Positions 1 to 64,000 of a DNA stretch of 64,000 nt are shown in pieces (position 1 is the first letter of the stretch; every line of letters starts with the position of its first letter). Origin of the DNA: Flavobacteriales bacterium (lineage in GTDB: Bacteria; Bacteroidota; Bacteroidia; CAIKAF01); the NCBI GenBank assembly GCA_025451235.1, contig JANWKT010000014.1, forward strand, positions 124,001 to 188,000, written 5' to 3'. The notes beneath the pieces are model-generated. The model saw only the letters and a list, made by a program, of their open reading frames with translations. It made no database searches and was not told the origin of the DNA. A program made the position numbers and the translations under genes.

Positions 1-14
1 CAAATAATTCATGT

Positions 15-998
15 ATGAAAAAACGACCAGAATTCACGTATGTGGAAACAGGAGAACCACACGCTATCAGGCGAAGAGAGATCCTGACTAAATATCCTCA
101 GATCAGAAAGCTATTTGGTTACGACCGGAGACAAGCTCTTGTAACCATATTGGTGATCCTTGCTCAATTGACCCTTGCTTATTTTATTCCACGTTTATTT
201 CCATCAGTGAGTCCTTTGGGAAAATGGACATTGGTCATTCTATCTGCCTTATTTATTGGTTCGATATTGAACCATTGGTTGTCTATGGCCATTCATGAAA
301 CAGCACATAACCTCATGTTCAAAAAGAAAATAAACAATCAGATCCTGGCCATATTAGCCAACATTCCGTTGTTGGCTCCTTTTGCCATGAGTTTTCATCG
401 TTATCATTTGAATCACCATCAACATTTGGGAGTGGATGAAAAAGACCGGGATCTACCACATACCTGTGAAGCCAAATGCATAGATAATAAACCTGTATTA
501 AAAGGAACCTGGCTCATCTTCAACCATTTTTTTTACCTGATCAGAGGTGTCACCTTCGCCAAGAAGCCCAACAAGCCTGAATTGATTAACCTGGTGGTTA
601 TTATTGCGACCACTCTTTTAATTGTTATCACCATGGGCTGTGCAAGCACTATGTATCTGTGGCTTTCAACCGTGATCGGATTAAGCTTTCATCCGGTAGC
701 TGCACATTTCATTCACGAACATTATACTTTCTCACCGGGGCAGGAAACCTTTAGTTATTATGGTCCATTAAATAAAGTAACTTTTAATGTTGGGTATCAT
801 AACGAACACCATGATTTTATGAACATACCTGGGAGCAGAGTACCTAAAGTAAAAGAAATGGCTCCTGAATATTACGAGAAACTGGTGAGCCATCAATCAT
901 GGACATGTGTATTGGTTGAATTCGTGTTCAGAAAGGATATGGGTTTAAAGAGCAGGATAGTGAGAACGCAGGAGGACTTTGATAAGTACAAGCACTAA
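15..998 (+). CDS. DES1-like fatty acid / sphingolipid desaturase
   Basis: A 327-residue membrane desaturase. The N-terminus has the Lipid_DES signature of dihydroceramide delta-4 desaturases (a GEPHAIRRREILTKYP stretch at residues 13-28, close to human DEGS1 DQPHADRRREILAKYP). The three di-iron histidine boxes are complete: HETAH (94-98), HRYHLNHH (128-135) and HNEHH (262-266), with an extra HFIHEHY (231-237) where DEGS1 has HFIAEHY. Hydrophobic stretches at about 41-61, 70-92, 112-125, 190-208 and 212-226 fit a multi-pass membrane enzyme. By family it would insert a trans double bond at C4 of a sphingoid base; Bacteroidota do make sphingolipids, but the substrate here is inferred. It stands alone upstream of a trio of unrelated small genes, with no sphingolipid synthesis gene in the window. 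The residue comparison is from memory, not alignment. Confidence 0.88.
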   Translation: MKKRPEFTYVETGEPHAIRRREILTKYPQIRKLFGYDRRQALVTILVILAQLTLAYFIPRLFPSVSPLGKWTLVILSALFIGSILNHWLSMAIHETAHNLMFKKKINNQILAILANIPLLAPFAMSFHRYHLNHHQHLGVDEKDRDLPHTCEAKCIDNKPVLKGTWLIFNHFFYLIRGVTFAKKPNKPELINLVVIIATTLLIVITMGCASTMYLWLSTVIGLSFHPVAAHFIHEHYTFSPGQETFSYYGPLNKVTFNVGYHNEHHDFMNIPGSRVPKVKEMAPEYYEKLVSHQSWTCVLVEFVFRKDMGLKSRIVRTQEDFDKYKH

Positions 999-1051
999 TT
1001 CACAACATTGATTAAATAACGATTCATTCTATACTAAACAAAATTTTTAAA

Positions 1052-1648
1052 ATGAAAATTACATTATTCCTTTTGATTGTACTTTCTGCTCTGCCGGTTG
1101 TAGCGCAGCGACGTAACCACCATCTACGGGTAAAAGTGAATATCCAAGCCCAGACACCAAATTCCCTGAATGGGGATACGAATACCCTTGAAGTTGCTGT
1201 GACCGAGTCTATGATTGCGCAGCCGGTATTACCTGTTGGCTACCTTGATTCAACAAATCAAAATTTCACAAGCATTGCTTCTGGTCCCGAGGTTTTTACC
1301 ACTTCAAAAAGGTTTCAGTATCCTGCATCCGAAGTGGATACTAAAAATGTGGCCGATAGAAAAACGCCATTTCAGATATTGTCGCTGGTTCCTGCAAAAA
1401 GCTTGCACAGAGCACCGCAACAAATCATGGATATAAAAAAAGTGAACACATTCGGTGATGCTTTGCTGATGGTATTGCTCATCCTGGCGTCATTGTTTGT
1501 CATCGCTGGAATAGTGTTTCTTTTATTGGTTACCTGTGCCGGGTTTTTAGGGGTTTATATATCGTTGATGTATGCTTTTATAGGGACTGCCTTGTCCACA
1601 GCTCTGGCAGCCTTTGTTGTTTATTTTATAGTGCTTGCCACTACTTAA
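1052..1648 (+). CDS. Small secreted/membrane protein, trio member 1
   Basis: A 198-residue protein of unknown function. It has a Sec signal peptide (residues 1-18, cleavage after VVA-Q) and a basic motif just after it (QRRNHHLRVKV). A polar, Ser/Thr-rich middle of about 110 residues follows, then a C-terminal hydrophobic hairpin (about 130-158 and 162-195). Two following genes share this plan and the post-signal PRVKV-like motif, so the three look like diverged tandem duplicates. The predicted layout is an exported middle segment tethered by the C-terminal hairpin. The preceding gene ends 53 bases upstream. I recognise no domain. Confidence 0.7.
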   Translation: MKITLFLLIVLSALPVVAQRRNHHLRVKVNIQAQTPNSLNGDTNTLEVAVTESMIAQPVLPVGYLDSTNQNFTSIASGPEVFTTSKRFQYPASEVDTKNVADRKTPFQILSLVPAKSLHRAPQQIMDIKKVNTFGDALLMVLLILASLFVIAGIVFLLLVTCAGFLGVYISLMYAFIGTALSTALAAFVVYFIVLATT

Positions 1649-1673
1649 TATAAATGAATTAAAAATAATTTTT

Positions 1674-2297
1674 ATGATGAATAAAATTAAAATAAGTTTT
1701 GTCCTTTGTATGTCCATTCTTTTGGTAAGCCAGAACTATGCACAAACTCAATTCTATAAACTACCAAGAGTAAGGGTTGATAAAACCCATCATACAGAAA
1801 ATGAAGTAAAGAACACTCCATCGATCAGCCTCAGGAAGGATAAAAAAACAGTTAGTAGCGTTCAATTTTCTGTAGCCCCTAAAGATTCACTCATCCATGA
1901 AATAAAAGAAGCAGTTGTTTTGCAGGAAGTCGATAGATCGGATCCTGATAAATTATTGGTGAAACCCATTAATAGCAAACGCAAAAATACAGTGGATGGA
2001 AATAAACAAATTCCAAACCAAAAGGTAATAATGATGTCTTTTCAGACCAAGCAGTTGAAAAGAAAATGGATGGGTAATGATATCCAAGCAACAAAAAGAA
2101 CAAACATCATTTTTATGTTGGTTATTTTTCCTTCCCTGCTTCTTATATTTAGTGCCATTGCACTCATCTTCTTTTTTATTGCACTTGCAAATCCGCTAAG
2201 TTTGTTTACAATTGTCTCGTATATATTATTTGGCCTTACAGGAGTAGCAGTAGTTGTTTACACTCTTGTTTTAGGTATAATGTACCTTAGTACTTAA
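1674..2297 (+). CDS. Small secreted/membrane protein, trio member 2
   Basis: Second member of the paralogous trio, about 207 residues. The reading frame is open from 1635, but the signal peptide (MNKIKISFVLCMSILLVSQNYAQ) begins at the adjacent ATGs at 1674/1677, so that start is preferred; the longer form would overlap the previous gene. After the signal comes a PRVRVDK motif matching the PRVKV of its neighbours, then a Lys-rich polar middle and a C-terminal pair of transmembrane segments (about 143-168 and 175-203). Function unknown. It lies 25 bases after member 1 and 13 before member 3, so co-transcription is likely. Confidence 0.68.
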   Translation: MMNKIKISFVLCMSILLVSQNYAQTQFYKLPRVRVDKTHHTENEVKNTPSISLRKDKKTVSSVQFSVAPKDSLIHEIKEAVVLQEVDRSDPDKLLVKPINSKRKNTVDGNKQIPNQKVIMMSFQTKQLKRKWMGNDIQATKRTNIIFMLVIFPSLLLIFSAIALIFFFIALANPLSLFTIVSYILFGLTGVAVVVYTLVLGIMYLST

Positions 2298-2310
2298 AAA
2301 AACCACCACG

Positions 2311-2961
2311 ATGAAAAGGAAGAGCTATTTCCAGCTTAGGTATATTGCAATAACTATTTTATTGCTCTTGCTGCACTTGCCCTTATTATCGTTAAGTGCT
2401 CAGCGGAGATATCACCAACCACGTGTGAAAGTTCAACGTGTAAGTGTCGAAAAAGTCGCTGAAAGTATCACTGTACCAATTTCAGATATGTCCATGGCCG
2501 ATATTGAAACTATGGAAGAAAATGATCAACCTGAATTTGATAAAGTTGATATGATGTTGAAGGAAACTGAAATGGTGCAGGTCGATAAGGAGCCTGTTGA
2601 GAGGTTGGTTGAACCAAATGGAATCACCAACATGAAGACGAAACCTATTTCCGTATCAAAGAGGAAGATTGAAATACGAAAAGAAGGGAGGGAATGGAAA
2701 AAAGGCAATAAGAAAGAGAAAAAGGTAATAAGAGGTGTATACTTGGTTCTACTCATTTTCTTTATTACCTTAACGGTGGTGGGCCTGATTCTTTTCCCCT
2801 TGGGTGTTGCTGCTTGTGTACCTGCTGCTATGGTAGAAACAATGGTGGGTTTTGGAGCCGCCTTTATTGGCATAGGCCCTCTGGGCTCAATGGTTGTTTT
2901 ATTAATAGCGTTTATCAACTATCTGGTTACATGTGGTTATCAGAATGGATTTGAAATGTAG
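2311..2961 (+). CDS. Small secreted/membrane protein, trio member 3
   Basis: Third member, 216 residues. It has a long signal peptide (to about residue 30, LSLSAQ) followed by QRRYHQPRVKVQR, very like member 1 (QRRNHHLRVKV). The middle is acidic (DMSMADIETMEENDQ) and then strongly basic around residues 117-143. A C-terminal hydrophobic hairpin spans about 144-171 and 177-207, ending in a short tail with a Cys. No known domain. The same architecture with little sequence identity outside the post-signal motif suggests duplication followed by fast divergence. Confidence 0.68.
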   Translation: MKRKSYFQLRYIAITILLLLLHLPLLSLSAQRRYHQPRVKVQRVSVEKVAESITVPISDMSMADIETMEENDQPEFDKVDMMLKETEMVQVDKEPVERLVEPNGITNMKTKPISVSKRKIEIRKEGREWKKGNKKEKKVIRGVYLVLLIFFITLTVVGLILFPLGVAACVPAAMVETMVGFGAAFIGIGPLGSMVVLLIAFINYLVTCGYQNGFEM

Positions 2962-3060
2962 ACAATGCCGTTGAATAAATAAAATCACCGTTTTGGTTTT
3001 TTATATTTTGCCTGCATATGGATTATGTATCTTTATACACTAAAACCTAATCATAAGTTT

Positions 3061-4476
3061 ATGAAAATAAAAATGAATACCCAATTTGCCGTTTTATTTG
3101 CTGGATTATTTTTTTTAGCGATAAGCGGTTATTCCCAAAGTCCTAATTGGGGATGGGGACAACATATTACCGTTACAGGTTCTGGAAATCTTACCTGCTC
3201 GGTCTATGACCCCATTTATGCCAATACTCAAACATATAATATAAGTGCTTCCAGTTACGATAGCTATGTATATGACGAAGGTGTATTGGTATGGGTTAAA
3301 AATAGCGGGGGCATTTATTATCTAATCTATGATTATAATAGCCATAGCTTTGAAACCGGATACAATCTTATTGCCAGCACTGTTCAACTGATACTGAATG
3401 ATGGAATTATTGCCTGGGTAGAACCTACCGATGCGGTAAGATATACTACTTATGATCCTATCCTTCAAACTTGGAAATCGAATTATACCATTGTTTCTGA
3501 TCCCGTAACTTTAACTAATAATAATGGAGTAGTGGCTTATGTAGAGGATGGGGGTGCTGTAAGATATGCTACCTACGATCCTTCTCTTCAGAATTGGCAG
3601 ACTGATTATGTGATTATATCGGGTTCGGCCAATATTGCTAACGAAAATGGTGTAGTGGCTTATGAAATAAATAACAGTTCAGTGCGCTATGCCACTTATG
3701 ACCATAACCTGCAACAATGGAGAAGTGACTATACCATCATTTCCAGCAATGCCACAGTAATTACTGAAAACGGTGTGGTCGCATATGTAGTGGATAACAG
3801 TTCAGTTAGATGGGCCGTGTATAACCCAACGCTTCAAATGTGGGAAACAGACTATCATATCATATCAAATCCGGTAACCGGACTTAATATTACGGATGGT
3901 ACTGTTTACTACACTTATCAAAGCACCAATTATCAAAAAGGCTATTCTTTTACTACTACCAACTGGCAGAATAATTATTCTACTGACCTTCATTGTGATT
4001 TGAAAACTTATACTCCATCTTCTAACCCCAATAAGCTAGCACATTTTTCCTATATGACTGTTGGATCTAATTCGCATGTATACAATTCCGGAGATGGAGG
4101 CACCATTCCTGACAGAAGATTACCCTTTAAACAATATACCAATGGAGGGAATTATAATATAAGCCTGCAGATCTATAATTCATCCACGAATACTACTTGT
4201 AACGAAAACCTGAGCATACCCATCACTGGGCTTGAGGAAAGCAATCAATCAAATAAGATCCTGGTCTATCCGAACCCTTTTACAGATGAGATCAACCTGG
4301 ATGTGGATTTTCCTGTATCAGTTTCAATTATAAACATGCAAGGACAAAAATTAATGGATATTTCTCTATTGGATATTGAAACTCCTTTGAACTTATCTAT
4401 GCTGAATGCTGGCGTGTACTTCCTGAGGATAGTGCAAGGGGATCATATAACCATGAGTCGTGTTGTGAAACAATAG
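3061..4476 (+). CDS. T9SS-secreted beta-repeat protein
   Basis: A 471-residue exported protein. The frame is open from 3025, but the signal peptide (MKIKMNTQFAVLFAGLFFLAISGYSQ) begins at 3061. Residues 60-300 hold about five imperfect repeats of about 37 residues built on VRYATYDPxLQxWxxDYxIIS followed by NGVVAYV. This regular beta pattern suggests a propeller or solenoid. The last ~75 residues are a type A T9SS sorting domain (VYPNPFTDEINLDV, NMQGQKL, LNAGVYFLRI, ending RVVKQ), so it is predicted to cross the outer membrane and be released or anchored at the surface. Binding partner unknown. It converges on the next gene with 7 bases between stop codons. Confidence 0.8.
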   Translation: MKIKMNTQFAVLFAGLFFLAISGYSQSPNWGWGQHITVTGSGNLTCSVYDPIYANTQTYNISASSYDSYVYDEGVLVWVKNSGGIYYLIYDYNSHSFETGYNLIASTVQLILNDGIIAWVEPTDAVRYTTYDPILQTWKSNYTIVSDPVTLTNNNGVVAYVEDGGAVRYATYDPSLQNWQTDYVIISGSANIANENGVVAYEINNSSVRYATYDHNLQQWRSDYTIISSNATVITENGVVAYVVDNSSVRWAVYNPTLQMWETDYHIISNPVTGLNITDGTVYYTYQSTNYQKGYSFTTTNWQNNYSTDLHCDLKTYTPSSNPNKLAHFSYMTVGSNSHVYNSGDGGTIPDRRLPFKQYTNGGNYNISLQIYNSSTNTTCNENLSIPITGLEESNQSNKILVYPNPFTDEINLDVDFPVSVSIINMQGQKLMDISLLDIETPLNLSMLNAGVYFLRIVQGDHITMSRVVKQ

Positions 4477-4483
4477 TTGGGAC

Positions 4484-5968
4484 CTAAAAAATAATTTTTT
4501 TGCAAACAGTTCCTGCGGAAGTTTTTATTTCAACCATATAAATTCCGGATGAAACTTGCGGTTTTTCCAAGGTCAATGATTTTACCTGACTTGAAGTGGT
4601 AAATGCTTGGACAAGCTGACCAGTTAGGTTATAAATTTTTACGGATTCCAAATAACTGCTCGAGTTAATATAAAAATAACCGCCTACAACAGGGTTGGGG
4701 AAAATGTCCATCGAGATCCCATCCAAGGTAGCTATAGACACCGTCGGCGTATCCGGTGCCGACAAAACAGAATCGGTTTTTAATAAAATACAGGAAGTGG
4801 GTCCAGGGCCCCAATTCTCAGAAAAACCCGTAATGATATATCCTCCATCCAATGTTCTGTAAATATCGTTGGGCATGGTACTTTCATTGCCCCCGCTTGC
4901 AAATGTTATTTGGGTGCCGGGCACTAATCCATAGTCAGTCTTCTGTGCATAGATGATTGAAATTTCATCATAGGCATATTTGATATCAGTGGTGTAAAAT
5001 ACTTTTCCGGGCGAACTGCTTCGCAGTTTGATATGGTCGAGGATGATGGCATTGGACTCCAATAACGGGAACAAGGCGATTGAATTTCCTAATGAATCAA
5101 TTCGCAGCATATAGGAATTTTGTGCAAGGTCAGGAGCATAATAGGAGGTATAGCCAATTACAAATCCCATGGTATTGGATGTGTCAATGTACATATCTGC
5201 GCTATACCCAAAATCATCATCTGAAGTTCCAATCGTTTTAGTCCAGATAGTATCTCCGTTGATATCCATATAAACCAAGTAAACATCAGAATAACCCGCT
5301 CCAAAACTTTCGGTATTTCCTACTACCAGGATATTATCATATCTATCTACCAAAACATACTTTGCTATATCATTGGAAGGGCCCCCAAATGTTCTTGTCC
5401 ACAAAGTATCCCCTGCAGCATTTATATGCAAGAGGTACATATCTTTTTGCCCATTTCCAAAGCTATAGGTTTCTCCTGCTACAATATAAGTTGAATCGGA
5501 TAATTTATTGATGGAGCTCGACATTTCCCAGTTGGTTCCGCCATATGTCCGGGTCCATACGGTATCTCCGGTTAGATCAGTTTTTACCACCCATACATTA
5601 TAGCCTGATGAATCAAGAACGTTTTTTAATCCCGTTAAATAATATCCTGAACTGTCGACAGCCATCACCGCTCCTTTCGCATTTTCGATGCCGGTTCCAC
5701 CAATATTCTTCCACCAAGTAACATCACCAACACTATTCGTTTGGAATAAAAGCATGTCGGTACCATTTGGTCCGGCCGTGTTGGTAGTACCTGCAACAAT
5801 ATAGTTCGTATCGTTAATGGGGATCACTACTTCTCCTACATCAAATACTCCCATGCTATAGGTCCTGAAAAATTTTGTTTGTTGTGCTGAACAAAAAGAA
5901 ACACCAACACCCAACATAAAAAATAGCGAAATGAATTTATATAAGAAAAGTTTTTTTTGGGGACACAT
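4484..5968 (-). CDS. T9SS-secreted propeller-like protein
   Basis: A 494-residue exported protein. The signal peptide ends near residue 28 (VSFCSAQ). The body contains repeated GDTVWTRTYGG / GDTLWTRTFGG / GDTIWTKTIGT units about 50 residues apart, each followed by a DSxGYYLTG or NILVVGNT strand. This is the pattern of Bacteroidota beta-propeller cargo annotated as delta-60-repeat-like. The C-terminus is a type A T9SS sorting domain (DIFPNPVVGGYFYI, NLTGQLVQAF, SSGIYMVEI, KKIIF). Its ATG overlaps the stop of the upstream lipoprotein gene (TGATG), so the pair is probably translationally coupled. Substrate unknown. Confidence 0.8.
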   Translation of the reverse strand: MCPQKKLFLYKFISLFFMLGVGVSFCSAQQTKFFRTYSMGVFDVGEVVIPINDTNYIVAGTTNTAGPNGTDMLLFQTNSVGDVTWWKNIGGTGIENAKGAVMAVDSSGYYLTGLKNVLDSSGYNVWVVKTDLTGDTVWTRTYGGTNWEMSSSINKLSDSTYIVAGETYSFGNGQKDMYLLHINAAGDTLWTRTFGGPSNDIAKYVLVDRYDNILVVGNTESFGAGYSDVYLVYMDINGDTIWTKTIGTSDDDFGYSADMYIDTSNTMGFVIGYTSYYAPDLAQNSYMLRIDSLGNSIALFPLLESNAIILDHIKLRSSSPGKVFYTTDIKYAYDEISIIYAQKTDYGLVPGTQITFASGGNESTMPNDIYRTLDGGYIITGFSENWGPGPTSCILLKTDSVLSAPDTPTVSIATLDGISMDIFPNPVVGGYFYINSSSYLESVKIYNLTGQLVQAFTTSSQVKSLTLEKPQVSSGIYMVEIKTSAGTVCKKIIF

Positions 5969-7569
5969 CAGAGAGCAATATTGAATTTCACATCGGCGAT
6001 CAATCTGATCAGCATATAATAATCACTGTAAAACTGTAACCTTCCCGAAGCAGCCGGGATCGTATTGAACTTAACCTTTAGCCCGATCTTATTGGCCAAC
6101 TTAAGGTTTTGGATCTTTGAGGCCGTGGCTTGTATAATGAGATCAGTCGTAACAGCTTGAATCACCCTATCGTTTGCATCTACCGGAGCAGCGGCAACAA
6201 GGTTGGTTGAAAAAAGGGAATCGGTGACCAGGTTACTTGAGTTGAGTGTATATAACTGAAGATAACTTTCCAGTGGAAATTTATTTTCCACCTTCACAAT
6301 AAATTCACCATCTTTAATAGGATCTAAAATATCAAGTGCGGAAAATGGGTTGTCGATGGTATCAACAAGTAACAAATCCTGGGCAGAAAATTTCAAGGGC
6401 ATGTTAAGTTGCATTTGGATAAATGCTGGATGATCATAGTAAAAGAAATCATTGTATCCGCCGGTATTGCCAAAAGGATTTAATTGCATATCCGCAATGA
6501 GTGATATCTGGTCGGGAAGCAATTCTATCAATTGCTCAATGTTCGAATTTCCGCTGGTAAGAGAAAAAGAATATAAGCTTTCGGTAACCGGATTAAGCGG
6601 GTTCAGATTATCTACTGCACGGTTCACATTTACGGTACTGCCAATAATAGAATGTGTAAGAACAATATTCTGACTTGTACGGGTATTGGTCCCTTTAATT
6701 TCAACCGGACTGAAACTTACATCTGCTCCAATGGTGTTATGGAATACTAAGTTAAGATTGATATTTTCTACATCTATTAATCCACTTCTGATCATTTCAA
6801 GTTCATTGAAATTGGAAATGCTGTTGATCTGATCAAAACTATATTGACCTAAATAACCTTTTCCATAGCTGGGAACTATTTCGAATAATTGGGTCTCACA
6901 TTTAAACAAGACCTGGTTGGTTACAACCGGTACTGACGGATCGGATGCCAGGGTGTTTACATCCACATACGTTTCCAGCTTATTAAAATCATCATTGTTG
7001 GCACCGGTTAGATCTATTTGATAACCATCTATAAAAAATTCTTTTTCGTAAATAAGGGTATCCAGTCCAGCGGGTTTTGCCGGTACCGTATCATAAAACT
7101 CAAATATAACTCCATTCTTGCTGGCTTTAGGAAGATAATAGTGAAAGACCAACCTCTGTCCTATGGTAGATTTAAATATGCATTTAAGTTTTCCAGCTTT
7201 TACATCGAAACGGGTTAAACGAACACTGTTATAATCCATATCAATGGAAGAAGATACGCCAGGCAAAGTAGCGCCTCCGGGAAGGGTGACTGGAGGATAA
7301 AGCCATATATAGGCAAAACTGGCGGTTGCCGGAGGAAGATTGGTTAAGGTATCTAAACTAAAAGTATAAAAGGGAACATCTACTGAAATGTTAACAGCGC
7401 TATCGGGATCAATGGATAAATTATCATCTCCAATAAGATTTGAAAGATCGAGCCTGGTTTCAATTACCGGTGCAGTTGCATCAATGTCCCAATTGGTTCC
7501 ATCCACCGAGCAGGAGAGAAGAACTGTACATATCCCGCAAAAAATAAAACTTAATTTCCTGATCATCAT
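5968..7569 (-). CDS. Large lipoprotein, unknown function
   Basis: A lipoprotein of about 533 residues. The open frame begins with a TTG at 7578, but adjacent ATGs at 7569/7566 give a clean lipoprotein signal (MIRKLSFIFCGICTVLLSC, lipobox LLSC). The mature part is rich in Asn/Asp and beta-type segments and ends in KFNIAL. I recognise no catalytic motif. It is the first gene of a two-gene unit and overlaps the downstream T9SS protein by TGATG, so a surface or outer-membrane partnership with that protein is a fair inference. The mature start SVDGTNW lacks the acidic run that marks surface export of some Bacteroidota lipoproteins. Confidence 0.72.
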   Translation of the reverse strand: MMIRKLSFIFCGICTVLLSCSVDGTNWDIDATAPVIETRLDLSNLIGDDNLSIDPDSAVNISVDVPFYTFSLDTLTNLPPATASFAYIWLYPPVTLPGGATLPGVSSSIDMDYNSVRLTRFDVKAGKLKCIFKSTIGQRLVFHYYLPKASKNGVIFEFYDTVPAKPAGLDTLIYEKEFFIDGYQIDLTGANNDDFNKLETYVDVNTLASDPSVPVVTNQVLFKCETQLFEIVPSYGKGYLGQYSFDQINSISNFNELEMIRSGLIDVENINLNLVFHNTIGADVSFSPVEIKGTNTRTSQNIVLTHSIIGSTVNVNRAVDNLNPLNPVTESLYSFSLTSGNSNIEQLIELLPDQISLIADMQLNPFGNTGGYNDFFYYDHPAFIQMQLNMPLKFSAQDLLLVDTIDNPFSALDILDPIKDGEFIVKVENKFPLESYLQLYTLNSSNLVTDSLFSTNLVAAAPVDANDRVIQAVTTDLIIQATASKIQNLKLANKIGLKVKFNTIPAASGRLQFYSDYYMLIRLIADVKFNIAL

Positions 7570-7674
7570 TCTGGGCAATCTAAAAATAGTGGTTAGTGAT
7601 GTAATCCAACACTATTGTAAATATATAAATATTAATTGAGTTGTCAAAGTCGGTGGACCATGTTTGCTTATAGG

Positions 7675-7823
7675 GCGCCTTCCCTGTGCTGCGGGCTCGC
7701 TATCACTCGGCCTTTACCAATTGGCCAAATACGATAAATAATAGGCAACGTCTGGCTGGTTTAAATTTTGCATATAGACGATTACTAATTGGTAAAGGGC
7801 CAGGCCCTCCGCAGCGGTGGCGC
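7675..7823. repeat. Imperfect long palindrome (MITE/REP-like)
   Basis: The arms pair in several blocks: GCGCC (7675-7679) with GGCGC (7819-7823), GCTGCGG (7688-7694) with CCGCAGC (7809-7815), and CCTTTACCAATT (7711-7722) with AATTGGTAAAGG (7787-7798). About 64 bases remain between the inner arms. The arms are GC-richer than the surroundings. It lies between two minus-strand genes and is not followed by a U-tract in a sensible place for a terminator. It looks like a small non-autonomous mobile or REP-type element; no second copy is seen in this window. Confidence 0.55.
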
Positions 7824-7984
7824 AAAAAAAGACGATCAAATAATCCAGAGACTAGGCTTATTTATTTCTTCTTATTTGAATTATTTTCAAAAGGAATAAT
7901 ATTGGTCAACCACAAGTTTTCACGGCCTTTAAGTCATGGAAGGATGGCTTAAATTCCTACTGAAGGTCGCGGCAATTATTATTC

Positions 7985-8018
7985 AAAAAAAACGGCCACA
8001 AGTTTTTGCTCATGGCCG
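7985..8018 (-). terminator. Intrinsic terminator after ssb
   Basis: Read on the minus strand, CGGCCA (8018-8013) pairs with TGGCCG (7998-7993) around a 14-base loop and is followed by eight T (7992-7985). It sits about 80 bases beyond the ssb stop codon. Confidence 0.75.
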
Positions 8019-8095
8019 GGATAATATATAAAGTTAGAATGCGCTAAACGTAACGCCGGTAGTTTTTAGCGTCTTATACCGAAAGACATTACTTC

Positions 8096-8440
8096 TTATG
8101 AAGCTTTTTTAGAAAGCATTTGAATTTGGGTGGCACTGATCTCAGTGATGTATTTTTTGTTACCACTTTTATCCATATAGCTTCGGCTTGTTAGTTGGCC
8201 TTCTAAAGCAATTTGCTGGCCTTTCTGCATGTATTTTTCCACAACGGATGCAAGCTTGCCCCATACCACTATATTATGCCATTGGGTCACTTGTTCTTTT
8301 TCTCCTTTTGTGTTTTTATAGGTTTCGGTGGTAGCAACCGAAAATTTAGCCAGCTTCTGATCGTTTCCAAAAGATTTAATATTCGGATCCATACCTAGGT
8401 TACCAATAAGACGTACGCTGTTTTTCAATGATGATTTCAT
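8096..8440 (-). CDS. ssb: Single-stranded DNA-binding protein (short form)
   Basis: A 114-residue OB-fold SSB. Family motifs are clear: SVRLIGNLGMDPNIK (8-22), FSVATTE (33-39), QWHNIVVWGKLA (53-64), and YMQKGQQIALEGQLTSRSY (70-88). It ends ...TQIQMLSKKAS directly after the OB fold and lacks the disordered linker and acidic DDDLPF-like tip that recruits replication and repair partners. It is therefore probably a second SSB used in recombination, transformation or a mobile element. The neighbouring transposase and palindromes fit an accessory setting. A CACCTTTGC promoter element lies about 80 bases upstream and a terminator follows the gene. Confidence 0.92.
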   Translation of the reverse strand: MKSSLKNSVRLIGNLGMDPNIKSFGNDQKLAKFSVATTETYKNTKGEKEQVTQWHNIVVWGKLASVVEKYMQKGQQIALEGQLTSRSYMDKSGNKKYITEISATQIQMLSKKAS

Positions 8441-8520
8441 AATAATTACAATTTAAAGTTTGAAAATTTGATTTAACATTAGCCGACCCGGTTAGCTAGC
8501 ATGATTTTCGAATCGACAGT

Positions 8521-8529
8521 GCAAAGGTG
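8521..8529 (-). promoter_or_regulatory. Candidate ssb promoter -7 element
   Basis: The minus strand reads CACCTTTGC, matching the -7 elements before rpsJ and rpsQ in this window (Bacteroidota TAnnTTTG type). It lies about 80 bases upstream of the ssb ATG. No good -33 TTG is seen at the usual distance, so this is tentative. Confidence 0.45.
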
Positions 8530-8627
8530 TGACCACTTCCAAATAAGATTGGTCGTGTATCAGTTTGAAGTTTCTAGTTCTTAATGTATTAAAGAAATTT
8601 ACTTTGACAGAAGAGGCAGTGAAAAAA

Positions 8628-8655
8628 AATAGGGTGAGTGTAATCTCACCCTATT
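8628..8655 (-). terminator. Intrinsic terminator after the 47-residue ORF
   Basis: AATAGGGTGAG (8628-8638) and CTCACCCTATT (8645-8655) form a perfect 11-bp stem with a 6-base loop. On the minus strand the stem runs into a T-tract (complement of the A-run 8622-8629). It starts 7 bases after the stop codon of the small minus-strand ORF at 8663-8806. Confidence 0.85.
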
Positions 8656-8662
8656 AAGGGAT

Positions 8663-8806
8663 TTATCCCTTTGAATTGATCCTACGAATGGCAACAAAGC
8701 TAATTCCTAATGCTAAAAACAAAAGGATAAAGCCTGTTTCATTCTTTGTAAACCAAAACTTTGCTGTTCCGAGCAAAGGATTGGAAACTGCCAATGCATT
8801 ATTCAT
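8663..8806 (-). CDS. 47-residue membrane microprotein
   Basis: The minus strand encodes MNNALAVSNPLLGTAKFWFT, then KNETGFILLFLALGISFVAIRRINSKG and a stop. It has one transmembrane helix (about 24-40) flanked by a basic RRINSKG end, giving a likely cytoplasmic C-terminus. The perfect terminator only 7 bases downstream, in the same orientation, is the best evidence that this is a transcribed gene. It lies between ssb and the transposase, both on the minus strand. Function unknown; membrane microproteins of this size are often regulators or toxins, but nothing here shows which. Confidence 0.5.
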   Translation of the reverse strand: MNNALAVSNPLLGTAKFWFTKNETGFILLFLALGISFVAIRRINSKG

Positions 8807-8870
8807 TGGATAAACACATTAAGAGGTTTAGTGTGCTCTTAATATGGCGAATCAATGATAAAGCTGCCTC

Positions 8871-9863
8871 TATGTCAAAGATGATGAACTACGTATAAAT
8901 TATGTATAGTTCATTGCATATTCGCTTTCTTCTATTATTTCCAACTGTTTTACCAAATCTTCTATGGTCCATGGATTATCAATTAATCCCGCATGCACTG
9001 CCGGGGCAGTTTTTATGGTAGAGTGGACCCGTATAAAGTTGCAATACGTGAAATGGATTGCGAGAGCATGTACATGATTCTCAAACTTCTTAGAAAATCC
9101 ATTTGTTAACCTGGTAAATCGCCTCATCTGCATGCGCATGGTATAGTTCTGGCGTTCCACTAGTGAGGTGGAACAATGATCCATGGATGGGGTTCCGCTG
9201 ATCACCTTTATATCTATTCCAGTAAGCGGTTTTGGACTGTACCTTCTCTGCTTCATAGGTCTATTTGGATCGTGTTTTTGTACGCCACCGAAAACCTTTA
9301 TGTATCTGGCATAATCAACATTATCCCTAAAAGCAAGTTTAACTGCTTCCGGATATGCCACGTACCCATCAGTAGTGAGCTGTATCCTATTGGATAGTCT
9401 CGATGCCAGATCACACATAAAGTTCTCCGCAGCATTAATGCTACGGTCGCCACATAACCAAGCAACCACCAATTTACTTTCCGGATCCAACGCAACCCAT
9501 GTCCAAACGTCACCAGCTTTATCAGGTAGCTTTTTACAGTGGGCTACGTTCTTGGATTTGCAGTAAATTATGGACCATATCTCGTCGCACTGGATTAGTG
9601 TTGATTTTACATCTCTTACTTTATCGTCATGAATACATAGGCAAAGAGTGCCCATATCAATCAGAAATTTTTTAGCGGTGTTAATAGAACACCCAGTCAT
9701 ACGGGTAACCGATCTTAAGCTGTTACCTTCCACCAATGCTCGAAAAATTTGAACTCTGGTAGCAGAATTTAATTTGTTCATAGTCTAGTGATTGACCACG
9801 TATACGATCAGAAAAATTTCCGATTATTTGGAATTACATAAAAAACGTTATAGTTTTGACATA
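8871..9863. mobile_element. Possible IS1-type element with weak terminal repeats
   Basis: TATGTCAAA (8871-8879) is inverted at 9855-9863 (TTTGACATA), flanking the transposase gene by about 20-75 bases each side, for a total of about 993 bases. The match stops at nine bases and no target-site duplication is visible, so the ends are uncertain and the match may be chance. Confidence 0.3.
8900..9781 (-). CDS. IS1-family-like DDE transposase
   Basis: A 293-residue transposase in one uninterrupted frame, unlike classical IS1, where a frameshift joins InsA and InsB. The N-terminus has a helix-turn-helix (VTRMTGCSINTAKKFLIDMG, 19-38). The catalytic triad is visible as D in IQCDEIWS (about 67), D in LTTDGYVAYPEA (about 138) and E in SLVERQNYTMRMQMRR (about 209), followed by the typical HFTYCNFIRVH block. 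It resembles the longer single-frame IS1 group found across many phyla, often as solitary copies. Nothing is broken in the reading frame. Family assignment is from motif memory. Confidence 0.82.
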   Translation of the reverse strand: MNKLNSATRVQIFRALVEGNSLRSVTRMTGCSINTAKKFLIDMGTLCLCIHDDKVRDVKSTLIQCDEIWSIIYCKSKNVAHCKKLPDKAGDVWTWVALDPESKLVVAWLCGDRSINAAENFMCDLASRLSNRIQLTTDGYVAYPEAVKLAFRDNVDYARYIKVFGGVQKHDPNRPMKQRRYSPKPLTGIDIKVISGTPSMDHCSTSLVERQNYTMRMQMRRFTRLTNGFSKKFENHVHALAIHFTYCNFIRVHSTIKTAPAVHAGLIDNPWTIEDLVKQLEIIEESEYAMNYT

Positions 9864-9975
9864 ACAAAGCCGGTCTGCTTTTTGCAATTAATTGCGTACA
9901 CAGATGCACTTTGTAGTCATCGGAATAAATGGAGGTTGTCACACCCTTTTGCCCATTTACAACGACAAAACATTT

Positions 9976-10000
9976 AGGGGTCCTTTCGGGCCCTTTTTTT
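9976..10000 (+). terminator. Terminator-like hairpin
   Basis: AGGGGTCC pairs with GGGCCCTT (with G-U pairs) around a TTTC loop, followed by a T-run (to 10000). No supported plus-strand gene lies directly upstream, so it may insulate the region from read-through or belong to an unrecognised transcript. Confidence 0.5.
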
Positions 10001-10350
10001 ATGTCCTAATTTTTCTTCACATGATACATGAATTAATAATTAATCAAAACCTCTTCCTACGCTTGCCAATAGAGCCGGAATGAGAGATTGCTTAATTATC
10101 ACGAGAAGCGTTATGAATTCTCCTAATAACTTCGCAGAAAGAACGATCTGCGTTATGATACTTCAAATCTATAGATTTTTTTTAAAAACTTAGGTATGCT
10201 TATGTAGATTTTACTGGATTTTTTTGCACTTTTGATTGAACTGAAAAACTAATACACATAATTATAGAATAGAATATTAATTTAAATATCACAGCGTCAG
10301 CTGATACTTGTAAGGAAAACTGGAAATTTTTTTTGAGACACAAGGGATCA

Positions 10351-10440
10351 GGCTTACGCCCATCGTAAACGTGGGCGGGGGCTTATTCGTGTGTCGGGCA
10401 TTCCAGTGCCTCCTTACCGGATTCGCTTCATGCCCACGTC
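10351..10440. other. Structured GC-rich intergenic element
   Basis: ACGTGGGC (10369-10376) is perfectly inverted at 10432-10439 (GCCCACGT). A local hairpin CGCCCA/TGGGCG sits on the left arm (10357-10377) and a small GGCA/TGCC hairpin lies inside (10397-10410). The GC content is well above the flanks. It could be a REP-like element or an RNA structure in the leader of the lipoprotein gene that starts 49 bases later. Confidence 0.4.
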
Positions 10441-10488
10441 TGTGTTTATAAACTACCATTTAGGGTGTGGATGGGATAAACGCCACTT

Positions 10489-11265
10489 ATGAAACCACTT
10501 AAATTTATCTTTTTTGGCCTGCTATTAATGACATCTTGTGCTCCTGATGTTATTTTAGTTGGCAAAGTAAACATGATCTCCAATCGGAATATAAACCCAG
10601 GAGATGAGAGCTATGTATTTATTTCAGCCTATCAGGGGGCTTCCAAGCAAGACATTAAGAAAACCCGCCACAAGTCTATTGAAGATGCAGTGGATGGAAC
10701 GGTAAGGCAGGTTCCTGGGGGTGAATTCCTAACCAACGTAAAAATCTACTTTGTAAAGGATGAATACTACATGGTAGAGGGGGATGTTTGGGGAAGATCC
10801 AATAATTCAGGAACGGTAACTGAAACTGTCAAAGGGTTTAAATCAGGTGACAGGGTTCAATATCAAAAGAGGATGGGAACAATTATATCTATAGTAGATT
10901 CAAAGGAGTGTTTGGTTCAGTTAGATGGAGATTCGTTTGGGACGAAGATGGAATACGAGAAAATAATTAAGATTGATGTAAACATACAACCCAATGCCAA
11001 CAGTAACAGCAACAATAGTAATTCAGAAAATTCGAATAACCAAAACAATTCGAATAATAACACCCCATCAGTAAATGAAACCCAAAACGGATATAAAGTT
11101 GGTGAAACCGTTAAGTATCTTAGTAAAAGATATGTACCTGCTCAATGGGTAACAGGTGAAATTATCAGCATTACGGCAGATAGATTAAGCGTTGTTATCC
11201 GCTATTACACCAATGGGAAGGAAAAAACTGAAACCGTCAGTTCATATAATCTAAGTAGAATTTAA
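10489..11265 (+). CDS. Lipoprotein with two SH3-like barrels
   Basis: A 258-residue lipoprotein (signal MKPLKFIFFGLLLMTSC, lipid on Cys17). Residues 20-110 form a first region of unknown fold. A segment at about 115-160 (FKSGDRVQYQKRMGTIISIVDSKECLVQLDG) and the C-terminus (YKVGETVKYLSKRYVPAQW, then GEIISITADRLSVVIRYY) look like two related SH3/Tudor-like barrels. A low-complexity Asn/Ser linker of about 40 residues (167-205) joins them. Such domains often bind peptides or small ligands, but none is shown here. It follows the structured element at 10351-10440. Confidence 0.72.
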   Translation: MKPLKFIFFGLLLMTSCAPDVILVGKVNMISNRNINPGDESYVFISAYQGASKQDIKKTRHKSIEDAVDGTVRQVPGGEFLTNVKIYFVKDEYYMVEGDVWGRSNNSGTVTETVKGFKSGDRVQYQKRMGTIISIVDSKECLVQLDGDSFGTKMEYEKIIKIDVNIQPNANSNSNNSNSENSNNQNNSNNNTPSVNETQNGYKVGETVKYLSKRYVPAQWVTGEIISITADRLSVVIRYYTNGKEKTETVSSYNLSRI

Positions 11266-11276
11266 AACCTATTCTC

Positions 11277-11284
11277 TATATTTG
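11277..11284 (+). promoter_or_regulatory. Promoter giving a leaderless start
   Basis: TATATTTG fits the Bacteroidota -7 consensus TAnnTTTG and ends 3 bases before the ATG at 11288, so transcription would start at or just before the start codon. No clear -33 TTG is visible. Confidence 0.5.
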
Positions 11285-11287
11285 CAT

Positions 11288-11455
11288 ATGGCTTTACGTA
11301 AGCGTCCTAAAGATGTAAATCAACTTGCTAAGCTGATAGCAGATATTGCTACTGGTGAGATTGAAGATATTGAGCCTGCAGAAGAAACTGTGATAAAGAA
11401 AAAGAAGGCGCCTTCAAAAAAGAAAAAATCAAAACTTCCTAAGAAGGATAAATAA
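11288..11455 (+). CDS. Small basic protein, KRPxDxNQLAK family
   Basis: A 55-residue protein: MALRKRPKDVNQLAKLIADI, then ATGEIEDIEPAEE and a Lys/Pro-rich basic tail (KKKKAPSKKKKSKLPKKDK). The KRPxDxNQLAKLxxDIATGE head belongs to a widespread small protein family of unknown role; the tail gives it a histone H1-like look, suggesting nucleic-acid binding. It follows the lipoprotein gene by 22 bases but has its own promoter-like element almost touching the ATG. It is too short for usual ORF cut-offs and easily missed. Confidence 0.75.
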   Translation: MALRKRPKDVNQLAKLIADIATGEIEDIEPAEETVIKKKKAPSKKKKSKLPKKDK

Positions 11456-11938
11456 AAATAATGACCAGTTCGTTTTTGGACGTAATTGCCGGGGATTATA
11501 TAGATGTTATAAAACACCGGACAAACTGCAACCAGGTTCTTTAAGTTAAGGTTTAAATACTGTCTCCAGTCAGACCCGACAGAAATGCGGCAATCTGCCC
11601 AATGGTTTCGCCCATGGAGAGATATCTTGCTTTTTTTAAATAAAGTGATATTTAATTGATAACGTACAAGATGAAACTGATACACGACCATAAGATTCGT
11701 ACTTTAAATGATTGTATTCGAATCTAAATGTTTAAATGTCGTTTGAAAATGTTTTAAATATTGATTATTAGTATTTTATGGCTGAGCCAGGTCCCGGTGG
11801 AAGCCACGGCCAAGGGGATCGAGCAAGCAGGGGGGCAGGTAGGTGGAGTAAAGGTCAGGCCGGCAGGGCCCATACTAAGTTTTAAACAGGGAAAAGCCTT
11901 ATTAAATGGGGCTTTAAGAAAAAAATCAACAGAGTATT
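11456..11938. other. Leader region upstream of rpsJ
   Basis: No gene of clear identity. The minus-strand frame 11320-11691 is antisense to the small basic protein and has no support. A GC-rich block (11778-11885) stands out from AT-rich flanks and could encode a 35-residue Gly/Arg-rich peptide or form RNA structure; it is listed separately. Confidence 0.5.
11778..11885 (+). other. GC-rich block with 35-codon ORF
   Basis: An ATG-to-TAA frame of 35 codons encodes MAEPGPGGSHGQGDRASRGA followed by GRWSKGQAGRAHTKF. The block is about 65% GC inside a region near 35%. The GQGDRxxRG stretch is faintly like the tiny ribosomal protein bTHX (GKGDRRTRRG), but the rest does not fit. As RNA it has several G-rich and GGCC-type segments. 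I cannot decide between a diverged small protein, a non-coding RNA and inserted foreign DNA. Confidence 0.3.
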
Positions 11939-11970
11939 TTGGTTATTTGGAAAAAAACTTGCACCTTTGC
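11939..11970 (+). promoter_or_regulatory. rpsJ (S10 operon) promoter
   Basis: TTG (11939-11941), 20 bases, then CACCTTTGC (11962-11970). This is the Bacteroidota -33/-7 arrangement with the first T of the -7 changed to C. The spacer holds a run of A. It is nearly identical to the promoter before rpsQ. The start codon lies 57 bases downstream. Confidence 0.75.
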
Positions 11971-12026
11971 GACCCCGAATTTGGGATAGTTATAAAAGGT
12001 ATATAAACAGTAAGGTTTAGCGTAAA

Positions 12027-12332
12027 ATGAGCCAAAAAATTAGAATAAAACTGAAGTCGTACGATCATAATCTGGTAGACAAGTCTGCTGAAAAGATCGT
12101 AAAGACTGTAAAATCAACGGGTGCAGTGGTGAACGGACCTATTCCTTTGCCTACTCACAAGAGAATTTTTACAGTATTGCGTGCCCCCCACGTGAATAAA
12201 AAAGCCAGGGAGCAGTTTCAGTTAAGTTCATATAAAAGATTGATGGATATCTATTCTTCATCTCCTAAAACCATTGATGCTCTGATGAAATTAGAGCTTC
12301 CTAGCGGAGTTGAAGTAGAGATCAAAGTATAA
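12027..12332 (+). CDS. rpsJ: 30S ribosomal protein S10
   Basis: 101 residues, the usual length. S10 motifs: [20 protein letters not shown] at the N-terminus, [28 protein letters not shown] (37-64), and a C-terminal [11 protein letters not shown]. It binds the 30S head and, in other bacteria, NusB in antitermination. It is the first gene of the cluster behind a strong promoter. The usual upstream partners fusA, rpsG and rpsL are not present here, so the str operon is elsewhere. Confidence 0.98.
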
Positions 12333-12399
12333 GTATTGTATTGTTGAACATGCATGAATAGAGAGATATTCTCTATTCCGCTGCAAAAACAGAATAAAT

Positions 12400-13020
12400 A
12401 TGTCAGGACTAATAGGTAAAAAGATTGGTATGACCAGTATTTACGGTGACAATGGCAAAATGATTGCCTGCACTGTAGTTGAAGCTGGGCCTTGTGTTGT
12501 TACTCAAGTAAAGACCAAAGATGGTAAAGCGGGATATGATGCTATTCAATTAGCATTTGACGACAAGAAAGAAAAGCATACCATTAAATCGGAGAAAGGC
12601 CATTTCGATAAGGCCAAAACAGCTCCCAAAAGAAAACTAGCTGAATTTAAAAACTTTGCCAACGAAAAATCAATCGGTGATGTAATAACTGTGACCGAGT
12701 TTGAAGAAGGTGACTTTATAGATGTGATCGGTACTTCTAAAGGAAAAGGTTTCCAGGGAGTTGTAAAACGTCATGGATTCGCTGGTGTTGGAGGACAAAC
12801 CCACGGTCAGCATAACCGTCAGCGTCACCCGGGTTCATTGGGTGCCTCTTCATGGCCATCACGAGTTATGAAAGGAATGCGCATGGCCGGTAGAATGGGC
12901 GGTGATACGGTAAAAGCAATCAACTTGAAAGTATTAAAAATTGTTCCGGAGCAGAATTTGCTGGTGATCAGCGGAAATATTCCTGGACATAAAGGTTCAT
13001 ATGTTTTAATTGAGAAGTAA
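12400..13020 (+). CDS. rplC: 50S ribosomal protein L3
   Basis: 206 residues. It begins [20 protein letters not shown], the classic L3 start. The loop that reaches towards the peptidyl transferase centre is the [20 protein letters not shown] region (128-147), and the C-terminal barrel ends [12 protein letters not shown] 67-base spacer separates it from rpsJ and contains GAATAGAGAGATATTCTCTATTC, a small hairpin. Early 50S assembly protein. Confidence 0.98.
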
Positions 13021-13021
13021 G

Positions 13022-13654
13022 ATGGAACTGGCAATATATAATATTAGCGGTAAAGAGACCGGGAAAAAAGCAAAGCTGAATGCGGAGATTTTTTCTGTAG
13101 AGCCCAATGATCATGCGATATATTTGGATGTAAAGCAGTTTTTGGCAAACGGAAGACAAGGAACTTCTAAAACGAAGGAAAGAAATGAAGTGCATGGTTC
13201 AACCCGTAAACTTCATAAGCAAAAAGGTACTGGTGGCAGTCGTAAAGGTTCCATCAAAAACCCATTGTATCGTGGAGGAGGCCGTATCTTCGGACCAGAG
13301 CCAAGAGATTATAGCTTTAAATTGAATAAAAAGCTGAAAAGACTTGCTCGTAAATCAGCCTTAACTTATAAAGCACAGGAAGGAAATATTACCATCCTTG
13401 ATCAAATGCAGTTTGAAGCACCAAAAACCAAGGAGTTCTTGAGCTTTTTGAAAAGCTTCGATTCGACGGACAAAAAAATATTATTGGTGATCCCTGATGC
13501 CAATGCCAATGTGTTTTTATCATCAAGGAATCTTGCCAACTCGAATGTAATCATCGCTTCTGAAATAAATACATATGAAGTGCTGGATGCGGAGAAATTA
13601 TTTATTGTAGAAGGATCTTTAGGAACCATTGAAAACATTTTAAGCAACGACTAA
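13022..13654 (+). CDS. rplD: 50S ribosomal protein L4
   Basis: 210 residues from the ATG at 13022, one base after the rplC stop; the upstream in-frame ATG at 13010 would overlap rplC and is unlikely. Family features: the extended loop TRKLHKQKGTGGSRKGSIK (64-82), GGGRIFGPEPRDYSFKLNKK, and the C-terminal Rossmann-like domain. The loop lines the exit tunnel. In E. coli L4 also autoregulates the S10 operon; I see nothing here that tests this. Confidence 0.98.
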   Translation: MELAIYNISGKETGKKAKLNAEIFSVEPNDHAIYLDVKQFLANGRQGTSKTKERNEVHGSTRKLHKQKGTGGSRKGSIKNPLYRGGGRIFGPEPRDYSFKLNKKLKRLARKSALTYKAQEGNITILDQMQFEAPKTKEFLSFLKSFDSTDKKILLVIPDANANVFLSSRNLANSNVIIASEINTYEVLDAEKLFIVEGSLGTIENILSND

Positions 13655-13655
13655 G

Positions 13656-13949
13656 ATGGAAAATATTATTATAAAGCCTTTGATAACCGAGAAAGCCACA
13701 AGAGCCAGCGAAAAATTCCAGCAATTTGGTTTTATCGTTCAGCCAGGAGCAAATAAACTGGAGGTGAAGGCCGCGGTGGAAAAAAGATATGGTGTGAATG
13801 TAACAGGTGTTACCAGTATGAATTATATCGGTAAAAAATCTGTTCGCTATACCAAAAGAGGATTTTCAAAAGGTAAGAAAAATTATTTCAAAAAAGTATT
13901 TGTAACCTTGAAGGAGGGTGAAACAATCGACTTCTTCGCTAATATTTAA
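13656..13949 (+). CDS. rplW: 50S ribosomal protein L23
   Basis: 97 residues. [15 protein letters not shown] (2-16) and [20 protein letters not shown] (33-52) are typical of L23, as is the basic C-terminal loop ([22 protein letters not shown]). It sits at the tunnel exit and docks signal recognition particle and trigger factor. It follows rplD by one base, indicating tight coupling. Confidence 0.98.
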
Positions 13950-13954
13950 ACGCA

Positions 13955-14779
13955 ATGGGTGTAAAGAAATTTAGTCCGGTAACGCCAGGCACAAGGTTTA
14001 AGATCAATAGTGATTTCTCCGAAATTACTACCAATGAACCTGAAAAGAGCTTATTGATCTCTATCAAGAAAAAAGGTGGACGTAACAATGATGGTAAAAT
14101 GACCATGCGCTATATTGGTGGTGGACATAAAAAACAATATCGTTTAATCGACTTTAAAAGAAACAAGGATGGTATCCCAGCTACAGTAAAATCTGTTGAA
14201 TACGATCCGAATCGTTCTGCCCGCATTGCTTTGTTGGTTTATGCTGATGGGGAGAAATCCTATATCATTGCTCCGCAAGGAATAAAGGTTGGTCAGAAAG
14301 TGATGAGTGGTAAAGATGCCACTCCGGATATTGGAAATGCATTGTTTTTAAGTGATATTCCTTTAGGATCAGTAATACATAATATTGAATTGAAGCCTGG
14401 TAAAGGAGCTTCCATCTGCAGAAGTGCAGGAACAAGCGCCCAGTTATCAGCTCGCGAGGGGAAATACGCTACTATTAAATTGCCTTCTGGTGAATCAAGA
14501 ATGGTATTGGTTACCTGCAAAGCAGTTATTGGACAAGTATCAAATGCTGAGCATAATTTAACGGTTCATGGTAAAGCAGGAAGAAACCGTTGGTTAGGTC
14601 GTCGTCCAAGAACCAGGCCGGTTGCGATGAACCCAGTAGATCATCCAATGGGTGGTGGTGAAGGTAGAGCTTCAGGAGGTCATCCAAGATCCCGTAATGG
14701 AATACCGGCGAAAGGTTATAAAACCAGAAAGCCAAGAAAACAATCGAGTAAGTATATTATTGAAAGAAGAAAGAAATAA
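13955..14779 (+). CDS. rplB: 50S ribosomal protein L2
   Basis: 274 residues, the normal size. It has the RNA-binding core ([20 protein letters not shown], 46-65) and the C-terminal segment near the peptidyl transferase centre ([19 protein letters not shown]). The second His of the usual DHPHGGG is Met here; I recall this as common in Bacteroidota. It ends in a basic [13 protein letters not shown] tail. Confidence 0.98.
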
Positions 14780-14786
14780 TTAAGAT

Positions 14787-15068
14787 ATGGCAAGATCACT
14801 AAAAAAGGGCCCTTTTGTTGACTTTAAAATAGAGAAAAGGGTATTGGGTATGAATGATGCGGGTAAAAAGTCGGTTATTAAGACTTGGAGCCGCAGATCA
14901 ATGATCACACCTGATTTTGTAGGACATACTATTGCAGTGCATAACGGAAATAAATTTATTCCTGTTTTTGTAACCGAGAACATGGTAGGTCATAAATTAG
15001 GGGAGTTTGCACCTACCCGTACATGGAGAGGTCATGCCGGACAAAGAAAAGATAAAGGAAAAAAATAA
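14787..15068 (+). CDS. rpsS: 30S ribosomal protein S19
   Basis: 93 residues. [19 protein letters not shown] is the standard S19 opening; the [25 protein letters not shown] core and [20 protein letters not shown] end are complete. It contacts S13 in the 30S head. It lies 7 bases after rplB. Confidence 0.98.
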
Positions 15069-15105
15069 TACATCCTGGTGACCAGGAGCATATAAATTAA
15101 TTACA

Positions 15106-15549
15106 ATGGGAGCAAGAAAAAAATTAGCTGCGAACAAGAGAAAGGAAGCCATGAAGACCACCTATATTGCTAGGTTGGTTGATTATCCTACATCTCCTCG
15201 TAAAATGAGAATTGTAGCTGACCTTATTAGAGGAGTTGATGCAAATAAAGCTTTGGATATATTGAACTTTACGAAGAAGGAAGCTGCTAAAACACTGGCA
15301 AAAGTTCTTCGTTCAGCCATTGCCAATTTTGAAGAAAAGTCTGGATTAAGGGCTGAAGAAAGTGATCTTTATGTAAAAACCATATTTGTTGATGAGTCCA
15401 GGTCGTTGAAAAGAGTTCAACCAGCTCCACAAGGCCGTGCTCATAGAATTAAAAAACGTTCCAACCATGTAACATTGATTTTGGATACCAAAACTCCAGT
15501 GGAACAGGAAGAACAGGAAGTAGTAGAAACAAGCGCAAGCGAAGCTTAA
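15106..15549 (+). CDS. rplV: 50S ribosomal protein L22
   Basis: 147 residues from ATG 15106; a second ATG at 15151 (MKTTYIARL) is possible, but Bacteroidota L22 usually starts MGARKxxAA as here. The core YPTSPRKMRIVADLIRG and the tunnel-reaching hairpin (RVQPAPQGRAHRIKKRSNHVTLIL) are intact. The C-terminus carries an acidic extension (PVEQEEQEVVETSASEA) beyond the fold. Confidence 0.97.
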   Translation: MGARKKLAANKRKEAMKTTYIARLVDYPTSPRKMRIVADLIRGVDANKALDILNFTKKEAAKTLAKVLRSAIANFEEKSGLRAEESDLYVKTIFVDESRSLKRVQPAPQGRAHRIKKRSNHVTLILDTKTPVEQEEQEVVETSASEA

Positions 15550-15561
15550 TAAATAAAAAAA

Positions 15562-16287
15562 ATGGGTCAGAAAACGAATCCAATAGGGAACAGATTAGGT
15601 TACATCAGAGGATGGGAATCAAACTGGTACGGTGGTAAAAAATATGTAGAAAAACTTGTTGAAGACGACAAGATCAGAAATTATATTTCTGCTCGTTTGG
15701 CCAAAGCAAGCATCTCTAAGATTGTAATAGAGCGTACATTAAAATTAGTGACCATAACTATTCATACTGCACGTCCAGGAATTATTATTGGTAAAGGTGG
15801 ACAGGAAGTGGATAAGCTAAGGGAAGAGTTGAAAAAAATTACCAAAAAAGAAATCCAGATCAACATTTCTGAGATCAAAAGACCAGAACTGGACGCCCGA
15901 TTGGTAGCTGATACCATTGCTAAACAAATTGAAGGTAGGATTTCATATAGAAGAGCGGCAAAAATGGCCATTTCTTCGACAATGAGAATGGGTGCAGAAG
16001 GAATTAAAGTAACTATTTCAGGTCGCTTAGGTGGCGCTGAGATGGCCAGAACCGAGCATTTAAAAGAAGGCAGAACTCCATTGCATACCTTTAGAGCAGA
16101 TATTGATTATGCCATTGTAGAAGCACAAACTACCTATGGTAAAATTGGTGTAAAGGTTTGGATATGTTTGGGTGAGGTATACGGAAAAAGAGATTTGTCG
16201 CCTAATATTGGAGCCAATAAAGCACAAGCAAAAACTCCATCGGGTGTAACTTCATCCAGAGGTGGAGGACGTAATAAAAAGAAATAA
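15562..16287 (+). CDS. rpsC: 30S ribosomal protein S3
   Basis: 241 residues. It starts [21 protein letters not shown] type-II KH domain carries the GxxG loop ([14 protein letters not shown], about 72-85). The C-terminal S3 domain contains [25 protein letters not shown], and a Lys/Gly-rich tail ends [11 protein letters not shown]. It sits at the mRNA entry channel with S4 and S5. Confidence 0.98.
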
Positions 16288-16315
16288 TTTTTTGAAGATT
16301 TAAAAATAGTAAGCC

Positions 16316-16735
16316 ATGTTACAGCCGAAAAGAACGAAATACAGGAAGGTCCAGAAAGGAAGAATGAAAGGGAATTCCAATAGAGGAGCAGAAATTGCTT
16401 TTGGATCCTTTGGATTAAAATCTATGGAAACTGTTTGGATGACAGGCCGTCAGATTGAAGCTGCCAGGGTTGCTTTGAACAGGTATATGAAACGTGAAGG
16501 TCAAGTTTGGATCAGAATATTTCCGGATAAGCCGATCACCAAAAAACCTGCAGAGGTACGTATGGGTAAAGGAAAAGGTAACCCGGAGTATTGGGCTGCC
16601 ATCGTAAAACCAGGAAGGATCCTGTTTGAGATTGATGGCGTTCCTTTAGCGGTAGCAAAAGAAGCCCTGAGGTTAGCTGCTCAAAAATTACCCGTGAAAA
16701 CAAAATTCATGATAAGAGCAGATTATACAGAATAA
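16316..16735 (+). CDS. rplP: 50S ribosomal protein L16
   Basis: 139 residues. [20 protein letters not shown] and the internal block [25 protein letters not shown] are diagnostic, together with [22 protein letters not shown]. It helps form the A-site and the 5S rRNA neighbourhood. It follows rpsC by 28 bases. Confidence 0.98.
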
Positions 16736-16742
16736 TAAAAAA

Positions 16743-16961
16743 ATGATTAACGAAAAGGATATGAAACAGTCTGAAATAGTGGAGCTTACATTGGCTGAGT
16801 TAAAAGAAAAGTTAAACTCAATGGAAGAAGAGTTCGCTCAGCTAAAATTGCAACATTCTATTTCCCAATTGGAGAACCCTATGAAAATTAGGACGATGAG
16901 AAGGGTAATAGCCAGGTTACAAACCGATCTAAGGAAACGTGAATTAGCTGAGATCAGCTAA
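16743..16961 (+). CDS. rpmC: 50S ribosomal protein L29
   Basis: 72 residues from ATG 16743, or 66 from ATG 16761 (MKQSEIVELT), which matches the usual L29 start better. The two-helix hairpin is clear: ELTLAELKEKLNSMEEEFAQLK and NPMKIRTMRRVIARLQTDLRKRE. It is the last gene before a hairpin and a new promoter, so it ends the first half of the cluster. Confidence 0.95.
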   Translation: MINEKDMKQSEIVELTLAELKEKLNSMEEEFAQLKLQHSISQLENPMKIRTMRRVIARLQTDLRKRELAEIS

Positions 16962-16996
16962 TTTTCTGTTGAAAAATACATATTTTCTAGTTGTAT

Positions 16997-17031
16997 AATA
17001 GCCGCTATAAGCGGCTATTTGCTTTGTTTTT
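16997..17031 (+). terminator. Hairpin between rpmC and rpsQ (weak terminator/attenuator)
   Basis: AATAGCCGC (16997-17005) and GCGGCTATT (17011-17019) form a 9-bp perfect stem with a TATAA loop, followed by TGCTTTGTTTTTA, a broken T-tract. It sits 35 bases after rpmC and upstream of the rpsQ promoter. It probably reduces, and may not abolish, read-through into the spc half. Confidence 0.65.
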
Positions 17032-17070
17032 AGGGCTAAAATGAGGAATAAAAAAATTAACAATGTGATA

Positions 17071-17102
17071 TTGGTTTTTTGAAAAAAAAGTCCCACCTTT
17101 GC
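17071..17102 (+). promoter_or_regulatory. rpsQ (spc operon) promoter
   Basis: TTG (17071-17073), 20 bases with a long A-run, then CACCTTTGC (17094-17102). It is a near copy of the rpsJ promoter, with the same -33, the same spacer length and the same altered -7. It gives the spc half its own supply of transcripts; the start codon is 48 bases downstream. Confidence 0.75.
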
Positions 17103-17149
17103 AATCCCTTTTTTAGGGGTATTGTAATTGTACCTTAAAACTATTGATA

Positions 17150-17416
17150 ATGACCGAATTAACGAATAGAAATGCCAGAAAAGAGAAGGTTGGAGTGGTA
17201 ACCAGCAATAAAATGCAGAAAACCATTACGGTTGCGGTTGCCAGAAAGGTAAAACATGCCAAATATGGCAAGTTCCTTACCCTTACTTCTAAGTTCAAGG
17301 CGCATGACGAAAAAAATGAGTGTAACATTGGCGATACGGTTAAAATTATGGAAACCAGGCCTTTGAGCAAGGATAAAAATTGGAGATTAGTAGAAATCAT
17401 TGAAAGAGCTAAATAA
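17150..17416 (+). CDS. rpsQ: 30S ribosomal protein S17
   Basis: 88 residues from ATG 17150; the frame extends to a TTG at 17144 but the ATG fits the family. [30 protein letters not shown] and [37 protein letters not shown] are typical. OB-fold primary binder of 16S rRNA. It is the first gene behind the second promoter. Confidence 0.97.
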
Positions 17417-17418
17417 TC

Positions 17419-17787
17419 ATGATACAGCAGGAGTCAAGATTGAATGTTGCAGATAATAGCGGAGCCAAAGAGGTTCTTTGTATCCGTGTATTAGGTGGTA
17501 CCAAGAAAAGGTATGCCTCCATTGGAGATACCATTGTGGTAAGTGTAAAAAACGCGATGGCCTCAGGGAACGTAAAAAAAGGGATCGTGAGTAAGGCGGT
17601 TGTGGTAAGGACAAAAAAAGAGATCAAACGTAACGATGGTTCTTACATCAGGTTTGATGACAATGCAGTGGTTTTGCTGAATGCACAAGGTGAAATGAGA
17701 GGTACCCGTATTTTTGGTCCGGTTGCAAGAGAGTTAAGAGAAAAGCAGTTTATGAAAATTGTTTCATTGGCACCTGAGGTGCTTTAA
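17419..17787 (+). CDS. rplN: 50S ribosomal protein L14
   Basis: 122 residues, the canonical length. [27 protein letters not shown] is diagnostic, and the C-terminus ends [19 protein letters not shown]. It binds near L19 and is the docking site for the silencing factor RsfS. Two bases separate it from rpsQ. Confidence 0.98.
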
Positions 17788-17798
17788 AATAGAGAGTG

Positions 17799-18140
17799 AT
17801 GGCAATAAAGACTACAGTAAAAGTAAAACTGAAAGTAAGAAAAGGGGATAAAGTGGTGGTGATTGCTGGTGAGCATAAAGGCCAGAAAGGCACCATTAAA
17901 TCGGTTGATCGTGTAAAATTGAGAGCAGTGGTAGATGGAGTGAACATGATCAAAAAACATACAAAACCTTCTGCTAAATTTCCAGAAGGAGGAATTATTG
18001 AGAAAGAAGCCCCTATACATATTTCTAATCTGATGTTGTTATCTCCAAAAGGAGAAACACCAACCAGGGTTGGAAGAAAGTTGGATGAATCAGGTAAACT
18101 GGTTAGATATAGTAAAAAAAACGGTGAAATTATTAAGTAA
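17799..18140 (+). CDS. rplX: 50S ribosomal protein L24
   Basis: 113 residues from ATG 17799; a GTG one codon upstream is in frame but unneeded. The KOW motif is at the N-terminus ([23 protein letters not shown]), followed by [33 protein letters not shown]. The last base of the stop codon is the first base of the rplE ATG (TAATG). Confidence 0.97.
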
Positions 18141-18706
18141 TGTATAAGCCAAGGTTAGTACAAAAATACAAGGAGACTGTTGCTCCAGCTTTGATGAAAG
18201 AGTTTTCATATAAAACTGTTATGCAGGTTCCAAAGTTGCAAAAGATAGTTCTTAACCAAGGGTTAGGATCTGCTGTTGCCGATAAAAGAATGATTGAAAA
18301 TGCTTTGACTGAAATGTCATTGATTGCTGGTCAGAAAGCGGTTTCAACCAAGTCGAAAAAAGATATTTCGAACTTTAAACTTCGTAAAGGAATGCCAATC
18401 GGAGTGAAAGTTACATTAAGAGGTGAGAAAATGTATGAATTCCTAGACAGGTTCATTTCTATTTCTCTTCCTCGTATAAGAGATTTTAAAGGATTAAATG
18501 CAAAAGGATTCGACGGTAGAGGCAACTTTACATTGGGAGTGACCGAACAAATTATTTTCCCAGAGATCGATATTGATAAAGTAACAAAAATGAATGGAAT
18601 GGATATCACTTTTGTTACCACTGCAGAAAGCGATCCTGAAGCATTTGCCTTATTGAAAGAATTTGGAATGCCATTTAATGATACATTAAAACCTAAAAAT
18701 AATTAG
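18140..18706 (+). CDS. rplE: 50S ribosomal protein L5
   Basis: 188 residues. [19 protein letters not shown], the NQGLGSAV region and [27 protein letters not shown] are diagnostic; it ends [19 protein letters not shown]. 5S rRNA binder in the central protuberance. One-base overlap with rplX points to coupled translation. Confidence 0.98.
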
Positions 18707-18712
18707 TAGATT

Positions 18713-18982
18713 ATGGCAAAGGAGTCAATGAAAGCCAGAGAAGTTAAAAGAGCAAAACTGGTAGCAAAGTATGAAAAGAAAAGAGCTCAGCTAAGAGAAG
18801 CTGGCGATTTTCAAGGATTGGCAAAACTTCCCCGTAACTCCTCTAAAGTGAGGTTACATAATCGCTGTCAATTAACAGGTCGTCCAAGAGGTTATATGAG
18901 ACAATTTGGAATTTCCAGGGTATTGTTCAGGAAAATGGCAAATGAGGGATTGATCCCAGGTGTTAAAAAAGCAAGTTGGTAA
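18713..18982 (+). CDS. rpsN: 30S ribosomal protein S14 (zinc-free form)
   Basis: 89 residues, the long zinc-free type. There is no CxxC pair, and the family block [33 protein letters not shown] is present with a single Cys. It ends IPGVKKASW as is standard. The zinc-free form avoids dependence on zinc supply. Confidence 0.97.
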
Positions 18983-19006
18983 ATATTAAAAATATAAAGG
19001 AATAGA

Positions 19007-19402
19007 ATGGATCCTATAGCAGATTATCTAACAAGATTAAGAAATGCAATCAAAGCCCGTCACAGAGTGGTGGAGATTCCGGCATCTAATACTAAAAAAG
19101 GAATAACTAAAATTCTTTTTGAACAAGGTTATATCCTCAATTATAAGTTTGATGATAAAGCCGGACCTCAGGGTACGATCAAAATAGCGCTGAAGTATCA
19201 TCCGATGTCTAAACTGCCAGCTATTAAATCGCTGGGCAGAGTGAGTCGTCCTGGATTGCGCAAGTATGCGGGGGTAACCCAATTACCAAAAGTATTAAGT
19301 GGTTTAGGTTTAGCCATCGTTTCTACCTCGAAAGGATTAATGACCGATAAGGAAGCCAGGACCCAGAAAATAGGTGGTGAAGTAATGTGTTATATATATT
19401 AA
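19007..19402 (+). CDS. rpsH: 30S ribosomal protein S8
   Basis: 131 residues. It opens [20 protein letters not shown], and the C-terminal block [39 protein letters not shown] is typical, ending in the aromatic Tyr. In E. coli S8 represses the spc operon by binding its mRNA; no such site was identified here. Confidence 0.98.
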
Positions 19403-19414
19403 AAAGATTGAGCA

Positions 19415-19975
19415 ATGTCAAGGATAGGTAAAAACCCAGTAACAATTCCCGCAGGCGTAACCGTTGATGTTTCAGCAAATAATGTTGTAACTGTGAAGGG
19501 TCCTAAAGGCGAATTAAAAAGAACCATCGATCCTTCTATTACCGTAAAGGTAGAAGGTGGTCAGGTTATTTTTGAAAGACATACCGATCAGCAAAGACAT
19601 AGATCATTTCATGGTTTGTACAGGTCTTTGATCAACAATATGATCATTGGAGTTTCTACAGGCTTTAAAGTAGAACAGGAATTGGTTGGGGTAGGATATA
19701 AAGCAGAAGTAAAAGGCCAGATGTTGGACCTGACCTTAGGATATTCTCACAACATTATCCTTGAATTACCTAAAGAGATCAAAGCTGAAGCCATTACTGA
19801 AAAGGGAAAGAACCCTAAAATTATTATGACTTGTTCCGACAACCAGCTTTTAGGGCAGGTGGCTGCTAAGATCAGGTCATTACGTAAACCAGAACCTTAC
19901 AAAGGAAAAGGTATCAAGTTTACCGATGAAGTATTAAGAAGAAAAGCAGGTAAATCTGCATCAAAAGCAAAATAA
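19415..19975 (+). CDS. rplF: 50S ribosomal protein L6
   Basis: 186 residues with the two duplicated L6 domains. SRIGKNPVTIPAGVTVDVSANNVVTVKGPKGEL opens the first; the second ends KIRSLRKPEPYKGKGIKFTDEVLRRKAGK, the diagnostic C-terminal signature. It is located at the factor-binding stalk base. Confidence 0.98.
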   Translation: MSRIGKNPVTIPAGVTVDVSANNVVTVKGPKGELKRTIDPSITVKVEGGQVIFERHTDQQRHRSFHGLYRSLINNMIIGVSTGFKVEQELVGVGYKAEVKGQMLDLTLGYSHNIILELPKEIKAEAITEKGKNPKIIMTCSDNQLLGQVAAKIRSLRKPEPYKGKGIKFTDEVLRRKAGKSASKAK

Positions 19976-19998
19976 TTTAGAATATTAAAGAAGTAATC

Positions 19999-20355
19999 AT
20001 GTCATTCAATAAAGAAGCAAGAAGAAAAAGAATCCGTTATCGTATCCGCAAAATAATCAAGGGTACGGCTGAAAAACCAAGGTTGGCGGTTTACCGTTCG
20101 AACGCTGATATCTATGTGCAATTGATCAATGATATTGATGGAGTTACAGTAGGTGCAGCCTCTTCTTTGGAAAAAGGAATTCAGAAAGCCAAAGGGAACA
20201 GAATTGAAAAAGCTGCCCTGGTTGGTAAAAAAATTGCTGAGGTGGCTACCAGTAAGGGGATCTCAGAAGTTTCATTTGACCGTGGAGGATATTTATACCA
20301 TGGACGTGTGAAATCATTGGCTGATGCAGCAAGAGAGGGAGGATTAAAATTTTAA
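19999..20355 (+). CDS. rplR: 50S ribosomal protein L18
   Basis: 118 residues. [39 protein letters not shown] and [26 protein letters not shown] are characteristic. 5S rRNA binding protein working with L5. It lies 24 bases after rplF and 9 before rpsE. Confidence 0.98.
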
Positions 20356-20364
20356 TAAGATTAT

Positions 20365-20883
20365 ATGGCAAATAGCAACGTAAAAAGAGTAAAATCAAGC
20401 GAAATTGAACTAAAGGACCGTCTGGTTGCAATCAACAGGGTAACTAAAGTTACTAAAGGAGGTCGTCATTTTAGCTTTTCAGCTATCGTGGTGGTTGGGA
20501 ATGAAAATGGAGTAGCAGGATATGGTTTAGGTAAAGCCAATGAAGTAACTGATGCTATTACCAAAGCCATTGATGATGCTAAGAAAAATTTGATCAAAGT
20601 TCCGATCATTAAAGGAACTATTCCACATGAGATCACTGCAAAATATAGTTCATCTACCGTATTTATGAAACCTGCTGCCAATGGTACAGGAGTTATTGCG
20701 GGTGGTGCGATGCGTGCAGTATTGGAAAGTGTAGGAGTGAAAGATGTATTATGCAAATCAAAAGGATCTTCCAATCCTCACAACGTTGTGAAAGCAACTT
20801 TTGAGGCGTTGAGCCTGATGAGAGATGCGTACACAGTTGCTCATGAAAGAGGTTTGAAATTAAATAAAGTGTTCAACGGTTAA
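20365..20883 (+). CDS. rpsE: 30S ribosomal protein S5
   Basis: 172 residues. The double-stranded RNA-binding S5 domain contains [60 protein letters not shown] and [26 protein letters not shown] follow. It contributes to decoding accuracy with S4. Confidence 0.98.
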
Positions 20884-20894
20884 TTTTTTTGAAG

Positions 20895-21080
20895 ATGGGA
20901 AAAGTTATTATTACACAGGTTAGAAGCGGAATTAATCGCCCAAAAAGGCAAAAAGCCACCTTGATAGCGCTGGGTATTAAAAAAATGCACCAGGCTGTTG
21001 AGCACAATGCCACCCCACAGATATTGGGAATGATCACCAAGGTGCAACATTTGGTAGAAGTAAAAGAAATTAAGGAGTAA
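20895..21080 (+). CDS. rpmD: 50S ribosomal protein L30
   Basis: 61 residues from ATG 20895; an in-frame TTG at 20889 is not needed. GKVIITQVRSGINRPKRQKATLIALGIKKMHQAVEH is the L30 core; it ends GMITKVQHLVEVKEIKE. It follows rpsE by 11 bases. Confidence 0.95.
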   Translation: MGKVIITQVRSGINRPKRQKATLIALGIKKMHQAVEHNATPQILGMITKVQHLVEVKEIKE

Positions 21081-21111
21081 AACAATTGTTTCAATATAAG
21101 CAAACGAAGAA

Positions 21112-21558
21112 ATGAAACTACATAATTTAAAACCTGCAAAAGGTTCGGTTAAAAGGAACAAAAGACTTGGTAGAGGAGAAGGATCCACCACCGGAGGAAC
21201 TGCCGGTCGTGGTCATAAAGGAGCAAAGTCCCGTTCTGGAAACAGCAAAAAAATTGGATTTGAAGGAGGACAAATGCCATTGCAGCGTCGTATCCCTAAA
21301 TATGGTTTTACTAACTTCAATAAAGTAGAATACAAACCGTTGAATTTGGATATCCTTCAAGGACTGGCGGACGAGAAAAAATTAACTGAAATTACTCCAG
21401 AGGTTTTAAAAGTAAATGGCTTGGTTTCAAAAAATGATTTAGTGAAAATTTTGGGTAGAGGAGAGTTGAAAGCTAAATTGACCGTAAAAGCACATGCTTT
21501 TTCGGCTTCTGCGAAAGAAGCAATTGAGAAAAATGGTGGAGTTGCTGAAAATATTTAA
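21112..21558 (+). CDS. rplO: 50S ribosomal protein L15
   Basis: 148 residues. [41 protein letters not shown] is the extended Gly/Arg-rich N-terminus of L15, with [17 protein letters not shown] after it; the C-terminal globular part ends [16 protein letters not shown]. It directly precedes secY, as in most bacteria. Confidence 0.98.
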
Positions 21559-21566
21559 TTGAACTG

Positions 21567-22910
21567 ATGAAGAGCCTAATAAAAAATTTAAGGAATATCT
21601 GGAAGATTGAGGAGCTCAAAAAGCGCATCATACAAACTATTATTTTAGTTGCGGTGTATAGATTGGGATCTTTTATCATCCTACCTGGGATTAACTCGGA
21701 TATTCTTGCACAACAATCAGCGCAAGGTGGAAATAACATCCTTGATATTATCAATGCGTTTACCGGAGGTGCTTTTGCAAATGCTTCTATTTTCGCATTG
21801 GGTATCATGCCTTATATCTCTGCATCGATTATTGTGCAGTTATTGGGTATTGCCGTTCCATATTTCCAGAAGTTACAGAAAGATGGTGAAAGCGGAAGAA
21901 AGAAAATTAACCAGATAACCCGTTTCCTTACGGTTATTATTACGGCTGCACAGGCTCCCGGATATTTATCGCAATATGTTCCGGCTGCAGCGCATCCAAA
22001 TACAACCATGTGGTGGGTGCTGGCGATCACCATATTAATTGCAGGAACAGTATTTGTGATGTGGTTAGGTGAAAGAATTACAGATAGAGGATTGGGTAAC
22101 GGGATCTCTTTGATCATTATGATCGGTATCATCGCCAATCTTCCAACAGGTTTGGTAGGTGAGTTTGCTAAGAAAAATAGTCCAGACGGAGGTGGCTTGG
22201 TTCTCTTCCTCATGGAAATGGTCATATTGTTAGCCATTATCGTGGTATCCATTTTACTGGTGCAGGGAACCCGACGAATCGATATACATTTTGCCAAAAA
22301 AGTGGTAACCACTAAACAAGGTGCCATGCAATACGGAGGTCATAGATCTTATTTACCATTAAAAGTAAATGCAGCCGGTGTTATGCCAATCATCTTTGCT
22401 CAGGCTATCATGTTCGTACCAGTAATTATTGCAGGGTTTGCTACTGAGGGATCAAATGTGGTGGTTCGGGTTTTCTCCGACTACACCAGCTTCTGGTATA
22501 ACTTCACCTTTGCATTGTTGATCGTACTGTTTACGTATTTCTACACGGCCATATCTGTAAATCCACAAAGTATTGCGGATGAGTTGAAGAGAAATGGTGG
22601 ATTTATTCAGGGTAAAAAACCTGGTAAAGAAACCGCTGAATTTATTGATAACGTTTTATCGAGAATAACATTACCTGGCTCTTTGTTCCTTGCTTTCGTG
22701 GCGATCCTGCCTTCTATTGCAAGTACCATGAACATCAACCAGGGTTTTGCTCAGTTCTTTGGCGGAACCTCATTACTTATTTTAGTGGGTGTAGTTTTAG
22801 ATACACTTGCGCAAATTGATACCCACCTGAAGAATAGACAATATGATGGACTGATGAAGGGGGGCAGAATAAAAGGCCGTTCTGCAGTTGGAATGGTGGG
22901 CCAATATTAA
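21567..22910 (+). CDS. secY: Preprotein translocase subunit SecY
   Basis: 447 residues with ten transmembrane helices, forming the channel through the inner membrane for Sec-dependent export. Markers are the N-terminal ELKKRIIQTIILVAVYRLGSFIILPGI, the plug region after it, WLGERITDRGLGNGISLIIMIGI (about 167-189) and the C-terminal GGTSLLILVGVVLDTLAQIDTHLKNRQYDG. It sits 8 bases after rplO and 2 before map. The many signal-peptide proteins in this window would depend on it. Confidence 0.98.
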   Translation: MKSLIKNLRNIWKIEELKKRIIQTIILVAVYRLGSFIILPGINSDILAQQSAQGGNNILDIINAFTGGAFANASIFALGIMPYISASIIVQLLGIAVPYFQKLQKDGESGRKKINQITRFLTVIITAAQAPGYLSQYVPAAAHPNTTMWWVLAITILIAGTVFVMWLGERITDRGLGNGISLIIMIGIIANLPTGLVGEFAKKNSPDGGGLVLFLMEMVILLAIIVVSILLVQGTRRIDIHFAKKVVTTKQGAMQYGGHRSYLPLKVNAAGVMPIIFAQAIMFVPVIIAGFATEGSNVVVRVFSDYTSFWYNFTFALLIVLFTYFYTAISVNPQSIADELKRNGGFIQGKKPGKETAEFIDNVLSRITLPGSLFLAFVAILPSIASTMNINQGFAQFFGGTSLLILVGVVLDTLAQIDTHLKNRQYDGLMKGGRIKGRSAVGMVGQY

Positions 22911-22912
22911 CC

Positions 22913-23707
22913 ATGGTAAAGCTAAAGACCGAAGAGGAAATAGCGCTTATCAAGGAAAGTTCTTTGATTTTAGGGAAAGCCCTGGCAGAAGCTGCCAAAA
23001 TTTTAAAACCCGGTATTACCGGTTTAGAAGTAGACAAACTCATTGAAACCTTTATTAAGGATCAAGGAGCTGTCCCTTCTTTTAAAAATTACAGGGGGTA
23101 TCCTTTTAGTATTTGCTACTCTGTTAACGATGCCGTGGTTCATGGCTTTCCAACAGAAGTAGTATTGAAAGAAGGAGATATCGTTTCGGTGGATTGTGGG
23201 GTATTTTTAAATGGTTTTCACTCCGATTCAGCGTATACTTTTGCGGTGGGAGAAGTTCCTGCAAAGGTGGTGAAGCTGATGAAAGTAACGAAGGAATGTC
23301 TGTATCGTGGAATTGAAAGTGCAGTAGCTGGAAAACGGGTAGGAGATATTGGTCATGCAGTTCAAAGTTATGCGGAGTCAAACGGGTATACCGTGGTAAG
23401 AGAATTGGTAGGACATGGATTAGGTAAAGACCTTCATGAAGAACCTGAAGTACCGAATTATGGAAAACGTGGGAATGGATCTGTGCTGAAGCCAAATACC
23501 GTGATTGCCATTGAACCAATGATCAATCTTGGAAAAAGAGAGGTGAAGACCCTAAAAGATGGTTGGACGGTAGTAACAAGAGATGGTTCACCTTCTGCGC
23601 ATTATGAACATACAGTGGTGATTCGAAATGGGAAAGCAGAAATATTGACCAGCTTTGAATTTACCGAAATTGAAATAAAGAATAATAAAAATTTGACATA
23701 TATATAA
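22913..23707 (+). CDS. map: Methionine aminopeptidase, type I
   Basis: 264 residues. It removes the N-terminal Met from new proteins and uses two metal ions. The five metal ligands and the catalytic His are present in the usual context: VDCGV (D), DSAYTF (D), GHGLGKDLHEEP (H), AIEPM (E) and the last Glu in HYEHTVVI; the substrate His is in VVHGFP. It lies between secY and infA, the normal Bacteroidota position; adk is absent from the cluster. Confidence 0.97.
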   Translation: MVKLKTEEEIALIKESSLILGKALAEAAKILKPGITGLEVDKLIETFIKDQGAVPSFKNYRGYPFSICYSVNDAVVHGFPTEVVLKEGDIVSVDCGVFLNGFHSDSAYTFAVGEVPAKVVKLMKVTKECLYRGIESAVAGKRVGDIGHAVQSYAESNGYTVVRELVGHGLGKDLHEEPEVPNYGKRGNGSVLKPNTVIAIEPMINLGKREVKTLKDGWTVVTRDGSPSAHYEHTVVIRNGKAEILTSFEFTEIEIKNNKNLTYI

Positions 23708-23710
23708 AGA

Positions 23711-23929
23711 ATGGCTAAGCAAGCTTCCATAGAACAAGACGGTACGATCGTCGAAGCGCTTTCCAACGCTATGTTTAAAGTAGAATTGGAAAATGGCCAT
23801 ATTATTATTTGTCATATTTCCGGAAAGATGAGAATGAATTATATCAAAATTCTTCCGGGTGATAAAGTTAGAATTGAAATGTCTCCATATGATTTAACAA
23901 AAGGGAGAATTTGTTATAGATATAAGTAA
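23711..23929 (+). CDS. infA: Translation initiation factor IF-1
   Basis: 72 residues, the exact family length. [30 protein letters not shown] and [37 protein letters not shown] are typical of the single OB fold. It binds the 30S A-site during initiation. It follows map by 3 bases. Confidence 0.98.
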
Positions 23930-23940
23930 AAGTTGAAGTC

Positions 23941-24057
23941 ATGAAAGTAAAAGCATCAGTAAAAAAAAGAAGTGTCGACTGCAAAATTGTTCGCAGGAAA
24001 GGCAGACTTTATGTGATTAACAAAAAAAATCCTCGTTTTAAACAAAGACAAGGGTAA
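23941..24057 (+). CDS. rpmJ: 50S ribosomal protein L36 (zinc-free form)
   Basis: 38 residues starting [20 protein letters not shown] and ending NPRFKQRQG. The zinc-binding set of the common form (CxxC, C, H) is reduced to one Cys, and the final His is Phe, so this is the zinc-free type, matching the zinc-free S14 and S4 here. It is located 11 bases after infA. It is below usual ORF cut-offs. Confidence 0.95.
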
Positions 24058-24092
24058 ATTAAACATTGTATAAATTATTATAAATAAATAAT

Positions 24093-24467
24093 ATGGCAAG
24101 GATCGCAGGTATTGATCTTCCGAGAAACAAAAGAGGTGTTATAGGTTTGACCTATATCTATGGTATTGGACCAAGCACCGCTAAAATGATTCTTAATAAA
24201 TCAAACATCAGTTGGGATAAAAAAGTATCTGATTGGGATGATGACGATTTATCAAAGATTCGTGGATTGGTAGGCGAATTTAAAACAGAAGGTGCGCTTC
24301 GTTCTGAAGTTCAATTGAGCATTAAACGTTTAATGGACATTGGTTGCTACAGAGGTATCCGTCATCGTTCAGGTTTGCCCTTAAGAGGACAAAAAACTAA
24401 AAATAACAGCCGTACCAGAAAAGGTAGAAAGAAAACGGTTGCGAATAAAAAGAAAGTTACTAAATAA
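24093..24467 (+). CDS. rpsM: 30S ribosomal protein S13
   Basis: 124 residues. [31 protein letters not shown] and the C-terminal block [32 protein letters not shown] are diagnostic. It bridges to 50S and contacts P-site tRNA. The 83-base spacer after it contains the 14-base palindrome GAGCTCATGAGCTC. Confidence 0.98.
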
Positions 24468-24550
24468 TTGAACCGAGTCGAAGTTGAGCTCATGAGCTCT
24501 GTTAAAAAAAATAATTAGGCGAATAATTAACAAAGTAATAGACAATTACA

Positions 24551-24934
24551 ATGTCAAAGCAAAAAACAACAAAAAAGATCGTTAAGGTAGATGCGGTAGG
24601 TCAATGCCATATCAATGCTACTTTTAACAATATCATTATCTCTTTAACCAACAATTCAGGACAGGTTATTTCCTGGTCATCTGCAGGTAAAATGGGTTTC
24701 AGAGGTTCTAAAAAGAATACTCCTTATGCAGCTCAGGTAGCAGCAAGCGATTGTTCGAAAGAAGCTTTTGAGCATGGCTTAAGAAGAGTGAAAGTTTTTG
24801 TTAAAGGCCCGGGAGCTGGTCGTGAGTCTGCTATCAGAACTTTACACCAGGCAGGTATTGAAGTAATGGAGATCATGGACATTACCCCAATCCCTCACAA
24901 CGGCTGTCGTCCACCTAAAAGAAGAAGAGTTTAA
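24551..24934 (+). CDS. rpsK: 30S ribosomal protein S11
   Basis: 127 residues. [46 protein letters not shown] and the C-terminal [19 protein letters not shown] are diagnostic; the NGC motif is the one whose Asn forms isoaspartate in other bacteria. It sits on the 30S platform. Confidence 0.98.
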
Positions 24935-25007
24935 TTTTAAATAATACGGGACTTACCATTCATGATTATTCATCGTAAATCGTAAATCCAAAATAGTAAA
25001 TAGAGTT

Positions 25008-25613
25008 ATGGCAAGATATACAGGACCTAAGTCCAAAATAGCTAGAAAGTTTAGAGAACCCATCTTTGGGCCGGATAAAACATTGACCAAAAAGAACTAT
25101 CCTCCCGGAATGCATGGACCTTCTAAGCGTAAACGCAAACAATCGGAGTACGCAGTTCAGCTTCAGGAAAAGCAGAAAGCCAAATATACCTATGGAATTC
25201 TTGAAAGACAGTTCCGTAAGATGTTTGAAAAAGCAGCTGCGATGAAAGGTATTACCGGTGAAAACCTGTTGATGCTTTGTGAAGCACGTTTGGATAATGT
25301 AGTGTATCGTTTAGGAATAGCCAATTCACGTGCTGGTGCCCGTCAGTTGGTTTCCCATAAGCATATTGTGGTAAATGGCGAAATAGTGAATGTACCCTCT
25401 TACCATTTACGTTCAGGAGATAAAGTAAGCATCCGTGAAAAATCGAAATCATTAGGAGTGATCGTTGATTCATTGGGGACTTCCAATATGAAATATGATT
25501 GGTTGGTATGGGATGGAACCTCCATGACCGGAACCTTCATCTCTGCACCTCACCGCGAACAGATCCCTGAGAACATCAAGGAACAATTGATCGTGGAGTT
25601 GTACAACAAATAA
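25008..25613 (+). CDS. rpsD: 30S ribosomal protein S4 (zinc-free form)
   Basis: 201 residues. [22 protein letters not shown] lacks the N-terminal Cys cluster of zinc-binding S4. The S4 RNA-binding domain is complete ([35 protein letters not shown]). The leader (24935-25007) contains the repeated word ATCGTAAATCGTAAATC. S4 nucleates 30S assembly. Confidence 0.98.
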
Positions 25614-25680
25614 AAATAATTGAACATCAAAAACAGCGAAGGGTCAAACCTTCAAACATCAAACATTTAACATAAAATAC

Positions 25681-26673
25681 ATGGCAATCTTAGATTTTCA
25701 GAAACCAGACAAGGTCATCATGATCGAATCGGATGACTTCAAAGGAAAATTTGAATTCAGACCTCTTGAACCAGGTTATGGCATCACAGTAGGTAATGCT
25801 TTAAGGAGAATCTTACTTTCTTCCTTGGAAGGCTTTGCCATTACATCCGTAAAAATCGATGGAGTTAGCCACGAGTTTTCTACTATCAAAGGGGTAGTGG
25901 AGGATGTTAGCGAAATTATTTTGAACCTTAAAAAAGTTCGTTTCAAAAGACAGATCGATAATACAGAATTCGAAAGGGTTGTTGTAAACTATACCGGTGG
26001 AAGTACTTTGAATGCCGGAGACATAGGTAAATTTGTTTCAGGATACCAGGTATTGAATCCTGATCTGGTGATCTGTAACCTTGACGAGAAAGTTAAATTC
26101 AATATGGAATTAACCATCGAGAAAGGTCGCGGATACCGTCCGGCTGAAGAAAATAAAAGAGCTGGAACTGATATTGGTGTGATCGCTATCGATTCTATCT
26201 TTACCCCGATCGTAAACGTTCGTTACAATATTGAGAACTTTCGTGTAGAGCAAAAAACTGACTACGAAAAACTCATCATGGAAGTTCAGTCTGATGGTTC
26301 GATTGCTCCAAAAGAAGCATTGAAAGAAGCAGCTAAGATCTTAATACATCACTTCATGTTGTTCTCTGATGAGAGAATTACCCTGGATACAGAGGAGAAA
26401 TCTCAAACAGAAGAATTTGATGAAGAATCATTGCATATGAGACAGTTGTTGAAAACCAAACTGGTAGATATGGATCTATCCGTTCGTGCTTTGAACTGTT
26501 TGAAAGCAGCAGATGTAGAAACATTAGGTGACCTGGTATCATTCAATAAGAACGACCTTTTAAAATTCCGCAACTTTGGTAAAAAATCATTGGTGGAGTT
26601 GGAAGACCTGGTAAGGGCTAAAGGATTACACTTTGGAATGAACCTGGCCAAATATAAATTAGAGAAGGATTAA
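25681..26673 (+). CDS. rpoA: RNA polymerase subunit alpha
   Basis: 330 residues. The N-terminal dimerisation domain (about 1-230) includes [31 protein letters not shown] and GAVxxEF-like [18 protein letters not shown]. The linker is acidic ([13 protein letters not shown]). The C-terminal helix-hairpin domain (about 255-330) contains [43 protein letters not shown]. It binds UP elements and activators in other bacteria. The spacer before it holds repeated CAAACATCAAACAT words. Confidence 0.98.
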
Positions 26674-26734
26674 TTAATTTGTTATCGGTGGTTTTAAACC
26701 AATTACCATTAACAAATAACAAATAACGATTACA

Positions 26735-27274
26735 ATGAGACACGGTAAGAAAGTAAATCATTTAGGCAGAAAAAAAGCACATAGAGATGCGTTATTGGCA
26801 AATCTTGCAGTTGCATTGATCACTCATAAGCGTATCAATACAACCGTAGCCAAAGCAAAAGCTTTAAGGGTGTATGTAGAGCCATTGATTACTAAATCAA
26901 AAGAAGATACAACACATAACCGTCGTATTGTGTTCAGCTATTTACAGGATAAAGAAGCAGTGGCTGAATTATTCCGCGAAGTAAGTACGAAGATAGCTGA
27001 CCGTCCGGGTGGATATTTACGTATCATTAAATTAGGAAATCGCCAGGGAGACAACGCTGAAATGGCTATGATCGAGTTTGTAGATTTCAACACTACATTG
27101 CAGAAAGAAGCGAAGAAAACAACGGCTAAAAAACGTACACGTCGCGGTAGCACTACTACTACTACAGCAAAAGTGAAGGAAACAGTAGAAGCTCCAGCTG
27201 AAAAAGTTGAAGAAGTAAAAGAGGAAGGTACCGATACCGGTGAAGTAACCCCTTCTGCTGAAACAAAAGAATAA
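26735..27274 (+). CDS. rplQ: 50S ribosomal protein L17 with C-terminal extension
   Basis: 179 residues, longer than the E. coli protein (about 127). The L17 fold is in residues 1-118 ([56 protein letters not shown]). The remaining ~60 residues are a low-complexity tail, first basic ([13 protein letters not shown]) and then acidic with Glu/Pro/Thr. Such tails are usual in Bacteroidota. It is the last gene of the cluster; a strong terminator follows. Confidence 0.97.
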
Positions 27275-27296
27275 GAATGGATTTTTTTTAAATAGG

Positions 27297-27325
27297 AAAG
27301 GGCCGGCATAGTCGGCCCTTTTTTT
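27297..27325 (+). terminator. Terminator of the ribosomal cluster
   Basis: AAAGGGCCG (27297-27305) and CGGCCCTTT (27313-27321) form a perfect 9-bp stem with a 7-base loop followed by a T-tract, 22 bases after the rplQ stop. Confidence 0.9.
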
Positions 27326-27389
27326 ATTCCCATCATTACCAACTTCGATAAATGGGGGTTAACCCTGATACCTCTTTTTTACAGCCACC

Positions 27390-27398
27390 TACCTTTGT
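27390..27398 (+). promoter_or_regulatory. Promoter -7 element of the lipoprotein gene
   Basis: TACCTTTGT is a full match to TAnnTTTG. It lies 21 bases upstream of the ATG at 27419 and just after the cluster terminator. A -33 TTG is not obvious. Confidence 0.6.
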
Positions 27399-27418
27399 AC
27401 CAATCAAAAAGATCTACT

Positions 27419-27964
27419 ATGAAAACAACTTATTTTCTACTTCTATTGGCGGGTATAACACTTGTTTCCTGTACACCCGAAGATCCACCGGCCCCTAAAA
27501 CAGTCACTTTTCAGGGCAACACCTATGAGTTTTCGCTCAATTATCAATCTTCTAATAATGTAAATGTCCCCGGTAATATTCAGGTTTATTATTCCAACCT
27601 TTTATCCACCAGTACCGGGACTTTGCCTTTTTTAGGGATTGGTTATGGATTTAACACATTTGCTGATTCTTCACTGGAAAACTTCAATGGTTTTTTTACA
27701 ACTGGAAGCAAGCCTTACCAAACTCCGGGGAATTTAAATGGGGCATTTGTGAATTTTTCGACTGCGACTGATACCTATTCATCAAACATGGCTTCACAAA
27801 ACGGAAGCACTTTTCATTTTACCTCCCTCCATTTTCATGACGGAAATCCGGATTATATGGATTATTCTGCCGACTTTTCATGCAAAGTGTATGATTGGAC
27901 CGACACCACCATTTTTTACCCGATTTCAGGCTCTGTAAACGGCAAATTTGTCGCAGCATATTAA
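27419..27964 (+). CDS. Small lipoprotein, unknown function
   Basis: 181 residues from ATG 27419; the frame opens at 27395 but that upstream ATG lies at the predicted transcription start. The lipoprotein signal is MKTTYFLLLLAGITLVSC (lipid on Cys18). The mature part is beta-rich with many Asn, Ser and aromatic residues (QGNTYEFSLNYQSSNNV; NGKFVAAY at the end), resembling small Bacteroidota outer-membrane lipoproteins. No domain recognised. It is a single-gene unit between a promoter and a terminator. Confidence 0.7.
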   Translation: MKTTYFLLLLAGITLVSCTPEDPPAPKTVTFQGNTYEFSLNYQSSNNVNVPGNIQVYYSNLLSTSTGTLPFLGIGYGFNTFADSSLENFNGFFTTGSKPYQTPGNLNGAFVNFSTATDTYSSNMASQNGSTFHFTSLHFHDGNPDYMDYSADFSCKVYDWTDTTIFYPISGSVNGKFVAAY

Positions 27965-27993
27965 AGATGCATAGAAAAAAATAAAATTGAAAC

Positions 27994-28016
27994 AGGGGCC
28001 CGTAAGGGCCCTTTTT
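27994..28016 (+). terminator. Terminator after the lipoprotein gene
   Basis: AGGGGCCC and GGGCCCTT form an 8-bp stem (one G-U pair) with loop GTAA followed by TTT, 30 bases after the stop codon. Confidence 0.75.
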
Positions 28017-28062
28017 CAGTTGACACCCTTCGGGCACATGAAAGCACTGTCCTTTTTTAGGT

Positions 28063-29478
28063 ATGGGTTGTTACTTTTTTGAGGAAATATCGTTAACATT
28101 GATAGGCCTATCATTGAACATTTTGACTGACCTTATTACATACGATCCTGCCCCCGATGGCTCCCAGGCTGATTATTTATTCCACCATGTGAAGTTTTAC
28201 CGGGGGTTAAGCGAAAAAGGCAAAAGGAAATTCCTAAGACGTACCAAAAGGTTTATTGCGAATAAGGATTTTGAGTTTTTCCTCGATTCCTCCAAAGACG
28301 AATTGTTGATCAAGACCCTGGTGGCTTCCAGTTGTATCCAGGTTACTTGGGGCCTTGATGATACCTACCTGGATTCCTATTCTTATATAGGGATCCATAG
28401 GAACGGAATTCAATTAAAAAAGTCAAGAAGTAAATCCCTCAATGCCTTATGGCTGAAGTCAAGGGGAAAAGGATCATGGAACAATACCCAGGAAGGGCAA
28501 TTCTTTATGGGTAATGGCAGGCAGGTAGGATTAATGGAGTGGACCAGTGTTTTTATTATCGAAGCGAAGAACGACAATGTCCTCGACGATTTCTTTTCTG
28601 CTTATTATAAAGTATGGTGCGAAGCTGCCAGGGATATTATGTTTGTGGTGGATGAAGAGGACCAGTTACCCTTGAATGCTTTCGGAAAAAAACTGCCCAT
28701 TATTATTCAACATTTTTTTGAAGAACCCGAAGAACTAAAGAGGAATCATCCTGAGATCTATGAGCATACCAAGATCTTGCTTAACCTGGATCTCCTGGAA
28801 GCTGCGGAATATGATTTTGTATATGCGGAGAAAATAAAAAAAGAAAAAAAAATAAAATCGAGTAACCGAGCATTGATCTTTTCGGTGCAGGATAAGGTAA
28901 GAAAATTTGCACTACCTGCGGGGATCATGTATCTTATTTTGATCCAGGTACCGGTGGTTATTTCCATATGGTTTTTGATGGGAAGATGGACCTATTTCTC
29001 ATGGACATTCTGGGAGATCTTCTTTGTCCTTTCTTTCATCAGTATTTTCCTGGTGCATAGGTTCTATTATGTAAAACGTGGTTTGGCTGCCTATGCAAGT
29101 GTGGTATTATTTATTATGGGCTTCATTCCTTTTATTTATAGTAGCATGCATCTTCTTAATTATACGGTGCCGATCACCAGGTATTCGCAAACCATGCCGG
29201 TGGCCAAACTTTCTGAACTAGAGAATAACTTACCTTGGTTTGGATTTACCAAGCCACATATTTCAAAGATCCTGGTAACCGAACCCAAATATGAGACCAA
29301 TGAACAAACCGGTGAGGTAACAAGGACGGATATAGTAGTAGATACATTTACCGACCAAACACATATTCGAAGTGCGATCTCCTTGTTTGATAAGAATGAT
29401 GAAGTGCAAATGCATACCTATAAAGGTCTTTTTGGTGCGACAGTCTTTCACGGATATGTAATTGTTCTGAAGAAATAG
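28063..29478 (+). CDS. MtfA-like membrane protein lacking the metal site
   Basis: 471 residues. The N-terminal ~250 residues resemble the zinc-dependent peptidase MtfA (family M90): LSEKGKRKFLRRTKRFIANKDFEF (about 49-72) and FFEEPEELKRNHPEIYEHTKILL (about 218-240) match its opening and closing segments. The HExxH of MtfA is absent: where it is expected, the sequence reads VFIIEAKNDNVLDDFF, so it is unlikely to be a peptidase. Then come a basic stretch and three to four transmembrane helices (about 285-310, 318-340, 348-370) and an exported C-terminal domain of about 100 residues. It may bind a protein partner through the MtfA fold, as MtfA binds Mlc. The partner is unknown. Confidence 0.65.
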   Translation: MGCYFFEEISLTLIGLSLNILTDLITYDPAPDGSQADYLFHHVKFYRGLSEKGKRKFLRRTKRFIANKDFEFFLDSSKDELLIKTLVASSCIQVTWGLDDTYLDSYSYIGIHRNGIQLKKSRSKSLNALWLKSRGKGSWNNTQEGQFFMGNGRQVGLMEWTSVFIIEAKNDNVLDDFFSAYYKVWCEAARDIMFVVDEEDQLPLNAFGKKLPIIIQHFFEEPEELKRNHPEIYEHTKILLNLDLLEAAEYDFVYAEKIKKEKKIKSSNRALIFSVQDKVRKFALPAGIMYLILIQVPVVISIWFLMGRWTYFSWTFWEIFFVLSFISIFLVHRFYYVKRGLAAYASVVLFIMGFIPFIYSSMHLLNYTVPITRYSQTMPVAKLSELENNLPWFGFTKPHISKILVTEPKYETNEQTGEVTRTDIVVDTFTDQTHIRSAISLFDKNDEVQMHTYKGLFGATVFHGYVIVLKK

Positions 29479-29910
29479 TATATCCTTTTTTGCTTTTCCC
29501 AGGTTGCCTGCTGCGCTACGCTTAGCAGGTTTTATTTCCCGCAGAATTCGCAGAATTTCGCAGAAAAGACCATTCGGCAGATTTCCTTATGCTCTGATTT
29601 AGAACTCGCAGAAGAAGCGCTTTGCGCTTCCCTTCTGCGAATTCTTCTGCCGCATGGGTAAGCGTGACGAGAGAGTCTGCGAAATTCTGCGAATTCTGCG
29701 GGAAACATCCACCAAGCGCAGCGCCGGTGGATTAAAAAATCTTCGATCCCGATAGCTATCGGGGCTGCGGGAAATAATAAGTCTGCCGCCTGGCAGAAAT
29801 GAGAGGTGTTATCCAGAGTTTGGCAGCCTTTTTATGGGGCTAAAGCCCATATTTCCTGATATTTCTATTCCCGTTCGCTTAAGCCAACGGAAAACAAAAT
29901 CACTTATTTT
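29479..29910. other. Repeat-filled intergenic gap
   Basis: No gene. It contains a long inverted repeat (29535-29705), a CCCGATAGCTATCGGG palindrome near 29747-29762, and GCTGCGC/AGCGCAGC-like fragments. The frame opening at 29834 is an upstream extension of tsaE. Confidence 0.65.
29535..29705. repeat. Long inverted repeat built of GCAGAATTC words
   Basis: The 30-base arm at 29535-29564, beginning TTTCCCGCAGAATTCGCAG, is perfectly inverted at 29676-29705. The arms themselves are made of the words CGCAGAATTCG and CAGAATTTCGCAG. The 111-base centre holds further CAGAAG / CTTCTG and GCGCTTTGCGC pieces, so most of the 171 bases can fold into one large cruciform or RNA hairpin. Confidence 0.85.
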
Positions 29911-29913
29911 ACG

Positions 29914-29921
29914 TATATTTG
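29914..29921 (+). promoter_or_regulatory. tsaE promoter, leaderless type
   Basis: TATATTTG matches TAnnTTTG and ends 5 bases before the ATG at 29927, the same geometry as at 11277. It supports the inner ATG as the true start of tsaE. Confidence 0.55.
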
Positions 29922-29926
29922 TAGGC

Positions 29927-30361
29927 ATGCAGCACCTACACAATGTTAATACATTAGAGGATTTGCGCCATCTGGCTAAAGAAATTCTGCTGCACCTTCC
30001 TCAATATCCCATTGTACTGTTAAAAGGTGAACTGGGGGCCGGTAAAACCACCCTGGCCCAGATGATCTGCCAACAATTGGAAGTAAATGAACCGGTTACC
30101 AGCCCAACCTATACCCTCGTCAATGAATATATATCTTCAGGGCATAAAATCTACCATTTCGATCTATATCGCCTGGAAAAGGAAACTGAACTGGAAGGGA
30201 TAGGATTTACGGAATACTTGGACTCGGGAAATATTTGCTTGATTGAATGGCCGGAAATAGCGGCCTCTTATCTCGCAGACCAACCTGTTCTTGAAGTGAT
30301 CATCCATAAAAACGAAATGGGGAGAGAAGTTGAACTCAATTATCCTACGCAAATAGCCTAA
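29927..30361 (+). CDS. tsaE: tRNA t6A-synthesis ATPase TsaE
   Basis: 144 residues from ATG 29927. The frame is open from 29834, but the family starts near LxxLAKE and the promoter lies between the two starts. The Walker A motif is GELGAGKTT (34-42); SPTYTLVNEY and the HFDLYRLE stretch (about 80-87) are diagnostic, followed by ICLIEWPE. It works with TsaB and TsaD to make threonylcarbamoyladenosine at tRNA position 37. It lies 2 bases before the alanine dehydrogenase gene, an arrangement common in Bacteroidota. Confidence 0.93.
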   Translation: MQHLHNVNTLEDLRHLAKEILLHLPQYPIVLLKGELGAGKTTLAQMICQQLEVNEPVTSPTYTLVNEYISSGHKIYHFDLYRLEKETELEGIGFTEYLDSGNICLIEWPEIAASYLADQPVLEVIIHKNEMGREVELNYPTQIA

Positions 30362-30363
30362 CT

Positions 30364-31584
30364 ATGTCATCTACTATTACTTTAAAAGAGTTGCAGAAAT
30401 CCGGTATTCTTCTTCCACAGGAAGAAATGCTGGAAATAGCCAACCGAAGCACTAGTTTAATGATTGGTATACCTAAAGAAACTAGCTTCCAGGAAAACCG
30501 AGTACCCCTGGTGCCTACCGCAGTGGCTTTATTGACCAGTTTTGGTCATAGAGTAATGATTGAATCTGAGGCAGGTAAAAATGCTAACTTTCAGGACAAA
30601 GATTATAGTGAGGCCGGAGCACAGATCGTATATTCAAAAGAAGAAATTTACAAAGCAGATATTGTGATCAAAGTTTCTCCTCCTACTGAGGAAGAAATTG
30701 AATTGGTAAAACCCAAGCAAGTCCTTTTTTCTGCCGTACAATTAAGCACTCAATATGGAAATGTGATCCGCAAACTTGCCCAACGAAAAGCCACTGCCAT
30801 CGCATTTAATTATTTAAAAGATGAATTGGGACAGTATCCAGTGGTAAGATCGATGGGAGAAATTGCCGGGAACACCGCTATATTAATTGCAGCGGAGTAC
30901 TTGAGCAATGAGAACGAAGGAAAAGGGATCATGCTGGGTGGAGTTACTGGTATTCCATCGGTAGAAGTGGTGATCATTGGAGCCGGTATTGTGGGTGAAA
31001 GTGCAGCAAGAGCTGCCCTGGGTTTAGGTGCCGAAGTAAAAGTATTTGATGTTTCCATTAGCCGGTTATCGAGGTTGAAGAATATGATCAACCACCATGG
31101 TTTATTTACCTCTATTATACAGCAGGATGAACTGGCTAGAAGATTGTCGCAGGCCGATGTGGTGATTGGTGCATTGCGAGCCCCTGCAGGCCGTACACCC
31201 TGTGTGGTAACGGATACGATGGTGAGTGATATGAAATATGGTTCTGTAATTGTGGATGTAAGTATTGACCAGGGAGGATGTTTTGAAACTTCGCAAGTAA
31301 CCGATCATAAAAATCCTGTATTTAAAAAATATGGTGTTACACATTATTGTGTTCCCAATATCCCTTCTCGGGTAGCCCATACTGCGAGCATAGCTCTCAG
31401 CAATATATTTGCACCTATCTTTATTAATATTGGGGAAGAAGGAGGTTTGGAAAAATCCATCCATAAATTTGCACATATGCGAAGTGGGATTTATTTATAC
31501 AATGGAATTCTTACCAATAAATTCTTCGGAGAGATGTATAAAATACCGTATAAGGATATTGATTTATTAATGGCAGCATGGTAA
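30364..31584 (+). CDS. ald: Alanine dehydrogenase
   Basis: 406 residues. It carries out reversible NAD-dependent deamination of L-alanine to pyruvate. The N-terminal catalytic domain begins after a ~30-residue extension with IGIPKETSFQENRVPLVP (the Lys and Arg bind substrate). The Rossmann motif is VVIIGAGIVGESAARAA (about 201-217). SVIVDVSIDQGGCFETS and YCVPNIPSRVAHTASIALSN are typical of Ald rather than transhydrogenase PntA. Co-transcribed with tsaE. Confidence 0.92.
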   Translation: MSSTITLKELQKSGILLPQEEMLEIANRSTSLMIGIPKETSFQENRVPLVPTAVALLTSFGHRVMIESEAGKNANFQDKDYSEAGAQIVYSKEEIYKADIVIKVSPPTEEEIELVKPKQVLFSAVQLSTQYGNVIRKLAQRKATAIAFNYLKDELGQYPVVRSMGEIAGNTAILIAAEYLSNENEGKGIMLGGVTGIPSVEVVIIGAGIVGESAARAALGLGAEVKVFDVSISRLSRLKNMINHHGLFTSIIQQDELARRLSQADVVIGALRAPAGRTPCVVTDTMVSDMKYGSVIVDVSIDQGGCFETSQVTDHKNPVFKKYGVTHYCVPNIPSRVAHTASIALSNIFAPIFINIGEEGGLEKSIHKFAHMRSGIYLYNGILTNKFFGEMYKIPYKDIDLLMAAW

Positions 31585-31819
31585 GAAGGGATTTTAGATT
31601 TACGATTTTAGATTTACGATTTTTGGGGCGGCTTCTCCGGCTATCCGCTGTATCTTTTAATAGAAACAAGAAACAAGAAACAAGAAGCAAGACAATACAC
31701 AGAAACGATCTTGGCTCTTGCTTCTTGAAGCGAAGCGGTCTTGGTTCTTTTAAAAGGATGCCGCTGCTATCCGGGCCGCTTATTCAATACAGGAACCTCA
31801 ACCTTCAACCTACTTTCCA
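31585..31819. repeat. Composite tandem-word and inverted-repeat spacer
   Basis: Contains TTTTAGATTTACGA twice in tandem (about 31591-31623), AACAAGAAACAAGAAACAAG tandem words (about 31664-31690) with the complementary CTTGCTTCTTG later, the module AAGCGAAGCGGTCTT (31728-31742), and arms TCTCCGGCTATCCGCTGTATCTTTTAA versus TTTTAAAAGGATGCCGCTGCTATCCGG that are roughly inverted. No gene. The same module recurs at 32520-32534. Confidence 0.65.
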
Positions 31820-32443
31820 TTGAAACGAATAGGTTATATCTTGATCTTTATAGCGATTGTAAGCGGAATTGGCTCTATCATTGCCAATACCGGTTCAAAC
31901 GTGGTAGAAGTGATCTTTTGGCTGCTGAGAATTGCCATGATCGTGGGTGGTTATCTCCTTATTAAAAAAGCAAATCAGAAAAAAGCACAGCTGACCACCG
32001 AGAAAAAGCCCATTGAATGGAAGAGAATTATCAGAGGATTTGTGGCCTACGGTTTAGGAATTGGACTGGGCACTTTTTTGGTATGGGCATTATGGTTAAG
32101 GAACCGCGAAACCCCAAACATGTGGCCAGAAGGAATGGTCAAGGACCAGATAGGTAGAAGCAAAATGGAAACCAATCCCATCAACGATTGTTATTTAAAA
32201 TGTTTTGCGTTGAATGATAGTATACTCAAAAAAGAACTCAAAAAAGGAGATGTAATATTCGGGATCAGTAAAACCCGGAGAAAACCAGCTCCTGTATATG
32301 CTATTGACATCAGTTCTGTGAAAGGAGAAAAAATGAGATGGTGGATCGAATCAAAAGACAGCACCTATAATATTTTCAAAATGGAAGATCTTCCGGGAAC
32401 TACATCCAATCATATTTGCGATTGTCAACCGGTAAGCTTTTAA
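31820..32443 (+). CDS. Hypothetical membrane protein
   Basis: 207 residues starting at TTG 31820 (MKRIGYILIF); no ATG offers a better start. Two transmembrane helices near the N-terminus (about 4-22 and 29-48), a Lys-rich loop, and a third at about 73-92. A soluble C-terminal part of about 110 residues contains NDCYLKCFALNDSILKKELKKGDVIFGISK and ends HICDCQPVSF. No family recognised. It stands between two repeat-rich spacers. Confidence 0.6.
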   Translation: MKRIGYILIFIAIVSGIGSIIANTGSNVVEVIFWLLRIAMIVGGYLLIKKANQKKAQLTTEKKPIEWKRIIRGFVAYGLGIGLGTFLVWALWLRNRETPNMWPEGMVKDQIGRSKMETNPINDCYLKCFALNDSILKKELKKGDVIFGISKTRRKPAPVYAIDISSVKGEKMRWWIESKDSTYNIFKMEDLPGTTSNHICDCQPVSF

Positions 32444-32548
32444 GTGTATTTTACCTATAAGAATTACTATGTCAATGAATAACGTTTTTTTGATTTTTAG
32501 TCATACGTCTTACGTCATAAAGCGTAGCGGTCTTACGTCTTTTTTAAT
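32444..32548. repeat. Spacer with recurring AAGCGTAGCGGTCTT module
   Basis: The words ACGTCTTACGTCAT (about 32505-32518) and TTACGTCTT flank the 15-base module AAGCGTAGCGGTCTT (32520-32534), which differs by one base from the module at 31728-31742. No gene. Confidence 0.6.
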
Positions 32549-33793
32549 ATGAGTCTCGAACAGGAAAATATAGTATCATACCACCTCAAAAACGGGATCA
32601 AAGTTGTTCATGTTGAACACAAACGACCTGTGGCCTATTGCGGACTCCTGGTCAATGCCGGAAGCAGGGATGAAGATGGTTATAAATCAGGAATAGCACA
32701 TTTCCTGGAGCATATGCTGTTCAAGGGAACCAAGAAACGAAAGACCCGTCATATCTTAAGCCGGATTGATGAAGTAGGAGGGGAATTGAATGCATATACC
32801 GCCAAAGAAAATACATTTGTGTATACATCTTTTTTAGACCAGCATATCGACCGGGCGCTGGACATCATGGAAGACATTACTTTCCATTCGGTTTTTCCTG
32901 TGAAAGAAATTGAGAAAGAAAGAGCGGTTATTGTGGATGAGTTTCAGTCCTACAAGGATGATCCGGCGGAAGAAATGGGAGATCAGTTCGATGCATTGAT
33001 GTTTGCCGGTCATACCCTGGGGAATAATATCCTTGGAAGTGTGGAGAGTGTTCAAAGCATTGGACAGGCTGATCTGCGTAAATTTGTTAGTAGGACATAT
33101 AATACTGACCGGATGGTCCTCTGCTATATTGGCCCCACATCCAAAGAAAAATTCCGGATAAAGGCAGAAAAATACTTTGCAACGGTTAAAAAAAATACGC
33201 ACCGAACGGAAAGACTCAATTATACCGGTTATGAACCTTTTATCCTGGAAGTGGAAAAGGAAATGCATAGCAGCCATTGTTTGATCGGGAATATAGGATA
33301 TGGATTAAGGAGCAAGAAGAGATTGCCCTTTGTATTGTTGAACAATATTTTGGGAGGTCCGGGATTGAACAGTAGACTCAATATGAATATCCGGGAAAAA
33401 TATGGCTTTACCTATTACCTCGATGCCAGTTATACGCCATTTGAAGAATGCGCCCAATGGGCCATCTACCTTTCGACCGATATAAAGAATCTCGACAAGA
33501 CTATTTCGCTTGTATATAAGGAACTGAAAAAACTAAGAGATCAACCCATCAGCACCCTCCAATTGGACAAGGCTAAAAAGCAGATCATGGGACAAATGGC
33601 GATGGCAAATGAAAATACTTCGGGCATGTTGCATGTAATTGCCAAAAGTTTTTTGCTGTTCGACCGGGTGGATACTTTACCTCATTTATACCAACGAATA
33701 GAAAAAATAACTTCTTCTCAACTTCGGGAGATCGCCAATGAAATTTTCGACGAGAAAAAACTGAGTAGGTTGGTCTATAAAAATAAACGATAA
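32549..33793 (+). CDS. M16 family zinc peptidase
   Basis: 414 residues, one M16A-M16C pair, the size of mitochondrial processing peptidase-like and bacterial YmxG-type enzymes. The inverted zinc motif HFLEH is at 51-55, with the distal Glu in VIVDEFQSYKDDP (E131) and the preceding AGSRDEDGYKSGIAHF block. The second domain contains GGPGLNSRLNMNIREKYGFTYYLDASY, the substrate-binding R/Y motif. No signal peptide, so probably cytoplasmic; it likely degrades short peptides. Confidence 0.92.
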   Translation: MSLEQENIVSYHLKNGIKVVHVEHKRPVAYCGLLVNAGSRDEDGYKSGIAHFLEHMLFKGTKKRKTRHILSRIDEVGGELNAYTAKENTFVYTSFLDQHIDRALDIMEDITFHSVFPVKEIEKERAVIVDEFQSYKDDPAEEMGDQFDALMFAGHTLGNNILGSVESVQSIGQADLRKFVSRTYNTDRMVLCYIGPTSKEKFRIKAEKYFATVKKNTHRTERLNYTGYEPFILEVEKEMHSSHCLIGNIGYGLRSKKRLPFVLLNNILGGPGLNSRLNMNIREKYGFTYYLDASYTPFEECAQWAIYLSTDIKNLDKTISLVYKELKKLRDQPISTLQLDKAKKQIMGQMAMANENTSGMLHVIAKSFLLFDRVDTLPHLYQRIEKITSSQLREIANEIFDEKKLSRLVYKNKR

Positions 33794-33801
33794 CTTGATC
33801 C

Positions 33802-34266
33802 ATGCCCAGGGCAAAAAGAATACTCAAAACCGGATTGGGGATTTTAATGGCCTTGATCATTTTGCTCGTAGCTTTGTATTTTATATACATCCGATCATTG
33901 TGGGGAGTAGACAGCCGAACGGTGAACTATTATAAGCAATTGAAGGTGGAGATGCGAAATCAGGGCTATCATCCCAATTTCATTATCCTGAGTGGTAAAA
34001 GAGGACGTTGGCATAATAGCCTGTTACAAGGAGCAGCCAAAAACAGTAGACACCTGAAAGGCGAGGCGATAGATATTGTGGTCCTGGACGTAAACGGTGA
34101 CGGTAAAGCCAATGCATTGGATGTTGATATTGTATACAATATCCTGGATCAGGAAATCATTCGTGACCAGGGAGGAATAGGTACCTATAAATCAGAAAGC
34201 GGATTCATCGATCGTCAAATGGTACATTTTGATTGCCGTGGGCATCATGCCCGGTGGAACCGGTAA
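33802..34266 (+). CDS. M15-like peptidase with EF-hand loop, membrane anchored
   Basis: 154 residues. A transmembrane anchor (about 10-30) precedes a periplasmic domain of the M15/DUF882 type (D-Ala-D-Ala carboxypeptidase-like): SRHLKGEAIDI (82-92) supplies His84 and Asp91, and MVHFDCRGHHARW (140-152) the third ligand His142. Between them is a perfect 12-residue EF-hand/dockerin-type loop, DVNGDGKANALD (96-107), which should bind calcium. By family it would trim peptidoglycan peptides. It lies 8 bases after the M16 gene. Confidence 0.75.
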   Translation: MPRAKRILKTGLGILMALIILLVALYFIYIRSLWGVDSRTVNYYKQLKVEMRNQGYHPNFIILSGKRGRWHNSLLQGAAKNSRHLKGEAIDIVVLDVNGDGKANALDVDIVYNILDQEIIRDQGGIGTYKSESGFIDRQMVHFDCRGHHARWNR

Positions 34267-34276
34267 AAAAGTTCAT

Positions 34277-34308
34277 AAAAAAATCCTGGTGATTCACCAG
34301 GATTTTTT
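34277..34308. terminator. Bidirectional terminator
   Basis: AAAATCCTGGTG and CACCAGGATTTT form a perfect stem around ATT, flanked by A on the left and T on the right, between convergent genes ending at 34266 (plus) and 34323 (minus). Confidence 0.88.
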
Positions 34309-34322
34309 GTAAGCCATGAAAT

Positions 34323-35960
34323 TTATGGCATTTTTTCAATCTTTTTCTTGAGCTCTGGTGCACCCTTGTAGGCCGGGTCATATTCCAAGGTCTTATCCAC
34401 ATTTTTCAACGCATCGGCTTTGTTACCTGCCTGAAAAAATATGTAGGCAAGATAATAATGGGCCTCCGCTAAAAATACTTTGTTTTTTGCAGCATCCAAG
34501 GTTCCAAATTCAATCACTTTCTCGTAATGAGGTTTTGCCAATCCTGATTTCGTTAAAGGATCGAGTCCTGCATTTGTTCTTGCCCTGAACACATGAGCCA
34601 CTACGAGGTCAGGTTTTTGAGCAGTTACGATCGCAAAAGTAGAATCTGCTTTTAAAAACGTAAGACTGTCTTTGGTATCCACTGCTTTTACGTAATAAGC
34701 TTGACCTATCTTGAAAATATCATTGATAGCGGGTTCTTTTACCAGGGTAAATTTTTGCAATAAAATATTTACCGCGTCATCATATGATTTCACCTTCAGA
34801 TAGGCGTCGGCCAAAGAACCATATACATCCAGTTTGCTTGAATCCATATCGATGGCCATTTTTAATTCGGGAATGGCCAATGTAGCACCCAGGGAGTCTT
34901 TTTTGGCGCATAATAAAATCTTTCCATAATATCTATGGTCATCTGCAATAATTTTATCACCGGTGGTTTGGGCCTTTCTTAGAAATTTTTCCATATACTG
35001 AAGAGCCTTTGCACAGTCTTTGGTTTCAAAGTATGAATAGGCCAATAACCTGTTCAGAATATTCAATGAGGAATCCACGGTGTTGATATCATCCATCTCA
35101 AAAATAGCAGACTCATATTCTTTTGCAAGGAATAAATATTTGGCATATTTAATTTTAGAGCTTAAACTTTTTGCTAGCTTCACATACTTCAACATATAAT
35201 CCTTGGCATTTTTAAAATCACCGAACTGATAGTACAAGTCACCCAACTTATAATAAGAGGGGGCAAAAGTAGTATCAAGGCTTACAGCTTTGTTATATTC
35301 TACCAAAGCAAGATCGTAGGACCTGGCTCTTTCATACAAGGTACCAATATGGATATAGGGTTTTGGATTTTTAGGATCCATGTCCCTGGCTTTTTCATAA
35401 TTGTTCAAGGCTGTTAAACCATCATTGGTTCCGATCAATGCAGCATCACCCATCAACAAATATATATTCGGATTGTTCCTGTCTGCTTTTTCAGCATTGG
35501 CCAAACATTCCAGTGCATAGGTCATGCTTTTCCATTCGTTTGAAATATAAGCTTCCGCCACAGCTATGTACACTTTTGCATCCTGGCTTAAAGTCAATGC
35601 TTTTTGGAAAAGAGGTTTTGCAGTTGCCTCATCATTTTTGGTCAAAGCTATTTTCCCTTTACCCACATGGTTCAATGCTACATTAGCATCAACGCTGATT
35701 CCTTTTTCATAATAGAAAGCAGCTGAGTCGAACCTTTCGCTTTTATACATGTTTTCACCCATGTAATAGTAATTGGTTGCATCGGTAGGTTTTTCTGCAA
35801 TCAACTTACGAAATACTTTGGATGCTTCTTCGAACTGGTGGTTCTCAGTAAACTTAAGAGCATCTTTTAAATTCTGGGCCGGGGCAGTTTGAACAAGCAT
35901 CAAACCAACTCCAATTAAAAAACCAGCTTTTTTCATCTTTTTCATACTTCTATATATCAT
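34323..35960 (-). CDS. Exported TPR-repeat protein
   Basis: 545 residues. Signal peptide MIYRSMKKMKKAGFLIGVGL, cleaved near TAPAQ. The rest is almost all tetratricopeptide repeats; clear ones read ATNYYYMGENMYKSERFDSAAFYYEKG, PYIHIGTLYERARSYDLALVEYNKA, and SYYKLGDLYYQFGDFKNAKDYMLKY. Its ATG overlaps the stop of the PstS-like gene (ATGA), which supports the first ATG. Periplasmic TPR proteins hold together envelope complexes; its place behind the TonB set suggests a role there. Confidence 0.85.
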   Translation of the reverse strand: MIYRSMKKMKKAGFLIGVGLMLVQTAPAQNLKDALKFTENHQFEEASKVFRKLIAEKPTDATNYYYMGENMYKSERFDSAAFYYEKGISVDANVALNHVGKGKIALTKNDEATAKPLFQKALTLSQDAKVYIAVAEAYISNEWKSMTYALECLANAEKADRNNPNIYLLMGDAALIGTNDGLTALNNYEKARDMDPKNPKPYIHIGTLYERARSYDLALVEYNKAVSLDTTFAPSYYKLGDLYYQFGDFKNAKDYMLKYVKLAKSLSSKIKYAKYLFLAKEYESAIFEMDDINTVDSSLNILNRLLAYSYFETKDCAKALQYMEKFLRKAQTTGDKIIADDHRYYGKILLCAKKDSLGATLAIPELKMAIDMDSSKLDVYGSLADAYLKVKSYDDAVNILLQKFTLVKEPAINDIFKIGQAYYVKAVDTKDSLTFLKADSTFAIVTAQKPDLVVAHVFRARTNAGLDPLTKSGLAKPHYEKVIEFGTLDAAKNKVFLAEAHYYLAYIFFQAGNKADALKNVDKTLEYDPAYKGAPELKKKIEKMP

Positions 35961-36892
35961 TGATTAAATTCTATTATTCGAACCGGGGCGCTTGCAGGAA
36001 CCATTCCTGAACGAAGTACTATCCGCTGCCCTTTATCTCCTGCTATGAAGGAGGCAAAACCTGTGCCAAGTCCTGCACGTGCTTCTCTGCTAATAATAAC
36101 CGCAGTTCTCTTGAAAGGGTACATATCAGCGGCAATGTAGCCCTGATAAGGCCCATAAAATTCGCCGGTAGTATCCGTTACATCCTCCTTACCAATATCC
36201 AGTACTTTAATCTTTTTTAAGAAAGCAATGGCATTGGTATCGGCATCATCACTGATCCAGTTAACGCTGATAATTCCAATGGCATTCTTATGCGTTTCTA
36301 TATAATTGATCACTTCCGGATTTGAGTTCACCGCGAAGCAATTGGAAGGAAGTTTGTTTTGAAGTTTAAATCTTTCGTTCACCATCCTTACATTTCCTGA
36401 TCTAGGACTGTCGAAAATAATTTTAATGCTGTCTTTTGTGAAAGAAGAGTTAATTTGATTCCAGGTAGAAATCTTTCCGGAAAAAAGATCTCCCACCTGG
36501 CTATACAAAAGTTTGTTGAGCTTGTTTTCGTTGTTTACAATAAAGGCCAACCCATCAAAGGCTATTTTAACCACCTTAGGAGTGATCTTTTCCTGAACAA
36601 AATAACTTTGTTCGCTGGCGTTCAATTCCCGGTTAACAACTATAAACCTGGATGAATCTGCCAGAAGATCTTCGAATGCTTTTGCCTCATCGGCATAGGT
36701 GATCACAATATCTGCACGAGGATATAAACTTTCAAATACCTCTACTTCTGCCTCCATCATAGGCATATAGGATTCATCCACCGTAATATGGATCTTTCCT
36801 GAAGTGGGATCATCTGTTGGGCTGCTGCCTTTTTTTCCGCAGCTTGTGAGGATGGCAGCAATAAGGATCAGTATAAGGGGATATTTTTTCAT
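35957..36892 (-). CDS. PstS-like phosphate-binding lipoprotein
   Basis: 311 residues. Lipoprotein signal MKKYPLILILIAAILTSC (lipid on Cys18). Motifs of the PBP-like/PstS family: GKIHITVDESYMPMMEAEVEVFE (about 32-54), IVNRELNASEQSYF, VVKIAFDGLAFIVNNENKLNKL and SRSGNVRMVNERF-like DSPRSGNVR. No pstC, pstA or pstB is near, so it probably serves the ExbBD-TonB system or senses a ligand and does not feed an ABC transporter. It overlaps both neighbours by ATGA. Confidence 0.82.
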   Translation of the reverse strand: MKKYPLILILIAAILTSCGKKGSSPTDDPTSGKIHITVDESYMPMMEAEVEVFESLYPRADIVITYADEAKAFEDLLADSSRFIVVNRELNASEQSYFVQEKITPKVVKIAFDGLAFIVNNENKLNKLLYSQVGDLFSGKISTWNQINSSFTKDSIKIIFDSPRSGNVRMVNERFKLQNKLPSNCFAVNSNPEVINYIETHKNAIGIISVNWISDDADTNAIAFLKKIKVLDIGKEDVTDTTGEFYGPYQGYIAADMYPFKRTAVIISREARAGLGTGFASFIAGDKGQRIVLRSGMVPASAPVRIIEFNQ

Positions 36893-37101
36893 TCGTCTGA
36901 TTGGTTTTTCTTTTGTTGGAGATGCTGATATAGCCTGAAGCCGGCATACAAGGCAAAGAGCAGGCCCATGGCTATCCTGAATACGATGTTGGTATTTTGA
37001 AAGAGGGGTATGGGTAAAAAAATGATTGCCATCCCTACCAGAAAATACATAGCAACACGCAGGATTTTTATGATTGAGTTTATTTTTGACACTCCTTCCA
37101 T
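36889..37101 (-). CDS. Small two-helix membrane protein
   Basis: 70 residues with two transmembrane helices (about 12-32 and 39-57) and a basic-polar C-terminus (QHLQQKKNQSDE). Its stop overlaps the ATG of the PstS-like gene (ATGA), so it opens a three-gene coupled unit. A minus-strand TATTTTTG element (37167-37160) lies about 60 bases upstream. Function unknown; association with the TonB set is by context only. Confidence 0.7.
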   Translation of the reverse strand: MEGVSKINSIIKILRVAMYFLVGMAIIFLPIPLFQNTNIVFRIAMGLLFALYAGFRLYQHLQQKKNQSDE

Positions 37102-37413
37102 TTAGCCTTACTTTAATTCAAACAGGTTAACAATATTGACTTTCCTGTGAATTCAAGCCCAAAAATATAATAATCATTTTATAGACTGATAGGTTTATTC
37201 ACAAAATATCAATTTTAACTGCGTTCGTGAACTGACCGTCTCGGCTAAGCACGAGGCGGTTCGATTCACCAATAATTAAAGCTCTATTACTTTTTTTAAG
37301 AAAGGTGTGTTGGGGGATATTGGTTTTAGCCAGGGTTTAAGGCCCTTTTTAGGCTTATAGGGATAAAAAAACAGGATGCGATGGTTCACATCCTGTTCAG
37401 GTATTAAATAATC
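37102..37413. other. Intergenic gap between the TonB set and the coupled trio
   Basis: Holds a promoter-like TATTTTTG (37160-37167, minus), a hairpin-forming stretch with ACCGTCTCG / CGAGGCGGT (about 37236-37261) and the tonB terminator (37363-37397). No gene. Confidence 0.6.
37363..37397 (-). terminator. Terminator after tonB
   Basis: On the minus strand AACAGGATG (37397-37389) pairs with CATCCTGTT (37378-37370) and runs into a T-tract; it starts 16 bases after the tonB stop, so the Exb/TonB operon and the downstream trio are largely separate. Confidence 0.8.
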
Positions 37414-38199
37414 TTAATGTAATGTAAAGTTAATAGGGAAACGGAATTTTACCACTACCGGGCGACCGCTTTGTTTACCAGGGGTCCATCTAGGCATCAT
37501 GGATACCACACGAACTGCCTCCTCATCACATCCACCGCCAATACCACGGAGAACTTCCACATTGCTTACGTTTCCAAATTTATCAACGATAAAACTGAGC
37601 CATACTTTTCCCTGGATCCCTTGTTCTTTGGCCATGGTAGGATATTGCATGTTTTTATCTAAGAATTCATTTCTTGCTGCCTCACCACCTGGGAATTCAG
37701 GCATCTGCTCTACCACAGTAAATACTTCATCTGTTCCGGTACCACCGATCATTTCCTCAGTCCCAGTTCCTTCGAAACCCGGAATACCTTCAATACCCTG
37801 GTTGGTAACCGTACCAGGATTGGATTCCTGCACATCTTCTATGGTGGTGATCTCCACTACCTCATCAGTAGTAACAATCGGAACCGTAAACTGAATACTT
37901 TCAATTTGTGGAGTTTCGGGTTTAAATTCAGGTTTCTCTTCCTCTTCTGGAGCAAGCTCCTGAAGGCTCAGATCCACTTCCTTGGTCACAAATACATCTT
38001 GTTTACCTCTTAAGCCATTAATAAACATAGAAATATAAGGAATTGCCAATACCGATCCGATGATAAAAAGACCTACGAATAATCCCATTAAAATATGGAA
38101 TACATAAGAGGAACGAATCACGTATGCTCCGTACGCCTTGTTCCGTTTTTCGAAAACAAGATCGTCGAATTGTTCGATGTTAGAAATTGCCTGACTCAT
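37414..38199 (-). CDS. tonB: Energy transducer TonB
   Basis: 261 residues. A cytoplasmic head with FEKRNKAYGAYVIRSSY (16-32, the Bacteroidota TonB opening) is followed by one transmembrane helix (about 36-58). The periplasmic linker is rich in Pro and Glu (ELAPEEEEKPEFKPETP). The TonB C-terminal domain is at about 170-261: YPTMAKEQGIQGKVWLSFIVDKFGNVSNVEVLRG and a last strand VVKFRFPINFTLH. It transmits proton-motive energy to outer-membrane receptors. It lies directly behind the two exbD genes. Confidence 0.95.
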   Translation of the reverse strand: MSQAISNIEQFDDLVFEKRNKAYGAYVIRSSYVFHILMGLFVGLFIIGSVLAIPYISMFINGLRGKQDVFVTKEVDLSLQELAPEEEEKPEFKPETPQIESIQFTVPIVTTDEVVEITTIEDVQESNPGTVTNQGIEGIPGFEGTGTEEMIGGTGTDEVFTVVEQMPEFPGGEAARNEFLDKNMQYPTMAKEQGIQGKVWLSFIVDKFGNVSNVEVLRGIGGGCDEEAVRVVSMMPRWTPGKQSGRPVVVKFRFPINFTLH

Positions 38200-38235
38200 A
38201 GTACTAATGTTTTACTTGTTTATACTCATTTTTTG

Positions 38236-38865
38236 TTACAGTGTTTCAATTGCTTTCTTTTCATCTTCACTAATATCTACGATTGCAAAGTTTACAACGC
38301 TGCAAATCGACATTTCGTCTAATATGTTCACTATGTTTTCATATTTGGCCTCTTCCAAAGCTTTTATGATCACAAATATTCCATCGTTCTTTTTATCCTT
38401 CTTCGCCCATCTAACCGTATCCTTGAACTGCTCTTCAGTAAGTTTATCCTCTTTGCGCATTTGCTCAAATTTACTCACCAGGTCATATACTTTCTGGTTC
38501 TTGTTAATGAGGGTCTTCCTGATACCGTCCTTGGAATAATTCGACTTCTGGATCAAATCCGGTTTTGCCATATCGAATATACCTTCGTAATAAAAGAGCT
38601 TATTATTTTTACCAATCAAGATAGTGATGGTTAAATCATCCTTTACCTTGGTTTGTGTTTTGATGTCCTTGTTAGGCACCGGCATATTTACTTCCATCGC
38701 CTTCGGTTTGTTGAAGGTGGTGGTCAACATAAAAAATGTGAGCAGCAGGAACGCCAAATCCACCATTGGTGTCATATCAATTCTTGTTGACTGCTTCTTC
38801 GCGTGGGGCTTCTTATCACCTTTCTTGTGACTGCCCCCGCTACTCCCTGTGTCTAGTTCTGCCAT
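38236..38865 (-). CDS. ExbD/TolR biopolymer transport protein, second copy
   Basis: 209 residues. The ExbD core is IDMTPMVDLAFLLLTFFMLTTTF (about 29-51), with the proton-carrying Asp in MVDLAF. The N-terminus is an unusual Gly/Ser/Lys-rich stretch (SSGGSHKKGDKKPHAKKQ). The periplasmic part is long (about 150 residues) with two inserted helices. Bacteroidota often pair two different ExbD proteins with one ExbB, as here. Confidence 0.93.
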   Translation of the reverse strand: MAELDTGSSGGSHKKGDKKPHAKKQSTRIDMTPMVDLAFLLLTFFMLTTTFNKPKAMEVNMPVPNKDIKTQTKVKDDLTITILIGKNNKLFYYEGIFDMAKPDLIQKSNYSKDGIRKTLINKNQKVYDLVSKFEQMRKEDKLTEEQFKDTVRWAKKDKKNDGIFVIIKALEEAKYENIVNILDEMSICSVVNFAIVDISEDEKKAIETL

Positions 38866-38957
38866 GATCTTTATTTTTTGCGGGATACCTCTTGGTCATC
38901 CCTTATTTAAAAAATATCGTTCTTAAGTATATAAACCCAATCGAAAAAAAGGTTCAT

Positions 38958-39557
38958 TTACTCTACTTTCATATTAGTTATTAACTTGAATTTGAATACT
39001 TTAACTTCTTCAAGTATCTTGATCACCTGTTTTACTTTTTTATAGCTGGCATCCCTGTCGCCTTTGATCGCAACCATGGCTTGGGGGTTTTCCATCCTGG
39101 CTTCATAGAGCCAATCGTATAACTGGTTGTTCAGGGAATCGCAAGGGACCCCGTTAGTAGGATAATCATTCCTTCCATCACTGGATAAGTGGAGCCATTC
39201 TTTCAATTCTCCCATGGGTATCCCTACCGATGTTAGATTTGAAAAAGTATGGCTTTCCTCGGTAGTGAATGCAACTTTATACTTATCCTTCTCACCCATT
39301 TTTTTCAGTACATTTTTTCGGTGTTCCTGCCCGTCAAAAGCCATGAAAACCCTGTCTTTATTATCAATGGTGAGCAATATCACGTCCTTTTCAGGCAATA
39401 TCAACTCCGAAATGGAGGAAGGTACCTGGGCCTCTGCAGGCTCATCCGGACGAAATTGTGTGGTAAGCATGAAGAAGGTCACCAATAGAAAGCCCAAGTC
39501 CACCATTGGCGTCATGTCAATGGAGGGAGTGCTCCTCGGCATTTTAATTTTTGGCAT
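38958..39557 (-). CDS. ExbD/TolR biopolymer transport protein, first copy
   Basis: 199 residues. The same core as the next gene, IDMTPMVDLGFLLVTFFMLTTQF (13-35), with the conserved membrane Asp. The periplasmic domain ends IKILEEVKVFKFKLITNMKVE. It starts 14 bases after exbB. The two copies differ clearly outside the membrane helix, so they are not recent duplicates and probably form mixed dimers in the ExbB ring. Confidence 0.93.
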   Translation of the reverse strand: MPKIKMPRSTPSIDMTPMVDLGFLLVTFFMLTTQFRPDEPAEAQVPSSISELILPEKDVILLTIDNKDRVFMAFDGQEHRKNVLKKMGEKDKYKVAFTTEESHTFSNLTSVGIPMGELKEWLHLSSDGRNDYPTNGVPCDSLNNQLYDWLYEARMENPQAMVAIKGDRDASYKKVKQVIKILEEVKVFKFKLITNMKVE

Positions 39558-39571
39558 CTTTCTTCTAGAGA

Positions 39572-40393
39572 TTATTTGGTTTTAGCAGCAAAAGTCTGAA
39601 TAAGACTAAATCCTGCTTCATCAATTTTATAGGTCAATGAATCAATCAACGAGCTAAACAAGTTGTACATGATAATAGCCACAACTGATCCACCGATTCC
39701 AAGGAATGTATTGATCAAGGCCTCAGAGATACCATTTGCCAAGGCAACTGCATCAGGCGCACCTGCTTGTGCAAGAGCCGAGAAGGCCACGATCATACCC
39801 CTTACCGTTCCGATCAAACCAACCAGAGTTGCTACGGATGCCAAGGTGGAAATGATCACCATATTTTTTGATAGCATCGGGAGTTCAAGGGCGGTTGCCT
39901 CTTCAAATTCACGTTGGATCACCAATACCTTCTGGTCTTTTTCCATTTTATCATCTTTCATTAGCTCATCGAACTTACTCAAGCCAGCTCTCATTACATT
40001 CGCCAATGAACCTTTTTGTCTGTTACAAGCAGCGATAGCTTCATTGATTTGATCATTCTTGATCATATATTGTAACCTTGAAACGAAGCCGGTTAAGCTT
40101 CCATTACCTCTTGCTCTGATGATGGTAATAGCACGTTCTATGGTAAAAGTAATGATGATCAGTACGATGGCAATAAGCAAGGCCACAATCGGACCTCCTT
40201 TATACATCACACCTAAAAAATCACCTTTAACGGGGTGATTGGCCCTGTCATTACCTTCAAAGTGCATTGGAGCACCTAATATTTTATCAAAAATAAACCA
40301 TCCGAATACGCAGCATAAAATGATCACGATTGGATTAAACAGGGCTTTTAAAATTCCGCCTCCTGAGTTCTTTGGTGCTTGATATTTTTCCAT
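39572..40393 (-). CDS. exbB: MotA/TolQ/ExbB proton channel protein
   Basis: 273 residues. Transmembrane helices at about 15-35, 66-88, 180-205 and 222-245. The MotA_ExbB domain contains ELPMLSKNMVIISTLASVATLVGLIGTVRGMIVAFSALAQ (about 171-210), where GLIGTVRGM is the family signature. It forms the pentameric stator around ExbD. It is the first gene of the operon; a TACTTTTG element lies about 55 bases upstream. Confidence 0.95.
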   Translation of the reverse strand: MEKYQAPKNSGGGILKALFNPIVIILCCVFGWFIFDKILGAPMHFEGNDRANHPVKGDFLGVMYKGGPIVALLIAIVLIIITFTIERAITIIRARGNGSLTGFVSRLQYMIKNDQINEAIAACNRQKGSLANVMRAGLSKFDELMKDDKMEKDQKVLVIQREFEEATALELPMLSKNMVIISTLASVATLVGLIGTVRGMIVAFSALAQAGAPDAVALANGISEALINTFLGIGGSVVAIIMYNLFSSLIDSLTYKIDEAGFSLIQTFAAKTK

Positions 40394-40713
40394 ACAAATG
40401 TTAAATAAATTTTTTTTAAAGTTTTGTGGTCTTGTTTTTAAACATCGCCAAAAGTAAAAATATTTAAGTCATATAAAGCCGGAATTGGATTTTTATTTTA
40501 TCCGGCCGGGTAACATTTTTTTAATCTTATCGGATGGTTAAGAAGGTCAGTCCCCCTGGGTGGTTCAGATAAATTCCACAGACCTCCCTTTTTTTAGGGT
40601 TTTATCGGCCGGATCGTCCGAAATTTTATCGGAATAGAATCTACCGATTCCTGAAGAATACTATTTTTACCCATATTTTAACCCAATATGAGCAGGCAAC
40701 TGGCCAAAAACGT
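40394..40713. other. Divergent intergenic region exbB / gmd
   Basis: 320 bases. The likely exbB -7 element is at 40449-40456 (minus). The stretch 40495-40640 repeats the word TTATCGG / TTATCCGG four times, twice extended to CGGCCGG, with T-runs between. No clear promoter for gmd was found and no gene is present. Confidence 0.55.
40449..40456 (-). promoter_or_regulatory. exbB promoter -7 element
   Basis: The minus strand reads TACTTTTG, a match to TAnnTTTG, about 55 bases upstream of the exbB ATG. No -33 TTG is evident. Confidence 0.5.
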
Positions 40714-41769
40714 ATGAAAAAAGCTTTAATTACCGGAATTACAGGTCAGGATGGAGCCTATCTAGCTGATTTTCTTATTGATAAAGGGTATCAGGTACAT
40801 GGGGTCAAAAGACGAAGCTCTCTTTTTAATACCCAAAGGATTGATCATCTTTATGATGACCCCCATGAGGAGGATAAAAAGATGATCCTGCATTATGGGG
40901 ATTTAAGCGATGGACTGAATATTACCAGGATCATCAATGAGGTGAGGCCGGATGAAATCTATAACCTGGGTGCCATGAGCCATGTAAAAGTGAGTTTTGA
41001 TCAACCCGAATATACAGCCAATGTGGATGGTTTGGGGGTGTTAAGAGTATTAGAAGCGGTTCGGTTGCTGGATATGGGCAATACAACAAGGATCTACCAG
41101 GCTTCCACTTCCGAATTGTATGGATTGGCATCCGAGTCTCCCCAAAATGAAAAGACCCCCTTTGCTCCCAGGTCGCCTTACGGGATTGCCAAACTATTTG
41201 CCCATTGGACCATTGTGAACTACAGAGAAGCATACCAGTTTTTTGCGGTCAACGGCATTTTGTTCAATCACGAAAGTCCCCTGCGTGGAGAGACTTTTGT
41301 AACCCGGAAAATTACCAGGGCGGCGGCTGATATTATTGGCCAACAACAAAAACGACTTTATCTGGGCAATTTGAATGCGGTAAGAGATTGGGGACATGCC
41401 AAGGATTATGTAAACGCCATGTGGCTCATGTTGCAGGCCGACAAGCCGGAGGATTTTGTAATAGCTACAGGAAATACATTATCCGTTCGTGATTTTACAA
41501 AAAAAGCATTTGCATACGCAGGAATAGAACTAGAGTTTTCGGGAGAAGGTAATAGCGAAAAAGGATTAGTTAAATCTACTCATGCGGATATAAAACATCT
41601 TAAAAAAGGAGATATTTTGGTGGAAGTGGATCCTAATTATAAACGTCCCACCGAAGTGGATGCATTGGTGGGTGATGCCTCTAAGGCAAAAAAACTATTG
41701 GGCTGGCAGCCTACTTATACCACCGAGGCTTTGATCGAAGAAATGATGAAATCAGAACTAAAAAAATAG
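40714..41769 (+). CDS. gmd: GDP-mannose 4,6-dehydratase
   Basis: 351 residues. Converts GDP-mannose to GDP-4-keto-6-deoxymannose, the first step to GDP-fucose. NADP-binding [15 protein letters not shown] (8-22) with the RRSS motif ([16 protein letters not shown]) of Gmd; catalytic STSELYG and the YGIAK Tyr-Lys pair; [18 protein letters not shown] is diagnostic. It starts the surface-glycan locus and is followed by fcl 10 bases later. Confidence 0.97.
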
Positions 41770-41779
41770 GTGGAATAAA

Positions 41780-42709
41780 ATGAAACCTACCGATAAAATC
41801 TATATTGCCGGAATGAATGGAATGGTAGGATCCGCTATTCATCGAAAGTTGAAGGGTATGGGTTTTTCAGCCATAGTGGGACCTTCATCAACGGAGCTTG
41901 ATTTGCGTGACCAAACGTTCACCAACCATTTCTTTGCTCAAGAAAAACCGGATTACGTTTTTATGGCAGCTGCTAGAGTGGGAGGAATTTTAGCGAATGA
42001 TACCCATAAGGCGTCATTTTTATATGATAATCTCATGATCCAATCCAATGTGATCCATGCATCTTATCAATCCGGTGTAAAGAAATTATTGTTCCTGGGT
42101 TCTTCCTGTATTTATCCTAAGCTTGCTCCACAACCATTGAAGGAAGAATCCTTGCTGACGGGTTCTCTTGAACCCACCAACGAACCTTATGCCATTGCAA
42201 AAATTGCAGGCATTAAACTCTGTGATACCTATCGGCACCAATATGGTTCCAATTTCATTTCTGTGATGCCCTGTAATTTATATGGACCCAATGATCGTTT
42301 TGATTTGCAAAACTCCCATGTTTTACCTGCACTCATAAAAAAGATCCATGCAGCAAAAATCGAGCATCATCCAAAGGTGGAGATCTGGGGTACCGGAAGC
42401 CCACTGCGTGAATTGATGCATGTAGATGACCTGGCTAACGCCTGTGTGCATATGATGGATCATTATAATGGCCCCGGATTTATGAATGCGGGATCGGGGC
42501 AGGAAATAAGTATACGGGACCTTGCTTCTCTGATTAGCAGTATCGTTGGATTTGATGGAGATTTTATCTTTGATCCAACTAAACCAGATGGTACCCCAAG
42601 AAAAATATTGGATAGTTCGAGACTTCATCAACTGGGATGGAAACCTGCTATTTCTTTGGAAAAAGGAATTAGAGAAGTGTATGAACATTTTCTTTTCAGC
42701 AGCAGCTAG
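41780..42709 (+). CDS. fcl: GDP-L-fucose synthase
   Basis: 309 residues. Epimerase and reductase that turns the Gmd product into GDP-L-fucose. GMNGMVGSAIHRKL (12-25) binds NADP; SSCIYPKLAPQPLKEESLLTG and the YAIAKIAG motif hold the catalytic Ser, Tyr and Lys; NLYGPNDRFD is typical. With gmd it implies fucose, or a fucose-derived sugar, in the glycan made by this locus. Confidence 0.96.
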   Translation: MKPTDKIYIAGMNGMVGSAIHRKLKGMGFSAIVGPSSTELDLRDQTFTNHFFAQEKPDYVFMAAARVGGILANDTHKASFLYDNLMIQSNVIHASYQSGVKKLLFLGSSCIYPKLAPQPLKEESLLTGSLEPTNEPYAIAKIAGIKLCDTYRHQYGSNFISVMPCNLYGPNDRFDLQNSHVLPALIKKIHAAKIEHHPKVEIWGTGSPLRELMHVDDLANACVHMMDHYNGPGFMNAGSGQEISIRDLASLISSIVGFDGDFIFDPTKPDGTPRKILDSSRLHQLGWKPAISLEKGIREVYEHFLFSSS

Positions 42710-42735
42710 GGGGTGAAACGATATCCTTTTGATGA

Positions 42736-42818
42736 CAACGAAGTACGAACTGTTACGAACCTACGAATGGCTTCAGATATAGTTCGTAAGTTCGTATGAT
42801 TTTATTCGTACTTCGTTG
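42736..42818. repeat. CGAAGTACGAA inverted repeat, copy 1
   Basis: CAACGAAGTACGAA (42736-42749) is perfectly inverted at 42805-42818, with internal ACGAACCTACGAA-like and TTCGTAAGTTCGTA pieces. It lies between convergent genes (fcl and a methyltransferase) and is related to the copies at 59739 and 63972. Confidence 0.75.
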
Positions 42819-42865
42819 GAAATAAAAAGAGATGGTGGAACAGCGGACCTGAGCCGCCCCAAAAA

Positions 42866-43777
42866 TCAATTCTTCCTTAACCAAACCGTTAATTGCAAGC
42901 CAGTATTGGTGATTTTCATGATGGGCTTAACCATAAAATCAGCTATCCTTGGCATAAAAGTTTCACAAACATGAAATTGATAACTAGCTACCGAATAACC
43001 ATTCAATTTTCCATTTTGTTCGAACGACGAAAGGCCAAATTCATAAAGATGAAAAGGTTCGTGCATAGGTGATAAATTGGCAACAAAATTGGTTCCAATC
43101 AACTTATAATATGTATTAGCAATTTTCGATACCAGCCATTTAGAGGAAGGCACTTCTATATGGATGATCCCTTCAGGTTTGAGCCATTTCATGGCTTTTT
43201 GAATGCATAACTCAGGATCGTATAAATGTTCAACCACTGCTCCAAAGGTGATAAAGTCAAACTCATTTTCAGGATATTCAAGTTCCTCCACCATTCCCAC
43301 TTTTAACCTGTCCTGTTGGATCCCCATTTTTTCTACCGCCCTTTTTGCGAATGGGATGGAGGGTTCTAACCCGTATACATCGAAACCGGCATTTGTTAGG
43401 GCAATCATTCCTTTGCCCAAGCCGGCCCCTATATCCAAGCATTTCATTCCATTTTTAAAGGGTAATAAATTCTTTGCGATCTCAATTTCATTGGAAAAAT
43501 ATCCAGGTTGGACGGTAAAATATTCTTCCTTCCAATAGTCCTCCGGAGGAATGCCATAGTGGTCCTGAATATTTTGAGGAATGGGAAGGGGGTTAGGAAA
43601 TATGAGTGAACATTTTTTGCACTTGCAAATGGTAGATGTTACTCCTTTCAACTTTCGTGGATTTCTTCCTTGTGATCGATTCAGCCTTTTACCCAATACT
43701 TTAAAGGATACAGCAGCGGAATGACACATATTACAATGGTCCACCTTTCTATAGGTATATGATATTTCCGGTTTCAT
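42866..43777 (-). CDS. SAM-dependent methyltransferase with zinc-ribbon head
   Basis: 303 residues from ATG 43777 (the frame extends one TTG codon further). The N-terminus has HCNMC and ICKCKKC (about 13-17 and 50-56), a zinc-binding pair seen in sugar C-/N-methyltransferases. The class I methyltransferase core has motif I CLDIGAGLGKGMIAL (about 113-127), acidic GLEPS, and DFITFGAVVEHLYDPELCIQKA. Probably methylates a nucleotide-sugar or a glycan of this locus; the substrate is not deducible. It reads against the rest of the locus. Confidence 0.82.
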   Translation of the reverse strand: MKPEISYTYRKVDHCNMCHSAAVSFKVLGKRLNRSQGRNPRKLKGVTSTICKCKKCSLIFPNPLPIPQNIQDHYGIPPEDYWKEEYFTVQPGYFSNEIEIAKNLLPFKNGMKCLDIGAGLGKGMIALTNAGFDVYGLEPSIPFAKRAVEKMGIQQDRLKVGMVEELEYPENEFDFITFGAVVEHLYDPELCIQKAMKWLKPEGIIHIEVPSSKWLVSKIANTYYKLIGTNFVANLSPMHEPFHLYEFGLSSFEQNGKLNGYSVASYQFHVCETFMPRIADFMVKPIMKITNTGLQLTVWLRKN

Positions 43778-44018
43778 CAACTACCAAGTATTGAAGACAG
43801 GGATTGAATTGTTAAGGATTGATTAAATTCTTTTGATTGCATGATTCGTCAAAGTTAAAAGAAACAAAGGACCTGCAATGGCTCTTGTGTAAATTTGAGA
43901 TATTGAGCCTTTTATGCCATTTTTTTTAGTATACTTGTGGTATAAAACCCATGCATAACACATTCACTAAGCCGTTGTATGAAAAAGTATGAGGTTGGAA
44001 TGATATCCGAGATATAAT
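43778..44018. other. Divergent spacer before the nonulosonate genes
   Basis: 241 bases, AT-rich. A TATACTTG element about 85 bases before the pseF-like gene is a weak promoter candidate. No gene. Confidence 0.4.
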
Positions 44019-44711
44019 ATGAAGGCTATAGCCATTATACCTGCCAGAGCTGGAAGTAAAAGGATTCCTGGTAAAAATATAAGAGATTTTAAAGGACTAC
44101 CTATTATATCATACCCAATAAAATATGCCAAAGACTCCGGACTTTTTAACGAGGTAATCGTATCAACAGAAGGAGAAAACATTGCAAATATAGCTTCTCA
44201 ATATGGTGCAACCGTACCGTTTATAAGATCCGAAGAAAATGCTAGTGATACAGCCACTGTTACAGATGTTTTGAAGGAGGTATTAGCCTATTATCAATTG
44301 AAAGGAATGGTTCCCGAATATATTTGTTGCATTTATCCTACCTCGGTTTTTGCTTTTCCTGAAAAGTTGCGTGATGCTTACCAGGTCATTTCAACCTCAA
44401 AAGCCTCTTCATTGGTAACCGTTACTAAATATTTGCATCCCATCCAGAGAGCATTGTATATGGATGATGGAAACGTAAAATTTAAATTGCCTGAGTTTGC
44501 AAAAGCAAGAACTCAAGACCTTGAAGTGATGTATCATGATACTGCACAATTTTACTGGATAAGAACGGAAGATTTTTTAAAAGAAAAAACGATCTTTACC
44601 CAAAACACCCTTGGGTATGTTTTGGATGATATGCATTGCCAGGATATTGATCTTGAGTCAGATTGGAAATTGGCAGAATATAAGTTTGAATTATTGGAGC
44701 ATTCCAAATAA
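44019..44711 (+). CDS. CMP-nonulosonic acid synthetase (PseF-like)
   Basis: 230 residues. Family of CMP-sugar synthetases (NeuA, PseF, LegF): the N-terminal IIPARAGSKRIPGKNIRDFKG (6-26) binds CTP; STEGENIANIASQYGA and RSEENASDTATVTDVLKEVL follow. YPTSVFAFPEKLRDAYQVI and YHDTAQFYWIRTEDFL are closest, from memory, to PseF, which activates pseudaminic acid. The neighbouring amidotransferase genes support a pseudaminic- or legionaminic-type sugar. PseB, C, H, G and I are not in the window. Confidence 0.88.
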   Translation: MKAIAIIPARAGSKRIPGKNIRDFKGLPIISYPIKYAKDSGLFNEVIVSTEGENIANIASQYGATVPFIRSEENASDTATVTDVLKEVLAYYQLKGMVPEYICCIYPTSVFAFPEKLRDAYQVISTSKASSLVTVTKYLHPIQRALYMDDGNVKFKLPEFAKARTQDLEVMYHDTAQFYWIRTEDFLKEKTIFTQNTLGYVLDDMHCQDIDLESDWKLAEYKFELLEHSK

Positions 44712-44715
44712 TGTT

Positions 44716-45330
44716 ATGATCGGAATCATTAATTATAGAATGGGGAATCTTGCTTCGGTGCAACACGCATTCACTCATTTGAATATTGAGAGTCGTATTG
44801 TAGATCATCCTTCGGAGATCAAAGAATGTGCTAAGATCGTTTTGCCTGGGGTAGGAGCATTTGGAAAAGCTGTTCAAACCTTGCATGAAGTAGGTTTTTT
44901 TGAAAGTCTCCAGGAGAATATATTGGTCAAAAAAAAACCTGTACTTGGGTTGTGTTTGGGAATGCAATTGTTATTTGATGAGAGTGAGGAAATGGGTGAC
45001 CATAAGGGCCTCGGAATCATTCCGGGGAAGGTGATCTCTTTGAAAAAAGAAAAACCCTCCTTCCCTGTACCTCATATGGGTTGGAATAACGTAACTGAAA
45101 AACAACCCTCTCTACTATTAAAAAACATTCATGAGGAGGACCGGATATTTTATTTTGTTCATAGCTATTATTGCAAGGCAAACGATGATAAGAGCATTTC
45201 GGGAACCACTGAATATGGGATAAATATGGATACCATCACTGAGCAGGCCCATATTTTTGGATGTCAGTTCCATCCTGAAAAAAGCCAGCATAGCGGATTA
45301 CAGGTTTTAAAGAATTTTGCGGCACTCTAG
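44716..45330 (+). CDS. hisH: HisH-type glutaminase for sugar amidation
   Basis: 204 residues from ATG 44716, 4 bases after the previous stop; the frame extends upstream into that gene but GIINYRMGNLASV is the family start. Class I glutaminase triad: Cys in GLCLGMQLLF, and His/Glu in CQFHPEKSQ near the end. It produces ammonia from glutamine. Together with the atypical HisF and the PseA-like protein next to it, it probably serves acetamidino-sugar synthesis, as HisH2 does in Pseudomonas aeruginosa O5, and not histidine biosynthesis. Confidence 0.9.
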   Translation: MIGIINYRMGNLASVQHAFTHLNIESRIVDHPSEIKECAKIVLPGVGAFGKAVQTLHEVGFFESLQENILVKKKPVLGLCLGMQLLFDESEEMGDHKGLGIIPGKVISLKKEKPSFPVPHMGWNNVTEKQPSLLLKNIHEEDRIFYFVHSYYCKANDDKSISGTTEYGINMDTITEQAHIFGCQFHPEKSQHSGLQVLKNFAAL

Positions 45331-45333
45331 GTT

Positions 45334-46119
45334 ATGGTAAAAACAAGACTGATACCGGTTTTATATATCAAAAATGGGTTGATTGTTCGCAGTGAGGATT
45401 TTACTTATCACCAGAATATTGGCAATGTGGTTAACCAAACCCAAAGGTACAACGGCTGGAATGTGGATGAGTTGATCTATATTGATATTAGCCGAGAATC
45501 GCATTATGACCTGGGAAGAGATGACCATAAGGTAGGTTCTTATAGCAGCCATGAAGAAATTGTGAAGGTGATCTCTAAAGAATGTTTTATGCCCTTAACT
45601 TTAGGTGGAGGGATCAGAGGAATGGGAGATATCAATTATCTGATCAGAAATGGGGCTGATAAGGTAAGCCTCAATACTGGAGCTTTTGAGTCGCCTGGGC
45701 TGGTACAAGAAGCTACCAATACCTATGGAGTGCAGGCTATTGTTATTTCTATCGACTATAGGTTAATTAACGGTGCTTCGGTAGTTTTTACTAATTTTGG
45801 TACTGTTAATACAGGGGTAAGTTTGATGGATTGGGCCGTGGAATGCGAAAAACTGGGTGCAGGAGAAATTTTTCTGAATGCAATCGATCGGGATGGAAAA
45901 GCATGCGGATATGATATTGAAACCATCGGGAAAGTAATAGAAAAAACCAGCTTACCGGTAATTGCATGTGGAGGTGCAGGGAATGAATATGATTTTGTTG
46001 AATTGGCAAAACAAACAAAGGTTTCTGGTATAGCTGCCGGTAATTGGTTTCATTTTGTTGAAGGAAGCTATCCTCGGGCCAAAAAAATGCTGAAAAAGAA
46101 TGGAATTAACGTTAGATAA
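45334..46119 (+). CDS. HisF-like synthase subunit lacking catalytic Asp11
   Basis: 261 residues, a full TIM barrel of the HisF family: GNVVNQTQRYNGWNVDELIYIDI, LTLGGGIRGMGDINYLIRNGADKVSLNT, GAGEIFLNAIDRDGKACGYD and VIACGGAGNEYDFVELA. The N-terminal strand is LIPVLYIKNG where true HisF has CLDVKDG: the catalytic Asp11 is Tyr11. The second catalytic Asp (in VISIDYR) remains. Loss of Asp11 fits the HisF2 paralogues that only channel ammonia from HisH to a WbpG/PseA-type amidotransferase. It overlaps the next gene by 20 bases. Confidence 0.88.
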   Translation: MVKTRLIPVLYIKNGLIVRSEDFTYHQNIGNVVNQTQRYNGWNVDELIYIDISRESHYDLGRDDHKVGSYSSHEEIVKVISKECFMPLTLGGGIRGMGDINYLIRNGADKVSLNTGAFESPGLVQEATNTYGVQAIVISIDYRLINGASVVFTNFGTVNTGVSLMDWAVECEKLGAGEIFLNAIDRDGKACGYDIETIGKVIEKTSLPVIACGGAGNEYDFVELAKQTKVSGIAAGNWFHFVEGSYPRAKKMLKKNGINVR

Positions 46120-47290
46120 AAAATATTTCATTGAGCCCGAACGGCCACCTAAGATGCAGTATTGCAGCAAATGTGTTTACCCAAAAAGCTCTGCAGTCCC
46201 ATTGGCTTTTGATGAAAACGGACTTTGCTCAGGTTGCAGATCGGCCAGCGAAAGAGTGGAGATCGATTGGGAAAGAAGAAAGAGATTATTTGATCAGCTT
46301 ATCAGTGACTATAAGAATACCACCGGATCAAACTATGATTGCATTATTCCGGTAAGTGGTGGGAAAGACAGCTATTACCAGATCCATATCATAAAAAAGG
46401 TCTATGGTTTGAATCCATTGCTGGTAACTTATCACGGCTATAATTATACTTCTGCAGGCATGAAGAATCTTCTCAACATGAGAGAAGCTTTTGGAGTGGA
46501 CCATATATTTTATACGCCAAGTGTTGAGATATTGAAAACGATGAACAGAATGGGAATGCTGATGATGGGAGATATGAATTGGCATGCCCATGCGGGGATT
46601 TTTACGTATCCGATCAGGGTTGCGGTTCAAATGAATATTCCATTAATGATATGGGGAGAACATGGATTCATGGACTTGGGTGGTATGCATTCATATAACG
46701 ATATGATTGAATTTACCTACAGATACAGACATGAACATTGTTTGAGAGGTTATGAATGGTATGATTTTGTAGAGAAGGCTCCTGCCTATGGAGAAAAGCT
46801 TGACAAGCAAGAGATGATCACGTGGATGTATCCTTCGGACGAAGAAATTGAAAAAGTGGGAGTAAGGGGGATTTATATTTCTAATTTCTTCAAATGGGAA
46901 GCCAATGACCATGGTGAGCTAATGAAAAAGGAATACGGATTTATAGAGGCAGATGAGCCCTTTGAAAGAACATATAGAAAATTGAGCAACCTGGATGATA
47001 TGCATGAAAATGGCATACATGATTATATGAAATATATTAAGTTTGGTTATGGAAGAGCTACCGATCATGTTTGTAAAGATATCCGGGCTGGGATCATGAC
47101 AAGAGATGAAGGAATTGAGATCGTAAAAAAAATGGACCCTATTAAATCAAAAGACCTTTATCGGTGGTTGGATTATGTGGGTTGGACGGAAGAAAAATTT
47201 GATCAGGTAGCGGATACTTTCAGAGATCCAAGGGTTTGGTGGAAAACAGCCAATGGAGAATGGAAAAAAGACAATCTTTGGGATGGATAA
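46100..47290 (+). CDS. N-acetyl sugar amidotransferase (PseA/WbpG family)
   Basis: 396 residues (or 378 from Met19 at 46154, which resembles other family starts). Zinc-ribbon cysteines CSKC (22-25) and CSGC (43-46) precede a PP-loop ATPase domain with PVSGGKDSYYQ (about 84-94). IWGEHGFMDLGG and YIKFGYGRATDHVCKDIRAG are typical. It uses ATP and ammonia from HisH/HisF to turn an acetamido group into an acetamidino group, for example on pseudaminic acid in Campylobacter or ManNAc3NAcA in Pseudomonas. Confidence 0.9.
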   Translation: MELTLDKKYFIEPERPPKMQYCSKCVYPKSSAVPLAFDENGLCSGCRSASERVEIDWERRKRLFDQLISDYKNTTGSNYDCIIPVSGGKDSYYQIHIIKKVYGLNPLLVTYHGYNYTSAGMKNLLNMREAFGVDHIFYTPSVEILKTMNRMGMLMMGDMNWHAHAGIFTYPIRVAVQMNIPLMIWGEHGFMDLGGMHSYNDMIEFTYRYRHEHCLRGYEWYDFVEKAPAYGEKLDKQEMITWMYPSDEEIEKVGVRGIYISNFFKWEANDHGELMKKEYGFIEADEPFERTYRKLSNLDDMHENGIHDYMKYIKFGYGRATDHVCKDIRAGIMTRDEGIEIVKKMDPIKSKDLYRWLDYVGWTEEKFDQVADTFRDPRVWWKTANGEWKKDNLWDG

Positions 47291-48308
47291 AGAGAACAAC
47301 ATTAACTTCAACGAGGCCGACATCAGGCCCAAGGATCTGTTAGATGGTCAAAATGCGGCTGTGCAGTCCGATATTGATTTTTTGCTACAACATAGAAACG
47401 CATTCGTTGAAGTGAATTGCCCAGCTTGTAATTCTACCAACTCCGAATTTGTTTTTGAGAAAAAGGGAATTAGTTATAAAAATTGTACCGATTGCAGTAC
47501 GATGTTTGTTTCACCCAGACCGGATGAAAATATTTTATCAGAATTCTATCGACAATCAAAAAACTACGAATATTGGAATACCTATATTTTCCCTGCCTCT
47601 GAGGAGACCAGAAAGAAAAAGATCTTTGTACCCCGTGTAGAACGGGCTATTGACCTTTGTAACAAATACAATGCTGGGAAAAATTTGCTTTTGGAGGTAG
47701 GTGCAGGTTTTGGCACTTTTTGTTCTTTATTAAATGAGAAAAAGGTTTTTAATAAAGTGATTGGCGTGGAACCTACTCCATCGTTAGCAGATACTTGCAG
47801 AAAAAAGGGGATTGAGATCATCGATAAGCCGATTGAAGAAATTGACGAGATAAAAAAAAATACGGTGGATGTAATTGCGAATTTTGAGGTGATCGAGCAC
47901 CTTTTTTCGCCGGATAACTTTATCAGGACTTGTTATGAACTTCTGGCCCCTGATGGGATCATGATCACTACCTGCCCGAATGGAAAAGGATTTGATGTAA
48001 TTACCCTGGGGACCTTATCTAATACAATCGATCATGAGCATTTGAATTATTTTAATCCGGATTCTTTGTCTGCCCTATTGGAGAAGAACGGATTTCAAGT
48101 GCTAGAAGTACTTACTCCTGGCATTCTGGACGCAGATATCGTAAGGAATTCGGTGTTAGAAGGAAAGTTTGATTTAAGCAAGCAACCATTCCTAAAAACG
48201 ATCCTGATCGATAAATGGAACGAAATGGGTAAACCTTTCCAGCAATTCCTGATCGACAACCACCTTTCTTCCAATATGTGGATAGTTGCAAAAAAAATAG
48301 CAAGATGA
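47283..48308 (+). CDS. SAM-dependent methyltransferase with zinc-ribbon head
   Basis: 341 residues from ATG 47283, which overlaps the preceding stop by 8 bases. CPAC and CTDC cysteines (about 45-72) form a zinc ribbon. The methyltransferase core has motif I LLEVGAGFGTFCSLL (about 138-152), GVEPTPSLADTCRKKG and VIANFEVIEHLFSPDNFI. It resembles C- and N-methyltransferases of deoxysugar pathways. It is second of its kind in the locus but not a close duplicate of the one at 42866-43777. Confidence 0.82.
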   Translation: MDKENNINFNEADIRPKDLLDGQNAAVQSDIDFLLQHRNAFVEVNCPACNSTNSEFVFEKKGISYKNCTDCSTMFVSPRPDENILSEFYRQSKNYEYWNTYIFPASEETRKKKIFVPRVERAIDLCNKYNAGKNLLLEVGAGFGTFCSLLNEKKVFNKVIGVEPTPSLADTCRKKGIEIIDKPIEEIDEIKKNTVDVIANFEVIEHLFSPDNFIRTCYELLAPDGIMITTCPNGKGFDVITLGTLSNTIDHEHLNYFNPDSLSALLEKNGFQVLEVLTPGILDADIVRNSVLEGKFDLSKQPFLKTILIDKWNEMGKPFQQFLIDNHLSSNMWIVAKKIAR

Positions 48309-49144
48309 GTAATGATAAAAACATTGAATTCTTCAACAAGAACGGATATTTAATCATTCCGAATGTATTGTCCTTGTCTACTGTGGAGACATTAAGAAGC
48401 AAGATCTTAGATATATTCTCCACCGGGGGATGGAAATCTTCTGAGTTCAATACGGAGAAAGTATTGAGCGATGTATATAACGTATTTCCTGAATTTATAG
48501 AGATGACCTTAACAGAGGATGTATTGAATTCGGTAAAAACGATCCTGGGGCCACATCCGATTCTCATGCCTGAAACAGCCGTCCACTATAAATTTTATAC
48601 CGGATGGCATAAAGATACCACTAGCCAGGAAAAGATGGGCTACCAATTTCATCATAAGCCCGAATCTTTGATGATCGAGTGTGGATTTTATTTGCAAGAC
48701 AATGATGAATATGGCGGAGGATTAACAGTAATGGAAGGATCCCATAGGACCGAAGATGTATACACAAAACCTCCCAGCCAAAAATCGGTTGTTTCCAGGA
48801 TTTCTAATAAATTGTTTGGCTCAGCAGATCCATTGGGAGATAGCATCAATCCGAACCAGCACCCGATTGTTGACATTAAAAGCAAGGCTGGGGATATGGT
48901 GATCTTTAATTTTAAAACCAATCACCGGGCCACCATGCCCCAAAAGGTAAAGGTGGAGGAAATCCCTGATCAATTCAGCAAAATTGCATTTTTCAATGCC
49001 TTTAGTGTAAACAATGAAACAGCCAATGATTACCTGAATTATATCAAGAGTAGGCCTGAGCCGTTTTACCAAAATTTGAAAAACAGGATATTAAATGACC
49101 AGTTAGTGAAAAAGGCAAAACAGCTTGACTTTACAGTTATCTAA
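48305..49144 (+). CDS. PhyH-family Fe(II)/2-oxoglutarate dioxygenase
   Basis: 279 residues from ATG 48305 (ATGA overlap with the previous gene). The opening NIEFFNKNGYLIIPNVLSL is typical of the phytanoyl-CoA dioxygenase family. The iron triad is visible as His and Asp in GWHKDTTS (about 100-107) and a distal His in TNHRATMPQ (about 212-220), with Arg binding 2-oxoglutarate. In glycan loci such enzymes hydroxylate sugars or lipid carriers; the substrate is unknown here. Confidence 0.83.
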   Translation: MSNDKNIEFFNKNGYLIIPNVLSLSTVETLRSKILDIFSTGGWKSSEFNTEKVLSDVYNVFPEFIEMTLTEDVLNSVKTILGPHPILMPETAVHYKFYTGWHKDTTSQEKMGYQFHHKPESLMIECGFYLQDNDEYGGGLTVMEGSHRTEDVYTKPPSQKSVVSRISNKLFGSADPLGDSINPNQHPIVDIKSKAGDMVIFNFKTNHRATMPQKVKVEEIPDQFSKIAFFNAFSVNNETANDYLNYIKSRPEPFYQNLKNRILNDQLVKKAKQLDFTVI

Positions 49145-49145
49145 T

Positions 49146-50618
49146 TTGAGCAGCTTTAAACAAATATTAAAAGCAACAAGCATCTACACCTTTTTGGGTT
49201 TCCTTCCTACTTTTTCAAGAATTTTTTTACTTCCTGTTTTTTTGATTTACCTCACAACAGCTGATTTTGCTATTATTGGGTTGTTTAGCATGCTTAGCTC
49301 AATTATTCCTGTTATCATCACTTTAGGAATGGAACATGCATTCACCAGATTCTATTTTGATTATCAGTCGAATAAAAAAATATTGAATTCTTACTTTTCC
49401 ACGGTATTTATTTTTATACTTCTGGTCTCGGTTATCTTCAGTGTTCTTTTTTTGATAACCGGCAACTTTCTCTTCCAGGTTTTGTTTAAGAATGATATTT
49501 TTACCTTTTACCCTTTTGGTACATTAGCACTTATCAACTCGGTATTTTCAGCCATTAATACATTATTTATTGTGTTCTATCGTAGCAGTAAGAATGTGAA
49601 AGCCTATTCGTTCTTTAATCTCATGCTATTTTTTCTCATTACTATTTTTGATGTATTGGCGATCGTTTTTTTTAGGTTCAGTCTTGAAAACATACTTATT
49701 CTAAAAACAGCAGCCTCAGTAATCGTTTGCTTGTTGTTTTCGGTTTTACATTTCGCTAAAACCAGGATATCCTTTGAAAAGAGATTTATTAAACCATCAC
49801 TCAAGTATGCATTGCCAGTTTTGCTGTATGGAGGATTGGCCCTCATTTTTTCATATCTAGACAGGATCATTATTGAAAACACCATTGACCTGGATGCACT
49901 AGCGGTATTTAATTTGGCTATGGCTATCGGTCAAGTGATCGAAACAATGATGTTTGCCATACAAACAGCCACTTATCCTACCGTTTATGAAATGTTCAAA
50001 AATGATCCGGCTGCCAATAATGAGGGGATCAACAGGCTTTACCGACTGGTGGGCGTATTTGTGATACTGATTACTTTGATCATTGTTTCATTGGCTCCTA
50101 TAGCCATTATCCTTTTTCTGGTAAAAGAGTATTGGATGGCGATCCCAATCATTCCTATCATTGTTGCCAGTTATTATTATCGCTATCTCTATATTGTGTA
50201 TGCAGAACCTATTTTCTTTTTCAAAAAAACAAGAAAGCTTCCGGGTCTTAGCTTGATGGCTGGCTTATTTGGATTTGCGGGTAATATTATTTTGATCCCC
50301 TACCTGGGCATCAAGGGAGCCGCAGTAGTCTTTTTTGCCTCTAAAATTGTTATTCTTATACCCACCTTCTATTGGTATTTGAAAAGCAGCACTTTTCGCT
50401 TTAACCTGAGATATGTGATCCATATAGTGGTTATAAATACCATGTTTTGCATGTTACTCTTTTTACTCCTGACCTTTTGCTCTATTGAAACCAATTGGAT
50501 GATGATGATTTGCTCTGTTCCATTCATACTTACTACTATTATTATATCGATTATATTTATAGTGAATGCCAGAAGAAAAAATATTAAATCAATCAGATCT
50601 GTTCTAGAAATTATATAA
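49146..50618 (+). CDS. Polysaccharide flippase (Wzx/MATE-like)
   Basis: About 490 residues. The frame is open from TTG 49125 (inside the previous gene); TTG 49146, directly after that stop, gives MSSFKQILKATSIYTFLGF and is preferred. Twelve to fourteen transmembrane helices span the chain, with Polysacc_synt features: FLGFLPTFSRIFLLPVFLIYLT, GMEHAFTRFYFDY and MAIGQVIETMMFAIQTATYPTVYEMF. It would move lipid-linked glycan units across the inner membrane. Its place amid the transferase genes fits Wzx. Confidence 0.88.
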   Translation: MSSFKQILKATSIYTFLGFLPTFSRIFLLPVFLIYLTTADFAIIGLFSMLSSIIPVIITLGMEHAFTRFYFDYQSNKKILNSYFSTVFIFILLVSVIFSVLFLITGNFLFQVLFKNDIFTFYPFGTLALINSVFSAINTLFIVFYRSSKNVKAYSFFNLMLFFLITIFDVLAIVFFRFSLENILILKTAASVIVCLLFSVLHFAKTRISFEKRFIKPSLKYALPVLLYGGLALIFSYLDRIIIENTIDLDALAVFNLAMAIGQVIETMMFAIQTATYPTVYEMFKNDPAANNEGINRLYRLVGVFVILITLIIVSLAPIAIILFLVKEYWMAIPIIPIIVASYYYRYLYIVYAEPIFFFKKTRKLPGLSLMAGLFGFAGNIILIPYLGIKGAAVVFFASKIVILIPTFYWYLKSSTFRFNLRYVIHIVVINTMFCMLLFLLLTFCSIETNWMMMICSVPFILTTIIISIIFIVNARRKNIKSIRSVLEII

Positions 50619-50621
50619 CTC

Positions 50622-52364
50622 ATGCTCATTACGGATAACCCTTCATATTACCAAACTCATACCGGAGATAAGGTGTTGATTGGGAATGGATATGTTATTT
50701 CCGGAACTCAACTTACGGTGGAGATGCTATCAGGGATCAATCAGCAACTGAATGGGTATGAAATTCTGGCAGCAGAGAGCATGATATCCGAGTTGAAAGA
50801 GCTTTGTACTCAGCCGTCACCAGTTAAAGTGGATGCCGGGAAGTATTTGCAAAACAGGAAGGACTATGATATCAAGTATTCTTTGATGTATGGCGACTTT
50901 AAGATCTTTGTTCTGAAAAGGAATATACTTGTAAGAATGATCGAGTTATTGCTTGAAACCTTGACCCTTTCAGAAACAGAAGTTGAATTGTATTTGCATA
51001 GTGATTATCAATTGATAAAATATGTCGACCATATACTTCCATATTTCAATAAAGAAAAAATAGGATTTTATGATAGTTGGAAAAACCGGGAGCGAACAAA
51101 AAATATATACTATTCTCTTCACAGGCTCCTGGCAAAAAAACCGGTAGTCAAACCTCATAAGAATCATTTTGTATTGTTTTTATTTGATATAGCCAGTGAG
51201 GTAGATATTTTCGAAAGATTTTTTGAAATGATCAATGCAACTAACGACATTACTTTATCGATTGTACAGGTTTCTTCTGGGGTGATGGAAAACAAAGTAG
51301 TGACAGCCGAAAAATACAAATCGGCAAATATTAACTATTTTCAATTTAAAGATTTTAAGGCACCGGCTATCAATACGAATTCACTATTCGGTGATTGGCT
51401 TTGGGCATTTCACCCAGGCTATGCGAATATTTTTTCAACGTCCATCTATCGTAGAAGCCTGGAAGTCTATTATTCTTTCGCAGAGCAATGTATACAAACC
51501 TTGAAGCCGGATGTGGTGATATTTGCAAATACTTCGGAAACCGGAAGAGCAGTGGCGGATGTATGCAGGCTGAAAAATATTCCATCTGTGAATGTGGAGT
51601 ATGGATTGTTTACGGATGATGCAATGCATATGGAAAGTAATATCCGTTTTTCGGCCAGAGCTTGCATTGGAGAAACAGGTGTGGAAATTTGGAAAAAGAG
51701 AAATGATCCAACACCGATTCACGAAGTAACAGGGTTCCTTAAATTGGACAAAACGCCGGATATAACCAGTCGCGACCCATTTTTTATTTCAGCGGGCATG
51801 GATCCTGGCTTAAAAACCATATTTTTTGCAAGCACCTGGGGAGGGACCAACGGAATTTATAACCAGGAAAAATTGCATATCGTAAAAACATTGATGACCA
51901 TTTGTGAAGGTAATGGCTATCAACTCATCATTAAAAAACATCCAGCCGAAACTGATCATTACCTTGACGAATTGGTGAAAAGCTGTAATAAAACCTCCAT
52001 CCGGATCTTTCATCATGGGGAAGTGGACCTGTACAGCGCACTTTCAGCTTGTGACCTGCTGGTCACCCAAAATTCCAGTATTAGTGCCGAGGCACTTTAT
52101 TACAACAAACCCGTGATGTTTGTTAACCTTACCACTCATCTCATCTGGCCCGACCTTCTTCCATTTATTCATGAAAAATTTGCGTTTAATGTAAGATCGA
52201 CTGCTGATCTTGAAAAAAACATTAAATTCATATTTGATAACCTGGACATGATCGCCGAAGAAGTAAGAAAGAACGCTTTAAAATATATCTATAAACCCGA
52301 CAGGAATGCATCGCGGAGGTTGCTTGATCTCTGTTTAAGATTAAAGAATGAGTATGGATCTTAG
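50622..52364 (+). CDS. GT-B transferase with HP and SS motifs
   Basis: 580 residues, no signal or membrane segment. The second half reads as a GT-B fold: FFASTWGGTNG, YQLIIKKHPAETDHY (about 430-444) and LVTQNSSISAEALYYNKPVMFVN (about 477-499). The HP and S-S pair are the motifs shared by bacterial sialyl-, Kdo- and related CMP-sugar transferases and capsule enzymes of the KpsS type. Given the CMP-nonulosonate genes nearby, it is a good candidate for the enzyme that attaches that sugar. The N-terminal ~200 residues are unrecognised. Confidence 0.6.
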   Translation: MLITDNPSYYQTHTGDKVLIGNGYVISGTQLTVEMLSGINQQLNGYEILAAESMISELKELCTQPSPVKVDAGKYLQNRKDYDIKYSLMYGDFKIFVLKRNILVRMIELLLETLTLSETEVELYLHSDYQLIKYVDHILPYFNKEKIGFYDSWKNRERTKNIYYSLHRLLAKKPVVKPHKNHFVLFLFDIASEVDIFERFFEMINATNDITLSIVQVSSGVMENKVVTAEKYKSANINYFQFKDFKAPAINTNSLFGDWLWAFHPGYANIFSTSIYRRSLEVYYSFAEQCIQTLKPDVVIFANTSETGRAVADVCRLKNIPSVNVEYGLFTDDAMHMESNIRFSARACIGETGVEIWKKRNDPTPIHEVTGFLKLDKTPDITSRDPFFISAGMDPGLKTIFFASTWGGTNGIYNQEKLHIVKTLMTICEGNGYQLIIKKHPAETDHYLDELVKSCNKTSIRIFHHGEVDLYSALSACDLLVTQNSSISAEALYYNKPVMFVNLTTHLIWPDLLPFIHEKFAFNVRSTADLEKNIKFIFDNLDMIAEEVRKNALKYIYKPDRNASRRLLDLCLRLKNEYGS

Positions 52365-53283
52365 TATCATTATTCCAACTAAAGACAGAGCACTGGTATT
52401 GAAGGATACCTTGGAGAAAGTGTCAATGATATTATTGGCCCATCCTAATATTGAAGCGATCGTAGTAAACGATTCTTCCACTTCCGAAATTGATTTTGTG
52501 CCTCAGGAAAATTTAACTGTTATCCGGAACCCTAAAAGCGGAGTTGCATCAGCCCGGAATTTCGGAGCTAGCTTGGCGAAGTCGGACGGGCTTCTTTTTC
52601 TTGATGATGATATCCTGGTTGAAGAAATACATATCAAACGAGCCATGGATTTTTTAAAAGAGTCTCCAAACGCTTGTTTGAACCTGGATTGGATATATCC
52701 CGAGGAATTGTTGGATATTTTGAAAAAAATAAAATTTGGAAGGTTTATGATCAATAACGGACTGGTGAGTTTGAAAGGTTGGGCCAGTGGACTGGAATGG
52801 TATCCCGACCAATTTTTCGAACGAACAAGTATGGCCAGCCAATTTTTGGTGATGCATAAATCGGTATTCGATGCGGTTGGTAAATACAACGAAAGTTTTC
52901 CGCATGCTGGCTTTGAGGACTATGATTTCCAGGAAAGATTGAAGAAGAAAAATATTAAATTATATCTTGATACAAGATATGCTACATATCATAACGAAAA
53001 AGACAGGCATGTTCCATTGAACTGGTTAAAAAGAAAAGAAAGAGAGGGAGAGACCCGGGCAGTGGCCGTAAAGATATTCCATTACTCTGAGAAGGATCCT
53101 GGCTACTCCTCCACCAAAATGTTAGCTTATTCTTTATTGATCCCTTTTAGAAAACTGATTTATTTCTATACCCTGCTTATCCCAAATCTAAAGTTTACAG
53201 ACTTCATTTACAATCGGCTCATGCATTGGTTGTCGGGGATTTATCATAATGCCGGATATAGAAAAATAAAAGCGGATAAATGA
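52348..53283 (+). CDS. Glycosyltransferase family 2
   Basis: 311 residues; ATGs at 52348 and 52354 both overlap the previous gene. GT-A fold: LSIIIPTKDRALVLKDTLE (4-22), VNDSSTSEI, SARNFGASLAKSDGLLFLDDDILVEE with the DxD-type LDDD that binds metal and nucleotide. GFEDYDFQERLKKKNIKLY is the usual acceptor-side ED motif. The C-terminus carries two hydrophobic segments that may sit on the membrane. Confidence 0.88.
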   Translation: MSMDLSIIIPTKDRALVLKDTLEKVSMILLAHPNIEAIVVNDSSTSEIDFVPQENLTVIRNPKSGVASARNFGASLAKSDGLLFLDDDILVEEIHIKRAMDFLKESPNACLNLDWIYPEELLDILKKIKFGRFMINNGLVSLKGWASGLEWYPDQFFERTSMASQFLVMHKSVFDAVGKYNESFPHAGFEDYDFQERLKKKNIKLYLDTRYATYHNEKDRHVPLNWLKRKEREGETRAVAVKIFHYSEKDPGYSSTKMLAYSLLIPFRKLIYFYTLLIPNLKFTDFIYNRLMHWLSGIYHNAGYRKIKADK

Positions 53284-53295
53284 TATCCATATTGA

Positions 53296-54435
53296 ATGAC
53301 GGAGCCAAAATCATATTTTAAAAGTCTTGATGCGATCAGGTTAATTGCTGCCACAATGGTGGTTTTGCAACATAGTTTTGGAGCTTATATCCCGAATATT
53401 TCACCGAAGGGTTCACTTATTTATCATTTGATCGCTATTTGTTGTGATGGAAGCACAGGAGTTTCTTTGTTTTTTGTATTAAGTGGATTTTTGATCACTT
53501 ATTTATTGATCAAGGAATCAGAAAAGGTAGGTAAGATCAATATCTTCTATTTCTACACCCGCAGGATCTTACGGATCTGGCCTTTATATTTTACCGTATT
53601 GATTTTTGCATTTCTCCTTTATCCAGCAGCTCGTGGGATATTGAATGTAGGTGTCGAATTTTGTTCCGAACCGTGGATGTATTTTGTTTTCCTGGGCAAT
53701 TTTGATCTGATCGATGTTTTTAAAAATTGTACCGGGAATGATCTGCTTTCTCAGAATATTACATGGTCGGTGGCGATAGAAGAGCAATTTTACATTTTCT
53801 GGCCACTCGTATTTTTATTGGCTCCAAAAAAACTATGGATCTATATAATGGTTTTCTTACTTTGTTGCTCGCTGGTTTTTAAGATCATATATATACATGA
53901 TATCCCTATTTTATACTTTCATACTTTTTCAGTCCTATCCGAATTAGTGATCGGGGGAATAGCCGCCTATTTCACTTTTTATCATAAAGGATTCAGGAGG
54001 TTTTTTCAACAAAAGGTGGGACTCCAACTATCCCTGATTATTTTACTGATCGTTCTGTTTAAATTATCAGGCAATTATGAGTTGCTTGGCATCTATTCAT
54101 ACGGAGCATTCAAGGTTATATGCTCTATTTTATTTGCGGCTTTGATCACCATACAGGTTTTGCTGCAGGATCAATCGAAATGGAGTCTTTCCCGTCTTTC
54201 ATTGTTTTCCAAATGGGGCGTTTACACCTACGGAATTTATATGCTTCATCCTATTGTTTTAAACCTGGTGAACTATTTTTTGAATTGGTTGAAATTAGAC
54301 AATACTGTGATTTGGTTCGGGGTCTTTCAGTTTTTGCTTTGCTTTAGTGGTACTTTGTTGGTTAGTTTTTTAAGTTATCGCTTTTTTGAGTCATACTTCT
54401 TAAAACTAAAACGTAAATTCACATTAATTTCATAG
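53296..54435 (+). CDS. Acyltransferase family 3 (OafA-like)
   Basis: 379 residues, ten transmembrane helices. The family start is FKSLDAIRLIAATMVVLQHSFGAYIP (about 6-31) with the conserved Arg and His; LFFVLSGFLITYLLIKESEK, FYTRRILRIWPLYF and WSVAIEEQFYIFWPL are diagnostic. It would O-acetylate the glycan or a lipid-linked intermediate at the inner membrane. Confidence 0.93.
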   Translation: MTEPKSYFKSLDAIRLIAATMVVLQHSFGAYIPNISPKGSLIYHLIAICCDGSTGVSLFFVLSGFLITYLLIKESEKVGKINIFYFYTRRILRIWPLYFTVLIFAFLLYPAARGILNVGVEFCSEPWMYFVFLGNFDLIDVFKNCTGNDLLSQNITWSVAIEEQFYIFWPLVFLLAPKKLWIYIMVFLLCCSLVFKIIYIHDIPILYFHTFSVLSELVIGGIAAYFTFYHKGFRRFFQQKVGLQLSLIILLIVLFKLSGNYELLGIYSYGAFKVICSILFAALITIQVLLQDQSKWSLSRLSLFSKWGVYTYGIYMLHPIVLNLVNYFLNWLKLDNTVIWFGVFQFLLCFSGTLLVSFLSYRFFESYFLKLKRKFTLIS

Positions 54436-54436
54436 C

Positions 54437-55555
54437 TTGAAAATAGTTTACATCATATCGAAGATTGATAAATCCATGGAGTTTGAGAGAAGCGCCATCG
54501 ATTTAACCCAAGCTGGTCATGAAGTGACCTTTATTAACCTCTTTCATCATCCACCTTCACAACTGAATACACTACTTACTCAAAACAATATTCCTTTCTA
54601 CGAACTCAAGTATACCTCCAAATTCCAATATTTTCAAACCTTATTTAGGATTTACCGACTTCTTAAAAAACTACAGCCCGACATTGTTCATTGCCATTTA
54701 TTGGAGGCCACCTTAATCGGCCTAAGAGCAGCCCGATGGGCCGGAGTTAAGAAAGCGATCTATACGCGGCACCATTCTATCTCTCATCATGTATCTGCTC
54801 CGCATGCGATTAAATACGATAAATGGGCCAATAAAACAGCCTCCAGGATCATTGCCATTTCTTCTAACGTGAAAGATGTGTTGATCACCAAGGAAGATGT
54901 ACCTGCCGATAAGATATCTTTGGTTTATCATGGGATTAGAATAAGCGATTTTACAGATGTTAGTTCTTCTGATGTGTTGATGTTAAAGGATAAGTATCAA
55001 TTAACATCACGTTTCCCGGTGATCGGATGTGTATCGAGGTATGATGAATGGAAAGGACTTCAATATACCATTGAAGCATTTAAGGATCTATTGAAGAAAT
55101 ATCCATCTGCAAAGTTAGTGCTGGCAAATGCTGGGAAAGGTGATTATGTAAAGGAGATCCATTTGCTCTTAAAGGAACTTCCTGATGGTTCTTATATAGA
55201 AATTCCTTTTGAAAACAGGATAACAGCTTTGTACAAGTGTATGGATGTATTGATCCATGTACCAACAGATGCTTATTCGGAAGCGTTCGGCCAGGTTTAT
55301 ATTGAGGCCATGGCAGCGGAAATTCCCTTGATAGCAACCAGATCAGGTATCGGAAGCGAGATCCTTGATCACCTTAAAAATGCGTATGTGGTAGGTTATA
55401 ACGACCCAAAAGAAATAGCTGAAGGAGTCTCATTTCTCTTATCTCACCCGGATAAAACCAAAGAGATCGTGGCCACCGCTTTTGACTTAGTGAAAAATAA
55501 CTTTAGTTTTGATAGGAAATTGTTAACCTTGCTGAATATATACCAATCATTGTGA
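54437..55555 (+). CDS. Glycosyltransferase family 4
   Basis: 372 residues from TTG 54437, one base after the previous stop; MKIVYIISKIDKSMEFERSA is a good GT4 start. GT-B fold: PDIVHCHLLEATLIGLRAARWAGVKKAIYTRHH in the acceptor half; FPVIGCVSRYDEWKGLQYTIEAF and the EX7E motif EAFGQVYIEAMAAEIPLIATRSGIGSEIL in the donor half. Retaining transferase; sugar unknown. Its stop and the next GTG overlap (GTGA). Confidence 0.93.
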   Translation: MKIVYIISKIDKSMEFERSAIDLTQAGHEVTFINLFHHPPSQLNTLLTQNNIPFYELKYTSKFQYFQTLFRIYRLLKKLQPDIVHCHLLEATLIGLRAARWAGVKKAIYTRHHSISHHVSAPHAIKYDKWANKTASRIIAISSNVKDVLITKEDVPADKISLVYHGIRISDFTDVSSSDVLMLKDKYQLTSRFPVIGCVSRYDEWKGLQYTIEAFKDLLKKYPSAKLVLANAGKGDYVKEIHLLLKELPDGSYIEIPFENRITALYKCMDVLIHVPTDAYSEAFGQVYIEAMAAEIPLIATRSGIGSEILDHLKNAYVVGYNDPKEIAEGVSFLLSHPDKTKEIVATAFDLVKNNFSFDRKLLTLLNIYQSL

Positions 55556-56424
55556 CCTTCGTATCGGTTATTATACCCACCTATAACAGAGCTGACATTG
55601 TAAAAAAAACAATCGATAGTTTTCTTCATCAATCTAATCTTCATTTTGAGTTGATTATTGTTGATGATGGTAGCACCGATCATACAAAAGAGGTGGTTGA
55701 AAGTTATGGTTCCGACCGGATCAAGTATTTCCATATCAATAATAGTGAAAGAGGAGCCGCCAGAAATTTCGGTGCTTCGAAAGCTATTGGCCGGTTTCTT
55801 AATTTTTTTGATTCCGATGACATTGCGTTGCCCAATCATATTGAATTGGCTATTCAAACCATGGAGAAGAATCCACAGATGGAAGCCTTTCAATTTCATG
55901 TGGCCGAAAATAACGGTACGATCAAGGAAATTCATTGTCCCAATGAAGAAAAGGTGAATAAACTGATCTTAACGGGCAGATATTGTTTTACCAACGGAGT
56001 TTTTATTAAAAAGGAAGTGTTTTTAAAATATCGTTATAATGAATCCCGGAGTTTGTCGGGTACAGAAGATTGGGATCTTTACCTAAGGATGGTGGGGGAG
56101 GTGGATTTCTGGTTTTTCCCTCAGGTTACCAGTCATTTGATCCAGCATGACGGACGAAGTGTACTTCAATTCAATGAGAAAGCTTTGGTTTCACGATACG
56201 AAACTTTGATCCAATCTATTTCCTCTTCGGAAAGTTTTATGAATAAAAATGCGGCTTACTTAAAGGTGATCAAGAGTAGGATGCTTTCTTATATAGCCTT
56301 ACATGCAGTGCTTGAAAAGCATAAGAAGGTCTCGATAAAATATTTTAGAAAAGCCATCAAAACCAGGTTTTCAGAAATTTTTACCCGTAGAACACTTGCC
56401 ATCATCAAAAGATTAATTTTTTGA
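55552..56424 (+). CDS. Glycosyltransferase family 2
   Basis: 290 residues from GTG 55552. FVSVIIPTYNRADIVKKTIDSFLHQ (2-26), IIVDDGSTDHTKEVVESY and GRFLNFFDSDDIALPNHIE give the GT-A fold and its DSDD metal site; GTEDWDLYLRMVG is the acceptor-side ED motif. It overlaps the GT4 gene by four bases (GTGA). Last plus-strand gene before an oppositely oriented membrane protein. Confidence 0.93.
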   Translation: MTFVSVIIPTYNRADIVKKTIDSFLHQSNLHFELIIVDDGSTDHTKEVVESYGSDRIKYFHINNSERGAARNFGASKAIGRFLNFFDSDDIALPNHIELAIQTMEKNPQMEAFQFHVAENNGTIKEIHCPNEEKVNKLILTGRYCFTNGVFIKKEVFLKYRYNESRSLSGTEDWDLYLRMVGEVDFWFFPQVTSHLIQHDGRSVLQFNEKALVSRYETLIQSISSSESFMNKNAAYLKVIKSRMLSYIALHAVLEKHKKVSIKYFRKAIKTRFSEIFTRRTLAIIKRLIF

Positions 56425-56430
56425 GGGTGT

Positions 56431-57816
56431 TTAAGACTCCCTGATGGGGGGTGGTACGTTGGGAGGTCTTGCTTCCATCAGGAATACCAATATCAAAAAG
56501 GGGAGTACTGCAGTTTTAAATCTCACCAATGCACCAAAGATACCACCGGTGAATCCCACAAAATATCCCAGTACCAATGAAAAAACCAATGCAAACATCA
56601 GGAATTTATTCTTGCTAACAACGTGGATCCATTGATAAATTCTGAATTTAATCAGGAACCTTAAGGTAAGGAACATAAAAAACAATCCTTCAAGTCCGCT
56701 AAAGAACATAAAAATGGTATTCGCTTCCCATACAAACGGTCGGTAAAATGCCGCAATAATAGCAGCCGGCATTACCAGCAACATAGATTGCGGACTTCCA
56801 TCTACATCCCCTATATAATACCTGTTCTCGCTATAGTACTTGTTTCCCTGAAAGTCCTGCTGGATCACGATGGCTGTTTCTACTATGTTTTCGGCAGAAT
56901 ATGATCCAAAAGAAGAACCGCTTGAAAAATAAATGCCCCCCACCAATGATAAAGAGATAATAAATAATGTGGGGATCAGCATCCGCCTCAGCAACTTATT
57001 CCTGATCCCAGATAATAGTTCATAGTTCACCCATATCAACAAACACGGAAGCAAGCAAATGAGCATGAATGACCGGGTTCTAAAGATCAGGTAGATGATG
57101 ACAATACCACCCAGGTAAAGCCAGAACTTTCTTTTGGCATTTTTCTTAATAAACAACCGGTAAATAATAATGATGAGGGTATAGCAGCAAGTGAGCACAA
57201 TGGTATCTTTCATAATCCCGCTTGCCCAGAAACTCACCGATGGAATAAAGAGAATGGCAATCGCCGCTTTCGCATTGGTGGTGATTTTTTGTTCCACTAC
57301 CATTTCATATAATTTCCAAGTGGATATAGCTGAAAAAAAGGCAAATATCATGGTCATAGAGAAAAAGCTGTTGAGGGTGATCAGGCTGAATATGCTTGTG
57401 ATCTTACATACATAAAAACTATCTGGCTCCTGGTAGATCCAACTGGCGGGGAAACCCGTATCCCCATCAAAATAATTAAAATATCTTTCATTGGTTGGTG
57501 GGGAAGCCATCTGCTCAAAATATAAGAAAGGATCCTTCAGGAAAAGGTTCGATAGCTTTACGGCCCCATCCCAATACCATACGGTATCTCCTCCACGGTA
57601 ATAAAATATATAAACGGCAGCAAATAATAAGGCAAGCGAAAACTTATATACCACGAAGCTGGGGAAAAATTTATAATGCAGTATATGTTTATGATTAGAA
57701 TGATGAATAAAGAAATAAGCAAACATCAAGAACCCCCAAAATGTAATAGATAAGATATCGGTTATTTGAAATACATTATAGCTCAAAATACTGGCTCTTT
57801 TCTCAAAAGTAAGCAA
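56431..57816 (-). CDS. Multi-pass membrane protein, possible Wzy polymerase
   Basis: 461 residues with about ten to twelve transmembrane segments and one periplasmic loop of about 60 residues (YYRGGDTVWYWDGAVKLSNLF... to PASWIYQEPDSFY, about 72-131). The start is a TTG at 57816 and uncertain, as no ATG is near. No family signature is visible, but size, topology and position beside a Wzx-like flippase and transferases suit an O-antigen-type polymerase or another glycan-handling protein. It is divergent from asnB, with only 20 bases between starts. Confidence 0.6.
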   Translation of the reverse strand: MLTFEKRASILSYNVFQITDILSITFWGFLMFAYFFIHHSNHKHILHYKFFPSFVVYKFSLALLFAAVYIFYYRGGDTVWYWDGAVKLSNLFLKDPFLYFEQMASPPTNERYFNYFDGDTGFPASWIYQEPDSFYVCKITSIFSLITLNSFFSMTMIFAFFSAISTWKLYEMVVEQKITTNAKAAIAILFIPSVSFWASGIMKDTIVLTCCYTLIIIIYRLFIKKNAKRKFWLYLGGIVIIYLIFRTRSFMLICLLPCLLIWVNYELLSGIRNKLLRRMLIPTLFIISLSLVGGIYFSSGSSFGSYSAENIVETAIVIQQDFQGNKYYSENRYYIGDVDGSPQSMLLVMPAAIIAAFYRPFVWEANTIFMFFSGLEGLFFMFLTLRFLIKFRIYQWIHVVSKNKFLMFALVFSLVLGYFVGFTGGIFGALVRFKTAVLPFLILVFLMEARPPNVPPPIRES

Positions 57817-57836
57817 TTCTTTATTATCTTCGTTAT

Positions 57837-59675
57837 ATGTGTGGTATAGCCGGTTTTTATAATTTTAACCCAGGTAATGCAGACAAGGCTATCACTGCGG
57901 CCATAAGATCTTTAAAGCATCGGGGACCCGATGCGGATCAGTATTATTATGAACCCGAAAAAGGGGTTGGATTATTACATGCACGTCTAAGTATCATTGA
58001 TCTATCATCCAACGCAAATCAACCGTTCTATTCTGCCGACGGAAGATATATTCTCATCGTAAACGGAGAAATTTATAATTATAAAGAATTAAAAAAGCAA
58101 CTATACGGGAAATACGAGTTCAAAACAGAATCGGATACCGAGGTATTGTTGGCATTGTATATAACGGAGAAAGAAGCATGTCTGAAAAAACTGAATGGGA
58201 TGTTTGCCTTAGCCATTTATGATCAGGCGGAGGACGAAATATTTCTGGCCAGGGACCGGATGGGTAAAAAGCCGTTGTTTTATTCATACAATAATCATTC
58301 ATTGCTATTTGCCTCTGAGATCAAAACTCTTTTTCAACTCGATGCAAGTTCGAGAAAAACCATGGATCCCGAAGCATTGAAATGGTTTTTACATTTGGGA
58401 TATATACCTGAACCGGCGACCATTTATGAGCAGATAAAAAAATTCCCCTCAGGGCATTATGCATATTTAAAAAAGAACCAGGAACTATCGTTTAAAAAAT
58501 ATTGGTCTGTTCCTCCACCTGTAGAAAATAAAAAAGAAGATTATTCGGACACCAAATCGATCCTTAAAAACTTATTGATCGATGCTACACGGCTTAGGTT
58601 GAATGCGGATGTGCCCTTCGGTGCTTTTTTAAGCGGAGGTACTGATTCCAGCCTGGTATCAGCCATTGCCATGCAGGAACTTAGCCAGCCATTAAAAACC
58701 TTTTCTATAGGATTTGCAGAATCTGCCTTTAACGAATCGGTACATGCAAAAAAGGTGGCTGAAAAATTAGGCACGGATCATACTGAGTTCATGGTAAGTG
58801 AAAATGAAATGATGGAATTGCTTCCTAAAATGATCGATGTTTTTGATGAGCCATTCGCAGATAGCTCTGCAATTCCTACCATGATGGTTTCGAAACTGGC
58901 AGCGGAAAAAGTAAAAATGGTGATTACAGGTGATGGGGGAGACGAATTATTTTTAGGGTATGGCATGTATAACTGGGCCAGGAGATTATCGAATCCCCTT
59001 ACCTGGACCTTCAGGAATTTAACAGCCTCTATGCTGAAGACAGGGAACCAACGAATGAAAAGGGCCGCTGAAGTTTTTAAAGTTCCATCTAAAAAAGCCT
59101 TTTATCCACATATTTTTTCGCAGGAACAATATTTTTTTTCAGCTCAGGAAATAAGCAACCTGCTGGTGGATCATTCTCTGAATTACCAGATGTTTGATCT
59201 TCCAGTAAAAAATGCATCCCATGCTCACCAACAAGCCTGGTTGGATATTCAATTTTACCTAAAAGATGATCTCCTGGTAAAGGTAGACCGTTCAACCATG
59301 CGCTATGGATTGGAAGCCAGATCCCCCTTACTCGATTATAGGGTGGTGGAGTTTTCTCAGCAAATACCTGAAGCCTATAAATGGAAAGATAACAGCCAGA
59401 AATATATTTTGAAAGATATATTGTATGACTACTTGCCAAAAGAATTAATGGAACGACCCAAATGGGGGTTTTCTATCCCTATGGCCAAATGGTTGCGAAA
59501 GGATTGGGAGATGTACAAGGAAAAATATTTAATTCCTTTAACCGGTCATGCATTTTTAAATCCTGACACCATCCGTTATTATATTACTGAGTTTGAAAAC
59601 GGGAAAGATTATTATTATAACCGCATTTGGATCCTCATTATTTTAAAACAGTTTTTAGACAAGTACAATTTTTAG
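57837..59675 (+). CDS. asnB: Asparagine synthetase (glutamine-hydrolysing)
   Basis: 612 residues. It starts MCGIAGFYNF; Cys2 is the glutaminase nucleophile after Met removal. The glutaminase domain covers about 1-200 (RGPDADQYYY, LLHARLSIIDLSS, NGEIYNYKEL). The synthetase domain has the PP-loop FGAFLSGGTDSSLVSA (about 261-276), TGDGGDELFLGYG, and LLVKVDRSTMRYGLEARSPLLD. asnB copies inside glycan loci often amidate sugars and not aspartate, so its substrate here may be a uronic-type sugar. Confidence 0.94.
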   Translation: MCGIAGFYNFNPGNADKAITAAIRSLKHRGPDADQYYYEPEKGVGLLHARLSIIDLSSNANQPFYSADGRYILIVNGEIYNYKELKKQLYGKYEFKTESDTEVLLALYITEKEACLKKLNGMFALAIYDQAEDEIFLARDRMGKKPLFYSYNNHSLLFASEIKTLFQLDASSRKTMDPEALKWFLHLGYIPEPATIYEQIKKFPSGHYAYLKKNQELSFKKYWSVPPPVENKKEDYSDTKSILKNLLIDATRLRLNADVPFGAFLSGGTDSSLVSAIAMQELSQPLKTFSIGFAESAFNESVHAKKVAEKLGTDHTEFMVSENEMMELLPKMIDVFDEPFADSSAIPTMMVSKLAAEKVKMVITGDGGDELFLGYGMYNWARRLSNPLTWTFRNLTASMLKTGNQRMKRAAEVFKVPSKKAFYPHIFSQEQYFFSAQEISNLLVDHSLNYQMFDLPVKNASHAHQQAWLDIQFYLKDDLLVKVDRSTMRYGLEARSPLLDYRVVEFSQQIPEAYKWKDNSQKYILKDILYDYLPKELMERPKWGFSIPMAKWLRKDWEMYKEKYLIPLTGHAFLNPDTIRYYITEFENGKDYYYNRIWILIILKQFLDKYNF

Positions 59676-59943
59676 GAGCTTACCTGCCTGCCGACGCGCT
59701 GGTCTTGTGCCTTGGTAGGCAGGTCCCGCTTTCCGCTATATCTTTTTATCTCCGCCGAAGTACGAATAAAACCATACGAACCTACGAACCCAACTTAGAA
59801 TAATTCGTAGGTTCGTAAAACCTGCCTGCCGGTTTACCTGCCGTAAGGTATGGCAGGCAGGAGTTCGTACTTCGGTGTAAATAAAAAGGATGCCGCTTCA
59901 ATCAGGGCTATGGATTTCCTTTACACAACTAACTATAACAAAA
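59676..59943. repeat. Composite inverted-repeat spacer (copy 2 of the CGAAGTACGAA family)
   Basis: CCGAAGTACGAA (59755-59766) is inverted at 59864-59875. Inside, TACGAACCTACGAA (59775-59788) is inverted at 59804-59817. CCTGCCTGCC (59821-59830) is inverted at 59852-59861, and a similar CCTGCC / GGCAGG pair lies at 59681-59722. The left flank TATCTTTTTATCTCCGCCG is shared with the end of the window. No gene. Confidence 0.8.
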
Positions 59944-60672
59944 TTACCTGATCTTAACTCCAAACCCAAAACTAAATTCAGGAGGTGTAATAGTAAATTT
60001 TTTATAGGATCGTTCCACTTCATAGTAATTTGGAGGATTTGGAGGAGTAGTCCATTCTGTTAGGGATGTATATTTTCCACCTAAATTAAAATATAAAAAG
60101 CCGAATGAAATTTCTGTCATTATAAAAAACCGTTTGCCAATAAAAAACTTAAGATTGGTCGAATTGTTTAATCCAATAGCATAGCCAGCACTAGTGGTAA
60201 CTTTACCAGAAACAGTTGAAGAAGGATCGTTTTGAGTAAAATTAGCCTTATATTCGGAACAATAAAAAAAAGGGATTTCGCCCCCTGTTGAAATTTGAAA
60301 CTTGCCTAGTTCAAATACATACCTGGCTCCCAAAGCTGCATGATAATATTGCTGTGCTTCTGTCCCATTTGCATTTGGGACGTTTGAGATGATATAACTT
60401 TCATCCCTGAAACCGAACCCGAATTTGCCACACAATTCCCAGTTTTTGGGAAATGTAATTTCATAGTGGAGGTTAAATTTGGGGTCACTTTGCAAAAACG
60501 AATAAGTATCATCACCTGGGTTATAACCATCTGGAGAGAAATAAAAATCGTGAATAATAGGGGTGATTTGGCCATTATTGCTAAGTGAAACTGAAAGTAA
60601 ATGGCTAGTTTTCTGGGAGTAACTTTTAAAAAAGAATGAAATAAAAAACATGAATAGTATAACATATTGCAT
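59944..60672 (-). CDS. Outer-membrane beta-barrel protein
   Basis: 242 residues. Signal peptide to about residue 19 (FFFKSYSQ). The mature chain alternates aromatic and polar residues in strands separated by short turns and ends in the strand PPEFSFGFGVKIR, the usual barrel end. YYHAALGARYVFELGKFQISTGGEIPFFYCSEY is typical. Porin-like or OmpW-like family; function unknown. It is isolated, facing away from the next gene. Confidence 0.72.
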   Translation of the reverse strand: MQYVILFMFFISFFFKSYSQKTSHLLSVSLSNNGQITPIIHDFYFSPDGYNPGDDTYSFLQSDPKFNLHYEITFPKNWELCGKFGFGFRDESYIISNVPNANGTEAQQYYHAALGARYVFELGKFQISTGGEIPFFYCSEYKANFTQNDPSSTVSGKVTTSAGYAIGLNNSTNLKFFIGKRFFIMTEISFGFLYFNLGGKYTSLTEWTTPPNPPNYYEVERSYKKFTITPPEFSFGFGVKIR

Positions 60673-60957
60673 AACTGTACATTAAATATTTAAACATGAA
60701 TATAAGAACTTTTATTGGTATGAATGCAAATGTTTATAAGTTATACTTAAGCCTATGAATCTAAATTGTTTTCCAGAGTAGTTTATATAGTTTTGCTTAT
60801 CAAATCAATCAAGAAAGGAGGCACAAATCTGTTGCTGACATTTAGGATGCTCTACTTAAATACATTAATTCGGATGCTATTTTTAAGTATGTGCTGACAG
60901 CTGCATTCATACCAATAAAAGTTCAATTTTTTATGTAAAACTAAAACCATTCATATT
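60673..60957. other. Divergent spacer before the fibre gene
   Basis: 285 bases, AT-rich. No promoter with a clear TAnnTTTG and no gene. It includes GCTGACA twice (about 60834 and 60894) flanking an ATTTAGG / TTAAATA stretch, of unknown meaning. Confidence 0.4.
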
Positions 60958-63900
60958 ATGAAAACTAAAGCTTTTTATTTACTTATATTAATAATGGGAT
61001 ATCTTAATTTAGGGCATTTATCTGCTCAAGTTACTGGGTTAGGTAATGGATATAATCCTGGGTGGTTTGTTGGCTGGGATGCCACAAATGGAGTTAACCC
61101 CCTCGAATTTAGAACCAACAATTTATTTAGAATGCAAATTAATGGGAATAGACCCATTACTGCTGCATATTTAGGCAGTGGTCCAGGTTATTTCGCTAAT
61201 ATGACAGTGCTTTATCCTGGCCTGATGCCTAACAACGTCAATGGTTTCATGGGATTAGGCTTTCAAGGAATACCTACGCCATCACCTCGTAGTCTCTTTC
61301 ACATTCAAGGGCCCTTAGGAGCTGGCTTAGGTACAGGTTGGCGCCCCTGGATGCGGACTGGCACCTATACAAGCGAAAACAGTAATGGGATGTATGTGGG
61401 CATGTATGCTTTGCCAAATGGTTCTCCACAAACGACGGATGCTGTTGTTAACTGGAGTGATGATGCAGGTGCTAATTCCAACCAGCTGCGGATCAATTTT
61501 ACTGCCAGTAACTTTTTTATTTCACCCGGTAGCAATATTTATGATATTGATCGTGAAATGGCCTCCTTCTGGACCAACAGAAGAGTGGGTATCGGGGATT
61601 TTATCAATTTTACCAATGGACCGCAGAGACAACTTCATTTGCATGATGCATTCAATAATTCAAACCTGATGCAATTCACCAATACTTCTACTATTGGGGG
61701 AAATACTCCTCCTGTTCAATCGGGCTTTCATATCGGGGTGGCCAATGCTACCGCTAATTTGATCCAGTTTGAAAATACGCATATGTTGTTTTATACAAAT
61801 ATAGTTGCGGGTGCATTTGGCGAAAGAATGAGGATAACCCATATAGGTGCTCCGGGATTATTTCCTGTTGTTGGTGTAGGTGCCAACACCACAAGGATAG
61901 GCATCAGTTATAACCCGGCAACCCCGGTTACCAATCCGAAAAGCTTATTGCATTTAGGATATAATGCAGGTGTTGCTGATGGCTGGAGACCCTGGATGGA
62001 ACAAGGCGTATTCAATACCAGGACCACAGACCATGTTTATATTGGTATTAAACCTGAAGCATCGATATTTGGTGACCGCAATGATGCAGTGATCGGATGG
62101 GGGGATAATGGTGGGCCCTATTCTCCATTCGGACCTGAAAATCTTCGTTTTATTTTTTCTGTGGTGCAAACAATTCCTGGCATAGGTGGTAATGGACAAA
62201 CTGGATATAATGGACAAGAAGCAGGTCGATTTACAGCTAATTGTATAGGTTGCCCTTTAGATAAGCCTTCATTTGGGATTGGGGATTTTGCTCCATCAGG
62301 TCCTCAAGGGCCAGGCACAGCAGGATATATAGAAGCAACGCTTGATGTTGATGGAGATGCAAACATCCGTTCGGTACAGAACAATAATACATTAAATCAG
62401 GTATTGGTGAGAGATCCTTTAGATAAAGGTAAAGTTTATTGGAGAGACGCTAACACTATTACGCCAGGGGGACTAGGTGTTTCAGCTGATAACGCCTTAA
62501 GAATGAGTACCCCTGTTAATGTACAATGGGGCCAGGTGGCAGGATCATTGCCGCCTAATTCATCACAGTTGATTTTTGATACCGAAATACCCATGAACAA
62601 CTTTAATATAGCATTCAGCAAGGTTGTTGCATCACAGGATTTCAGGGATAATAATGTAGTGATAGGAACTACAAACGCAACCGTGGTACCAAATGCAAGA
62701 TTGGAAGTGATCAAAGATTTATCTATTGCTGATCCTGCGAATGTAAATCCAATAGGATTACGTGTTGAAAACAATGATTTGAATACAGGAGTGGGAGGAG
62801 CGGGTGATGCATATGGCATTTATTCCAAAATGTTTGCTGATAACAAGGGAAATATTGGTGGATATTTTTGGGGAACTTCCACTAATATATCTTCAAATGG
62901 TATTGATATTGGGAATATCGGACTAAAAGCCCATGCAGATGGAGGGTTTTCAAACAGAGGGGTGTATGGAAGCTCTTTTGGTCCTGCAGGAAGCTTATTC
63001 AATATGGGTGGTTATTTTCAGGGGGATGGGCCTACTACTGCTGATAATTATGGAATTAAAGCTGAAGGCGTAAATGGTGCCATAGCATATGGAGGCTGGT
63101 TCTCAGCTTATGGAGGAACTGTGAATCGTGCGGTATATGCAGAAGCTTTGGTTGCACCGAATAGTGATGCTTTGTATGTAAATGGAAATGCAACATTAGT
63201 TACGGGCACTGCAACAGGATTTGGTTCTGATTCAACTATGAAAACAAATTTTATCTCTATTAATAATGCTACAACTCTTTTGAACCAATTAAATCCATAT
63301 ACTTTCAATTACAGAGTAAACGATTTTCCAACATTGAATCTTGACAATGATCTTCACTATGGATTGGTTGCACAGAATGTGGAAACGGTGATACCAGAAT
63401 TGGTAGGAACATTTAATACACCGGAAGAAACCGATAGCTTAGGAAATATCATCATCGTCTCCCAAACCTTAAAAACTGTAAAATATACAGAGATCATTCC
63501 AATACTCATTGCAGGGTTTAATGAACAGCAGGAAAGAATAGATGAACAGGATTCTACCATTGCGGCCATGCAGCAACAGATGGAGGATATGATGGCTATG
63601 ATCACTAATTGCTGTAGCCAAGGGAATAATCTGCAAGCTCCAAATAACAATGGAAACAATACCAACTACGTTCCAAATACACATCAGACAGATGTAAGGT
63701 TATCAGATTCTTATTGTGTATTAGGCGAAAACAGCCCGAACCCGTTCCGTGATCATACTGTGATCAACTATAACTTAGCAGAATCTATTCAATCTGCTCA
63801 AATTGTTTTTTACAATACACTGGGTCAGGTAATAAAAGTGGTGGAGGTTGATCAACGTGGTGAAGGAAGATTAAATGTATACGGGGAAGACCTGAGAAGT

Positions 63901-63969
63901 GGTATGTATACCTATTCCTTAATCATTGACGGAAATGTTTGTGAAACTAAAAAAATGATCAAAGAATAA
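60958..63969 (+). CDS. Large fibre-like T9SS protein with S74 chaperone domain
   Basis: 1003 residues. Signal peptide (MKTKAFYLLILIMGYLNLGH, cleaved near LSAQ). Residues 25-740 are low in Cys and rich in Asn and Gly, with repeated units (GLGTGWRPWMRTGTYTSENS ~ VADGWRPWMEQGVFNTRTT; RRVGIGDF; PKSLLHLG), a fibre-like body. The C-terminal part has the peptidase S74/intramolecular-chaperone motif GSDSTMKTNF (756-765) with Ser757 and Lys762, HYGLVAQNVETVIPELV, then a coiled coil (EQQERIDEQDSTIAAMQQQMEDMM). Finally comes a type A T9SS sorting domain (NSPNPFRDHTVINYNL, YSLIIDGNVCETKKMIKE). Likely trimeric surface fibre. Confidence 0.85.
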   Translation: MKTKAFYLLILIMGYLNLGHLSAQVTGLGNGYNPGWFVGWDATNGVNPLEFRTNNLFRMQINGNRPITAAYLGSGPGYFANMTVLYPGLMPNNVNGFMGLGFQGIPTPSPRSLFHIQGPLGAGLGTGWRPWMRTGTYTSENSNGMYVGMYALPNGSPQTTDAVVNWSDDAGANSNQLRINFTASNFFISPGSNIYDIDREMASFWTNRRVGIGDFINFTNGPQRQLHLHDAFNNSNLMQFTNTSTIGGNTPPVQSGFHIGVANATANLIQFENTHMLFYTNIVAGAFGERMRITHIGAPGLFPVVGVGANTTRIGISYNPATPVTNPKSLLHLGYNAGVADGWRPWMEQGVFNTRTTDHVYIGIKPEASIFGDRNDAVIGWGDNGGPYSPFGPENLRFIFSVVQTIPGIGGNGQTGYNGQEAGRFTANCIGCPLDKPSFGIGDFAPSGPQGPGTAGYIEATLDVDGDANIRSVQNNNTLNQVLVRDPLDKGKVYWRDANTITPGGLGVSADNALRMSTPVNVQWGQVAGSLPPNSSQLIFDTEIPMNNFNIAFSKVVASQDFRDNNVVIGTTNATVVPNARLEVIKDLSIADPANVNPIGLRVENNDLNTGVGGAGDAYGIYSKMFADNKGNIGGYFWGTSTNISSNGIDIGNIGLKAHADGGFSNRGVYGSSFGPAGSLFNMGGYFQGDGPTTADNYGIKAEGVNGAIAYGGWFSAYGGTVNRAVYAEALVAPNSDALYVNGNATLVTGTATGFGSDSTMKTNFISINNATTLLNQLNPYTFNYRVNDFPTLNLDNDLHYGLVAQNVETVIPELVGTFNTPEETDSLGNIIIVSQTLKTVKYTEIIPILIAGFNEQQERIDEQDSTIAAMQQQMEDMMAMITNCCSQGNNLQAPNNNGNNTNYVPNTHQTDVRLSDSYCVLGENSPNPFRDHTVINYNLAESIQSAQIVFYNTLGQVIKVVEVDQRGEGRLNVYGEDLRSGMYTYSLIIDGNVCETKKMIKE

Positions 63970-63971
63970 TT

Positions 63972-64000
63972 TATCTTTTTATCTCCACCGAAGTACGAAT
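63972..64000. repeat. CGAAGTACGAA repeat family, copy 3 (cut by window end)
   Basis: TATCTTTTTATCTCC(A)CCGAAGTACGAAT matches 59739-59767 except for one base (A for G). It starts 3 bases after the stop codon of the fibre gene and runs off the window, so the second arm is not seen. Confidence 0.75.

Follow-up and report, generated by a model that had tools for sequence, protein, structure and literature searches.

In many Bacteroidota, uptake across the outer membrane is powered by a proton-driven motor, and TonB-dependent transport brings in a large share of their large nutrients. The usual picture of the Ton motor comprises ExbB, ExbD and TonB only, and the Tol-Pal genes are ordered tolQRA-tolB-pal-cpoB. 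In V. vulnificus, TonB2-dependent iron transport requires the TPR protein TtpD2, which is described as essential in the available part of the source (PMC6957404). In R. anatipestifer, loss of tonB2 strongly lowered hemin uptake and resulted in poorer growth on iron-depleted medium, according to the accessible sections of a 2015 study (PMC4446302). The same sections state that exbB1-exbD1-tonB1 was functional in E. coli and that exbB2-exbD-exbD-tonB2 was non-functional there (data not shown in that study), and that the TonB2 set was expressed without the following gene, annotated as phosphate ABC substrate-binding. This gene figures in those sections only as a neighbour of the set (exbB2-exbD21-exbD22-tonB2), and a microprotein or TPR protein is not mentioned in them. 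No paper on the three genes described below was found by title and start of abstract, and the neighbour-gene remark in the accessible text of the Riemerella study was the sole mention met; most subscription papers lay outside the search, so this absence is weak evidence. A Riemerella hemolysis screen in which one exbD and one TPR gene were hit was considered as a link to the trio and rejected: the tags in the accessible part of that paper, Riean_0932 and Riean_0317, are far apart, so the TPR gene of the screen is probably not the one described here (PMC7881567).

In the window (the whole stretch of 64,000 nt that was analysed, from a genome of 4.28 Mb, 98% complete) an exbB-exbD-exbD-tonB set is followed by a trio of genes encoding a microprotein, a PstS-fold lipoprotein and a TPR protein:

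39572..40393, minus strand: exbB, MotA/TolQ/ExbB proton channel (PF01618, 98.1 bits)
38958..39557, minus strand: exbD, first copy (PF02472, 78.5 bits)
38236..38865, minus strand: exbD, second copy (PF02472, 75.1 bits)
37414..38199, minus strand: tonB, energy transducer with a TonB C-terminal domain (PF03544, 71.2 bits, residues 183-260)
37369..37398, minus strand: terminator-like hairpin in the gap between tonB and the trio, 13 pairs followed by a T run (-18.5 kcal/mol, z -6.4)
36889..37101, minus strand: microprotein of 70 aa, two membrane helices, basic C-terminal tail, Y-G-x-x-R motif
35957..36892, minus strand: PstS-fold lipoprotein of 311 aa, lipobox Cys18 (PF12849, 116.6 bits), phosphate site lost
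34323..35960, minus strand: TPR protein of 545 aa, several Pfam TPR models
34265..34322, minus strand: stretch with a terminator-like hairpin 3' of the TPR gene (-20.0 kcal/mol, z -5.35)

The open reading frames agree with the preliminary description, which had placed the three genes here, behind exbB-exbD-exbD-tonB; all seven are on the minus strand. It had also regarded the trio as tightly bound by two ATGA overlaps. Both overlaps are present (36889-36892 and 35957-35960, 4 bases each), but they are not conserved among relatives. Exact -4 spacing was found at only 9 of 116 microprotein-lipoprotein junctions and 4 of 131 lipoprotein-TPR junctions, spacings that are rough since the first ATG, GTG or TTG was taken as the start, and ATGA coupling was therefore discarded as a conserved trait. 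The TPR start within the ATGA may be wrong, as relatives often align to Met6. In this genome the trio is not closely coupled to tonB: the gap is 312 nt and the terminator-like hairpin with its U run (37398-37369) lies inside it. Terminator-like sites as a class were not enriched in the region (6 compared to 5.9 in shuffles). The hairpin 3' of the TPR gene (34265..34322) was absent from the minus-strand list of the pattern scan.

The trio is a conserved module. Among the best 80 of at least 585 confirmed relatives, a selection which for that reason favours close relatives, the TPR gene was located 3' of the lipoprotein gene in 80 of 80 loci, an adjacency that far exceeds chance. The microprotein gene was located 5' of the lipoprotein gene in 75 of these 80 loci, and a full exbB-exbD-exbD-tonB set adjoined on the same strand in 67, upstream in 46 and downstream in 21, the block order being swapped in the latter. 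In the phylum sample, a complete adjacent same-strand set was found within the flanks taken in 39 of the 52 genomes with the lipoprotein-TPR pair. The set was located elsewhere in 12 of the other 13 (in one case without a tonB call there), ExbB was present in all 13, and the TPR profile scored above 500 bits in the four of them tested. By both counts, 67/80 and 39/52, the trio is not mostly apart from the exb/tonB genes.

Co-inheritance was observed irrespective of linkage. ExbB of this type was found in 52 of 52 pair-bearing genomes of the phylum sample, linked or not, at E <= 2e-53, and 64 of the 74 tested genomes without the pair were also without this ExbB. In 48 genomes with no (46) or fragmentary (2) matches to the lipoprotein family, the best ExbB was no better than 1.5e-24. 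The sample comprised 198 genomes, of which 80 lipoprotein contexts and the 48 family-less genomes were covered beside the window's own; the remaining 69 are outside the counts, and G021, G025 and G080 were seen in short loci only. The two-by-two count omits two contig-limited genomes. In G039 the lipoprotein gene sits at the end of its contig and ExbB is present; in G096 the contig is small, and neither a TPR call nor an ExbB was obtained. Universal occurrence of the trio in the phylum was rejected, as 46 of the 198 genomes had no lipoprotein-family match to the single protein or profile. In an rpoB tree of 62 hand-picked genomes, 31 with the trio and 31 without, the trio and ExbB traits were concordant in 62/62, and because of this concordance the ExbB trait was equated with the trio trait in the pair test. 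All ten independent pairs were concordant (10/10), a result that holds within this tree; ten sampled genomes (families f15, f17 and f28) with this ExbB and without a TPR orthologue lie outside it, and their inclusion would give discordant pairs. In these ten the lipoproteins are located elsewhere, and the full exbB-exbD-exbD-tonB cassette was present in all seven that were examined. Therefore, the lipoprotein and TPR protein are not strictly needed for such a motor.

Despite these ten genomes, the trio resembles the Ton accessory proteins in being both adjacent to and co-inherited with exbB/exbD/tonB. The two blocks are co-inherited and usually adjoining, and their adjacency survives the order swap. 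The accessory arm of the TonB machine proposed in the preliminary description is accordingly supported by synteny and co-inheritance. With some reservation, we favour the trio as an accessory arm of the Bacteroidota Ton motor type ExbB-ExbD-ExbD-TonB, in which the three extra proteins are probably working parts. The trio might instead serve some other envelope task and be kept near exb-tonB for shared expression only, as the 13 of 52 pair-bearing genomes missing a complete adjacent exb set would allow. However, co-inheritance with ExbB holds when the genes are unlinked, which neighbourhood regulation would not require, and this explanation is considered very unlikely.

The PstS-like fold suggested earlier for the lipoprotein was confirmed by PF12849, at 116.6 bits compared to a cut-off of 27, which together with the fold places it in PBP_like_2, and by a Foldseek match to 4gd5_A (TM 0.90 by target length, 0.71 by query length). 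The AlphaFold model had a pLDDT of 91.9 and a pTM of 0.85. Fold and distant sequence kinship are thus shared with PstS (4gd5), but the lipoprotein falls into a separate clade from the phosphate-binding PstS proteins, and the phosphate site is lost. PstS-like (28) and trio-clade (66) proteins were split with a support of 100. The GS-D/T-T, GGGSG and SRE..SGT loops with Arg, which we take to be the phosphate binders in PstS, are not found in the trio lipoproteins. The equivalents of Ser39, Arg161 and Thr167 were kept in 12 of 12 PstS controls, chosen for an adjoining pstC, whereas the 38 trio lipoproteins had Asp39 in 33, Asp161 in 25 and Arg161 in none. Acids at the former phosphate site are frequent but not universal, as more distant members (n=17) had Asp39 in 14, Glu69 in two and Asp161 in two. 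The NCBIfam PstS model TIGR02136 gave 100.4 bits for the window lipoprotein, below its cut-off of 206.6, and 56-99 bits for four other trio lipoproteins, compared to 229-271 for four PstS-side controls.

The own genome has no match to pstC (TIGR02138) or pstA (TIGR00974), both of which were found in 14 of 14 control genomes. The preliminary description had noted that ABC transporter genes are absent here. In the whole genome the lipoprotein is the sole PF12849 match, and a Pit-type transporter is encoded. A divergent PstS that still binds phosphate, for uptake or sensing, would explain the fold and the Pfam match, and pstC was above cut-off in 33 of 54 sampled genomes, where a partner is hence available. 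On the other hand, in 19 of these 54 genomes the lipoprotein-TPR pair is present but pstC does not reach the cut-off, and a separate PstS was located beside permeases in 12 pair-bearing genomes, chosen for that feature. With the loss of the loops and the anion-binding Arg, often in favour of acids, and a genome without pstC and pstA, the lipoprotein does not appear to be a PstS. Phosphate transport was set aside on the basis of residues, missing permeases and model cut-offs, and continued phosphate binding, also in concert with a distant pstCAB, is most improbable. The suggestion that something other than phosphate may be bound is consistent with the sequence. As the cleft is now often acid-lined, it would be suited, if it binds anything, to a cation or to a basic side chain or peptide as candidate ligand. 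Annotation of the lipoprotein as part of a phosphate transporter would be corrected in genomes without such a transporter.

The two-lobed binding-protein fold, which the model predicts to be retained, would also fit a sensor. In this case, the lipoprotein would be mainly a periplasmic sensor, report its ligand state to a membrane partner and, in the Ton locus, tune the motor. Of 11 clade members without a TPR neighbour, seven have a membrane diguanylate cyclase-related gene directly downstream on the same strand; both such proteins scanned had GGDEF by Pfam and one had HAMP. However, these cyclase-bearing loci lack the TPR gene, and a search of trio loci yielded no such cyclase, which makes a sensor an unlikely explanation for the trio.

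The motor genes were scored on ExbB and TolQ models. The best NCBIfam match of exbB was tolQ at 78.8 bits (cut-off 221), with 58.7 on the exbB model (cut-off 206.2), and both ExbDs scored higher on tolR (34.3 and 42.4, cut-off 127.3) than on ExbD models. All scores were far under the cut-offs, and the proteins were not assigned to TolQ/TolR. These scores, and an order of motor, transducer, lipoprotein and TPR protein akin to that of the Tol-Pal genes, would fit Tol-Pal-like tethering. ExbB/ExbD would correspond to TolQ/TolR, TonB to TolA and the TPR protein to CpoB, with the lipoprotein being pulled and outer-membrane integrity rather than nutrient uptake as the task. A clustered proton motor, transducer, lipoprotein and TPR protein are indeed common to both systems. 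Here, however, the transducer has a TonB-type C-terminal domain (71.2 bits), and no Pfam match to a Pal/OmpA or TolB family was found in the nine proteins scanned at the locus. The effects of tonB2 loss on hemin uptake and iron-depleted growth in R. anatipestifer (accessible text of PMC4446302) also point away from tethering, which is regarded as improbable.

For the accessory arm favoured here, a seven-component Ton machine may tentatively be proposed, although this stronger form is doubtful. The acid-site former phosphate binder would be a subunit or gate of a proton-driven outer-membrane energiser, held by the TPR solenoid, the Y-G-x-x-R microprotein would be a missing inner-membrane subunit of ExbB-ExbD, and the four classical genes alone would not work. 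Missing partners could explain the failure of the R. anatipestifer TonB2 set in E. coli, and the trio as motor parts would offer a reason for that inactivity of four genes, as far as the accessible text describes it; other causes, such as a wrong receptor or poor assembly, are possible. A co-inherited three-protein module would alter the picture of a motor of ExbB, ExbD and TonB only, and would turn the vague question of extra proteins in Bacteroidota Ton systems into one that can be addressed experimentally.

The TPR protein has an apparent signal peptide ending in APAQ, as read by eye. Its predicted model (pLDDT 92.9, 29 helices) is a helical solenoid from residue 27, residues 1-27 not being confident. 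A solved relative of the C-terminal half is 3u4t from Cytophaga hutchinsonii (E 5.6e-28), the C-terminal part of Q11TI6, which aligned in a single stretch to residues 270-542 with 30% identity and a TM of 0.84-0.85 by target length. Q11TI6 is perhaps an orthologue, judged by sequence; we know of no function for it. The solenoid would be periplasmic and would serve as a scaffold on which TonB or its receptors are held or guided, in the manner of TtpD2 in Vibrio TonB2, and the membrane-tethered PstS-fold protein may dock on it as a binding or gating module. The likeness to TtpD2 is one of TPR class and motor association. A Ton motor with extra subunits, of which one is a co-encoded TPR protein, is common to this locus and Vibrio TonB2 (TtpC2, TtpB2, TtpD2), whereas TtpD2 is of 425 aa and the available part of the source mentions no PstS-fold lipoprotein or two-helix microprotein (PMC6957404).

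The two membrane helices and basic C-terminal tail of the microprotein are a by-eye reading of the sequence; the protein may be located in the inner membrane next to ExbB/ExbD as a small subunit. It had no Pfam match at E <= 0.01, one NCBIfam match far under the cut-off (17.7 compared to 42 bits), and no solved structural relative (best E 0.35). A known family was rejected after 29 members were scanned, which gave only scattered matches to assorted membrane families; the commonest was DUF308, in 5 of 29 with a best E of 2.6e-5, matches for which the table gives no cut-off status. Among the microproteins themselves, R56 was present in 114 of 115 aligned sequences, G23 in 111, Y52 in 107 and G46 in 94.

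The three genes behind the TonB set, encoding a 70-residue microprotein, a lipoprotein of PstS-like fold and a TPR protein (the trio), form a conserved and co-inherited accessory module of a Bacteroidota Ton motor, the function of which we infer. The layout in the preliminary description was accurate, and the gene coordinates in the window agree with it:

39572-40393, minus strand: exbB
38958-39557, minus strand: exbD (first copy)
38236-38865, minus strand: exbD (second copy)
37414-38199, minus strand: tonB
36889-37101, minus strand: microprotein ORF (70 aa), after tonB
35957-36892, minus strand: PstS-like lipoprotein
34323-35960, minus strand: TPR protein

Both ATGA overlaps said to bind the trio are present in the window, but the exact -4 spacing is rare among relatives (9 of 116 microprotein-lipoprotein and 4 of 131 lipoprotein-TPR junctions), and the overlaps are an unconserved feature. 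The annotated TPR start, which lies in the second overlap, may be misplaced: alignments with relatives tend to begin at Met6. The 312-nt gap that separates tonB from the trio contains a strong terminator-like hairpin, and in the window the three genes may therefore form a separate transcription unit. A second, weaker hairpin was observed in this gap at 37200-37290 (-23.2 kcal/mol, z -2.05). Convergent with the TPR gene, a small M15-type peptidase-like protein is encoded at 33802-34266 (plus strand); its dockerin-like stretch scored 22.7 bits, just under the Pfam cut-off of 22.9.

The lipoprotein profile pulled from a genome collection the best 80 loci of at least 585 confirmed relatives, a choice favouring close ones. 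Nearly all were labelled Bacteroidota or its orders (Rufibacter, Pontibacter, Adhaeribacter, Solitalea and many uncultured); a few were labelled just 'uncultured bacterium' and two Ignavibacteria or Ignavibacteriaceae. The proposed synteny was borne out in these 80 loci: the TPR gene directly followed the lipoprotein in all 80, the microprotein preceded it in 75 and a complete exbB-exbD-exbD-tonB set adjoined it in 67. The motor set was upstream in 46 of the 67, as in the window, and downstream in 21 (microprotein-lipoprotein-TPR-exbB-exbD-exbD-tonB). Adjacency that persists through such a swap of block order is difficult to account for if the two blocks are functionally unrelated. The remaining 13 loci comprised six partial motor sets on short contigs and seven loci without any motor gene, five of them short contigs and two (L073 and L086) with full flanks. 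Two tonB genes in tandem were seen within the cluster, mostly in Pontibacter, in L093, L095, L098, L103, L104, L105, L108, L110 and L112, and further in L114, L117, L128, L130, L133, L134, L135, L032 and L158, the last with five tonB-like ORFs. A separate phylum sample of 198 genomes gave the lipoprotein-TPR pair in 51 of 80 loci examined and in one second locus (L210); of the 52 pair-bearing genomes, the window's own not counted, 39 had a complete adjacent motor set.

ExbB of the window's type was found at E <= 2e-53 in 52 of 52 pair-bearing genomes. Among them are the 13 that lack a complete motor set beside the pair; in 12 of these an exbB-exbD-exbD cassette was read elsewhere, with tonB in 11. 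None of 48 genomes that lack lipoprotein-family matches (46) or have fragments alone (2) contained such an ExbB, three of them having any ExbB match at E <= 1e-20 (best 1.5e-24), and it was absent (best 1.6e-24) from 16 genomes with a PstS-like best family member and no TPR neighbour. Both states were found in sample families f5, f16 and f34, with pair and ExbB type gained or lost jointly in the genomes tested. In an rpoB tree built from 62 genomes of our choosing, the trait switched 12 times and independent pairs on supported branches agreed in 10 of 10 cases (sign test p 0.002).

Ten genomes (families f15, f17 and f28) count against co-inheritance, having window-type ExbB (E 1e-56 to 1e-61) and no TPR orthologue. 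The TPR profile matched none of the ten at E <= 1e-25; it exceeded 500 bits in four of four unlinked trio genomes, and gave one partial match of 90 bits in 12 trio-less genomes. The full exbB-exbD-exbD-tonB cassette was present in all seven inspected. Since the lipoproteins of the ten are located away from the motor and a microprotein-like ORF still lies 3' of tonB in two of the seven, the microprotein may track the motor more closely than the lipoprotein and TPR protein do. These two ORFs (L194:6706-7101 and L195:12365-12760) each encode 131 aa and are extended at the N terminus.

The lipoprotein is not PstS. Its AlphaFold model is confident (pLDDT 91.9, pTM 0.85) and resembles phosphate-binding proteins (4gd5_A, TM 0.90 by target length and 0.71 by query length). 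Lipoprotein positions 39, 161 and 167 are, from the 4gd5 alignment and general PstS chemistry, presumably phosphate ligands. The equivalents of Ser39, Arg161 and Thr167 were retained in 12 of 12 PstS-type controls, picked for adjoining pstC matches in pair-bearing genomes. Among 38 trio lipoproteins (37 sample members plus that of the window), Asp39 was found in 33, Glu69 in 27, Asp161 in 25 and Arg161 in none; in the best 80 database loci the acidic residues were found in 79, 80 and 80, respectively. As 17 more distant members keep Asp39 (14) but mostly not Glu69 (2) or Asp161 (2), the complete acidic replacement is typical of the nearer groups; judged by these residues, the phosphate site has been lost generally. 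A quick tree split 28 PstS-like proteins (12 controls and 16 others) from 66 trio-clade proteins with support of 100. The relocated lipoproteins grouped on the trio side, many branches of which were weak. Against the NCBIfam PstS model (cut-off 206.6), four controls scored 229-271 bits and five trio proteins 56-100. A search of the window's own genome gave no pstC or pstA match and found a Pit-type transporter, which together with the lost site residues speaks against a role in phosphate uptake. Elsewhere pst and the trio coexist, pstC above cut-off being present in 33 of 54 sampled genomes; 19 of the 54 have the pair without it.

In 7 of 11 clade members without a TPR neighbour, a gene for a diguanylate cyclase-related membrane protein lies directly downstream of the lipoprotein (L165, 8977-13693; L163, L166, L167, L170, L154 and L070), with FtsX/MacB-type permease genes farther along. 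GGDEF was confirmed by Pfam in both cyclase-like proteins scanned (L165 and L070). Lipoprotein and cyclase are a possible sensor pair, and their arrangement suggests that the PstS-like fold in the trio clade is able to signal to a membrane partner. Tandem lipoproteins of this fold were observed in L070, L071, L154 and L157, the upstream copy being longer (about 365-440 aa).

By its alignment the microprotein is a genuine protein family, with R56 conserved in 114, G23 in 111 and Y52 in 107 of 115 sequences, values somewhat inflated by selection because the set was gathered by similarity. Its C-terminal tail is basic, which by the positive-inside rule suggests that both termini are cytoplasmic. 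Pfam, NCBIfam and PDB scans named no family for it. In the TPR protein an apparent signal peptide precedes a predicted solenoid of 29 helices, and the C-terminal half of the protein aligns in one stretch with solved 3u4t of Cytophaga hutchinsonii (E 5.6e-28).

Conservation, co-inheritance and adjacency agree with the proposed accessory arm of the TonB machine. The microprotein would sit in the inner membrane together with ExbB and ExbD, the TPR protein would act as a scaffold and the lipoprotein would serve as a binding or gating module. The trio thus comprises a microprotein family nameless in the libraries searched and a repurposed PstS fold. The nearest tested precedent is TtpD2, the TPR protein of the V. 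vulnificus TonB2 system, which is essential for TonB2-mediated siderophore uptake (PMC6957404). For R. anatipestifer, it is reported that tonB2 disruption strongly cuts hemin uptake, that exbB1-exbD1-tonB1 is functional in E. coli with a native receptor, and that exbB2-exbD-exbD-tonB2 is non-functional there (data not shown in that paper; PMC4446302). Missing partners would explain this failure, other causes being possible; the gene behind tonB2 carries a phosphate ABC substrate-binding annotation (PMC4446302).
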